IMG/VR virus record: IMGVR_UViG_3300011114_001087
Location: 1 to 38,290 of that record
Strand: one strand, 5' to 3'
DNA length: 38,290 nt
DNA from: a virus
This document shows positions 1 to 38,290 of the stretch, in pieces. The position numbers and the translations under genes are program-made. Numbering within the stretch: position 1 is the first letter of the stretch; every line of letters begins with the position of its first letter. Below the pieces are notes generated by a model that saw only the letters and a program-made list of their open reading frames with translations, did no database searches and was not told the DNA's origin.

Positions 1-94
1 ACGTGCAACCCGCGCTTCGCCTACGTGCAACCCGCGCTTCGCCTACGTGCAACCCGCGCTTCGCCTACGTGCAACCCGCGCTTCGCCTACGTGC
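1..94. repeat. 22-bp direct tandem repeat, four copies plus a partial fifth
   Basis: Four perfect head-to-tail copies of a GC-rich 22-bp unit (ACGTGCAACC CGCGCTTCGC CT) occupy 1-88. A fifth copy breaks off after six bases at 89-94. The repeat is at the extreme left edge, so the true number of copies is unknown and the window may have been cut inside the array. It can be read through as an ORF, but this only produces a repeated peptide and I regard it as non-coding. Possible roles are an iteron-like binding array, a packaging-related site or an assembly-edge artefact. Nothing in the sequence decides between these. Confidence 0.9.
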
Positions 95-220
95 CTCCTT
101 CATCAATTCACCCGCCTTCACGCTGCCCACACGCCGCCCTTCCTCCATTTATCTGAAGAAAATCTTCAGTCGTAAGTGTCCGTAGAAATCAGCTACTTAC
201 AAGAAACCACTCACCTCTGC
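95..220. other. Non-coding stretch with small inverted repeats
   Basis: No convincing gene is visible between the tandem repeat and the first small gene. A perfect 7-bp inverted repeat with a 3-base loop lies at 153-169 (CTGAAGA aaa TCTTCAG). It is followed by a second inverted repeat, GTAAGT at 172-177 with ACTTAC at 195-200. The word TCTGAAGAAA occurs at 152-161 and again at 241-250. These could be operator or terminator elements that insulate the downstream promoter. There is no clear T-tract after either hairpin. Confidence 0.45.
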
Positions 221-324
221 TGAAAATAAATGTTGCCTTTTCTGAAGAAATAAACGAGAGTTCAAATCGTGCAAGGGAAATTCCTTCCCAAGCCAAACAA
301 AACCAAAAAGAAAAAAAGACTAAA
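221..324 (+). promoter_or_regulatory. Promoter/leader element, copy 1
   Basis: About 100 bases ahead of the first small gene are strongly similar to 16975-17072. The shared blocks, in order, are TGAAAATAAATGTTGCC, then CAAATCGTGCAAGGG at 263-277, then a small hairpin (GGGAA 275-279 with TTCCC 285-289), then CCCAAGCC, then an A-rich tract ending in GAAAAAAAGAC just before the ATG. Such conservation between two non-coding sites of one phage implies a functional element, probably an early promoter plus 5' leader. I cannot assign -35 and -10 boxes with confidence. Confidence 0.65.
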
Positions 325-474
325 ATGAAAACAAAATTCGAAAATCTCGCCAAAAATACCGAAAAGCGCAACAAAGCTGCTCTTGTCTTCGCAAGAAAAG
401 TTTCTGCCGACAAAACCGCCCGCCCTGCAGACCGCGAAGCTGCAAATCGCGTCATCGCCACACTCACCAAGTAA
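325..474 (+). CDS. Small basic hypothetical protein (49 aa)
   Basis: This 49-residue reading frame (MKTKFENLAK... to ...RVIATLTK) is preceded by an A-rich leader identical over more than 20 bases to that of the next gene at 540. It is Lys/Ala/Arg rich, with no Cys, no membrane segment and no family I recognise. Its last codons and stop (CTCACCAAGTAA) closely match the ends of the next two genes (CTCGCCAAGTAA), which points to duplication or recombination among these early cassettes. It is the first gene after the leader element, so it is likely an immediate-early product. A host-takeover role would be a guess. Confidence 0.6.
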   Translation: MKTKFENLAKNTEKRNKAALVFARKVSADKTARPADREAANRVIATLTK

Positions 475-539
475 TTCACCGCCCTTTCACCCGCTCAAAA
501 CCAAAACACAACCTAAACCAAAAAGAAAAAAAGACTAAA

Positions 540-1262
540 ATGAACACAACAACTCAAACCGAAACCGTCAACAAAACTTCCGCTGAAATCAAAGCCTTCA
601 ATGAGCTCAACTCAGCAGCAATCGAAGCGGGTCTGATGACCCTCCAAGTTCAGTCCGAATCCGCCGCCCGTGCCGAGCTCAAAGCCGCCGCCGCCGCCGA
701 AGCTTCCGCCAAGGCCAAGGCCAAGGCTGATGCCCGCGATCTCAAGCTCAAAAACATCGTCATCGCCGCTGGCGGAAACACCGCCGCCTTTGAGCTCCGC
801 CCTTACTACACCAACACAGGTTCGGTGTTCCGCACAGGAAACCTCAAAGGTTTCCGTCTCACATGGGCATACGGCGAAGGTGCCAATTACCCACTCAACG
901 CCCAAGGCTTTTTGAACTGGGAAAAAATTGAGGCCAAGGTCATCGAAGTCGTCAACGCTCAGAAGGCTGTCCGTCTTGCCGAAGCAGCCAAAGCAGCCAA
1001 GCTCGCTGCGGGCAAAGCCGACCTCGGCGAAATCCTCACTGCCCACAACAAGGCGATGGGTGGCACCGAGCGCAAGGCTGAGGCCAATGGTGACGGAACC
1101 TTCCGCCTGTTCAGCGAGCGTTTCGTGAACAACTTCCATCGCTCAGGTGGCCACTGGACTCAAGACACGGTTCACGCCGCTGTCACCGCTGAGCAGATCG
1201 CAGCACTCACCAAAGCCAAGCTCGCCTACGCCGCTGCCGTCAAAGCCATCCTCGCCAAGTAA
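540..1262 (+). CDS. Ala/Lys-rich early hypothetical protein (240 aa)
   Basis: I do not recognise this protein. Residues about 40-65 form an Ala/Lys/Glu-rich helix (AAAAAEASAKAKAKADARD). A more globular, aromatic section at about 80-130 follows (RPYYTNTGS, GFRLTWAYGEG). Then comes another Ala/Lys helix and a C-terminal section with GDGTFRLFSERF and HRSGGHW. The start at 540 is supported by the A-rich leader it shares with the upstream small gene. The C-terminus ...AILAK and the DNA CTCGCCAAGTAA match the gene that follows. There is no signal peptide or membrane segment. Position suggests an early, cytoplasmic protein. Confidence 0.75.
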   Translation: MNTTTQTETVNKTSAEIKAFNELNSAAIEAGLMTLQVQSESAARAELKAAAAAEASAKAKAKADARDLKLKNIVIAAGGNTAAFELRPYYTNTGSVFRTGNLKGFRLTWAYGEGANYPLNAQGFLNWEKIEAKVIEVVNAQKAVRLAEAAKAAKLAAGKADLGEILTAHNKAMGGTERKAEANGDGTFRLFSERFVNNFHRSGGHWTQDTVHAAVTAEQIAALTKAKLAYAAAVKAILAK

Positions 1263-1314
1263 CACAACCCGCCGCCCGTTTACCAACACACAACCTAAAA
1301 CCAAAAATACGACC

Positions 1315-1722
1315 ATGAAAACCAAAACCAATACCAACCTCCGGTCTGCCAATAAAAACCGCGCCCTGCCCAACGTTGCGCTCGCGACACACAAAGCCTC
1401 AATCGTCAAAGCAGCCAAAGCCATCAAGGCGGCGAACACCCAAATGAGCAAGGCTCTTGGCGCCACCTACAATGCCGTCATCACCGCCGCCAAGCGGGCG
1501 GCTGACGCCGCCGACGCCGCCTATGATGTGTTCGTCACCGCTTCCAACCGCACCCGCCACGAGAAGAAAAAGGTGTGGAAATTGCTGGCCGAAAAAGCCG
1601 ACAACCTCATGGACGCGGAGTTCGCCTTCGCCGACGCTTACGAGGCTCAATACGCCGCCGACGAAGCTGCTTACGAAGCCGACGCCGCCATCCGCAAAGC
1701 CTTTGATAAACTCGCCAAGTAA
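1315..1722 (+). CDS. Ala-rich helical early hypothetical protein (135 aa)
   Basis: The frame is open from 1147, but the ATG at 1315 is preferred. It follows an A-rich leader (AACCTAAAACCAAAAATACGACC), begins MKTKTNTN like the first small gene (MKTK), and leaves a spacer after the previous stop of the same style as the one before it. The product is almost entirely Ala/Lys/Asp helix (for example AAKRAADAADAAYD and YAADEAAYEADAA), suggesting a coiled-coil or extended helical protein. It ends in LAK with the same CTCGCCAAGTAA as its neighbour. No family recognised. Confidence 0.65.
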   Translation: MKTKTNTNLRSANKNRALPNVALATHKASIVKAAKAIKAANTQMSKALGATYNAVITAAKRAADAADAAYDVFVTASNRTRHEKKKVWKLLAEKADNLMDAEFAFADAYEAQYAADEAAYEADAAIRKAFDKLAK

Positions 1723-1800
1723 TTCACCATGAGAACCTTTCAAATCCACAAGCAAAAACCCATCACCAAAACCGCGCCAATTCAACCCACAAACAACACC

Positions 1801-2685
1801 ATGAAAACCACAACCATCATCACCGTCGTCGCCGACCCATCCATCCCTGCCTGTTTCCAAATCGTCGCCAGTCTTCCGCCGGAAGGCGACGCCGCCCGCG
1901 CTCTTGTGCTCAGCGAAATCGTCAAGGTCATCCCCATGCTGCCGAGCGGCGTGTTCCGGTGCTTTTCGCTCACTGGCCTTGGCGAAGCTATGTTCGCCTT
2001 GGAAAAACACTTCCTTGCCCATGCAGCGTTCGCCATTGAGGTGCGCCCGCCGCTCTTCGCCGAGTTGGCCAAGCACACCTTGCTCATCGCACCTAAAACC
2101 TCCTCCCTTCCGGAAGCCTCCAAGCCAGCCACCTCGCGTGGGCATTGTGCCCTTCATGGCTGGCAATCCGCCTTTGGCAAGGACATCCTTTGTCCATACT
2201 GTGAAGGATTCGTCGCACAGGAAGCCTCCACACAGAACATCATCCACCAAGACGGTGCACTCTCAATTGAGTTTCGCAAGACAACAGGCGAATATTTTGT
2301 TCACGAAAAAGGAGCAGGAGCCTGCACATTCGCAGGCTTGTCGGATGCTGTTGGATATTTTAGTGAGCGTTATTCTGCTCTAAACCCTCCGCCATTCCGG
2401 CAGTCGCCGCCGAAACCCTCCTCCCTTCCGGCAGTCGCCGCCGGAACCATCACCATCTACGGGGACGTGACCCACAAGTCGCGGGATTGCATTCGGGTGG
2501 TGCCGGATGATGCTGCTGGAATCCCCGCGGCCTCGCCTGTCATCTTCATAATCGGTTCCCTCACCTGCTCAGCTGCGCTCGCCGAAACCGTCGTGCAAGG
2601 CGACCGTGTTCAAATGCAGTTCGCCAAGAATCGCTCAGGCTTCACCGGATGGGTGCTCACGAAAAAGATCGTGGGTGAAAAATAA
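1801..2685 (+). CDS. Hypothetical protein with a CxxC pair (294 aa)
   Basis: I do not recognise a family. The N-terminal half (about residues 1-100) looks like a compact alpha/beta domain. The middle contains HCALHGWQ followed about 15 residues later by CPYC, a possible zinc site. A Pro-rich linker then leads to a C-terminal beta-rich region of about 80 residues (AAGTITIYGDVTHKSRD through SGFTGWVLTKK). The frame opens with another ATG at 1729. I prefer 1801 because the DNA between has the A/C-rich leader composition seen before other genes here and the protein then begins MKTT like its neighbours. If 1729 is used, the protein is 318 aa. Confidence 0.65.
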   Translation: MKTTTIITVVADPSIPACFQIVASLPPEGDAARALVLSEIVKVIPMLPSGVFRCFSLTGLGEAMFALEKHFLAHAAFAIEVRPPLFAELAKHTLLIAPKTSSLPEASKPATSRGHCALHGWQSAFGKDILCPYCEGFVAQEASTQNIIHQDGALSIEFRKTTGEYFVHEKGAGACTFAGLSDAVGYFSERYSALNPPPFRQSPPKPSSLPAVAAGTITIYGDVTHKSRDCIRVVPDDAAGIPAASPVIFIIGSLTCSAALAETVVQGDRVQMQFAKNRSGFTGWVLTKKIVGEK

Positions 2686-2745
2686 GCTTGCCTTTCGAAA
2701 AGATTTCACCGTCCTTTCCAACTCAACCTACAAAAAGCTAAAAAT

Positions 2746-3495
2746 ATGATAACAGAAATCGAATCCGACATCCTTCGCAAGGTGGTCAAACTGCTCGCCC
2801 TTGCCAATCCTAAGAACGGAGCCACACCCGCCGAAATGCAAACAGCAATGGCCAAGGCACAGGAGCTCATGACCGAGCACGGCATTGGGATGGCAGATGT
2901 TGATGTGGCCACCGCCGAGCGCGAACTGGGAGCCTCACCGGAACAGTTCAACATGACGCGGGAAGATGTCACGATGCCTTATCGGGATCGCTACGACTTT
3001 GACCTCAATGTCGGTCGCATCCTCAAGAAGTGCTTCGGGGTGCGAATTGTGTTCACCTCGAAGTTCGTGCCGGATCAGGACACACGCTTCGCCTACTCAA
3101 TCCTCGGGGACGAGTTTGACGTCAAGGTGGCTGTCGCCACACTGCCCATCCTCCACGCTGCCATGCGCAGCGGCATCCGCGCCTACCTCAAGGAGCTTGG
3201 CCAGAAGTGGACAGCAGCCGTCGGTCGTCCCTACTACGATGGCCTTGAGCAAGGCTACTGCTCCGGAAGCGAGCAAGGGCGCGCACGCGCCTGTGCACAG
3301 GCGAAGAAGAAGGACACCGACGCCTATGCCATCGTCCTTGTGGACAAGAAGGAGGCTGTGTGCAAGTTTGTTGAGAAGGAATATCCAACACTCCGGAACA
3401 TTCGCTCAGGTCACTCGCACCAGAACAACTCCGCCTACACCCGTGGCTACACCGACGGGAAGTCCATGGACCTGTCCGGAAACAAATTGAACTAA
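2746..3495 (+). CDS. DUF2786-containing protein (249 aa)
   Basis: The N-terminal 50 residues match the DUF2786 pattern: a helix (ILRKVVKLLALA), then NGATPAEMQTAMAKAQ, then LMTEHGIGMADV. This family is common in phages and plasmids and its biochemical role is unknown. The rest contains YDFDLNVGRILKKCFGVRIVF and a central helical region. The C-terminal third has several Cys, Lys and Arg residues, which would suit nucleic-acid binding (inference). The start at 2746 follows the A-rich leader CCTACAAAAAGCTAAAAAT. A spacer with TTCACCGTCCTTTCC upstream resembles the one after the first small gene. Confidence 0.8.
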   Translation: MITEIESDILRKVVKLLALANPKNGATPAEMQTAMAKAQELMTEHGIGMADVDVATAERELGASPEQFNMTREDVTMPYRDRYDFDLNVGRILKKCFGVRIVFTSKFVPDQDTRFAYSILGDEFDVKVAVATLPILHAAMRSGIRAYLKELGQKWTAAVGRPYYDGLEQGYCSGSEQGRARACAQAKKKDTDAYAIVLVDKKEAVCKFVEKEYPTLRNIRSGHSHQNNSAYTRGYTDGKSMDLSGNKLN

Positions 3496-3503
3496 ACACC
3501 AAC

Positions 3504-3635
3504 ATGAAACACACCACTGATTATCAAATTCAGCAAAACTTGACCAACCATCGCCGGATGCAATTATTCAAACAGCTGATTGCTCTCGCACTCGCTGAGA
3601 CTGTCGCCTTCACCACCATCTCCTTCTTACTATGA
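3504..3635 (+). CDS. Small hypothetical protein (43 aa), coupled to the next gene
   Basis: This 43-residue frame begins MKHTTDYQIQQNLTNHRR and ends in a hydrophobic stretch (LIALALAETVAFTTISFLL), possibly a single membrane segment. It starts eight bases after the DUF2786 gene. Its stop overlaps the start of the next gene as ATGA (3632-3635), the arrangement seen at many real junctions in this genome. That coupling is the main evidence. It could be a tiny membrane protein or only a translated leader that feeds ribosomes to the glycosyltransferase gene. Confidence 0.5.
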   Translation: MKHTTDYQIQQNLTNHRRMQLFKQLIALALAETVAFTTISFLL

Positions 3636-4489
3636 ACTACAAAACAACTGTCGTCACTCCGTGGCACAATCCCATTCAATTCAAACTCTTCACCGATGCA
3701 TGGAACATCGGTCATCCCTGTCCAAACTTCCTGCCAGTCCACGATGCTCACCGGATGGGGTGTGCACAAACCAAGAATCGTGGCATTGAGCTTGCCATCA
3801 AGCAGGGTGCCGACATCGTCATCATCCTCGACGATGACTGTCTGCCGACCGAAGAAATGTTGGTTCAGCTGCACGCCAACGAAACACCTCCTCTGCAGGC
3901 ATTCATCGATGCGCACGTGGCCTCGCTCACCACACCCTTGGCCATTCCGCTGTTTGCCCAAGTCACACAACCACGCTCCCGTGGCACACCCTATGAGCAA
4001 TTGTCCATTGACCTTGCACCTGCAGCCTCCATGGGCTATTGGGAGGACATTGGCGACTACGATGCTTGTTGCCAGCTTGTGCACGGAGCACACATGCCAA
4101 TGATGTTTCAGCGCGGTGGCATCTACAATCAATACTTTGCCATGAGCGGGATGAACATTGCCTTCTGGGCAACGGACTGGCCATGGTTCAAGTTTGTGGA
4201 TGTGCCGCGCTTCGACGATATCTGGATGGGATTCCTTTTCCAGAAGTATGCCTATCACCGTCGGAAGTGCATCAGCCTGAATGGCCCAAGTGTCTCCCAC
4301 TCGCGCCAAAGCAATGTCTGGAACAACTTGAAGTTGGAGGCTGAGCACCTTGAGGACAACGAGACATTTTGGCAAAATGTCTTCCATTTCTGTCCAGAAA
4401 AGGGAGTCCTCAGTCGGGAAGTCCTCCTCACATTCCTCGCGGAAGTTTCTGACAGTAAAATCAAACCAATAATTATTGACCTACTATGA
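3632..4489 (+). CDS. Glycosyltransferase resembling reversibly glycosylated polypeptides (GT75-like)
   Basis: A GT-A-fold signature is visible. NRGIELAIKQGADIVIILDDDCLP (motif given for orientation) places the acidic metal/nucleotide-sugar site at D67-D69. RFDDIWMG at 193-200 is followed by HSRQSNVWNNLKLEAEH at about 223-239. The combination DDxWxG, then HS(K/R)-S-N and N-L-K is typical of plant RGP/UDP-arabinopyranose mutase (GT75) proteins, which bind UDP-sugars. The plant proteins are about 360 residues and this one is 285, so it is shorter. A role in modifying a phage or host glycan is inference. The start overlaps the upstream stop (ATGA). Confidence 0.7.
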   Translation: MNYKTTVVTPWHNPIQFKLFTDAWNIGHPCPNFLPVHDAHRMGCAQTKNRGIELAIKQGADIVIILDDDCLPTEEMLVQLHANETPPLQAFIDAHVASLTTPLAIPLFAQVTQPRSRGTPYEQLSIDLAPAASMGYWEDIGDYDACCQLVHGAHMPMMFQRGGIYNQYFAMSGMNIAFWATDWPWFKFVDVPRFDDIWMGFLFQKYAYHRRKCISLNGPSVSHSRQSNVWNNLKLEAEHLEDNETFWQNVFHFCPEKGVLSREVLLTFLAEVSDSKIKPIIIDLL

Positions 4490-4536
4490 AAACAATAACT
4501 GAAAGAGCAGCCCTCGTGCTGCAAGAAATAGACTGA
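4486..4536 (+). CDS. Possible 16-residue leader peptide
   Basis: A 16-codon frame starts in an ATGA overlap with the glycosyltransferase stop and ends seven bases before the next ATG. It contains a small hairpin (GCAGC, loop CCTCGT, GCTGC). It may simply keep ribosomes moving into the next gene. It is too short for coding statistics and could be fortuitous. Confidence 0.25.
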   Translation: MKTITERAALVLQEID

Positions 4537-4542
4537 AACATT

Positions 4543-4872
4543 ATGAACGACGACCAACTAAAACAACTGCTCGCCAAGATGCTGCCAGAGACGGTGCATT
4601 TTTCCCACAGTGGAGAACTTTGCTTGTCACGTGGATGGCGAGACTCTTACCTATTTGTCCGAGTCCTCGACACCCAACTGCTCCACCTTTGCAGCTTGGT
4701 GGAAGAGAGGCTGACGGATAGTGAATATATCACCTTCGCACACACCTTAAACGAAGCATGGATGCGTGACGTTAAACCACCGACAAACCGCATCGCCTTG
4801 TGTCGTTCCGCTTCCGCCACATGGCAGCAGCGAACCACCGCACTCGCGCTAGTGAAGGGGGTGACGTTGTGA
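4543..4872 (+). CDS. Hypothetical protein (109 aa)
   Basis: No family is recognised with certainty. The centre (about residues 20-75) has alternating hydrophobic strands (SYLFVRVLDTQLLHLCSLVEERL) and a helix (YITFAHTLNEAW). The C-terminus CRSASATWQQRTTALALV has the feel of the small 'A-x-A-x-QR' phage proteins found in early regions. There is no signal peptide or membrane segment. The 3' end overlaps the next gene as GTGA (4869-4872), so the two are probably co-translated. Confidence 0.6.
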   Translation: MNDDQLKQLLAKMLPETVHFSHSGELCLSRGWRDSYLFVRVLDTQLLHLCSLVEERLTDSEYITFAHTLNEAWMRDVKPPTNRIALCRSASATWQQRTTALALVKGVTL

Positions 4873-5663
4873 GCACCACACCGAGAACCGAACGTGTCTG
4901 GAACCACGCGATGGATAACTATCCCGCGAAACTACCCGAAGGAATTGCTAATTTCGCACGCATCCTTGAACGCGAACTTACCGCCGTCACCGCAGAACGG
5001 GATAGGTTGCTGTCCGAGATTGCGGACGAGCGCGCCAAAAAGTCAGATGCGCTGATTGCAGCGGTCGAAGATTTAGTCCGGCTCGATACCGAACTCGCCG
5101 ACATGACCGCCGAGCGGGACGTGCTTCAACAGAATTATACTGCGCTTTGGAACGGTAGCGTCCACAACGCGCTTCGTTCTGAAAAAGCAAAGGCAGAATC
5201 CGAGCGGGACAAGGCAAAAGAGCTTCTCGTATTCGTGGAAAGGTGGGCAAACCATCACGGGCAAAAAGATTTCATGTCCGCCGAGCAGACGCTTTCGATA
5301 ATTCAACACCACCCCGACATCGAGGCAATCACCGAGTCCTACGCAGACGGCAAGATTCCAGAGACGCCGAATCCGTGGAAGGAACTCACCGCCATGACCG
5401 CCGAGCGGGACGCGCTAAAAGAGGAAGTGATAGACTGGCGGCAGGGCAGTGATGCAGAAGCACACGCACACGACGAGGCTCGCGCCAAACTTGCCGCCAT
5501 GACCGCCGAGCGGGATGCGCTGTGCGAACAACTCCGAGCCATACAGGAAGAGGCCAAGATTGCCTTCAGCCACACGACAAACCCCATTGTGACTGATATG
5601 ACCCTTTCCATCGGCAAGCATTGTGTGGATGCACTTGAGGGAGACGACAGGCCTTCTCAATAA
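4869..5663 (+). CDS. Coiled-coil protein with repeated TAERD motifs (264 aa)
   Basis: The frame is open from 4800. The GTG at 4869 is preferred because it makes a GTGA overlap with the previous stop, as at 12308. The protein is a long heptad-type coiled coil with four copies of a TAERD-x-L motif. Three of these are encoded by nearly identical 18-bp DNA at 5103-5120, 5394-5411 and 5499-5516. Phage proteins with repeated 'LTAERDxL' segments are common in early regions and are usually annotated Ea22-like or hypothetical. The stop overlaps the opposing primase gene by 7 bp. Function unknown; a structural or scaffold-like role is a guess. Confidence 0.7.
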   Translation: MSTTPRTERVWNHAMDNYPAKLPEGIANFARILERELTAVTAERDRLLSEIADERAKKSDALIAAVEDLVRLDTELADMTAERDVLQQNYTALWNGSVHNALRSEKAKAESERDKAKELLVFVERWANHHGQKDFMSAEQTLSIIQHHPDIEAITESYADGKIPETPNPWKELTAMTAERDALKEEVIDWRQGSDAEAHAHDEARAKLAAMTAERDALCEQLRAIQEEAKIAFSHTTNPIVTDMTLSIGKHCVDALEGDDRPSQ

Positions 5664-7858
5664 GGTCGCGCCTCGGCAATTGGATTGTTCTCAACTCTCC
5701 CTCCAGGGACAGCACTCGCTGACCACTTCTCATACTCATGGACGAGCGTTTCCTTCTCTGCACTCGCCCACACTTCGTGGCGACGCACACTCCACGCTCT
5801 AATCTGGCTTCCACTGCTCAGCCTGACTTGACCCAGCTGCCTGCACCCAGACCCGTGCAATGCACGTCCTAGGCTCTGCAGCGAGGTGTTATGGCGAAGG
5901 TTCGCAGGCAGAACATCCATCAGGTGACTCGTGCTCACGAGATCCGATGAGAATGGCCACAGTTCATTCTCAATGCAGTCCAGCACCCATGCCACCAATG
6001 GTGGCGAGGACATGGCAATGACCTCCTTTTTGCCATGGGTCATGGGTGCGTGGCCAAGGTGCTTGAACTTGCTCAGATCTCTGTCGAGCATGAACTGCCA
6101 GATGCACCCAATGTTCTCCCGAGACCAGTTCCACAGCTTCTCGTAGTAGCCACCCTCCTTCACAGCTGCTGGCGAAAAGATTATGCAGTAGCGACGATCA
6201 CTTTTGTCAATCAGGATGGCATCCTCGTGGTTGGTGAACATGAGGATGTTGAACACATTGGCCTGCTCATAGGCTGGCTTGTGCATTTCGCGCACTGTCG
6301 TCGTGCTCTCCGTTATCATCGGCTTGAGCTTGTTCATCAACTCCAGTCGGCCACGTGCCATGACCTCCTCAATGATGACAAGCTGAGCCTTCTTTTGCCA
6401 TGCAGTGTAAACCTCGTGCACAGCCTCATTCGTCGGTGTGCTCACGTTGTGTGCTCCGAGGATCGCTCTCATGATCCAGCCAATGTAGCTCTTCCCTGTG
6501 CCTTGCAAGCCTTGGAGCATCAGTGCCCACAGAATCTTCTTGCCAGGATTCTGAATATTGAAGGCGAGCCAGTCCAGCATCACACCACGCTCTGCCTCGT
6601 CTGGGATCATATACTCGCAGTGAGACAGGAACTTATCCACGGCACCCGCCTTGGGGACAAGGTCGGTGTTGGGACGCCACAGATTGAAATACTTCTTGTC
6701 ACCCTCGGAGAAAATAATCTCCCGAGCAGGAGTGTAGGTTGGCAGATCAACCTTCTGGAATGCAGGATTGCTCAGAGCGCGCAGGGCTGGGTCGCCCTTT
6801 ATCTCGTGGCAGTAGCGGTCGCGGAACTGCTCCTTGTCAATTTCAATCAGCGTCTTCGTGTGGACGAATCGCTTTGTGCCCACCACATACACCCAGTCCT
6901 CAGGAAGCTCTGCTGTCAGCATTTCCTTGATGAACTTGTCAGCCTCGTCCACTGGCATCTGGCGAATGGCATCCGTCTTCCCTGCCACGAGCACATCGTC
7001 AATGCCTTTGCCTGCATCGGCTGGCCAGTCCTCAATCGCCACCTTGACACCTGCCTCTTTCAGTGCACTGTAAAGACTCGCCAGTGCCTTCCCCACCACA
7101 AAGTCCTCGGCACTCGGAGCAGTGGACCATGCACTCTCCTCACTTTCCTTCTTCCTCCCTCCATAGGCCTGTGCCTGACCACCCTCAACATCCGCGATGG
7201 CCTTTCCCTTGTCACTGTCAAAAGCCAACAGCACCATCTCAGGCTTCAGCCTCTTCACGATTTCGACGGCCATGCGCCACATTGCCACTCCTGGGATACT
7301 CAAAGTGGTGATATTCGTAAAAGTGGTCGCGATGTCCGCCTTTATTTCACCTTCAGTTATCCGCAACACACCATTGCCACCTGCACCGCGCTCCCGTGGC
7401 CAGTGGACAGCAGCCACTGCCGAGGTGCCATTCGGATGCTTGACTTCGCCAGTCTTTTTATCTGGCTGGGGATTTGAAGAGATGAGAAGATACTTGCTGC
7501 TCGGCGAACTTGGCTTGTCCACGCGACATTTGAGAGCCACAATGTTGCCTCCCTCATCACGCACAGGGATCAGGATGCCACTCTTCCCTGCCAACTCCCA
7601 ACTCCCTTTTTCATTGCGCCAGAATCCTGCAACACCCGACAGATCCTCATCGAACTTCTTTGCAAGCTGCTCTGCGATGTGCGAGCGTTTGAGAGGCAAT
7701 GACCGATAGCCATTCTGTTGGATGTCCTCGGTGGAAAATCCTCGTGCACCCAGTTGCTCCTTGTGTTCAGGAGTGAGGTCGAGGATTTCTAGAAGCGAGG
7801 AATAAACTTCATTTGACTTGGAGGTGGAAGATTTTTTGGAAGCACTTTTTGAATTCAT
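5657..7858 (-). CDS. DUF3854-type primase with C-terminal superfamily 3-like helicase
   Basis: This is probably the phage replicative primase/helicase. Residues about 20-300 look like a DUF3854/TOPRIM-like region: ILIPVRDEGGNIVALKCRVDKP at 95-116, ITEGEIKAD at 167-175 (acidic E169/E171), and LLAFDSDKG at 210-218. Residues about 400-600 are a D5/NrS-1-type ATPase with Walker A GLQGTGKS (450-457), an acidic Walker B VIIEE (494-498) and sensor-like FTNHED (541-546). No separate zinc finger is obvious. At 733 residues it is a typical length for fused phage primase-helicases. It is inverted relative to the flanking early genes and ends 7 bp inside the upstream convergent gene. Confidence 0.85.
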   Translation of the reverse strand: MNSKSASKKSSTSKSNEVYSSLLEILDLTPEHKEQLGARGFSTEDIQQNGYRSLPLKRSHIAEQLAKKFDEDLSGVAGFWRNEKGSWELAGKSGILIPVRDEGGNIVALKCRVDKPSSPSSKYLLISSNPQPDKKTGEVKHPNGTSAVAAVHWPRERGAGGNGVLRITEGEIKADIATTFTNITTLSIPGVAMWRMAVEIVKRLKPEMVLLAFDSDKGKAIADVEGGQAQAYGGRKKESEESAWSTAPSAEDFVVGKALASLYSALKEAGVKVAIEDWPADAGKGIDDVLVAGKTDAIRQMPVDEADKFIKEMLTAELPEDWVYVVGTKRFVHTKTLIEIDKEQFRDRYCHEIKGDPALRALSNPAFQKVDLPTYTPAREIIFSEGDKKYFNLWRPNTDLVPKAGAVDKFLSHCEYMIPDEAERGVMLDWLAFNIQNPGKKILWALMLQGLQGTGKSYIGWIMRAILGAHNVSTPTNEAVHEVYTAWQKKAQLVIIEEVMARGRLELMNKLKPMITESTTTVREMHKPAYEQANVFNILMFTNHEDAILIDKSDRRYCIIFSPAAVKEGGYYEKLWNWSRENIGCIWQFMLDRDLSKFKHLGHAPMTHGKKEVIAMSSPPLVAWVLDCIENELWPFSSDLVSTSHLMDVLPANLRHNTSLQSLGRALHGSGCRQLGQVRLSSGSQIRAWSVRRHEVWASAEKETLVHEYEKWSASAVPGGRVENNPIAEARPY

Positions 7859-7981
7859 AGAAGACGAAGCGTGCCTTCTTGTGCATTGAGAAAAAAGATT
7901 TTTCAGTTGAAAATTTCTTTTTATTCTTCTTGTCTTTCATTTTACTTCCGACGAAAGTGCAAGTCGCAAAGACAAAAAGCC
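7859..7981. promoter_or_regulatory. Divergent intergenic region between primase-helicase and the replication operon
   Basis: The 123 AT-rich bases between two divergent genes must carry promoters for both directions. On the + strand, TTGAAAAT at about 7908 resembles the TTGAAAAT beginning of the element at 16974. GTGCAAG, also found in that element, occurs near 7965 before the leader CAAAGACAAAAAGCC and the ATG. I cannot place -10 boxes. A short Lys/Phe-rich frame on the minus strand is low complexity and I do not call it. Confidence 0.5.
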
Positions 7982-8356
7982 ATGACACAAAAACAATCCG
8001 TAGTTTACGTAATTCAGCAACCAAAGCCCAAAGAGGGTGGATGGACTCCGAACTTGCAGCCAGCAGTCGAGTATGGCCGTATTGAGTTTGTGTTCGATGC
8101 TGGTGACCGAATTTATGCCGATCCAAAAGCGGCACTCGAAAAGGCTCGCACGCGCTTGAAGGACTTTGATCCGGAGAGTGATTACTTGCTGTGGCCGAAC
8201 TTCGGCGACCCAGCGAGCCAATGGCTCGTGGTCGCCCATCTCACTGCCAATGGCTTCAACACTCTTCGCTGGCTCTACTGGACACGCGGTCGCGTAGGCA
8301 ATGCCATGAGCAACGAAAATGGTTTCTACATTCCAATTATCCTCAAAGCAAAATGA
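7982..8356 (+). CDS. Hypothetical protein (124 aa)
   Basis: I see no recognisable family. The protein is a compact alpha/beta sequence (GRIEFVFDAGDRIYADPKAALEKARTRL, then YLLWPNFGDPASQWLVVAHL, then GFNTLRWLYWTRG). It is rich in Trp and Tyr, with no membrane segment. The ATG at 7982 is chosen over the longer open frame because it follows AGACAAAAAGCC, the same leader used before the ThyX-like gene. Its stop overlaps the next start as ATGA. Being first in the replication operon it may be a DNA-replication accessory protein (inference). Confidence 0.65.
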   Translation: MTQKQSVVYVIQQPKPKEGGWTPNLQPAVEYGRIEFVFDAGDRIYADPKAALEKARTRLKDFDPESDYLLWPNFGDPASQWLVVAHLTANGFNTLRWLYWTRGRVGNAMSNENGFYIPIILKAK

Positions 8357-8964
8357 ACACATCCATCGACATCGAGGCTGATGCCTCTTCCCAAGCTACA
8401 ACGTCACCTGCCGATTTGAAGCAGGTCTCTGAACTCTGCGAGCGAGCCTTGCTCCTCGAAGCTCGCATCGCTGAGCAGGAGGAACTCCTCAAGGAATTGA
8501 AAGAGCAGCAAACCACAATCATCACCCAGTCCATCCCTGAAGCAATGGACTCGTTCGGGCTCAAGAACTTCGTCCTGAGCAATGGAGCCTCGGTCACAGT
8601 CAAGCCCATCATCGTCGCCAGCATCCCCAGTGAGAGTGCTATCATGAAGGCCAAGGACGAGTTGCTCCGTGACACAATGCGTGCTCGGCTGGGCAAGGCT
8701 TTGAGTGAACTTGAAGCTGCTGGTGCTGGTGCACTTATCAAGAGCGAGTTGTCCGTCCTGCTCGGCAAAGGACAGGAGCAGAAACTTCAGCATGTTGCCA
8801 CCCTGCTCAAGAGCCTCGGACTCGAGCCTGACATCAGCAAGACAGTAAACTCAAACTCTTTATCCTCGTGGGCACGTGAGCGGATCGCTGCCGGACTCCC
8901 AGTGGACTATGAAACTTTTGGCATCTACGATGGTCGCAAGGCCATCATAAAACCTGCCAAATAA
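8353..8964 (+). CDS. Phage replication-region protein (203 aa), family uncertain
   Basis: The N-terminal third is a coiled coil (LCERALLLEARIAEQEELLKEL, about 28-49). It is followed by SIPEAMDSFGLKNFVLSNGASVTVKPI, then a helical middle, and it ends in SSWARERIAAGLPVDYETFGIYDGRKA. This layout is found in a widespread family of small phage proteins next to ssDNA-binding proteins in replication regions. I recall it as a DUF family but cannot name it firmly. The ATG at 8353 overlaps the previous stop (ATGA). The nearby SSB-like gene supports a DNA-metabolism role. Confidence 0.65.
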   Translation: MNTSIDIEADASSQATTSPADLKQVSELCERALLLEARIAEQEELLKELKEQQTTIITQSIPEAMDSFGLKNFVLSNGASVTVKPIIVASIPSESAIMKAKDELLRDTMRARLGKALSELEAAGAGALIKSELSVLLGKGQEQKLQHVATLLKSLGLEPDISKTVNSNSLSSWARERIAAGLPVDYETFGIYDGRKAIIKPAK

Positions 8965-8989
8965 CAAAACAACAACACACCAAATAACA

Positions 8990-9793
8990 ATGAGCACTAA
9001 ACTCGCAAAACAACAAACGAAAACCCTCGCAACCGCGCCAACCCTCGACCTCGAAGCCGACTCCAAACTCGGACAAGAGCAGATGTCCCAGAAGGACTTC
9101 GCCATACCAAATCTTACCATCCTTCAGGATTTGTCGCCACAGACCAAGAAACAGCGTCCTGAGTTCATCAAGGGTGCCGAGGTCGGACAGATCTGCGACC
9201 CTGTCGCTGGAGAAATCTTCGACGGCGAAAAAGGCATCATCATCATCCCTGTCCACTATCGGCGTGCCCACATTGAGTGGAAGCCCAATCGCGGTGGCTT
9301 CGTGAAGGATCATGGCCTTGACGAAACGATGCTGAATCGCTGCGTCCGCACCGACGATGGCAAGAATGTGCTTCCTGGAGGCAACATCATCAACACCACT
9401 GCCGAGTATTTCGTGCTGATGGTGAAGGAAGATGGCACAACGTCACCCTACGTTCTGCGCATGAGCGGAAGCCAACTGAAGAAGTCCCGTCGCTGGAACA
9501 CGATGATTAACCAACTGCGTGTGCCCTCGAAAGATGGTGGCACCTTCAATCCTGCCATGTTCTATCGCACCTACTTGCTCGCCTCAGTTCCAGAGTCGAA
9601 CGACAAGGGAAGCTGGATGGGCTGGAAGATCTCGGCAGACAAGAATGTTCTGGAGCTCGAAGGTGGTGCCAACATCTATGTGGCAGCGCGTGAGTTCCAC
9701 AAGCAGATCAAGGACGGTCTCGTCGTGGCTCAAGCTCCGACGGATCATGACGGTGGCACTGCAACTCCCGAGGACGACTCTGCAGCAATGTAA
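8990..9793 (+). CDS. Putative single-stranded-DNA-binding-like protein (267 aa)
   Basis: The body is beta-rich (GIIIIPVHYRRAHIEWKP, then AEYFVLMVKEDGTTSPYVLRMSGSQLKKSRRW) and it ends in an acidic tail (ATPEDDSAAM) like that of many SSB proteins. Similar phage proteins of 200-300 residues with the PNLTILQDLSP start and an acidic tail lie in replication modules and are often annotated as SSB or hypothetical. I assign it by this pattern and by its neighbours, not by a diagnostic motif. The leader is CACACCAAATAACA before ATG. A strong hairpin follows the stop. Confidence 0.55.
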   Translation: MSTKLAKQQTKTLATAPTLDLEADSKLGQEQMSQKDFAIPNLTILQDLSPQTKKQRPEFIKGAEVGQICDPVAGEIFDGEKGIIIIPVHYRRAHIEWKPNRGGFVKDHGLDETMLNRCVRTDDGKNVLPGGNIINTTAEYFVLMVKEDGTTSPYVLRMSGSQLKKSRRWNTMINQLRVPSKDGGTFNPAMFYRTYLLASVPESNDKGSWMGWKISADKNVLELEGGANIYVAAREFHKQIKDGLVVAQAPTDHDGGTATPEDDSAAM

Positions 9794-9811
9794 AGTCTCA
9801 TGGGACGGAAA

Positions 9812-9849
9812 TCCCTCGGCACCTGCTCTATGGGCGAAGTGCCGAGGGA
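9812..9849 (+). terminator. Stem-loop after the SSB-like gene
   Basis: A perfect 11-bp inverted repeat (TCCCTCGGCAC at 9812-9822 and GTGCCGAGGGA at 9839-9849) flanks a 16-base loop, 19 bases after the SSB-like stop. The 3' side lacks a good T-tract, so it may be a partial terminator, an RNA processing site or an mRNA stabiliser. A 27-codon frame (9800-9883) covers the same bases, but its codons are dictated by the stem and I do not call it. Confidence 0.6.
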
Positions 9850-9895
9850 GGACTGTCAAAACTTAAACAAAGACAAAAAGTAACTACCAAATAGC

Positions 9896-10855
9896 ATGAA
9901 AATCAATATCATCGGAGCAGGCATGGCTGGCCTCTTGGCAGCGAACATCCTGCGTCGTCACAATCCCACTGTCATTGAGGCGAAGGACTCGCTTCCCGAC
10001 AATCACTCGGCGGTGCTCCGCTTCCGCAACACCTCCATCAGCGACGCCACTGGCATCCCTTTCAAGAAGGTGCTCGTGCGGAAGGCCATCTGGGACGGCA
10101 ACCAGATTGTCAACCAGTGCGATGTGCGCCTTGCCAATCTTTATTCGGCCAAGGTCACTAAGGACATTGGCAGTCGCAGCATATGGAACCTTGAGCCTGA
10201 GCACCGCTGGATCGCTCCTCGGGACTTCATCACCCAGATGGCCAACTCAGTGGACATCCGCTTTGGACAGAAGGCTTCGCTCTTCGAAAAGACAAGCGAC
10301 CAACTGACCATCAGCACCATGCCAATGCCCACCCTCATGACGGCACTCGGCAACTCGTGCATTCCGGAGTTTCCTGTTCAACCAATCAGCACCCTCCGCG
10401 CTCGCATAACCAATCCAAAGATCTCTGTCCACCAGACGGTTTACAATCCTGCTCCCTACTCAAACTCGGACATGGATTTCTGGTATCGGGCGACGATCCA
10501 TGGCGACGAGGTCATCATTGAAAGTGTCACAGGAGGATGGCTGTCGGACGAAGTGATGGAAAAGACAGCCATCCATGAAATCCTCAGCCGTGTCTTCGGC
10601 ATTCAATGCGATCCCACCGACATCCATGATGTGCGCGCTGCCAAGCAACCCTATGGGAAAATCTTCCCCATTGACGAGCGGTTGCGCCAGCAGTTCATCG
10701 TATGGGCGAGCGACACCTTCAACATCTTCTCGTTGGGACGCTTTGCCACTTGGCGACCACTCCTGCTCGACGATCTTGTGTCCGATGTCAAGGTCATTGA
10801 AAATCTCATCCTCAATCCAAGCAAATACGGACAGAAACTCTCAACAACCAAATAA
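9896..10855 (+). CDS. FAD-dependent oxidoreductase-like protein (319 aa)
   Basis: The N-terminus INIIGAGMAGLLAANIL has the dinucleotide-binding GxGxxG motif (G7, G9, G12) and an acidic residue ending the second strand (VIEAK, E28), typical of FAD-binding Rossmann proteins. The middle includes FWYRATIHGDEVIIESVTGG and the C-terminal part FNIFSLGRFATWRP resembles the second FAD contact (G-R-F-A-T-W). It is shorter than most members, so the substrate domain is minimal. It stands immediately before the ThyX-like gene, so a shared role in pyrimidine or DNA-base chemistry is plausible but unproven. It could instead be a cofactor oxidase of unknown substrate. Confidence 0.75.
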   Translation: MKINIIGAGMAGLLAANILRRHNPTVIEAKDSLPDNHSAVLRFRNTSISDATGIPFKKVLVRKAIWDGNQIVNQCDVRLANLYSAKVTKDIGSRSIWNLEPEHRWIAPRDFITQMANSVDIRFGQKASLFEKTSDQLTISTMPMPTLMTALGNSCIPEFPVQPISTLRARITNPKISVHQTVYNPAPYSNSDMDFWYRATIHGDEVIIESVTGGWLSDEVMEKTAIHEILSRVFGIQCDPTDIHDVRAAKQPYGKIFPIDERLRQQFIVWASDTFNIFSLGRFATWRPLLLDDLVSDVKVIENLILNPSKYGQKLSTTK

Positions 10856-10867
10856 CCACAAAAAGCC

Positions 10868-11623
10868 ATGAAAGTCGAACTCATCAGCTACACCGGACAA
10901 TACGCTCCGAATCCATCCCAGCAGGCAGCAACCCTGCTCATCTTCATCAAGAACACTCGGCTCGAGATGAACAGCAACACACTGGCGGACATCGCAGGAT
11001 GGCCACAGCACACGCGCGATGCCGAACTCACCTACATTGCCAACACCCTACGCTCGTCGTGGGAGTTCATTGACTACACCTTCTGTATCACAGGAGTGAC
11101 CCGTGCCTTCACCCATCAGTTCGTCCGCACGCGCACTGGCAGCTACGCCCAGCAAACGCACCGGACACTGAATGTGGAGGGATTCACTGCCGAAACTCCT
11201 GAGACAATCGGCGACGATCCTGCTCGTATGGCTGCATGGGAAGAGACCATGGACAAGATTCGCGAAAACTACAAGACCCTGATTGACCTAGGAGTGCCCA
11301 CGCAGGACGCTCGTGGGATTCTGCCGACTAATGTCCACACGAACATTGTGGCGAAGTTCAATCTGCGCACACTGGCAGATCTCGTGGGCAAGCGGGAAAA
11401 TCTCCGCGCCCAAGGCGAGTATCAGAAGGTCGCCCGCGCAATGGCACTGGAGGCTTTGAATGTGCACCCTTGGCTCCGACCTTTTCTCTATCCAGAGCGG
11501 AAGGCCACGCCGCAACTTGACAAGATGCTCAAGGAGGCCATCGGCGAAGCCACTCCTGCCAGTCTGCCAGTCATCAATCTGGCACTGAAGGAATTGGACA
11601 AACTCAAATCAACTTGGGGTTAA
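10868..11623 (+). CDS. thyX: ThyX-like flavin-dependent thymidylate synthase with altered signature motif
   Basis: Family features are clear. THQFVRTRTGSYAQQTHRT at 82-100 occupies the ThyX signature, and DARGILPTNVHTNIVAKFN corresponds to the conserved 'ARxxLPxxxxT...N' helix, followed by LRTLADLVGKR. Classical ThyX has RHRxxSxNExSxR. Here the positions read R87-T-R89-T-G-S92-Y-A-Q-Q-T97-H-R99, so the His, Asn, Glu and Ser of the motif are replaced by Thr, Ala, Gln and Thr. The two flanking Arg and the first Ser remain. It should act on dUMP or a related nucleotide with FAD. A shifted reaction such as dUMP hydroxymethylation is possible. Length (251 aa) is normal. Confidence 0.85.
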   Translation: MKVELISYTGQYAPNPSQQAATLLIFIKNTRLEMNSNTLADIAGWPQHTRDAELTYIANTLRSSWEFIDYTFCITGVTRAFTHQFVRTRTGSYAQQTHRTLNVEGFTAETPETIGDDPARMAAWEETMDKIRENYKTLIDLGVPTQDARGILPTNVHTNIVAKFNLRTLADLVGKRENLRAQGEYQKVARAMALEALNVHPWLRPFLYPERKATPQLDKMLKEAIGEATPASLPVINLALKELDKLKSTWG

Positions 11624-11627
11624 GAAT

Positions 11628-12311
11628 ATGAAATTACAAACCGACATCCGCAAACTACTCGAGCGTGTTGACAAGGGCAAGGACTTCATTGGCTTTGATC
11701 TTGACGGTGTGTTGGCCATGGACACTCGTGGCACCTATCCGGAAATTGGCGAGCCAAACCCTTACTGGGTCACCCTCTTCTGCCAGTTGAAAGAAGAAGG
11801 CTACGACTGTCGCATCTTCACTGCACGTGTGTCAGGAAGTCAATTCGCCCAAGAGGGGAAGATTATTGAATGGGCAGGAAAGAATGGCCTCGGAAAGCTG
11901 CAGCCCAAATGGGACATCCTCAGCGAGAAGTTTCCTGCCATGGCACTCTACTTCGACGACCGCGCTGTGGGAGTTGTCACCAACACCTGCTACACGCACA
12001 TTGTGCCTGATATGGAACCTGTCACAAACTCCTCACCCTCGCTCACTGTGCCAGAAATCCTCGAGAAAGCTGCTGAGACCTATCGCCAGAGGAATGCTAT
12101 CTATGGCGACAACTACAAGGAGCACGGGCGACTCATGGCTGCGCTGTTCCCGAATGGCCTGACGCTGAAGACCGAGGAGGACTGGATTCGTTTCGGTGTC
12201 CTTCACATGTGCATCCACAAGGTGGGACGCTACTGCAATGCCAATGGCCACAAGGATTCTGCCCACGACCTGAGTGTCTATGCAGCCATGCTTGAGGAGG
12301 TGACGAAGTGA
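11628..12311 (+). CDS. HAD-like hydrolase fused to a DUF6378 (MazG-like) domain
   Basis: Two domains are visible. Residues 1-125 are a small HAD-type phosphatase: motif I FDLDGVLA (D24, D26), motif II IFTARVSG (T65), a Lys-containing stretch, and motif IV ALYFDDRAV (D110/D111). Residues about 142-227 match DUF6378: ILEKAAETYRQRNAIYG, DNYKEHGRLMAAL, then IRFGVLHMCIHKVGRY and KDSAHDLSVYAAML, an all-alpha domain with acidic/His residues like nucleotide pyrophosphohydrolases. The fusion suggests cleanup of nucleotides (a pyrophosphohydrolase plus a monophosphatase). It sits directly after the ThyX-like gene, four bases away, and overlaps the next gene as GTGA. Confidence 0.8.
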   Translation: MKLQTDIRKLLERVDKGKDFIGFDLDGVLAMDTRGTYPEIGEPNPYWVTLFCQLKEEGYDCRIFTARVSGSQFAQEGKIIEWAGKNGLGKLQPKWDILSEKFPAMALYFDDRAVGVVTNTCYTHIVPDMEPVTNSSPSLTVPEILEKAAETYRQRNAIYGDNYKEHGRLMAALFPNGLTLKTEEDWIRFGVLHMCIHKVGRYCNANGHKDSAHDLSVYAAMLEEVTK

Positions 12312-12781
12312 TAACCATCGTCAAGAGCAGAATCTGGGTCGCTGCCGATGGCAAGTGGAAGCTTGCCAAGAAGCGGCATCCGAAGAAGACTGAGTGTGTC
12401 ATTCGCTTCTGCACGCGCCCTCCTGCCACTTACTGGAAGAAGGGTGTGCTCAAGCATGAGTCGAAGTGCCAGCATTGTAAGTCTCGCGAATGGCGTGCCA
12501 ACAACCCAGTGCTCAATGCTCTCAAGTGCATCAAGAGTCGTGCCAAGCGCACTGGCATTCCTTTTTTCTTGACAAAGGAGCAGTTCATCGCCTTCTGCAA
12601 GGAGACAGGCTTCGTTGAGAAGCGTGGTCGTGCATCGGGTGCTCTGCACATTGACCGAATTGATCCAGCGAAAGGCTATGAAGTGGGCAACATTCAAGTG
12701 CTCACTGCATCGGAGAATGTCAGGAAGCGACATGCAGATGCCAACCTCGAAGAACTCCCAGACGACAACGAACCATTCTAA
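12308..12781 (+). CDS. HNH-like endonuclease or zinc-binding phage protein (157 aa)
   Basis: Residues near the C-terminus read GALHIDRIDPAKGYEVGNIQVLT, a typical ending of phage HNH-like proteins (H-I-D-R-I-D, G-Y, N-I-Q-V, then a helix with N). A CQHCKS pair lies upstream at about residues 57-62. The first His of a full HNH motif is not obvious, so catalytic activity is uncertain. Such proteins are often free-standing homing-type or DNA-processing nucleases. The GTG start overlaps the previous stop (GTGA at 12308-12311). It may be part of the operon or an inserted nuclease gene. Confidence 0.7.
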   Translation: MITIVKSRIWVAADGKWKLAKKRHPKKTECVIRFCTRPPATYWKKGVLKHESKCQHCKSREWRANNPVLNALKCIKSRAKRTGIPFFLTKEQFIAFCKETGFVEKRGRASGALHIDRIDPAKGYEVGNIQVLTASENVRKRHADANLEELPDDNEPF

Positions 12782-12787
12782 AATACC

Positions 12788-13342
12788 ATGATCCTATTTG
12801 ACACCGAAACCACAGGCCTTGTTGGTCCTGAGATAATGCCAATTGCCAAGCAACCCTTCATCATCGAGTTCTGTGCCGTGAAACTCGACAACAAGACCTT
12901 GAAGGAAACTGAGTGCATCAATTTCCTCGTGAACAGTGCAGGTCGCCCTGTCATCTCCGAGGAGATTACCAAGATCACTGGTATCACCGAGGCAATGCTC
13001 GTGGGACAGCCAACCTTCGAGCAACACCTTCCTGCCATCACCGAGTTGTTCCTCGGCGAAACAATCCTCGTCGCCCACAATTGCAAGTTTGACGTGGACA
13101 TGCTCAGGCTGGACTTGACCCGCTGTGGACGATTGACTCGCTTCCCTTGGCCACCACGACATGTGTGCACAGTTGAAGCCAGCACCCACATTATGCGTCG
13201 CCGTATGAGGTTGAATGAACTTTATGAACATGCCACTGGCGGTGGACAAATTCAGGACGCTCATCGTGCCATCAACGATGTTCGTGCTCTGGCAGAATGT
13301 GTCCGCTGGCTGAGCAAGGAAGGAAAGGTCAAATTCTCATGA
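12788..13342 (+). CDS. DnaQ-like 3'-5' exonuclease (epsilon-type proofreader)
   Basis: All five DEDDh residues are present: D5 and E7 in LFDTETTGL, D102 in VAHNCKFDVDML, and H159 and D164 in DAHRAINDV. At 184 residues it is essentially only the exonuclease domain. The family removes mispaired 3' nucleotides and acts with C-family DNA polymerase. Here its stop overlaps the start of the polymerase gene as ATGA (13339-13342), which strongly suggests a polymerase-proofreader partnership. Confidence 0.9.
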   Translation: MILFDTETTGLVGPEIMPIAKQPFIIEFCAVKLDNKTLKETECINFLVNSAGRPVISEEITKITGITEAMLVGQPTFEQHLPAITELFLGETILVAHNCKFDVDMLRLDLTRCGRLTRFPWPPRHVCTVEASTHIMRRRMRLNELYEHATGGGQIQDAHRAINDVRALAECVRWLSKEGKVKFS

Positions 13343-16300
13343 ACCTTCGCCTAAGAACTGAGCACAGCTTTGGCTACGCCATCGGCAAGGTGGACAAGGT
13401 CTTGTCGGCAACTTCAACTCCATGGGCTGGCATTGCCGACCGCCACGGGACATGGGGACATATACGGTGGATGCGCGCTTGCAAGGCTGCAGGCAGGAAG
13501 CCAATCTTCGGAGTTGAGCTTGCTGTGGTTCATGACATGGAGTTGCGCGAAAAACAGCAGGTGAACTACATGTCCTTCATTGCCCGAAATGATGCAGGCT
13601 TGCGCGAGGTGTATGAATTGACCACACTGGCCACAAGCAAGTTCTACTATCACCCGCGCCTTGACTATGGACATCTGGCTGAGGTGAGCGATAATGTCAT
13701 CGTTCTGTCGGGTGCCCATCCGGACTTTGAGCGACTGCCCATGAAGCCGAACATCTTCGTTGAGTTGAACCAGCTTTCGTCTCCGGACATTGTGCAGGCG
13801 ACAAGCCTCGGCAAACTCGTGGCCACTGGCGACAACCTTTATCCTCGGCCAAGTGACAAGGGAGCCTATGACATAATTGTGGGCAAGGATCGCCAGATGC
13901 GCACCGCCTCTGCCCATATCATCAGCGAGCACGAGTGGCTGGAAAGCTGGCCTGAGCACCGACAGGCCATCGCTCTAGGAGCCTCGCTAGCCTCCGAATG
14001 CACTGCAGCCCTACCCAAAGCCCAACTTCTTCATCCCGACATGAAGGTGACACTGCAGGACATGTGCATTGCAGGAGCAAAGAGCAGGAAGGTCAACTTG
14101 GACAACAAGGTCTATGGGGACAGGCTGGATCGCGAACTGAAGTTAATCGAAGACAAGGAGTTTGAGGACTACTTTTTTATTGTAGCAGATTTGGTCAACT
14201 GGGCTAAGCAGCGCATGCTCGTGGGACCAGCACGTGGCTCCAGCTGTGGATCGCTCGTGTGCTATTTGATAGGAATCACCGACATTGATCCGATTCCCTA
14301 CGACCTGTTGTTCGAGCGATTCATTGACATCAACCGGAAAGACCTTCCGGACATTGACATTGACTTCCAAGACGACCGCCGCGAATTGGCCTTCGACTAC
14401 CTGAAGGAAAAGTATGGCCACGAGAATGTGGCTCGCCTCGGCACCATCAATGTGTTCAAGGCCAAGAGTGCCCTAGGCGACTGTGCCAAGGAACTGGGCA
14501 TTCCCCAGTGGGAGGTGGCTGACTTGAAGGACTCGATCATCGAGCGAAGCACTGGCGACTCCCGTGCAGCCTTCTGCATTCTGGACACCTTTGAGCAACT
14601 GGAAATTGGCCGCTCGACGCTTCAAAAGTATCCGGAGCTGGCAGTGTCTGCCGAACTTGAAGGGTGTGCCCGCCACACAGGCATGCACGCTGCAGGCATC
14701 ATCATCACAGCCAATCCCATTACCAATTACTGCTCTGTGAATGAGCACACACAGACGGCCATGATTGACAAGTATGATGCCGAGGACTTGAACCTTCTGA
14801 AGATTGATGCACTAGGCCTGCGCACTCTCAGCGTTCTGCAGGACACCCTCGACCAGATAGGTAGGTCGCGTGAGTGGCTTCGGGATCTTCCCACGGACAA
14901 TGCCGAGGCTTTTGAGACACTGAACAAGTGTCACTTCGCTGGCATCTTCCAGTTTGAGGGATATGCACTCCAAAGCATCGTCAAGCAAATGCACATTGAC
15001 AACTTTGAGGACATTGTCAGCATCACCGCGCTTGCTCGTCCTGGGCCACTCAACTCCGGTGGGACGACCGAGTTTCTCAAGCGACGGACTGGCGAAAGCG
15101 AAACTGTCTATCTTCATCCTCTTGCCGAGGACATCACCAAGATCACCTTTGGCGTTATTGTTTATCAGGAGCAGGTCATGCAAATTGCCCGCATCGTTGG
15201 GTCGCTGTCGTGGGAGGATGTCAGCAGTTTGCGCAAGGCGATGAGCAAGTCGTTGGGGAAGGAGTTCTTTGATCGCTACTTCGAGAAGTTTGCCAAGGGG
15301 ACAGATGAAAAAGGCATCCCACGCGAGCAGGCTCAAGCGATCTGGGACAAGATCAATACGATGGGATCGTGGGCGTTTAATAGATGCTTATCAGGAGATA
15401 CGATGATTCGGTTGTCAACTTCTGGCAGCAATCTTCCCACCGAGATAAGCATCGCTGAACTTTACGACAGATATGTTGCCAATCCATCCTCATGGATAAA
15501 GCAGCGGAAGAAAAAAGGATTCTGTGCACCTCTCATCACCTTTGATGGCGAGCGAGGAGTGCCGATGAGTTGTGTCACGATCCACAGGAATGGGATAAAG
15601 AAGGTGAATCGCTATTTGTTTGACGATGGCACATTTGTGGATTGCACAAAGGATCACAAATTCCTTATCAATGGCCAGTGGACTCAAGCCTCCTGTGCGA
15701 AGGTCGGGGACAGATTTCGCGCGCTGACTTCCGACGAGCAACCGAAAGACCCAAAGATGGCAGTTGCAAAGGACTCCGACAAAGGGAAGTCAGCACGAGG
15801 GAGAAAATATGGCAAGACACAGGAAGGCTTTCCAACTGGCAAGGACAATCCTGCATGGAAGAATGGCCTGAGTGTGGCATTCCGGAAGTTCAAACTCGCC
15901 AACAAGGGAAAGCCTTGCCAAGTCTGTGGGAGGAAAACTGGACGAATGGAAGTCCATCACAAGGATGAATCCTCTGGCAATATAAATCCAGAAGACCTTC
16001 AATGGCTCTGTGTCAGTTGCCATAAAAAGGAACACTACATGCTCGGCAGAACTCGTCGCTGGAAGAAGGGATACAAGCCCACAGATAAAGTCCTTGTGTC
16101 AGTAACGCCAATCGGCGACAGGGAAACCTACGACATTGAGATGCCAGATCCTCATCACAACTTCATGCTCGCCAATGGACTAATAACCCACAACAGCCAT
16201 GCAGTTGCCTATGGACTCATGAGCTACTGGTGCTCCTTCATGAAAGCCCATCACCCTCTGGAGTTTGCTGCCAGCTGCCTGCGCAATGCCAAGGACGACG

Positions 16301-16968
16301 ACCAGAGCATCAAAATCCTGCGCGAACTTGTGAATGAAGGCTACCATTACAAGCCTCTCGACAAGGACAAATCGGTGGCCAACTGGAGTGTGCAAGATGG
16401 CACCCTCGTCGGTGGTCGTACTGCCATCAAAGGAGTTGGCACCAAGCTTGCCGAAACAATCCTGCGGAAGCGAACCGAAGGAAAGCCATTCACTGAGCGT
16501 GAGCGGAAATTATTGACCGAAGGCACAACCCCATGGGACAAGGTGTTTGAGGCTTCAGAGCGATGGGGACACATCATCCGCAATCCGGAAAAGTTCAACA
16601 TCCTCACACCACTCACCTTGCTCAAGGACATCACCCAGCACAGCGACGGGACATTTGTCTTCATTGCCAAGATAACCGAGAAGAATCTTCGCGATCACAA
16701 CGAACTTCAGAACCTTGTCAAGCGCGGTGGAAAGCGAATGGAGGGACAATCGCTCTTCCTCAACTTGACGCTGGAGGATGACACCGATTCGATGATGGCG
16801 AGTGTGAATCGCTTTGACTATTTGAAGTGGGGAGTGCCGCTGATTGAGTCTGGGAAAATCGGCGACTGGTATATTTGGAAGGGCGTGAACAATCCTGGCT
16901 TTCGAAAAATACGAATTTCAAGGTGGCGGAAACTCACTGGCAATGAGGAGTTTACGAGAAAAGATTGA
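13339..16968 (+). CDS. dnaE: C-family DNA polymerase (DnaE-like alpha subunit) with in-frame intein
   Basis: The start is the ATG at 13339, overlapping the exonuclease stop. The precursor is 1209 residues; without the intein (codons 683-952) it is 939, shorter than bacterial DnaE. A PHP-like N-terminus is visible (RTEHSFGYA and IADRHGTWG, with the second motif divergent). Palm residues are D338, D340 and D342 in PDIDIDF and D490 in LLKIDALGLRTL. GPARGSSCGSLVCYLIGITDIDP precedes the first aspartates. After the intein come the SHAVAYGLMSYW helix and a helix-hairpin-helix-like RTAIKGVGTKLAETI. It replicates phage DNA, likely with the upstream exonuclease. I see no clamp gene. Confidence 0.92.
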   Translation: MNLRLRTEHSFGYAIGKVDKVLSATSTPWAGIADRHGTWGHIRWMRACKAAGRKPIFGVELAVVHDMELREKQQVNYMSFIARNDAGLREVYELTTLATSKFYYHPRLDYGHLAEVSDNVIVLSGAHPDFERLPMKPNIFVELNQLSSPDIVQATSLGKLVATGDNLYPRPSDKGAYDIIVGKDRQMRTASAHIISEHEWLESWPEHRQAIALGASLASECTAALPKAQLLHPDMKVTLQDMCIAGAKSRKVNLDNKVYGDRLDRELKLIEDKEFEDYFFIVADLVNWAKQRMLVGPARGSSCGSLVCYLIGITDIDPIPYDLLFERFIDINRKDLPDIDIDFQDDRRELAFDYLKEKYGHENVARLGTINVFKAKSALGDCAKELGIPQWEVADLKDSIIERSTGDSRAAFCILDTFEQLEIGRSTLQKYPELAVSAELEGCARHTGMHAAGIIITANPITNYCSVNEHTQTAMIDKYDAEDLNLLKIDALGLRTLSVLQDTLDQIGRSREWLRDLPTDNAEAFETLNKCHFAGIFQFEGYALQSIVKQMHIDNFEDIVSITALARPGPLNSGGTTEFLKRRTGESETVYLHPLAEDITKITFGVIVYQEQVMQIARIVGSLSWEDVSSLRKAMSKSLGKEFFDRYFEKFAKGTDEKGIPREQAQAIWDKINTMGSWAFNRCLSGDTMIRLSTSGSNLPTEISIAELYDRYVANPSSWIKQRKKKGFCAPLITFDGERGVPMSCVTIHRNGIKKVNRYLFDDGTFVDCTKDHKFLINGQWTQASCAKVGDRFRALTSDEQPKDPKMAVAKDSDKGKSARGRKYGKTQEGFPTGKDNPAWKNGLSVAFRKFKLANKGKPCQVCGRKTGRMEVHHKDESSGNINPEDLQWLCVSCHKKEHYMLGRTRRWKKGYKPTDKVLVSVTPIGDRETYDIEMPDPHHNFMLANGLITHNSHAVAYGLMSYWCSFMKAHHPLEFAASCLRNAKDDDQSIKILRELVNEGYHYKPLDKDKSVANWSVQDGTLVGGRTAIKGVGTKLAETILRKRTEGKPFTERERKLLTEGTTPWDKVFEASERWGHIIRNPEKFNILTPLTLLKDITQHSDGTFVFIAKITEKNLRDHNELQNLVKRGGKRMEGQSLFLNLTLEDDTDSMMASVNRFDYLKWGVPLIESGKIGDWYIWKGVNNPGFRKIRISRWRKLTGNEEFTRKD
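15385..16194 (+). other. HNH-containing intein inside the DNA polymerase
   Basis: The insert is 270 codons, from Cys1 (CLSGDTMIRL) to the terminal His-Asn (GLITHN), followed by Ser+1 of the extein. The B-block TKDHKFLI and F-block YDIEMPDPHHNFML are recognisable, as in Hint-domain inteins. Between them lies an HNH endonuclease domain: CQVCG, VHHKDES, NINPEDLQWLCVSCHKKEH. The insertion falls inside the conserved FN(K/R)SHAxAY motif, four residues after the position of the cyanobacterial split DnaE intein (Y/CFNK). Splicing should restore FNRSHAVAY. The linker region is Lys-rich and AT-biased relative to the host gene. Confidence 0.92.
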
Positions 16969-16974
16969 AATTGT

Positions 16975-17072
16975 TGAAAATAAATGTTGCCTATCTGCCA
17001 GAAAAGAACGATGCTCCAAATCGTGCAAGGGAATAACTCCCAAGCCGAAAACCAAAAAAAGAAAAAAAGACA
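16975..17072 (+). promoter_or_regulatory. Promoter/leader element, copy 2
   Basis: This region begins seven bases after the polymerase stop and repeats the layout of 221-324. It has TGAAAATAAATGTTGCC at 16975, CAAATCGTGCAAGGG at 17017-17031, a small hairpin with a different loop (GGGA 17029-17032 with TCCC 17038-17041), then CCAAGCCGAAAACC and an A-rich leader to the ATG. The stem is kept while the loop changes. It likely starts a new transcript that covers the genes from 17073 to 20220. Confidence 0.65.
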
Positions 17073-17354
17073 ATGAGCACAAAACAAATCATCAAAGCAC
17101 AAATAAATCAGACTGCACTTGACCTTGTAAAAGCCAAGTTTGACAGCGACAAAGCGAAGATCATTCAGGACTTGATCCAATCAATGAATGAAATGGTAAA
17201 CTTCATCGAGCATTCTGGGCGCGTCGAAACTACCAAGGATTTCTACGGCGACTATCTCCCATTGATTCGCAACAAGAGAGAGTTTGCAATGTATATTCTT
17301 GCAGGTGCCGGAGAGGGTGCTCGTGCCGTTGCACGTATCAACAATTTCGAGTAA
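17073..17354 (+). CDS. Small hypothetical protein (93 aa)
   Basis: An all-helical sequence (QIIKAQINQTALDLVKAKFDSDK, then IIQDLIQSMNEMVNF, then MYILAGAGEGARAVARINNFE) with no recognised family. It has no Cys and no clear membrane segment. It follows copy 2 of the promoter/leader element, just as the first small gene follows copy 1, so it is probably strongly expressed. It could be a DNA-binding or host-interacting protein; this is not supported by any motif. Confidence 0.65.
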   Translation: MSTKQIIKAQINQTALDLVKAKFDSDKAKIIQDLIQSMNEMVNFIEHSGRVETTKDFYGDYLPLIRNKREFAMYILAGAGEGARAVARINNFE

Positions 17355-17385
17355 ACAAACAACAAACCAAAAAGACAAAAAGCAA

Positions 17386-17892
17386 ATGAACACCAAACCA
17401 TTAACATCAACATCAACACAAATGAAAATGACCCGAGACATCAACATCAAAGAGGCTAAGACAGCGGACTTGGTCGCTTGGTATAACGAAAACAGTGGCA
17501 GCACCCGCAAGCTGGATCGCTTCCGCGACCGCGCCGACGCCGAAAAGCGCGTGGGTGCACTCTACGATGCCATCAAGGAACTGTCCACTGGCACCAGCAA
17601 GCCGAGTGAGGCGAAGAAGGTTGAGAAGAAACAGAAGCAAGCCTCGCCAAAGCCAGAAGGCGAAACTCGCGGACGTGCCAGCAAGTTCGCAGGCTTCACC
17701 ATCACCCGTGCAAAGGAGAATGGCAAGCACATCGATAACCCTCGTCGTGAGGGAACTGCAGGCCACAAGTCCTTCGCTGTCATCAAGGATGGCATGAAGT
17801 TCGAGGCCTACGTCGCTGCAGGTGGTCGCGCCAACGACCTCCAGTGGGACATCGACCACAAGTATGTGACGGTTGAGGCACCGAAAGCCTAA
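17386..17892 (+). CDS. Small basic protein with a 'DRAxAEKRV' helix, family uncertain (168 aa)
   Basis: The N-terminal domain reads LVAWYNENSGS followed by FRDRADAEKRVGALYDAI, a helix pair found in a broad group of bacterial and phage proteins of unknown function, some annotated as DUF3489. A Lys/Pro/Ser-rich linker follows (about 75-105). The C-terminal part has GFTITRAKENG, GTAGHKSFAVIKDGM and YVAAGGRANDLQWD, a small beta-rich domain. The ATG at 17386 is chosen because of the leader CCAAAAAGACAAAAAGCAA. The basic linker would suit DNA or RNA binding. I see no catalytic motif. Confidence 0.65.
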   Translation: MNTKPLTSTSTQMKMTRDINIKEAKTADLVAWYNENSGSTRKLDRFRDRADAEKRVGALYDAIKELSTGTSKPSEAKKVEKKQKQASPKPEGETRGRASKFAGFTITRAKENGKHIDNPRREGTAGHKSFAVIKDGMKFEAYVAAGGRANDLQWDIDHKYVTVEAPKA

Positions 17893-17896
17893 AGGG

Positions 17897-19636
17897 ATGA
17901 TTGTATCACCCCACAGAGAGAATCATCTCTTGGTGATTCCAGGACAGCTTAGTGGAGGAAACTTCGCTAAGCTGTCCTCCTTTCCTGGACACACGAAGTG
18001 GCAGGAAAGGAATCTCGTGGTTCGCATCACAGGCCAAAACCTTCAGCACATCCTGAACAACTGGCCGACAGCTGAGTGGATAGGTGGATGTGACGAGGTG
18101 CGCAGTGATTATCTTCAACAACTGGGACTGGCAAAGGATGTGGCTGAGCAGAAGGCGAACACTGCCATTATCCCCGATGACAGTGGCTATGCCTACAAGC
18201 GCGCACCCATGGCACATCAACGGAAAGCCTTTGGCCTTTCGCGGGACACCCGTGCCTTTGGCCTCTTCATGGAGCAGGGCACTGGCAAGACGAAGGTTGT
18301 CATTGACACAGCGTGCTATCTGTGGCTGAAAAAGGAGATCGATTTTCTGGTCATCGTGGCGTGGCCGAATGGCGTGCACAGGAACTGGATTGACTACGAA
18401 CTTCCCGAGGACATGAGTGTGCCGTATGTTGCAGGCTATTGGAGTGCCAAGCACACAAGCAAGAAGCAACGAGTTGAGTGGGAAAAGATGCTGCTCCAGC
18501 GCGACAAGCTGCGGGTGATGGCCTTCAATGTGGAGGCTTTCGTGAGTCCCTCGGCACAGGCCTTTCTTGAAAGCATCCTGCGAAGCAACCGCTGCATGTT
18601 TGTCATAGACCAGTCTGCCAGCATCAAGAATCCTCAGGCCTTGCGCACCAAGTTCCTCGTGGACAAGATGAGCACTCTGGCACCCTACCGACGTGTGCTG
18701 GACGGAGCACCTGTGGCCGAGGGAGCCAGCGAATTTTACTCCCAGTTCAAGTTTCTCGACCCGATGATTATTGGCCATGACACATGGACAGGTTTCAAGG
18801 CTGAGTTCTGCAACATCGGCTTTTTCAATGAGATCAAAGGCTACAAGAATCTTGACGAGCTTCACAGGCGCGTGGACGGCCATTGCTATCGGGTGCTGGC
18901 CGACGACTGCCAAGACCTTCCAGAGCGCATCTACAAGTTGTGGCCATTTGACCTTGGGGACAACGAGCAGCGGATATTTGACGAGTTGAAGGCCACAGAT
19001 CTGGCCTTTTTCCGCACAGACAAGGCCAAGGACGAGTCGGAGGAGGATCGCGAGCCAAGTGGTGCGATCCTTGAAGAACACCTCGCCTTGGTCAAGAATT
19101 TGCGCCTCCAGCAGATAAGCAGTGGCTGGTGGCCAGTGGATGGGGTGAAAATGATTGAGAATGACACACCCTGCAGGCTCAGAGCCCTGCTTTTGTTGCT
19201 GGAGCAGGCGGACGGGAAGGCACTCATCTATTCGCGCTTTAGAGCCGATCTAGAGGCAATTGCCAAGGTGCTTGGAAAAAAGGCTGTCAGTTACCACGGG
19301 GGAATTGGGGATGAGGAGCGTGCCGAGGCGAAAAAGCGATTCATGACCGATCCAGACACCCTTTACTTCATCGGCCAGCCGAGAAGTGCTGGAATTGGTC
19401 ATACCCTGACCGCTGCCCACCATGTTATCTTTTACAGCAACGATCCTTCTCTGAGGATGCGCGAGGAGTGCGAGAAACGTGCCCACCGACAAGGCTTGAA
19501 GCACAAACTCATCATCTGGGATCTGGTGGCGAGGAAGAGCCACGACTCGGCAATCATCCGCGCTCTGAAGGCCAAGAAGAATCTTTCAGACATCATCCTC
19601 AAAGACCCAACCTCCTTTTTCCTCTGCCATGAGTAA
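17897..19636 (+). CDS. SNF2-like DNA translocase/helicase with variant motif II
   Basis: The protein has 579 residues from the ATG at 17897; the frame extends to a TTG at 17873. The first 60 residues resemble N-terminal segments of phage SNF2-type helicases (WQERNLVVRITGQNL). Motif I is EQGTGKT (126-132). Motif II reads VIDQSASIKNP (D238-Q239), where Glu is usual. Motif III reads GAP (270-272) instead of GTP, followed by FYSQFKFLDP. Motif VI is RAHRQG (528-533). The fold and placement after a DNA-polymerase gene support a role in replication or recombination. The variant motifs suggest altered or reduced ATP hydrolysis. Confidence 0.82.
   Translation: MIVSPHRENHLLVIPGQLSGGNFAKLSSFPGHTKWQERNLVVRITGQNLQHILNNWPTAEWIGGCDEVRSDYLQQLGLAKDVAEQKANTAIIPDDSGYAYKRAPMAHQRKAFGLSRDTRAFGLFMEQGTGKTKVVIDTACYLWLKKEIDFLVIVAWPNGVHRNWIDYELPEDMSVPYVAGYWSAKHTSKKQRVEWEKMLLQRDKLRVMAFNVEAFVSPSAQAFLESILRSNRCMFVIDQSASIKNPQALRTKFLVDKMSTLAPYRRVLDGAPVAEGASEFYSQFKFLDPMIIGHDTWTGFKAEFCNIGFFNEIKGYKNLDELHRRVDGHCYRVLADDCQDLPERIYKLWPFDLGDNEQRIFDELKATDLAFFRTDKAKDESEEDREPSGAILEEHLALVKNLRLQQISSGWWPVDGVKMIENDTPCRLRALLLLLEQADGKALIYSRFRADLEAIAKVLGKKAVSYHGGIGDEERAEAKKRFMTDPDTLYFIGQPRSAGIGHTLTAAHHVIFYSNDPSLRMREECEKRAHRQGLKHKLIIWDLVARKSHDSAIIRALKAKKNLSDIILKDPTSFFLCHE
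17900..17990 (+). promoter_or_regulatory. Structured RNA region around the SNF2-like gene start
   Basis: A perfect 12-bp inverted repeat (AGGACAGCTTAG 17941-17952, CTAAGCTGTCCT 17967-17978, loop 14) follows a second, weaker pairing, ATCACC with GGTGAT and AATCA with TGATT, from about 17904 to 17938. The hairpin is inside the first codons of the helicase gene and 49 bases after the previous stop, so it may limit readthrough or regulate translation. The downstream bases are only moderately T-rich (CTCCTTTCC), so a full intrinsic terminator is not certain. Confidence 0.5.
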
Positions 19637-19808
19637 TGAATACGACCCAGAGTTTGAAGACTACATGCTGCGCCAGGAATTTGGCAGCACAAGCAACAAG
19701 CGCAATAAATTTAGGTGCAGTGACAGGTTGTGTGGCAGTGAAGACTGCAGCAATTGTCATCCTGAAGGCTGCGAAGAGCCAGAGGAGGAAAAAGATGAAG
19801 CTGAATGA
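19629..19808 (+). CDS. Cys-rich mini-protein with CGxxDCxxC motif (59 aa)
   Basis: The frame starts 8 bp before the helicase stop and overlaps the next gene by 14 bp. Its core reads FRCSDRLCGSEDCSNCHPEGC, a zinc-knuckle-like cluster of five Cys in C-x5-C-x4-C-x2-C-x4-C spacing. The DR-x-CG-x-x-DC-x-x-C-x-P pattern recurs in small phage and prophage proteins I have seen annotated as hypothetical. The rest is acidic (EEPEEEKDEAE). It may bind metal or assist the adjacent nuclease or helicase (inference). Confidence 0.72.
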   Translation: MSNEYDPEFEDYMLRQEFGSTSNKRNKFRCSDRLCGSEDCSNCHPEGCEEPEEEKDEAE

Positions 19809-20220
19809 GAAGTGGCTCAGTCGAAAGATTCGCGAGAACTGCTCAAAGTTCTGGTGGCAGTCTTTTGAGCATGCACGCACTTGGAGTGTGCCAGACCTTC
19901 ATGCAGTGGCACCACGAAGGTTTCCATTCTGGGTCGAGCTCAAGGTTGTGGAAACGCCGAACTGCCTATTGCCATTCCGCTCAGGCCAACCGAACTGGCT
20001 TGACGAGCACACGCAGCACGGCGGAAGAGGCTTCGTCGTGACCGGAATCATCAGCGAGAAGTCGCTGGTCGTCACTCCTTTGTTTCATCCGCCGATTTCC
20101 TGCAGGAATCTTGTGGCAAAGGTCAAGTTGAAGGTAATTCAGGAGTTTTCGCCGACTGTCAGTCTGCAGAGCAAGACGTTGTGGGAGGATTTTCAGGATT
20201 GTCTTTCGGTCAAAGCCTAG
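19795..20220 (+). CDS. PD-(D/E)XK nuclease-like protein (VRR-NUC-type)
   Basis: The core SVPDLHAVAPRRFPFWVELKVVE gives P-D (about residue 34) and E-x-K at the end of the next strand (V-E-L-K), the classical PD-(D/E)XK layout. A following SGQPNWLDEHTQHGGRGFVVTG matches the 'Q-x-x-W...GG' helix-strand found in phage Holliday-junction resolvase/VRR-NUC-like proteins. At 141 residues the size fits. The ATG at 19795 lies inside the 3' end of the Cys-rich gene. The stop overlaps the convergent endolysin gene by 4 bp. A role in recombination or DNA end processing is likely. Confidence 0.75.
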   Translation: MKLNEKWLSRKIRENCSKFWWQSFEHARTWSVPDLHAVAPRRFPFWVELKVVETPNCLLPFRSGQPNWLDEHTQHGGRGFVVTGIISEKSLVVTPLFHPPISCRNLVAKVKLKVIQEFSPTVSLQSKTLWEDFQDCLSVKA

Positions 20221-20753
20221 CACAACCGAATGAATACCTTTGCCAGACTCCTGTCCCGATGCTTCTTCCACACACCGTCGCCAGTTTCGCTGTCGCGCTC
20301 CCCACGACCATTGGTGTTGCCTTCCACAACAGTGAGCTCTCCCCGCTCGCTGTCCTCCACTACAATTCCGACATGTGGGAAGTCATAGACAACAATGTCA
20401 CCGCGATGTGCGACTGCATTTTCGCCAGCAATAAGGAGTTTTTTGTCCTTTGCCCAGTTCACCAGATCCCAAGCACCTGCAGTTCTCGGACGCCATTTCT
20501 CAATGTCCTCAGGGTGCAGGCTGAGAGTTGCCAGCACGCTCGGAGCTTTCAGCCACTGAGCTACCACCCAATCCACAAACGCCGCGCACCAAGGCCAAGT
20601 ATCTGGTGTTAGCCATGTAGCTCTCTGATACTCTCGGATACGCGCACCACAGTTGTTCCCGCCAGCCTCGCGAATGCCGACCTCGCCCTCAGCGAGGAGA
20701 GCAAGGACGTTGCGCGCTTGCACAGGAGACAGAATGGCGAGTTCCGAGGTCAT
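20217..20753 (-). CDS. Endolysin with CHAP amidase/peptidase domain
   Basis: CHAP features are clear: the catalytic Cys in TWPWCAAFVDWVV (C56), the His in YDFPHVGIVV (H127), and a downstream acidic/Asn segment TVVEGNTNGRGE (E144, N146). The final part GDGVWKKHRDRSLAKVFIRL is typical of single-domain CHAP lysins. There is no signal peptide, so export would use the holin next door. It should cut peptidoglycan peptide or amide bonds at the end of infection. The ATG overlaps the stop of the lipoprotein gene (ATGA) and the stop overlaps the convergent nuclease by 4 bp. Confidence 0.88.
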   Translation of the reverse strand: MTSELAILSPVQARNVLALLAEGEVGIREAGGNNCGARIREYQRATWLTPDTWPWCAAFVDWVVAQWLKAPSVLATLSLHPEDIEKWRPRTAGAWDLVNWAKDKKLLIAGENAVAHRGDIVVYDFPHVGIVVEDSERGELTVVEGNTNGRGERDSETGDGVWKKHRDRSLAKVFIRLC

Positions 20754-20923
20754 TTAGAATATCCAGAAATACTGCGACCGACTTCATTCCCGTCAATGTC
20801 AAGAAGGACGCGCTTACCGTCATAGCTTGCTGTCATTCCAGAGTAGCTCATGCCGACTCCGAACGGAATGCTTGCACATCCTGCAAAGCACAGAATTGCT
20901 AGGCTAGCGAATAGCTTGGTCAT
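20750..20923 (-). CDS. Small predicted lipoprotein (57 aa), outer spanin candidate
   Basis: The protein starts MTKLFASLAILCFAGC. The hydrophobic signal ends in a lipobox-like FAGC with Cys at about residue 16, followed by a short Gly/Ser-rich mature part (MSYSGM, YDGKRVLLDIDGNEVGR). Together with the membrane-anchored coiled-coil protein two genes upstream it fits the outer partner of a two-component spanin, which fuses the inner and outer membranes. It overlaps the endolysin start (ATGA) and the holin-like stop (4 bp). Its tiny mature domain is Gly-rich rather than Pro-rich, so the spanin label is tentative. Confidence 0.65.
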   Translation of the reverse strand: MTKLFASLAILCFAGCASIPFGVGMSYSGMTASYDGKRVLLDIDGNEVGRSISGYSK

Positions 20924-21111
20924 TTGAGTGAGTCAGGAGTTGGCTTAATCGCCCGTAAAATAAAAGTGGCAAGCAAACCAGCGATAAAAATTCTTTGTTT
21001 CCAATTAGGTGGAATAAAGTTGCCGACTTCACCGAGTTGGTAAGGGGCAGCAGCAAGTGCGGTTAGCACACTGGTAACTGCGGTGGATATATTTCGAGTT
21101 TTTTCGTTCAT
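20920..21111 (-). CDS. Holin-like membrane protein (63 aa)
   Basis: Two hydrophobic segments are visible: about residues 8-24 (ISTAVTSVLTALAAAPY) and 41-53 (IFIAGLLATFILR), with a charged ends-in pattern (MNEKTRN... and ...KPTPDSLK). Small size, two membrane segments and position between a membrane-anchored coiled-coil protein and a CHAP endolysin fit a class II-type holin. The frame extends to 21153, but the ATG at 21111 overlaps the upstream stop (ATGA), so it is preferred. It would form the pores that let the endolysin reach the wall. Confidence 0.65.
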   Translation of the reverse strand: MNEKTRNISTAVTSVLTALAAAPYQLGEVGNFIPPNWKQRIFIAGLLATFILRAIKPTPDSLK

Positions 21112-21338
21112 AGCTTTATGGTTTCTTTGAAGGGGCAGGGTTTGCCAGGACACATCCTGTAAGCCATTAGCATACCGTGATTTTCGCCAGCTTGAGTTTT
21201 TACGGATTCGATTTCACTCCTCAACTCCTTACGGTCAGCCTCGCATTGTTCGCTGCGATGCCATAGGATTTTCGCAAGGAAGCACAACGCACCAGTCACT
21301 GAGCTAACTGCTACAAGCAAAGCGTTTTCGAGCGTCAT
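21108..21338 (-). CDS. Membrane-anchored coiled-coil protein, inner-spanin or holin candidate (76 aa)
   Basis: The N-terminal membrane segment is ALLVAVSSVTGALCFLAKILW. A charged coiled coil follows (SEQCEADRKELRSEIESVKTQ), and then a short Cys-containing tail (CPGKPCPFKE). This topology matches inner spanins or antiholin-type proteins. The gene is first in the four-gene lysis cassette and overlaps the holin-like gene as ATGA. The pair with the small lipoprotein supports the spanin reading, but neither is proven. Confidence 0.6.
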   Translation of the reverse strand: MTLENALLVAVSSVTGALCFLAKILWHRSEQCEADRKELRSEIESVKTQAGENHGMLMAYRMCPGKPCPFKETIKL

Positions 21339-21341
21339 GGC

Positions 21342-21689
21342 TTATTTTGCGAGTGCGGCAATCTCCGATTCCGCTTCCGCCTTTTTAGCAAGCGCAGCTT
21401 GGAGTTTCTTTTCGCCCTCGGTTTGTAGCGCGGACGCTCGCATCGCCGCCAGCTTGGCAACGTCGCCTTTGTCGAAAGCGTCGGAAGCGTCTGCGAGTAG
21501 CTTGGCGATGCGGGCACGGTCTGCGGTGATTTCAGAGAGAGTTGTTTCTTTTTCCTGCGCCCACGCCTCAAGTGCAATCTGAATGTCAGAAGCGAGTTGT
21601 TTGTTGTTGGCAATCGTGTCAGCGACCTTGCCGTAGTTTTGACCGTCAACAAGGACGACCGTTGGAGATTGAACAATGATTTTGGACAT
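21342..21689 (-). CDS. Coiled-coil protein after the tail-fibre gene (115 aa)
   Basis: This is a helical protein with heptad-like Ala/Lys/Glu repeats (LASDIQIALEAWAQEKETTLSEI, then MRASALQTEGEKKLQAALAKKAEAESEIAAL). It begins SKIIVQSPTVVLVDGQNYG, a beta-like start. No family is recognised. It lies between the fibre-like gene (3 bp after its stop) and the lysis cassette, a position often held by fibre assembly factors or small lysis accessories. Confidence 0.65.
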   Translation of the reverse strand: MSKIIVQSPTVVLVDGQNYGKVADTIANNKQLASDIQIALEAWAQEKETTLSEITADRARIAKLLADASDAFDKGDVAKLAAMRASALQTEGEKKLQAALAKKAEAESEIAALAK

Positions 21690-21692
21690 AGA

Positions 21693-22586
21693 TTAGAATT
21701 GGAAAACGGTTGCGCGAAAGGTTCCAGAGGCAGGGTCGTAAGCAGTGACAAGGGCGTTGTTGGCGTAGCGGATGGTGACGGTGTTTGCGCTGCTAACCCA
21801 TCCGGTAAAATTGCCAGCAGCAGGGACAGAGCCGTGCTGTGTGCCGATAGCCACAGTGTCGCCAAGTGCCGCGCCTGTGACTGTGATTGTCAAATCACTT
21901 ACTGTGCCTGCGGCTGTGCTTGGAAAGTTGAGTGTTGCCGTTGAACTGAGAATCTTCAACAACGGAGTGCCAGAAGAGCCGATGACAACTCCACCCGCTG
22001 TGACGTTTAGCGCAGTGTTTGTCGTGCCGCCCGATGCGGTGAGAGTGAGGGCGACATTGACGTTGCTGGAAAGGTTCGAGCGCGTGTTGGAGAATGTCGC
22101 TGCGGTAGATGTTGTTAACGAGATGCCGTTAGTGCCAGCAAGAGATACGTTCAATGCAATCGGACTTATTGCGCTCGTGGCTCCTGTCACTTGAATGTCC
22201 ATCATCTTCCCACTAGTCAGCGAAGATGACGCCAGATAAAGACCCGTGCCAGTTGTTAGGGAGTTCAGCGGGAATGAAAGCTGAGAAGTCGTGGTTGTGC
22301 CGATGGTATTCGCCCCGCCCATCACAATGTTCGTCGCCGCGCCAAAAGCGTTCACGGTTGTCGCCGTGGTGTTGAACAACGCCATTGTCGAACTGCCTGC
22401 GATGATGGATGTAGTGAAGGTGGGAGAGGTTGCGAAGGTCAATGCGCCGTTGCCCGTTTCATCTGTGACAGCCGCAGCAAGATTCGCAGACGATGGAGTT
22501 ACTAAAAAAGTTCCAACCCCTGTCCCCATTCCTGTGATGTTACCAATGCTAGTAACTTCGCCTGAGATGATGTATGAGCTTGGCAT
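21693..22586 (-). CDS. Tail-fibre or receptor-binding-like structural protein (297 aa)
   Basis: The N-terminal part has VTDETGNGALTFATSPTFTTS, a segment widespread in phage fibre and tip proteins ('VTDETG-x-GALVFATSPT'). The middle is a Thr/Ser/Ala-rich beta-helix-like sequence. The end GTQHGSVPAAGNFTGWVSSANTVTIRYANN with PASGTFRATVFQF matches the C-terminal module seen on many phage virion fibre or capsid-spike proteins. It likely forms part of the tail tip and may contact the host surface. It follows the smaller tip proteins and precedes lysis genes, the usual place for a fibre gene. Confidence 0.72.
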   Translation of the reverse strand: MPSSYIISGEVTSIGNITGMGTGVGTFLVTPSSANLAAAVTDETGNGALTFATSPTFTTSIIAGSSTMALFNTTATTVNAFGAATNIVMGGANTIGTTTTSQLSFPLNSLTTGTGLYLASSSLTSGKMMDIQVTGATSAISPIALNVSLAGTNGISLTTSTAATFSNTRSNLSSNVNVALTLTASGGTTNTALNVTAGGVVIGSSGTPLLKILSSTATLNFPSTAAGTVSDLTITVTGAALGDTVAIGTQHGSVPAAGNFTGWVSSANTVTIRYANNALVTAYDPASGTFRATVFQF

Positions 22587-22591
22587 AGGAC

Positions 22592-22825
22592 TTAGACCGA
22601 GTAACGAATGTAGGCTGTTCCTGGAGTTGCTGTGACGACATCAATGGCAGCGAGCAATCTCCCTTCGTCAGAATCCGAAAAGCCTGCAGGAAGTCCGGTT
22701 GCTGCACCGATGGAGGCTGTGCCAGTGAGGACTGTTACTGTCCATCGACAGGCATTCACTGGAATCGTGACAGTTTGTCCAGCTGTCATCAATTGAATGG
22801 TTTGGGTGACTGGACTTAGATTCAT
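22592..22825 (-). CDS. Small virion-associated protein (77 aa)
   Basis: A short, beta-rich sequence (TIQLMTAGQTVTIPVNACRWTVTVL, then ASIGAATGLPAG, then GTAYIRYSV) of the kind found in accessory tail or capsid proteins. No family is recognised. It lies five bases ahead of the fibre-like gene on the same strand. A structural role is inferred from position and composition. Confidence 0.6.
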   Translation of the reverse strand: MNLSPVTQTIQLMTAGQTVTIPVNACRWTVTVLTGTASIGAATGLPAGFSDSDEGRLLAAIDVVTATPGTAYIRYSV

Positions 22826-22873
22826 GGTGATTGTAGATATGACTGAGATTGATCTGAATGAAAAGAAGAAAGT

Positions 22874-24004
22874 TTAGCTCGTCGGGAACCAGCAGCCATA
22901 CCAAGGGGTGATGGCGTAATAATCATCAACAGAGGTCGGATCGTTACTCTCTGCTGCACGGATATAACCCTGCATCAAATGAGTGGTCGTTGGGCACATC
23001 AGCTTGTAATTTACGCCACCGAAAACAGCATCAACTTCAGCCCCTCCATCACCACTGGCACTCGGCTTAAAGTAGGCAAGCAGTTGATACCAAATAAAAT
23101 CGCCAGAGCCAACTACATGATTGTCAGAAGAAACATAACGAAGATCGGCATTCCAAGTCACTGCTCCTGGGACTCCATTTTTTATATCAACAGAAGTTAT
23201 ATCACCTCCTGTGAACTCAACCTCCATCCAGACACAATGTGTGGCTGCTGTCAAAACGAAAGTGCTCGCAAAGTTCGTTATATTCGCGTGTGCCCATGCA
23301 TCCTTCCACGTTGCCAGATACCAAGCAGCGCGATAATCCCACGTCTGCATCAATGTTGAGTTTGGATTGATCTTCACCGAGCAGCTATTCGAGGAAAGTG
23401 CAGTGACGTAGCACTGCCATGGATGCATGGGGACTCGGATTCTTTGGGCATTTGGCATCGTCTCCTCAATTCCGATGCTGACGAGTGCACCACGTGAATC
23501 GAAGACGACTGCTCTTCCGTAGGGTGCATAGGTGCCAGTTGACGAGTCCAGAAAGAAACGTCTTGGGACATAGAGCGACACGCCTTGGGTTGTGTAATCA
23601 CTGCCACTGAGCGGAGGTCTGTCTCTGTGCCAGATTTCCGATAGCGAGGTTGTTTCTGGAGCAGAATCAATGTCTCCGGAACCTCCCCATGGAGTGAGTG
23701 CGTCTGTCCCTCCGAAATTCTTCAGACTTCCATACACTCCGCCTCCTCCTGAGGTGTTGCTGGCATATATCAGGCTGCTTACGAGATAGGGATTCTCATA
23801 CATCCCGATGGGTGGTCGCTGATTGTCAAGATTGATGATTGTTCCTGCTGCTGTCTGGACGACCGAGATTCCCTTTCCCGAAATTGGCGTGCCTTGCTTG
23901 ATGCGTTCTGTCAGAGCGCGCATCACTGTTTCTGTCAGTTGGTCAATGAGTGGCTCGCCTGCATTAAAAACTGGCAACTTGGTCTCTGTATTTGAAGCAG
24001 ACAT
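22874..24004 (-). CDS. Minor tail or tip protein (376 aa)
   Basis: The N-terminal 60 residues are helical and then amphipathic (TETVMRALTERIKQGTPISGKG, then SVVQTAAGTIINLDNQRPP), the latter being a common phage tip-protein segment. The remainder is a Trp/Tyr-rich beta protein (LMQTWDYRAAWYLATWKDAW, then DDYYAITPWYGCWFPTS). I do not recognise a named family. Position between tape-measure/tip genes and fibre genes makes a baseplate or fibre-adaptor role likely. Confidence 0.65.
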   Translation of the reverse strand: MSASNTETKLPVFNAGEPLIDQLTETVMRALTERIKQGTPISGKGISVVQTAAGTIINLDNQRPPIGMYENPYLVSSLIYASNTSGGGGVYGSLKNFGGTDALTPWGGSGDIDSAPETTSLSEIWHRDRPPLSGSDYTTQGVSLYVPRRFFLDSSTGTYAPYGRAVVFDSRGALVSIGIEETMPNAQRIRVPMHPWQCYVTALSSNSCSVKINPNSTLMQTWDYRAAWYLATWKDAWAHANITNFASTFVLTAATHCVWMEVEFTGGDITSVDIKNGVPGAVTWNADLRYVSSDNHVVGSGDFIWYQLLAYFKPSASGDGGAEVDAVFGGVNYKLMCPTTTHLMQGYIRAAESNDPTSVDDYYAITPWYGCWFPTS

Positions 24005-24010
24005 GGCAGG

Positions 24011-24403
24011 TTATGCTTCAACACCTCGAATGGAAACTTGACACGTGGCAGTGTTCGCCTTGAGATGAACGGTTGTCATGGCAGCACCTGCCTGTGCCAT
24101 TATGAAGCCTCCTTGGTTTGTGGAATTGATTGTGTCGCCGAGGAGTCTGATTGGCCACGTTGCTCCGGAGTCAAAACTCACCTCGACATAGTTCGTGTTG
24201 TCGAGATTCTGAATGCAGAACCATCGCGTGCTTCCTGCTGCGATATTCCCAAAGGAGATCGAGGTTGACGAGGTGGGAATTGCCTTTATGACATCTGCAT
24301 AAAGAGTCCCAGCAACATTTGCTGCTCCTATGACTTGAATGTTCATGAGTGCTCCGTTTTTGGAGAAATTCATGGAGGCTACGGCATTGAGTTCGTTTGA
24401 CAT
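24011..24403 (-). CDS. Small tail-tip structural protein (130 aa)
   Basis: A beta-rich sequence with NIQVIGAANVAGTLYADV, then SISFGNIAAGSTRWFCIQNLDNTNYVEVSFDSGATWP and IRLLGDTINSTNQGGFIMAQ, resembling a small jelly-roll or Ig-like virion domain. No clear family name. It sits six bases before the 376-residue tip protein and after the 243-residue protein, so it belongs to the tail-tip set. Confidence 0.6.
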   Translation of the reverse strand: MSNELNAVASMNFSKNGALMNIQVIGAANVAGTLYADVIKAIPTSSTSISFGNIAAGSTRWFCIQNLDNTNYVEVSFDSGATWPIRLLGDTINSTNQGGFIMAQAGAAMTTVHLKANTATCQVSIRGVEA

Positions 24404-24422
24404 AATTGTTGTTGGTTAGATT

Positions 24423-25154
24423 TTATACTGCAAAAGCTGGATCATAAAGCTCAACATCCCATCCGCCGCGACCCGACATGGTGTATTCCAGCTCAATGGA
24501 CACTACACCGCCAGCCTTGCGCCAGTTGTAGGCTGTCCACAGCCAGTTCATGCCGACAGGCAGTGCGGGTGCAGCAGGAACTTTTTGGATCTTCCCAATG
24601 CCATTGTAGTCCTGCGGGATGATGGCAGAAATATAGGACTGGCGATACACACCTCCGATGCGCAGGAAGCTGTTGATGCCACGACGCTTTTTCTCAAATA
24701 GCAGGACTCCATTGGCAGTTGAGCCTGCCACTGCACCGCTATACACGAGGTTGTTTTCAATGTAGCGATTAATCATGGACAACTCATCGGGTGTCACAGG
24801 GGGATTGTCCAAAGGAAAGGCGAACAAGGGATGAGTTTCCACAGGCTCGCTGCTCGTGCTCACTGTGAACTGCTCCTGCATGTAGATGAGAGGATTGGAA
24901 ATAATCACCCCTCTATAGGTGCACGTCACTGCCATCCACTCGCCCGCTTCCCGCGCTGCATTGGCCTCGAATAGCTTCAACCTGCCATAGACAGGATGGG
25001 GAGAAAGTGGCCTTGGGATCTGAGAAAGATTAAAGCCAACTGCAGTCACCTTGTAGGTGAGAGTTGCCTCGCCAGCACCCATCGCATCCTGATGAACGTT
25101 GTCGCCATCGGGTTGGTAATTTGCTGATAGATTTCCTATTTGAATGACAGGCAT
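24423..25154 (-). CDS. Distal tail or tip protein (243 aa)
   Basis: A beta-rich protein with segments RPLSPHPVYGRLKLFEANAAREAGEW, TCTYRGVIISNPLIYMQEQF, NGVLLFEKKRRGINSFLRIGGVYRQSYI and VELYDPAFAV. I do not recognise a family. The gene follows the tape-measure gene by four bases in transcription order, the usual location of the distal tail protein or baseplate hub. The assignment is therefore from synteny. Confidence 0.6.
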   Translation of the reverse strand: MPVIQIGNLSANYQPDGDNVHQDAMGAGEATLTYKVTAVGFNLSQIPRPLSPHPVYGRLKLFEANAAREAGEWMAVTCTYRGVIISNPLIYMQEQFTVSTSSEPVETHPLFAFPLDNPPVTPDELSMINRYIENNLVYSGAVAGSTANGVLLFEKKRRGINSFLRIGGVYRQSYISAIIPQDYNGIGKIQKVPAAPALPVGMNWLWTAYNWRKAGGVVSIELEYTMSGRGGWDVELYDPAFAV

Positions 25155-25158
25155 ATTG

Positions 25159-26502
25159 TTATTTCTTCATGACTGGGCCACCCATCTTGGCAAGAAGATC
25201 ATTGGTTGTCTTTTGGAGTTGGATTTGCACCTCAAGTGCCTTGGTGTGCTTTATGGCCTCCCGCGCTTCGATGGACATGGACTGGCGAATGAAGCCTCCG
25301 CCACCGCCGACGCTTGCTAGGCTGTCTGCAATCACTTTATATGGCTCTTGGTGGCCGAGTCCCTGCTGATTGAGTTGGAACTTTGGACCTGCAGCCTTTG
25401 CACCTGCCTCGACAATGGCATCGCCTGTCTTTTTCCCCGAGGCAAGGGCTGCTGTGAGGTCTTTGCGAGCCTGATTGGTCTCGGTGGTTATGCCAGTGAT
25501 GAGTCCCGACATGAATCCACCAAGATCATTGTCTGAACCAAAGGCACCCTTGCTTTTGGTAAAGTGTCCCTCGGCTTCTTTGTCGGAGGCTCGAGAGGCA
25601 AGGAATGTGGATGTCGCAGCAGCATGCATCTTCCCTCCAAGTTCCTCTGGCATCATCTCTGCAATTCCGTGCATAGCTTTGGAAATTGCAAGAATTATCG
25701 CAGCTGATATTGCACTGGCGATGCCAAGAAACATCTCCTTGAAAGCGAAGAGATATTGCCCAAGGGTGTCGCCGAGTGCTTGGCCAAGACCCTTGTCTCC
25801 AAAGAGAGACTGGATGGCACTGCCGAGCCACTCCACTGCATTCATGAAGCCAACCTTGAGCGACAATCCGATGACAAGGCCAAGATTGCCATCCTTGACA
25901 ACTCCAACGAGGGTTGTCGCAGCATTTGAGATTGCTGTGCCGAAATGCTCGCCGACTCCTGCGAGGTCAATCCCTTGGAGGTATTGGAGAACTGCACTGA
26001 GAGGCTTGACGAACTGCTGCGTCATCGAAAGGAAGAAGGCTCCTATCTTGCTGGACACTGCCTGAATCTGCTCGAAGACCTTGCTCATGGCCGAGGCACT
26101 TTGGGTGAGCACCTTGGCCTGAGCACCGTAGTTCTGTGCTGCACCCTTCAGTGCACCCTCCCACGCCTGCTGACCTCCCTTGAATAAGGTTGAGAAGGGG
26201 CGCATGGAAGTCACCATCTCGTCTATCTGTGCCCGCGCCTCCTCTGCACCGAGGCCTGAATTCTCGAGTGCCTTCTGAGCCAGCAGAAGTTGTCCAGGAT
26301 CGATCTGGCCGATTTTCTGGCCAGCATGATACATCTCGTTGCCAAACTTGATGGCATCGCTGATTCCTTCCTTGAAGAAACTCGAGATCTTTACCACGCC
26401 GAATGCTGCAGCAAGACCGACGAGCATCTTCTTGGCTGTGCTGATGGCTTCTTCAAAACCTTTTATGTTCAACTCAAGATAGCCTGTTGCGGTTGCAGCC
26501 AT
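25159..26502 (-). CDS. Short tail tape-measure protein (447 aa)
   Basis: Tape-measure features are visible: a helical N-terminal part (EEAISTAKKMLVGLAAAFGVVKI), a long Ala/Gly-rich hydrophobic centre (FKEMFLGIASAISAAIILAISKAMHGIAEMM), and Lys/Gln-rich helices at the end. It is preceded by the chaperone-like pair and followed by tip genes, which fits. The length of 447 residues is short. At about 1.5 angstrom per residue it would set a tail of roughly 65 nm (inference from the usual length rule). It acts as scaffold for tail assembly and in DNA ejection. Confidence 0.8.
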   Translation of the reverse strand: MAATATGYLELNIKGFEEAISTAKKMLVGLAAAFGVVKISSFFKEGISDAIKFGNEMYHAGQKIGQIDPGQLLLAQKALENSGLGAEEARAQIDEMVTSMRPFSTLFKGGQQAWEGALKGAAQNYGAQAKVLTQSASAMSKVFEQIQAVSSKIGAFFLSMTQQFVKPLSAVLQYLQGIDLAGVGEHFGTAISNAATTLVGVVKDGNLGLVIGLSLKVGFMNAVEWLGSAIQSLFGDKGLGQALGDTLGQYLFAFKEMFLGIASAISAAIILAISKAMHGIAEMMPEELGGKMHAAATSTFLASRASDKEAEGHFTKSKGAFGSDNDLGGFMSGLITGITTETNQARKDLTAALASGKKTGDAIVEAGAKAAGPKFQLNQQGLGHQEPYKVIADSLASVGGGGGFIRQSMSIEAREAIKHTKALEVQIQLQKTTNDLLAKMGGPVMKK

Positions 26503-26506
26503 GACA

Positions 26507-26956
26507 CTAAGTAAAAACTGATGTTATGGCTTTGGCAAGGCGATTCAGTCGCTCTTTGAATTTACCTCCGATGGCTGTTGCAGCTTTTTCGGCAGTTTTC
26601 TTTTCCTTGTCCACAATTCCTGCATAGCTCACAGCGTTGCCGATCCAGACGCGAATGATATAGGCAGACTGGGTTATTTTTGTTATGACCCATCCTCTTG
26701 CGAATGTCCCACAAGCGCGCTGCCGACGACGAAGCTCTTGTGCTGGGCTGACTCCTTTCTTTCTCTTGATTCTGTCTCCAAGCTCTGCAGCCTTCGCTTG
26801 CAACTCTGCCCTTGATGGAGCAACCTTCCAACCTAATCTCTTCACCATGGCAAGAAAGAATCCACCCTGCTCTTCGGCGAAGTCCTTGCCCTTGACTTGA
26901 GCCTGCTTGCGCATCTTGTCAAAGGCTGCATTCATTCCTGATGGATCAAATTTCAT
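26507..26956 (-). CDS. Hypothetical protein upstream of tape measure (149 aa)
   Basis: A Lys/Arg/Ala-rich protein (MRKQAQVKGKDFAEEQGGFFLAM, then ELGDRIKRKKGVSPAQELRRRQRACG) with a Trp/Ile-rich segment (RGWVITKITQSAYIIRVWIGNA). The longer open frame reaches 27016, but the ATG at 26956 is chosen. It lies in the chaperone gene's last codons (an 11-bp overlap), the compact style of this block. No recognised family. Position suggests a tail-assembly protein. Confidence 0.6.
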   Translation of the reverse strand: MKFDPSGMNAAFDKMRKQAQVKGKDFAEEQGGFFLAMVKRLGWKVAPSRAELQAKAAELGDRIKRKKGVSPAQELRRRQRACGTFARGWVITKITQSAYIIRVWIGNAVSYAGIVDKEKKTAEKAATAIGGKFKERLNRLAKAITSVFT

Positions 26957-27128
26957 TATGAAGTGAATTTCCTGTGGATGGCTGGGTATTGATACTGTGC
27001 ATTCGCATAAGAGCATGCGAGTAGGCGTGGCCGCGACAAAGAGGGAGCTCCCACAGGATGAAGTGCTCGTCCCAGCGAAAATACCGTGCTATCAGCGTGA
27101 CGTATGCCGCACACGGCGACGGCTCCAT
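26946..27128 (-). CDS. Short protein resembling tail-assembly chaperone C-part (60 aa)
   Basis: The start overlaps the previous stop as TGATG (27126-27130). The sequence includes WDEHFILWELPLCRGHAYSHALMR, a pattern I know from small phage proteins right after the tail chaperone gene ('W-x-x-x-...-L-P-L-x-x-G-x-x-x-x-HA'). Its stop lies 11 bp inside the next gene. The TGATG junction means it is made by termination-reinitiation rather than the frameshift used by lambda G/GT, though a frameshift is not excluded. Confidence 0.6.
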   Translation of the reverse strand: MEPSPCAAYVTLIARYFRWDEHFILWELPLCRGHAYSHALMRMHSINTQPSTGNSLHNEI

Positions 27129-27511
27129 CAGTTTCCCACAGGATCAGGTAGCATGCTTTCATCAGCAACTGGCTCAGCGCGGTTTGCCTCAGAATTTGTC
27201 ATCAATTTTGAAATCAAGCTTGCTGCTGCCTCAGAATCCTGAGGACCAAACTTGATGGATTCAATCCATTGTGCCACCTTCGTGTCAAAAGCCTCAATGT
27301 TCCGGCGGGCGCGGATCAATTCGCTCTCGGGGCAAATGCACCCATAGATGAATGTCGGCGCGTCCATGAACGAAAGGTTGGATGGATTGACAAGCCCAAG
27401 GACAAGGGCGCGTCGAGCGTAGCTGAGAGGCTTGACCTCGATGCCCTTGAACTCAAAGGTCTCATGGAACTTGTCGTCGTCTGCAGGCGATGAATTGTTG
27501 GAGTCTGTCAT
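27128..27511 (-). CDS. Tail-assembly chaperone candidate (127 aa)
   Basis: The core reads FEFKGIEVKPLSYARRALVLGL and FMDAPTFIYGCICPESELIRARRNIEAFDTKVAQWIE, a helical protein of the type found between tail tube and tape measure genes. The ATG at 27511 overlaps the upstream stop (ATGA), so it is preferred over the longer frame to 27622. The following 60-residue frame would complete a two-part chaperone. No diagnostic motif, so the call rests on position and size. Confidence 0.65.
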   Translation of the reverse strand: MTDSNNSSPADDDKFHETFEFKGIEVKPLSYARRALVLGLVNPSNLSFMDAPTFIYGCICPESELIRARRNIEAFDTKVAQWIESIKFGPQDSEAAASLISKLMTNSEANRAEPVADESMLPDPVGN

Positions 27512-27912
27512 AGGAGTTTCTTCATTTTGTCTTTGAGTGCTTGGGAGGCATTTTCGCCAATCAGCACAGTCTTGTTTCCACTGGTGATGATGCGCATCGG
27601 TTTGACATTCTTCCGGATCCAATGCAGGAGCACCTCGCGATTCTCAAGTGCACCCTTCATCCAATACATCGGATGCTCGGGATCCAGCGTCATCGTCTGC
27701 CAGTCACGCGCCTTGTGGTAGGCGTCGATGATCTTCTTGGCCTTGTCGCGCATTCCCTCTCCCTCCACATCAAACCAAAAGGTGAATGTTTCCTTCCGGA
27801 TGTGGTCAACTGTATTGACGACACAGGTTATTGGATCTGACTGGCGAATGGGGACACCCAGCGAGATGAGGATTGCTGCAAGCTTGATGTCGCTAGTTGG
27901 GATGTTGTCCAT
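27508..27912 (-). CDS. DUF5659-like protein in the tail region (134 aa)
   Basis: The start TSDIKLAAILISLG and the later TFWFDVEGE, with a helix (AKKIIDAYHKA), then MTLDPEHPMYWMKGALENREVLLHWIRK resemble the DUF5659 pattern (T-S-D-x-x-L-A-A-x-L-x-x-x-G, a hydrophobic strand, and a C-terminal helix). Function of that family is not known. It sits between tail tube and chaperone genes and overlaps the latter as ATGA. A tail or regulatory role cannot be told apart. Confidence 0.55.
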   Translation of the reverse strand: MDNIPTSDIKLAAILISLGVPIRQSDPITCVVNTVDHIRKETFTFWFDVEGEGMRDKAKKIIDAYHKARDWQTMTLDPEHPMYWMKGALENREVLLHWIRKNVKPMRIITSGNKTVLIGENASQALKDKMKKLL

Positions 27913-27935
27913 GATAAGTCATAAAGGAAGTTTGC

Positions 27936-28295
27936 CTAGGCGATCAGCGGATACTGAGTGGCATTGGCTGTCATCTTCTTGAAGTCCACATTCGCCTTCT
28001 GGATTTCGATGTCGTCCACGTAGATGCCGCCAGTGGTCACGCCATTGGCAGTGTTTGAGTTCGCGACAGTCAGGGCGAGTCCTGGAGCAGCATTGGTGAT
28101 GGTGCCTGTGAGCACACCTGCGATGGCGAAGGTCTGCAAAGGATTGTAGAAGGACACTGCGACGAATTCACCGACATTGTCACGGATTTGATTCTTTTCG
28201 CGAGTGACTTTGGCAGTGCAGGTCTGGACGAGCATTCCAGTTTCTGCTGTGAGTCCCCAAGAGGCTCCGGTTGTTCCGATGGTTATAACTGACAT
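27936..28295 (-). CDS. Small tail tube (major tail) protein candidate (119 aa)
   Basis: A compact beta-rich protein (TAETGMLVQTCTAKVTREKNQIRD, then EFVAVSFYNPLQTFAIAGVLTG, then LALTVANSNTANGVTTGGIYVDDIEIQKANVDF). The form 'S-W-G-L...A-E-T...-v-q-s' with a short strand pair resembles small phage tail tube proteins, and it is in the correct place, between tail terminator-like and chaperone-like genes. It is shorter than lambda gpV. There is no strong motif, so synteny carries the call. Confidence 0.6.
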   Translation of the reverse strand: MSVITIGTTGASWGLTAETGMLVQTCTAKVTREKNQIRDNVGEFVAVSFYNPLQTFAIAGVLTGTITNAAPGLALTVANSNTANGVTTGGIYVDDIEIQKANVDFKKMTANATQYPLIA

Positions 28296-28378
28296 ATAGA
28301 GTTTTGAAATTTGATTGAGTTCAAATATGTCATCGCAGTTGCCACTTTACCAGACTGAAATTGAGAAGTAAAGGCGAA

Positions 28379-28819
28379 TCATGCATTGTCCCTCGGCATG
28401 CAAGTTATCTGGTAGTAATTCTCGAGTTGGTAGGATTTCGTCTCAGGATCAACAACGATTGAGCCTGCTTTCGGCTCAAAGCCATAGCAATGGAAGCCGG
28501 AAACTGCCGATAAGGCTGTGGCAGGATCGCTGTAGGCGAAGTTCGTTATGGCAGAAACCACTGCATCGCGCTCGGCTTGGGTGTTCTCCTTGACATGAGA
28601 CTTGAGGATTATCCCGATTGTCATTTTGAAGATGCCGCTTCCTGGACTGATTATTTCCTCGCACTCGGTCGTGTGGATGACGATGTTCGGTTGAGTGAAC
28701 TGGATGGCACTCTCATCAGAGATTGATACGCGCGAAGCGACAATTGTGCCAACGAGGAATGGAGTGAGGACAGTCTCAATTGCCGACTCGGCGAGGTTGA
28801 TAATGACATTCGTGCTCAT
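28379..28819 (-). CDS. Tail terminator/completion protein candidate (146 aa)
   Basis: An alpha/beta sequence (NLAESAIETVLTPFLVGTIVASRVSI, then IVIHTTECEEIISPGSGIFKMTIGIILKS, then YQLENYYQITCMPR) that has the sheet-plus-helix pattern of lambda gpU-type tail terminators. It sits between the head-tail connector and the tail tube and its start overlaps the connector stop (4 bp). The final helix-strand (ETKSYQLENYYQITC) is typical. Named function is by synteny and general shape. Confidence 0.6.
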   Translation of the reverse strand: MSTNVIINLAESAIETVLTPFLVGTIVASRVSISDESAIQFTQPNIVIHTTECEEIISPGSGIFKMTIGIILKSHVKENTQAERDAVVSAITNFAYSDPATALSAVSGFHCYGFEPKAGSIVVDPETKSYQLENYYQITCMPRDNA

Positions 28820-29145
28820 GCTCCGCGAACTGTTACGATGAGTTCATTGCCATCCGCGCTGGTGATTGAGCGGACAACGATCTTTTTCTTCTGTCCAGGT
28901 GCCGATGGAGGATTCGGCTCAAGCAGAGTGAGCGTCGAGCCATTCTCAATACTGGCAAGGGCGGTTGTCAAGAAGTGGATGTTGCGTGCATTCTCAAGTT
29001 CTGGTCCACCGAATTGGTCAACTTCCTGACTGAGCAGGTCGTCGAGAAGGACAGTGTAGGTTGTCACTCCGATGATGGCAGTGGTCGTCATCTCCGTGCC
29101 CCAAAGGGCAGCGAGGTCTTCTGCCATGACAGTTTGCATGCTCAT
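28816..29145 (-). CDS. Head-tail connector candidate (109 aa)
   Basis: A short beta-barrel-like protein (TTAIIGVTTYTVLLDDLLSQE, then IHFLTTALASIENGSTLTLLEP, then KKKIVVRSITSADGNELIVTVRG). The strand pattern ending in 'I-V-R-S-I-T-x-A-D-G-N-E' is typical of small head-tail joining proteins (lambda gpFII type). The start overlaps the glycosyltransferase stop (ATGA), so translation is coupled to it. It would form a ring at the portal vertex. Confidence 0.65.
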   Translation of the reverse strand: MSMQTVMAEDLAALWGTEMTTTAIIGVTTYTVLLDDLLSQEVDQFGGPELENARNIHFLTTALASIENGSTLTLLEPNPPSAPGQKKKIVVRSITSADGNELIVTVRGA

Positions 29146-30923
29146 GCCTCCTCCTTTACTGGATTCGGCGGAAGATTCAAAATGTTATCGTGCTCTGCCG
29201 ACGGATTTCTTTTCAGGAAGATCTGCCCATTCTTGGCATAGGCCTCGGGAGAGTTTTCCTGCTGATAGGTGGCATCCCACGGGACTTGCTGGTTGTAGGC
29301 AGGGTGGTCGTGAAAGATGATGATGTCGCGAGCCTCGACCAGTTCGCACTTTCCATTGCTCTGATCCACATAGGCACGATAGGTGTTCTCGGTGTCGGCG
29401 AACACTGCATCGTAGGCGCGAGGGAAGAATCCATTCCCGCCGTCTTGCTGCTCCTCAGCTTTCAGATCTGCATAGGCGCGTGTCATGATTGAATTGACAC
29501 ACAGGCGATCAGTGCGATGGCCGTCTGCCACAGCCACGAACTTCGGGAGGCTTGGGTCGCCGATCTTCTTCAGCAACATTTCGTCCCAAGCAGGTGGAGG
29601 GTAGCAGTCGTCTTGAGCTTGAATCAGTATCTTCCCTCGTGCTGCTCCAGCGGCGATGTCATAGTTGGTTGGGCACCCGCAGCCTGCAGGAGCCATTGTG
29701 TGTTGGAATCCCTTCAGAACAGACTCACTCGCCTTGTCGCAATCGTGCAGGCCAAAGATATACTCAACCTTCTCAGGCCAGCGAGCGCGAGAAAGCCACA
29801 ACTCGCGGACTGCCAGTGCCTGCCGAGGTCTGCCGAGGGTGGCATGGATGATGGAAAAGAGGGGTGGCTCCGAGTTTCGGTATCGTTGCTCGAAGGATTC
29901 GGTCTCCTGCCCAGCGAGGCGAAGACACTGAAAATACAACTCGGCACCTTTCCAAGTATACCAAGTGTGGTTGAGCGACCAATAACTCCTTGTCGGCTTC
30001 GGAATGCTCATGAGAAGGCGAGCAAGGGCGAGTGCCTTGTCGTGATTCCCATCAATCAGCGCGTAGTTCGTCAAAAGGGCAAGTGCCTCCCGACGGTCTG
30101 GCATGAGCTCAAATGCCTCGGCTGCGTAGAGCTTCGCCTTTTGGCCGTCCTCGGTTTGAGCAAGGTTTAGCAGCGTTTCGTAGCGTTCAAGGGTTTCGAG
30201 GCGAGGGTGGGCGTTTAGAGCCACAGCAGCACACTCTTTAGAAGCCTTGAAGTCGCCAGTGTCGAAGTATTCTTGGTGAAGGTAGTAATAATTCCGAGCA
30301 GTGTCCGCAACAGCTGACGAAAGGATGTTGACGTTGCGTTGGTGGCTTCCTTTCTTGTCGTAATGGGGTTGGTGAGAAAACTGAGCACCGCGAATGACGA
30401 CGTAGGAGGAAGGCTTGCTGAAGGCGAGTTGTTCATGGATGGGGTATCGCCAGCGAGATCTCCCATCATTGCGGATGAGCCGCTCGCGCATGACCTCTTG
30501 ACCGACATGGACATCGCCTTTGACCTTGTAAGGGATCACACCAACGTCATACTTGGCTTCGGTGGCAACAGCACTGATGACCTCGGCAGATCCTGCCTCA
30601 AGAATGTCGTCGCAGTCTGCCCAGAGCAGGTAATCAGCCTTTGTCCGCTCAGCAGCCTCCCACGCGAGTTGGCGCGCCTCGGAGAAACTGTCAATGTGAG
30701 GAAACTCATTCCGATTCTGATACTGGAGGAATGTGGCTGGCATGCCGATTTCCTTGCAGACGAGACTGGCGATTTCAATGGATCGATCTCGCTGCTCGAT
30801 TGAACCCGATGCCTCGCAGAAGACCATGTGGTCAACTGCATCGGCGAATGAGCGAATGTATCGCTCGATAACTGCCTCTTCCCTTCCGACGATTGTGGCA
30901 AGGGTAATCATTGGATTTGTCAT
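29142..30923 (-). CDS. Tandem glycosyltransferase in the capsid operon (593 aa)
   Basis: Two GT-A-like domains are visible. The first (about residues 1-215) begins ITLATIVGREEAVIERYIRSF and has the metal-binding acid cluster LWADCDDILEA (D103, D105, D106). A helical repeat section follows (about 220-340; ALNAHPRLETLERYETLLNLAQ, then LARLLMSIPKP, TPR-like). A second GT2-like domain (from about 357) begins FSIIHATLGRPRQA and has IQAQDDCYPP (D438, D439). The gene is co-directional with head genes, lies between major capsid and connector genes, and overlaps the connector (ATGA). Attachment of sugar to capsid proteins is an attractive inference; modification of a host surface is an alternative. 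Confidence 0.82.
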   Translation of the reverse strand: MTNPMITLATIVGREEAVIERYIRSFADAVDHMVFCEASGSIEQRDRSIEIASLVCKEIGMPATFLQYQNRNEFPHIDSFSEARQLAWEAAERTKADYLLWADCDDILEAGSAEVISAVATEAKYDVGVIPYKVKGDVHVGQEVMRERLIRNDGRSRWRYPIHEQLAFSKPSSYVVIRGAQFSHQPHYDKKGSHQRNVNILSSAVADTARNYYYLHQEYFDTGDFKASKECAAVALNAHPRLETLERYETLLNLAQTEDGQKAKLYAAEAFELMPDRREALALLTNYALIDGNHDKALALARLLMSIPKPTRSYWSLNHTWYTWKGAELYFQCLRLAGQETESFEQRYRNSEPPLFSIIHATLGRPRQALAVRELWLSRARWPEKVEYIFGLHDCDKASESVLKGFQHTMAPAGCGCPTNYDIAAGAARGKILIQAQDDCYPPPAWDEMLLKKIGDPSLPKFVAVADGHRTDRLCVNSIMTRAYADLKAEEQQDGGNGFFPRAYDAVFADTENTYRAYVDQSNGKCELVEARDIIIFHDHPAYNQQVPWDATYQQENSPEAYAKNGQIFLKRNPSAEHDNILNLPPNPVKEEA

Positions 30924-30950
30924 AAAGTGTATAAGTCAAAAAGCGGACAA

Positions 30951-30984
30951 GGGCACCGAGAGCATTCCTCCTCTCTCGGTGCCC
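30951..30984 (-). terminator. Strong hairpin downstream of the major capsid gene
   Basis: A perfect 12-bp inverted repeat (GGGCACCGAGAG at 30951-30962, CTCTCGGTGCCC at 30973-30984, loop 10) lies just after the capsid stop. In the direction of transcription it is followed by TTGTCCGCTTTTTG, a weak T-tract. It probably acts as a partial terminator or RNA-end stabiliser, lowering expression of the glycosyltransferase and connector genes relative to the capsid protein. Confidence 0.75.
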
Positions 30985-31004
30985 CATTTCGCACTTCCCT
31001 AGAA

Positions 31005-31970
31005 CTATGCGTAACTGGTCGTGATGAGGTCGCCTGCAGTCTCGTCAACGATCTTCTCAGTGACGTGCTGGCGAACTCGCAGGACATTCGACCGACGTTC
31101 GTCAGAGCGATAGGTCTCAGGAGTGAACAAGCCAGTGGTGTCTTTGCTCCATTGAATGGTGCGTCCGACGCCGCCTGCCTGATACTCGCCACCTGCGACG
31201 TAGCCGACCCAGATGTAGGTTGGTCCCCAGATGAACGAGCCAGAGTAGGTTTGACCCTTCTGGTTGCTGTTCTTCGGAGCCTTGCCGACATAAAGATTGT
31301 CAACGCCAAGGGCGCGTGCGACGTCTTCCTCGGCAGGCAGCATACGCTGGCCTGCAGTGCGTGGCACGACACCGTAGATTTGATTCTGCAGGAGTGTCGA
31401 GCGGCGGATGCGATTGAACACATCTTGGCTCATGCACGCCGAGTTGGCGATGATGCCGTTCTTGAGCAGGCGAGTCTTTGCGAGGTCGACATCATTCACA
31501 ACGTCAATTGTGGCGATGTTCGCAGCAGTGTAAGCGACAGTGGCAGCAGTGGCAGTGAATGTGGTGGCATTCATGATTGCTGCAGCGACACGAACTTCGT
31601 AGCTGATGCGGAGGCTACGCTCGAGGAGCATGGCTTCCGTGGCTTCGAGATTCATGAATCGTTCCACTTCGTGTTCGTAGCTGTCGTCCACGACCGTTTC
31701 CTCGCCGTATTCCAGACAGTCATAGGTGTCCGTGTCATACTTGCGATTGCTGCGGTTGTAGGTGGATCCAGGACTGCGCGGGACAGCGTCGCCATTGAGC
31801 AATTCGGCATTGGCCAGCTTTGCTTTCATGTAGATACCGAGACGCACATTCTCTGGTTTCACCGGAAGGAGTTTGTCCCCGATGAAGAGTGTGTTGAAGT
31901 CAGTGTTTGCTTGCATCACCAGCGCGTAAATGTCCGAGCGTGGCGTTGCTTGTGAATTGGTGTAAGGCAT
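31005..31970 (-). CDS. Major capsid protein (HK97-fold candidate, 321 aa)
   Basis: A 321-residue protein in the place of the major capsid gene, after protease/scaffold and decoration genes. It has FIGDKLLPVKPENVRLGIYMKA near the start. A helical spine (EHEVERFMNLEATEAMLLERSLRISYEVRVAAAIMN) and an Ala/Thr-rich loop (TATAATVAYTAANIATI) precede the stretch ANSACMSQDVFNRIRR. A C-terminal YIWVGYVAGGEYQAGGVGRTIQWSKDTTG follows, consistent with an HK97-type capsid of the gpE-like family. The start is at 31970, with a leader of moderate A content. A strong hairpin follows the stop. Confidence 0.82.
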   Translation of the reverse strand: MPYTNSQATPRSDIYALVMQANTDFNTLFIGDKLLPVKPENVRLGIYMKAKLANAELLNGDAVPRSPGSTYNRSNRKYDTDTYDCLEYGEETVVDDSYEHEVERFMNLEATEAMLLERSLRISYEVRVAAAIMNATTFTATAATVAYTAANIATIDVVNDVDLAKTRLLKNGIIANSACMSQDVFNRIRRSTLLQNQIYGVVPRTAGQRMLPAEEDVARALGVDNLYVGKAPKNSNQKGQTYSGSFIWGPTYIWVGYVAGGEYQAGGVGRTIQWSKDTTGLFTPETYRSDERRSNVLRVRQHVTEKIVDETAGDLITTSYA

Positions 31971-32009
31971 ATTGTGTTATTGTCTTATTGGTTCAGTTCA
32001 GATATGTCC

Positions 32010-32378
32010 TTAGTTCTTGGAAACGAACTCGAGGACGATGCCATTGCTGGCAACTCCTGATTGGATTGCAGTGAGGGATGCAGGTCCAAATGTTCCGTTT
32101 ACTGCACCTGCGAAGCCACCAGTGACGATGGCGTAGGTGGTGGCAGGCGTAACTGCAGATCCCGTGACGGCGATGAGGAAGGTTCCAGAAGCAGTCCACA
32201 AGCGAACTTCGCCGTAGCCAGCATCTGCAATATCCACTTGTGTGATGCCAATGCCGATGGAGGCATTGCCAGCGACTGGTGTAATGGTTCCGTCGGACTG
32301 GATGTCCACCGCGCGAAATGCGCTGATGGCACCCGAGGCGAGGAAGGACTTCAGGCCAGATTCATTTTGAGTTGACAT
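32010..32378 (-). CDS. Capsid decoration protein (DUF2190-like, 122 aa)
   Basis: The beginning SFLASGAISAFRAVDIQSDGTITPVAG and the segments IGIGITQVDIADAG and GEVRLWTASGTFLIAV resemble DUF2190/decoration proteins that sit between the protease and major capsid genes. It is beta-rich with a Gly/Ala-rich C-terminal half. It would bind the capsid exterior and strengthen the shell. It lies 39 bases before the capsid gene. Confidence 0.72.
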   Translation of the reverse strand: MSTQNESGLKSFLASGAISAFRAVDIQSDGTITPVAGNASIGIGITQVDIADAGYGEVRLWTASGTFLIAVTGSAVTPATTYAIVTGGFAGAVNGTFGPASLTAIQSGVASNGIVLEFVSKN

Positions 32379-32418
32379 GTTTTATTGAGTGATTGTTTGT
32401 TGCTTGTGGATATGTCAA

Positions 32419-32970
32419 TTATTTCTTTTCGCCGACAGGACGATATGTGGCATACTCCTTGGGATACTTCTTGAGGCAGTGAAGCATCGCCTTGTCCTTG
32501 TCGCCAGCGAACTCCTTCGTGGCCTCATCAACGAGGACAGCAAAGGTTTTGACGACTGGCTCAGCAGAGCTAGCAGGTGCGCCAGCAGTTGGGATCTTCG
32601 TGCCGAAGCGGGCGGCGAATGCCTTGATGGCCTTTTCGGCACCAAGTTCAGCAGCTCGCTCGAATTTCTTTTCGTCGGATTCCTTTTCCTTGTCGGCGTC
32701 TCCGGCGAAATCTTTCTTGACAGGAATGTCATTGTCGCCGGAAGTTTGAGGCTCGGTGTCAGGCGATGTGGCCTTCGGAGTTGAGCCTTCGTCGCCGACC
32801 TTGTTTGGGTCTTCGAACTTGGACTTGAACTCCTCGAAATCTTTCATGTGGCTGGAAAGCATTGAGTGAACTTCGCCGAGGGTTGGTTCTTTCTTTTCAG
32901 GCTCCGGAGTTTCGAGATCTTTCTTCTCAGGTTCTTGGTCGGTGCTCAGTTTGTGAGTTGCTTTTGGCAT
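32419..32970 (-). CDS. Possible internally initiated scaffold product (183 aa)
   Basis: An in-frame ATG at 32970 begins MPKATHKLSTDQEPEKKD, at the boundary between the protease domain and the charged scaffold region. It is preceded on the coding strand by AATCAAAAACACCT, like the A-rich leaders elsewhere. In lambda and relatives a separate scaffold is made by internal initiation in the protease gene (C/Nu3). I infer the same here, but there is no direct evidence. Confidence 0.35.
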   Translation of the reverse strand: MPKATHKLSTDQEPEKKDLETPEPEKKEPTLGEVHSMLSSHMKDFEEFKSKFEDPNKVGDEGSTPKATSPDTEPQTSGDNDIPVKKDFAGDADKEKESDEKKFERAAELGAEKAIKAFAARFGTKIPTAGAPASSAEPVVKTFAVLVDEATKEFAGDKDKAMLHCLKKYPKEYATYRPVGEKK

Positions 32971-33510
32971 AGGTGTTTTTGATTGAGTTGAGTCTTTGGA
33001 TGTGTCATCGCCTTTTCGGCTGTAAAGAGATTTGTTGGCAGCAGCATCGCTGACAAGAGCAGCGGTGATGACTTCGTCGCAGCGGGCGAGACAACGACGA
33101 TCGTCAACTTCGTCGAGGCCTGTAAACTCCAGCGAGATTCCGAGGTGAGTTGGATTCTTCGTGGCGATTTCAAAAATGCGTGGAGCGTCTGGCTCGGCTT
33201 CGTAAATGTGCAGATTGCCAACCACACGGGTTGGCTCTTGGGAAAAGGAGTCGAGGTAGCCGATGGTGGAAAGGACTCCACTGCCATGATCGGTCTTGAC
33301 TTTGATGGTGCCTTCCTGCCGACAGAACTCGAAGACCTGCTCAAGTGTGGTTTCGTCCACGAAGACCTTGCGACCCTTTTCGTCCTTGTGCCCACGCGCC
33401 TCGCCCAGAGAGATGAGGGACACTTTGCGAATGGTGCCAGATGCCGCGTCCACATGATTCGAGGACTTTAGAGCCTCGAAAAAGTGTCTTGGTTCAGTGG
33501 CAGTGTTCAT
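32419..33510 (-). CDS. Prohead protease with C-terminal scaffold-like region (363 aa)
   Basis: The N-terminal 160 residues look like a phage prohead serine protease: KVSLISLGEARG, then the His motif KVKTDHGSGV (H75) and the Ser motif THLGISLEFTGL (S126), and the end of the domain CDEVITAALVSDAAAN. Residues 180-360 are highly charged and low in complexity (EPEKKDLETPEPEKK, then DEKKFERAAELGAEKAIKAFA), as expected of a scaffold. The gene would mature the procapsid. A candidate internal start for a scaffold-only product is listed separately. It lies 16 bases downstream of the small gene at 33527. Confidence 0.8.
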   Translation of the reverse strand: MNTATEPRHFFEALKSSNHVDAASGTIRKVSLISLGEARGHKDEKGRKVFVDETTLEQVFEFCRQEGTIKVKTDHGSGVLSTIGYLDSFSQEPTRVVGNLHIYEAEPDAPRIFEIATKNPTHLGISLEFTGLDEVDDRRCLARCDEVITAALVSDAAANKSLYSRKGDDTSKDSTQSKTPMPKATHKLSTDQEPEKKDLETPEPEKKEPTLGEVHSMLSSHMKDFEEFKSKFEDPNKVGDEGSTPKATSPDTEPQTSGDNDIPVKKDFAGDADKEKESDEKKFERAAELGAEKAIKAFAARFGTKIPTAGAPASSAEPVVKTFAVLVDEATKEFAGDKDKAMLHCLKKYPKEYATYRPVGEKK

Positions 33511-33526
33511 TCAGTTGCAGTGGCCT

Positions 33527-33826
33527 TTATTGTTTTTTGTTGGAAGAGTAAAGAGTTATTTTTTCTTTCAACTTGGCAATATCAGACTTTATCTCTTTGA
33601 TGGCAGCTTGGTTTCCTGCTTTTTCGGCAGTTGCCAATTTCTTCTTGAGCAACTCCATCTTGTCGGCGTCGTCCGACTTTTTCGGGAGGTCTGTGCCAGG
33701 AAATTTTACAGTTGAAGTTGTCTTGTCTTCTTTTGAAGAGTCTGATTCACTTTTCGCTGAATCACCCTTCGCTGGACTTCTTGTCCTTTTTTTCCTCCGA
33801 AGACCCGCCGCCTGCAAAGTGGCCAT
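33527..33826 (-). CDS. Overlapping small coiled-coil gene after the portal (99 aa)
   Basis: The reading frame is open from 33907. The ATG at 33826 is inside the portal gene and the frame overlaps its last 65 bases. Beyond the portal stop it looks like real coding sequence: charged segments (SAKSESDSSKEDKTTSTV) and a helix (LLKKKLATAEKAGNQAAIKEIKSDIAKLKEKI). A run of seven A's in the overlap could allow ribosomal slippage from the portal frame, but the needed shift is +1. So I treat it as a separate overlapping gene or a possible frameshifted portal extension. Confidence 0.55.
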   Translation of the reverse strand: MATLQAAGLRRKKRTRSPAKGDSAKSESDSSKEDKTTSTVKFPGTDLPKKSDDADKMELLKKKLATAEKAGNQAAIKEIKSDIAKLKEKITLYSSNKKQ

Positions 33827-35591
33827 TCTCGTCGCGTATGGCTGTCTTGCCATTGTCACCACGAGAAAGGTTCTTGTGGCGAGAAATAATTTCATCTGCC
33901 TCGGCAATTACATCCGCACGAGTTTTGTTCTTGTCGTAGATGTGATAGGCAGCGGCGATGGCTTGCTCAATTGGCAAGACTTCTTTCAACTTCCGGACAA
34001 GCAAGGCGATTGTCGTCGAGCGTGCATCAAACTGACGCTTCTCGGGAGCTTGGTCGTCTTCCTCGGTGTCGTCGGTTGTCGAAGACTCGGTGATGTTGGT
34101 CGGTTTGGCTGGTCCAGATCCGAAGACCTCTTGGATGGTGTATCCCTTGTCAGCGACAGCGCGTGTCTTGATGTCGTGCCAACGCACCATGTCCGCTGCA
34201 ACGGTTTCTGGATCCTGAGCATTTTCTGTCCAATACTTGAGAGGGTTGAGCAAGCCTGTCTGGTAAAGATTGACACTGGCTGCAGCCTCTTTGCCGATGT
34301 CGGGTTGGGGATGCGAGCGGAAGCCGAAGCGACCTCGGCATATGACTGGCAGGAAGCGCGAAGGGAAGATGCCCTTTGCCACAGCATCGATGATGGCTGC
34401 ATCCTTCATGCGATGGGCATGAGGGAGGATCACCTGTTGGCCGCGCTCGAACTCAGCCTTCGCCTGTTCACTCTCAAGACGACTGGACACACCGCCGAGT
34501 GCCGAAGCATCCAAGCCAAAGGAGTATGGCAGATTGTAGCTCATGCACACGAGTTTGAGCAATAGACCGAAAAGATACTGGGTCTCTGGCCCAGGAGATT
34601 GAGTGTCGGGAAACTTTATGTCGGTGCCATTCGGCAGGTGGTTCATCTGTCCGTAGTAGATGTCCTGTTGCAATCCTGGCTGGTCGTTGTTCAACTGCTG
34701 GGTGGCATAGGCATCCATGGCCTGACTTCCTGCAACCACTCCATTTGAATTCGTGAAGACTGTCAGTGCACTTGCCAGTTTGGCCTTGCCCTTGACAAAG
34801 TCAATCATCTCATACATGTCGCGCAAGTTCTCGCATGCAGTGTCAAGCTTGCTCACACCGCGATACATGTCAATCTGCATCGTGTCCTGATAGTGTTCAA
34901 ACTGGCTTGCTGGCACGTCCACAGGATCAAAGTATTGGCCAGCTGCCATGCCACGGCGGAAGATGCGATAAAATTCCGGACGGCCATCAGGACCAATGCC
35001 AACTCCAGACACATAGGTCTCGGTCACGACATTCTGGTAAATGCCGCCGATGCGGTCTGGCTCAACAGCCTGCAGTCTCAATGGCAACTGAACCATGTCG
35101 TCGTCGCTCATGCCGAGCTCAGACCCATGCCGAGTGTATGCCCAGCCGTAGTCACCGCCACGGTTCATGCCCATGATGCCAAACTCCAGCATTCGGAAGA
35201 AGTTGTAGCGGCCAGTGGCGTCGCAATGGGGAAACCACTCGTTGTTCAAATACTCCTCGAGTGCTTTGTCCAGTCCTGTGTCGCCTGTTGATGCATTGTA
35301 GGACTGCGGTGCGACATACATCGCATACTTGCGATTCAGCGTCTTGGCAGGAGCAAAGTTGTTCTCCAAGTCAAAAGCCTCGCGCATCAACTGCAACCGA
35401 TCACGCTGAACAATGAAGCTGTTCGGAGCGATCTGGGCAGGTGCCTGTTCACGTTTGCTGCTGGCACGTGCTCCGTTGTAGGCGAACTCGTGCAGGATTT
35501 GACGAGCAGCCATGCGCTTGAGACCACGGACAGGCGACACTGCTGCTATGGCACGGTCGAGGAAGGTTGGCTTGAATGGAGTGGGATTCAT
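33762..35591 (-). CDS. Portal protein (lambda-type, 609 aa)
   Basis: Synteny (after terminase and gpW-like, before protease) and sequence fit a lambda-family portal: AVEPDRIGGIYQNV, then YVSGVGIGPDGRPEFYRIFR, then YFDPVDVPASQFEHYQD, then GQMNHLPNGTDIKFPDTQSPGPE, and GLDASALGGVSSRLESEQAKAEFERGQQ. The C-terminal region is charged, low-complexity and ends in EEKKDKKSSEG. It forms the dodecameric ring through which DNA is packaged and ejected. It overlaps the start of the small coiled-coil gene. Confidence 0.88.
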   Translation of the reverse strand: MNPTPFKPTFLDRAIAAVSPVRGLKRMAARQILHEFAYNGARASSKREQAPAQIAPNSFIVQRDRLQLMREAFDLENNFAPAKTLNRKYAMYVAPQSYNASTGDTGLDKALEEYLNNEWFPHCDATGRYNFFRMLEFGIMGMNRGGDYGWAYTRHGSELGMSDDDMVQLPLRLQAVEPDRIGGIYQNVVTETYVSGVGIGPDGRPEFYRIFRRGMAAGQYFDPVDVPASQFEHYQDTMQIDMYRGVSKLDTACENLRDMYEMIDFVKGKAKLASALTVFTNSNGVVAGSQAMDAYATQQLNNDQPGLQQDIYYGQMNHLPNGTDIKFPDTQSPGPETQYLFGLLLKLVCMSYNLPYSFGLDASALGGVSSRLESEQAKAEFERGQQVILPHAHRMKDAAIIDAVAKGIFPSRFLPVICRGRFGFRSHPQPDIGKEAAASVNLYQTGLLNPLKYWTENAQDPETVAADMVRWHDIKTRAVADKGYTIQEVFGSGPAKPTNITESSTTDDTEEDDQAPEKRQFDARSTTIALLVRKLKEVLPIEQAIAAAYHIYDKNKTRADVIAEADEIISRHKNLSRGDNGKTAIRDENGHFAGGGSSEEKKDKKSSEG

Positions 35592-35600
35592 TTCATGACA

Positions 35601-35864
35601 CTAGGCTCCTGTGCCCTTGCCGATGGCAGGATTGAAGTTGGCTCGTAGATTGAAGGCTCGTGTGCCCTGAAGTTGGCCAAGAGCGTAGTTGGCCTCGAGC
35701 AAAAGTTGTTGGGCGTCTTGCAGCGAAGGAAAGGAAAAGCTGCGTCCTGCGATGGTGTAGCTTGTGCCACGGACGGTGTTGTTTGTGATGCAGGTGATTG
35801 CTGCTGCACGTATTGTCGCAAGTTCAGCGGCTGTGCACCCGACTAATGTTCCATTGGCGGCCAT
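35601..35864 (-). CDS. gpW-like head completion protein (87 aa)
   Basis: An 87-residue protein between terminase and portal: the usual lambda gpW place and size. It reads LQDAQQLLLEANYALGQLQGTRAFNLRANFNP with a beta hairpin (YTIAGRSFSFPSLQD), typical of gpW-like proteins (helix-strand-helix). In lambda gpW this joins head and tail after packaging. The portal start follows nine bases later. Confidence 0.72.
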   Translation of the reverse strand: MAANGTLVGCTAAELATIRAAAITCITNNTVRGTSYTIAGRSFSFPSLQDAQQLLLEANYALGQLQGTRAFNLRANFNPAIGKGTGA

Positions 35865-35903
35865 GTTGGTGGACTTATGACGTGGTTCCGGAAAAAGAAA
35901 AGT

Positions 35904-37778
35904 TTATTTTTCCTCGGTGGCTGGCTTTTGCTCTTCGTCCCCCGTATCAACGGTTGTGAATAAATGCTGGCGGAGCAGCGGCGACATTAGCGCGGCCACG
36001 AGCGTCATCTGGTCGCAGTCCAGAAGGTGATTCGCTCGATTGCGCGATACGACCCACTTCCAGCGTTTGCTGCCATCGGTGGCAATTTCCTGACGCTTGA
36101 ACTCGGAGGTGGTCTGCCGTTGGTAGTCGCGGGAAATGTCCTTGGGCAAGGTCATGCGATAGGTGGCCATGCCATTTCGCAGCCGATGATACATGTTCTT
36201 GATCGGTTGCTGGCACCAGAAGAAGTAGCGTGCTTGGCGTGTCACTCGATCACGGCCAAGTCCGACATGGCCGACATTGGCAGGAGAGAAGGGATACTTG
36301 CGGGTGACTTTCTGGCTGTTGAACATTTCGTGGTGGGGGAAGGATTCCTTGTTCGTATTGTCACCCCAAAGACCTTGCCAACCATATCGCACACAGACCT
36401 CTTGCACTGTTTGGGTGTCGAAAGCAATGTCCACAAGAGTTTGAAGTGGTGGCACGCCAAGCTTGATGCGAAGTTCCTCCAACTCCTCCCAAGTTGTGAT
36501 GCGACCCTCGGCGATGAGTCGGGACTCCTTGGCTCCATAGGCACGGCACACATACCAGCGATGGGCACCCTCGCCTTGGCTTGCTCGGCCAGCTTGGTTG
36601 TCAATGCACAGGAATCGGGACAACTCTCCTTCAAACTTGTCTTCCTTCAGATACTCACCCTTCATCCGCACAAAGTCCATGTCGCTGTCGGATTCACTCG
36701 GGGACTCGTCCCACGCGAGGGCGCGTCGCTTTTGAATATAATCCTTCAGTGGCTCAATCTGCCCAGCACGAGCAGCATAGCTGGCCTTCAACTTTTCCAT
36801 GAGGATCTTCGCCAATGAGAAATAGTGCACTGCGACAGCCTCCCAGTGGAAGCTGCGATGGTCAGCGGCTGCATTTGGATTCGTGACTTCGTAGCGTCCT
36901 CGCTGTGCCTGCGAGCGACGGGAGGTTTCGTCCGTTGGCCAATCACGTCCGCAGTGTTCGCAATTGTAGCGGACGGTTGGCTCGATGGCGTGCCAGACAT
37001 ACTGGCCATTGCTGTCGATGGTGTCAGCATTGCGATCGAAGCGAAGCCTGTCCTTGTCGTCGGTCATCCTCTGGAATTGATGACAGTGGGGGCATGGCAC
37101 GCACCACTCCTCGCAGGTTCCATTCTGGTAACTGGCGTCAGATTCATCACCGAGGACGCTGCCTGTGCTGAGGGTGATGATCTTGGCATTGCGAACACCT
37201 TCGCACCGTTTTTCGAAGGCTGTCATCATTCCAGGGCGATACATGTGAGGTTCCTCCATGGTGAGGTGCTTGACACGTTTGCTTTGTGCAGCGGACATGT
37301 TTGCTCCCACGCAGTAGAGGCTCATGTGAGGGAAGACGATCTTGCCCATGCGCTGCTTGAATCGGTCGAGTGGGAGCATTTTGTTTAGATCAGGATTCGC
37401 CTTGAGCATTGGCAGGATCCTGTCTTCCATGGCATCGGCACCGTCGTTGTCGGATTGATGGACGTAGTAATACAGTCCTGGTTCATTTTCGATGCACCAT
37501 GCGATGTGCATTTCTCCCAACAGGGACTTGGCTGCTCCTGCTGGACCACGCACGTCCACACGACGAGTGTTGGTGTCGCCGATGGCAGTGAGTGGCTCAA
37601 TCAACCATGGGGACTCCTCGGCGATGTAGGTTGGGTAGCGAGTTGAGTGCGGAAGACGAAGTCGTCCGTCGTAGTATTCAACCAGACTGCCGCCGAATTT
37701 CTCGGGCACAAGGGTGATGGCCAGATTCCTCAGCCACTGTTCGTCCTGTTCCTGCAGTGTGGTGCTATTTGTGTCCAA
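35904..37778 (-). CDS. Terminase large subunit (GpA-type, 624 aa)
   Basis: A GpA-family packaging ATPase: Walker A GPAGAAKS (78-85), a candidate Walker B HLTMEEPHMY (171-180), in which Glu-Glu is present, and adenine/coupling regions around RVKHLTMEE and ITLSTGSVLGDES. A zinc-ribbon-like pair is visible (CPHCHQFQ at about 230 and YNCEHCGRDW at about 275). The C-terminal nuclease domain has acidic residues in VDIAFDTQTVQEVCVRYGWQGLWGD. It cuts and pumps the genome into the procapsid. The start overlaps the small subunit by 14 bp. Confidence 0.9.
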   Translation of the reverse strand: MDTNSTTLQEQDEQWLRNLAITLVPEKFGGSLVEYYDGRLRLPHSTRYPTYIAEESPWLIEPLTAIGDTNTRRVDVRGPAGAAKSLLGEMHIAWCIENEPGLYYYVHQSDNDGADAMEDRILPMLKANPDLNKMLPLDRFKQRMGKIVFPHMSLYCVGANMSAAQSKRVKHLTMEEPHMYRPGMMTAFEKRCEGVRNAKIITLSTGSVLGDESDASYQNGTCEEWCVPCPHCHQFQRMTDDKDRLRFDRNADTIDSNGQYVWHAIEPTVRYNCEHCGRDWPTDETSRRSQAQRGRYEVTNPNAAADHRSFHWEAVAVHYFSLAKILMEKLKASYAARAGQIEPLKDYIQKRRALAWDESPSESDSDMDFVRMKGEYLKEDKFEGELSRFLCIDNQAGRASQGEGAHRWYVCRAYGAKESRLIAEGRITTWEELEELRIKLGVPPLQTLVDIAFDTQTVQEVCVRYGWQGLWGDNTNKESFPHHEMFNSQKVTRKYPFSPANVGHVGLGRDRVTRQARYFFWCQQPIKNMYHRLRNGMATYRMTLPKDISRDYQRQTTSEFKRQEIATDGSKRWKWVVSRNRANHLLDCDQMTLVAALMSPLLRQHLFTTVDTGDEEQKPATEEK

Positions 37779-38238
37779 GGCGATTCTTGAGTTCCTTTGC
37801 TATGGCATTGTAGGTTGTCCTGTCCACGGACTTGTCCACAATGTCGAAGATGTCGGTGATGAGTTTGCCCCACTGCTGGGTGACTGCTGCCTTGGCGACG
37901 AAGTTGCCGCGCTCGACAGCCACCTCGAGCTCAAGCTTGTCAACCTGTGCTTTGAGCTTGCGATCTCGTAGGACATCGGTGGACTGGCCAACTTCGACTT
38001 CCTCCTTGGGATTTGCAGCAAGCCATGTGACGAGTGTTGAGTGGTATATTTTTGAATTGTAGAATGCAAGACAGTCGGAGGATTTCTTTGCACGCTGGAC
38101 TTCGCTGACTGGGATCTGCAAATCCTCGCAGACATCCAGCATTGTTGTGTAGAATTTCCGTCCAGTCTTTTCTTCCGTCTGAAGTCTTGGACGGAGGCGA
38201 GCGGTTGGTTTTAGACGCTTCGAAGGATGATTGGCCAT
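37765..38238 (-). CDS. Terminase small subunit (Nu1-like, 157 aa)
   Basis: A 157-residue protein overlapping the large terminase. The N-terminal 60 residues are basic (KRLKPTARLRPRLQ) then helical (TMLDVCEDLQIPVSEVQRAKKSSD), as for DNA-binding small terminases of the Nu1 type. The middle has LRDRKLKAQVDKLELEVAVERG, which is coiled-coil. It recognises the packaging site and recruits the large subunit. It is the first gene of the leftward late block. Confidence 0.8.
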   Translation of the reverse strand: MANHPSKRLKPTARLRPRLQTEEKTGRKFYTTMLDVCEDLQIPVSEVQRAKKSSDCLAFYNSKIYHSTLVTWLAANPKEEVEVGQSTDVLRDRKLKAQVDKLELEVAVERGNFVAKAAVTQQWGKLITDIFDIVDKSVDRTTYNAIAKELKNRLGHK

Positions 38239-38290
38239 TATCAGCTATGTTTCAGATTCACAGACTTGTGCAGCAATGCTGACCCGAGGA
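38239..38290. other. Right-edge non-coding stub
   Basis: Fifty-two bases upstream of the small terminase gene up to the window edge. No clear promoter can be read. The late promoter, and possibly a packaging site, are expected here or across the edge, so the window probably cuts the regulatory region. Confidence 0.5.

Follow-up and report, generated by a model that had tools for sequence, protein, structure and literature searches.

The window, that is, the whole 38,290-nucleotide stretch of viral DNA that we analysed (IMG/VR record IMGVR_UViG_3300011114_001087), contains three adjacent plus-strand genes that encode a small FAD protein, a ThyX-like protein and a fusion of a HAD domain to DUF6378. 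The gaps measure only 12 bp between FAD and ThyX and 4 bp between ThyX and the fusion, consistent with the short spacing and shared strand described in a first-pass annotation of this DNA, which read the three genes as a possible base-modification cluster. The features considered here are as follows.

3632-4489, plus strand: GT-A-like glycosyltransferase, a candidate decorating enzyme only (Pfam RGP, E = 3e-7, above cut-off)
9896-10855, plus strand: FAD-binding oxidoreductase-like protein, 319 aa, phrog_4828, predicted UDP-galactopyranose-mutase-like fold; obligate partner of variant ThyX
10868-11623, plus strand: ThyX-fold protein, 251 aa; dUMP-binding residues kept, His53/His79/Tyr91 changed to Phe/Thr/Thr
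11628-12311, plus strand: HAD-DUF6378 fusion, HAD domain first
11628-12011, plus strand: HAD phosphatase domain (fusion residues 1-128) with motifs FDLDGVL, FTAR and YFDDR; phrog_1238/phrog_415; weak fold match to T4 PNKP phosphatase
12054-12311, plus strand: DUF6378 domain (fusion residues 143-227), Pfam PF19905 above cut-off, four helices predicted
12308-12781, plus strand: HNH/endonuclease VII-like ORF (phrog_3322, phrog_1035), which fills a variable slot in the window
12788-13342, plus strand: DnaQ-type 3'-5' exonuclease (Pfam RNase_T), a conserved module neighbour
13297-16968, plus strand: DNA polymerase III alpha (DnaE) with an intein-like HNH insertion, a conserved neighbour identified by profile matches

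The first-pass annotation saw no glycosyltransferase immediately beside the cluster, and indeed the GT-A-like gene, which it did not mention, lies 5.4 kb upstream. This gene encodes a DDD motif, and only two relatives were found, one from IMG/VR and the other from a phage record of 595 kb; we rejected it as part of the module, as its one related viral locus lacks the module. Just upstream of the module, positions 7871-9793 hold three homologues of the cyanophage Pam3 gp32, gp33 and gp34 families, and genes of the gp33 and gp34 types recur upstream of the FAD–ThyX module in many loci. A primase/helicase-like gene (DUF3854, DUF5906) occupies positions 5657-7858 on the minus strand. The intein-like insertion in DnaE runs from 'NRCLSGDTMIRL' to 'LANGLITHNSH', with a Pfam HNH match at residues 874-913.

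Features of the three module proteins

The window ThyX matches Pfam Thy1 (E = 1e-31) and passes the cut-off of the NCBIfam thyX equivalog model. Its motif RTRTGSYAQQTHRT, in place of RHRX7S.RY, has the form RTRX7T and lacks His79. An unusual motif had been noted previously, but the protein departs further from ThyX than that description suggested: Phe and Thr take the place of His53 and Tyr91, respectively (T. maritima numbering). Alignment of 68 non-redundant variant-ThyX members to solved ThyX, in the same numbering, showed that Gln75, Arg78, Arg80 and Arg90 of the dUMP site are kept in all 68, and the downstream arginines of this site are kept as well. By contrast, His53 was lost in every member (Phe or Met throughout), as was Tyr91 (never aromatic), and His79 was replaced in 61 of the 68. 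The Ser88 position holds Ser, Thr or Ala. Strict conservation of Ser88 and Tyr91 in ThyX has been reported, and the Y91A mutation slows methylene transfer by the T. maritima enzyme more than 100-fold (PMC8316439). In a control set of 80 viral loci with canonical ThyX, which come from other phage lineages so that lineage is a possible confounder, His53, His79 and Tyr or Phe91 were each present in 79.

The FAD protein matches phrog_4828 (E = 2e-67), a family without an assigned function; its only Pfam match was NAD_binding_8, below the cut-off of that model. Its AlphaFold model is confident (pLDDT 93.8). The best Foldseek matches were UDP-galactopyranose mutases (UGMs; E = 7e-11, TM-score 0.67 by query length), followed by renalase and amine-oxidase-type flavoproteins. 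The motifs YFPx5YRA and IYSxGRFxxWR are common to the FAD protein and eukaryotic UGM, and R198, which is invariant in 84 FAD-protein sequences, corresponds to the YRA arginine (Arg327 of A. fumigatus UGM by index). Overall sequence similarity to UGM was not significant (best UGM E = 0.22). In UGM, N5 of the reduced FAD acts as a nucleophile, and in ThyX the flavin N5 carries the methylene. Because both enzymes use the flavin N5, it is plausible, by analogy, that the FAD protein may run a flavin-adduct reaction on a nucleotide.

Among the matches listed for the HAD half of the fusion, most were HAD phosphatases, and the closest, though weak, was the T4 PNKP phosphatase (best E only 0.037); a relative matches Pfam HAD_PNKP. 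The domain shares its fold and motifs with T4 polynucleotide kinase/phosphatase, but the window fusion has no kinase domain and its HAD is joined to DUF6378. The first-pass description of a HAD domain fused to a MazG-like DUF6378 was borne out for the HAD motifs and for DUF6378. The MazG-like label was not confirmed: DUF6378 is predicted as four helices, and no MazG-like or all-alpha NTP pyrophosphohydrolase fold was among the PDB matches listed. DUF6378 is possibly an NTP pyrophosphohydrolase, and the lack of a tie to that fold counts against the base-modification reading.

Linkage of the FAD gene to variant ThyX

By tblastn, 359 of 50,697 phage records contain the FAD gene, and ThyX counts per host equal the FAD counts (Pseudomonas 291, Escherichia 27, Serratia 9 and Xanthomonas 6). 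PB1, Kyle, XcP1, a Vibrio phage and a Cronobacter phage all have FAD, ThyX, a HAD-type gene, an exonuclease gene and DnaE in this order, with a few additional genes interposed. In IMG/VR, where loci were seeded separately on ThyX and on FAD, both genes were present in 77 of 80 ThyX-seeded and 73 of 79 FAD-seeded viral loci. Wherever both were found, FAD lay upstream of ThyX on the same strand, and the distance was 150 bp or less in 100 of 157 loci. Two of the three ThyX-seeded loci without FAD are contig ends, and, more generally, loci without the partner gene were contigs that stop near its expected position. The exception is L100, in which the 4 kb that precede ThyX hold no FAD gene; in L098 and L101, which are closely related to L100, the FAD gene lies 3.2 and 4.6 kb upstream.

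According to the first-pass annotation, a FAD enzyme not linked to ThyX in other genomes would speak against its reading. We found the opposite, a near-obligate linkage in approximately 157 viral loci, together with the agreement of host counts across the 359 records. Neither the FAD gene nor the actinophage partner described below occurred in any of the 80 canonical-ThyX loci. The FAD–ThyX linkage is far above chance, and both it and the change in the ThyX active site are firmly established.

Actinophages with an altered ThyX, such as Troll4 and Neptune, carry a divergent partner family, phrog_8720. This family was present in 120 records, and its counts in Mycobacterium (26) and Microbacterium (36) phages equal those of ThyX. 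At one such locus (L171:569-1375), the gene annotated as 'oxidoreductase' is a phrog_8720 member; its product is related to the FAD protein but divergent from it, and the gene accompanies an altered ThyX. The gene table of Gordonia phage Xenia2 places an oxidoreductase, a phosphatase, a methyltransferase, a FabG-like reductase, a MazG-like protein and ThyX in one region, and these genes have overlapping cluster distributions (PMC11385102). Xenia2 is related to the altered-ThyX actinophages, and the phrog_8720 partner is listed in this region.

Other genes of the locus are also conserved: among 94 non-redundant loci, FAD was present in 88, HAD/DUF6378 in 82, ThyX in 79, DnaE in 77 and DnaQ in 70. 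The FAD gene and ThyX could therefore be passengers of one conserved replication block that do not work together, given that DnaE and DnaQ are likewise conserved neighbours and that the correlation of FAD and ThyX distances (0.59) is not above that of FAD and DnaE (0.76). However, the pair is kept together in very different phages, the divergent partner recurs with altered ThyX in actinophages, and the FAD gene of the pair is missing from all 80 canonical-ThyX loci, all of which makes this explanation highly improbable.

Two scans of bacterial contigs, in which the short peptide patterns used limit sensitivity, returned no bacterial homologues of the FAD protein. The thyX neighbours of the spindle viruses STSV1 and ATSV were considered as FAD proteins and rejected, as they are not FAD proteins. 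We found no description of the FAD–variant ThyX pair in the literature searched, and its novelty is relative to that literature.

Exchangeable neighbours and restriction phenotypes

HAD and DUF6378 were fused in 12 loci and encoded by separate genes in 36. The families that occupy the variable slot were counted in 76 loci with enough sequence: SDR in 29, a glyoxalase-like VOC protein in 26 (25 of them together with SDR), methyltransferase in 9, carbamoyltransferase in 6 and a GT-like protein in 5. At least one slot enzyme was present in 46 of the 76 loci, and co-occurrence was rare except for SDR with VOC. The other 30 loci, including the window, have no slot enzyme nearby, which counts against the base-modification reading. 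The SDR, VOC, methyltransferase, carbamoyltransferase, GT and DUF6378 families were each found in 0 of the 80 canonical-ThyX loci, and HAD in 1. Hydroxyl groups are a common target of methyltransferases, carbamoyltransferases, glycosyltransferases and dehydrogenases alike, and we therefore propose that the core product may be hydroxylated. In marine loci, a gene matching Pfam Pyr_excise (pyrimidine-dimer DNA glycosylase-like) recurs between ThyX and HAD (L158:4273-4776 and similar loci).

The UGM-like fold suggests another role, in which the FAD protein would act on a nucleotide-sugar as UGM does and provide a sugar donor for base decoration, with ThyX making either the acceptor or plain dTMP. 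The best fold matches, the two shared motifs and the equivalence of the YRA arginine to the invariant R198 are all consistent with such a role. Nevertheless, the sequence match is not significant, the UGM Pfam domain is missing, and the FAD gene is always beside ThyX rather than GT genes and is equally frequent in phages without a slot glycosyltransferase. We consider this role improbable.

Published phenotypes of phages that carry the module bear on the base-modification reading. Nearly all of the restriction systems tested fail against Wifcevirus phages, with no known mechanism to account for it, but EcoP1_I is still effective against them (PMC11990801), and this sensitivity counts against base modification. 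The Wifcevirus Bas98 has all of FAD, variant ThyX, HAD/DUF6378, SDR and VOC. In the Pbunavirus group, DNA of AA20 resists 10 of 16 enzymes and that of AC20 resists 7, whereas MspI, HpaII and HindIII cut both (PMC11945000). The FAD and ThyX genes are intact in each of the two genomes, and the ThyX has the RTR motif. By our site counts, AA20 lacks sites only for SmaI and XhoI, and AC20 for BamHI, KpnI, SmaI and XhoI; taking the digestion outcomes as that paper states them, at least eight enzymes for AA20 and at least three for AC20 have sites yet fail to cut, several of them with few sites. Cleavage by HindIII, the site of which has two T residues per strand, counts against base modification, as does the near absence of several sites, such as SmaI and XhoI, from PB1 and AA20, a scarcity that is also seen in unprotected phages. 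DNA of the Pbunavirus JG024 is cut by SacII, the site of which contains no T (PMC3008698), and full replacement by 5-hydroxymethyluracil blocks only approximately 8% of enzymes, EcoRI included (PMC7653180). In the Pbunavirus records of AA20 (L385 and L386) and PB1 (L167 and L168), SmaI, XhoI, BamHI and KpnI sites are almost absent, and EcoRI sites are about three times as frequent as expected.

We also compared palindrome avoidance in 80 variant-ThyX, 55 canonical-ThyX and 47 T7-like loci. The variant-ThyX set was not distinct from the canonical-ThyX set (80 versus 55 loci), a negative outcome that counts against the base-modification reading. A comparison of 7 genomes with 3 controls had been suggestive of T protection, but given the result with the larger sets we did not use this measure. 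No nucleoside analysis of a carrier phage was found in the literature searched, which is a further point against that reading.

A proposed route to a modified pyrimidine and its relation to known systems

The original suggestion of a base-modification cluster gains indirect support from the changed ThyX active site, the hydroxyl-type slot enzymes and the published restriction resistance of carriers, although its MazG-like component was not confirmed. We also count for this reading the linkage, the absence of the FAD gene from the 80 canonical-ThyX loci, the pairing of phrog_8720 with altered ThyX and the absence of a ThyA-type enzyme (PF00303) from 10 carrier genomes or records. Base modification is the best single reading of these data, and we judge it somewhat likely that a C5-modified pyrimidine deoxynucleotide is made, instead of or besides dTMP, by a route with the FAD protein and variant ThyX at its core. 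In such a route, variant ThyX would bind dUMP and flavin and transfer a one-carbon unit but, with His53, Tyr91 and usually His79 replaced, would leave the canonical reaction unfinished, and the UGM-like flavoprotein would complete or redirect it. The simplest product would be 5-hydroxymethyl-dUMP. The HAD phosphatase and DUF6378 may remove canonical dTMP or dTTP, and the neighbouring DnaE may incorporate the modified nucleotide, which would place the modified base in virion DNA. In many phages, the hydroxyl could then be decorated by the exchangeable SDR and its glyoxalase-like partner, a methyltransferase, a carbamoyltransferase or a glycosyltransferase.

The main rival, which we regard as rather unlikely, is a two-flavoprotein thymidylate synthase. 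Here, variant ThyX would make ordinary dTMP and the FAD protein would be a dedicated reductase or hydride donor that offsets the lost residues; HAD and DUF6378 would serve general nucleotide clean-up, and the slot genes would be unrelated accessories. Obligate pairing is equally expected in this case, and a source of dTMP would be useful to carriers because they lack a ThyA-type enzyme. The ThyX also passes the equivalog cut-off with its dUMP site kept, and fungal UGM structures with NADPH bound are among the fold matches of the FAD protein (5vwt). What a dTMP-producing system leaves unaccounted for is the restriction resistance of carriers and the SDR, VOC, carbamoyltransferase, methyltransferase, GT and DUF6378 genes beside variant but not canonical ThyX.

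More broadly, we tentatively propose, as possible rather than probable, that the ThyX fold has been put to a new use in phages: together with a UGM-like flavoprotein, it would serve for flavin-dependent hydroxymethylation of pyrimidines or for some other one-carbon modification at C5. This pair would be the core of a modular base-modification system with exchangeable decorators in Pbunavirus, Wifcevirus, actinophages (with the divergent partner) and many uncultivated phages, and would explain the restriction resistance of Wifcevirus. If so, a modified pyrimidine would be present in hundreds of sequenced phages, P. aeruginosa therapy phages and the BASEL isolates of Wifcevirus among them; the so far unexplained resistance of Wifcevirus could be examined through two genes; two flavoenzymes, probably with unusual chemistry at flavin N5, would be new; and many phage genes annotated as 'thymidylate synthase' would be misnamed. 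If ordinary dTMP is the product, the dependence of ThyX on a second flavoprotein would still define a new kind of thymidylate synthase. In either case, the carriers are many unrelated phages, including Pseudomonas phages widely used in therapy.

We compared the module with its closest known systems. With canonical ThyX (T. maritima and M. tuberculosis), the variant shares the fold family, as judged by profile, and the dUMP-site residues, but it has lost His53, Tyr91 and usually His79, is always accompanied by a second flavoprotein and has additional neighbours. The FAD protein shares with UGM, renalase and amine oxidases its predicted fold, a GxGxxG FAD motif and the YFPx5YRA and IYSxGRFxxWR motifs; unlike UGM, it has only 319 residues and no UGM Pfam domain, and its gene accompanies ThyX, not sugar genes. 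In the 20 kb searched of the phage M6 modification region, no homologue of the FAD protein was found. Thymidine hypermodification in SPO1, ViI, M6 and phiW-14 starts from 5-hydroxymethyl-dUMP, and the known pathways use a ThyA-type hydroxymethylase. In common with these pathways, the module has a pyrimidine-nucleotide synthase homologue beside a DNA polymerase, a phosphatase and decorating enzymes, but here ThyX and the FAD protein stand in place of a ThyA-type gene. To our knowledge, no known pathway makes a modified pyrimidine by such a route.
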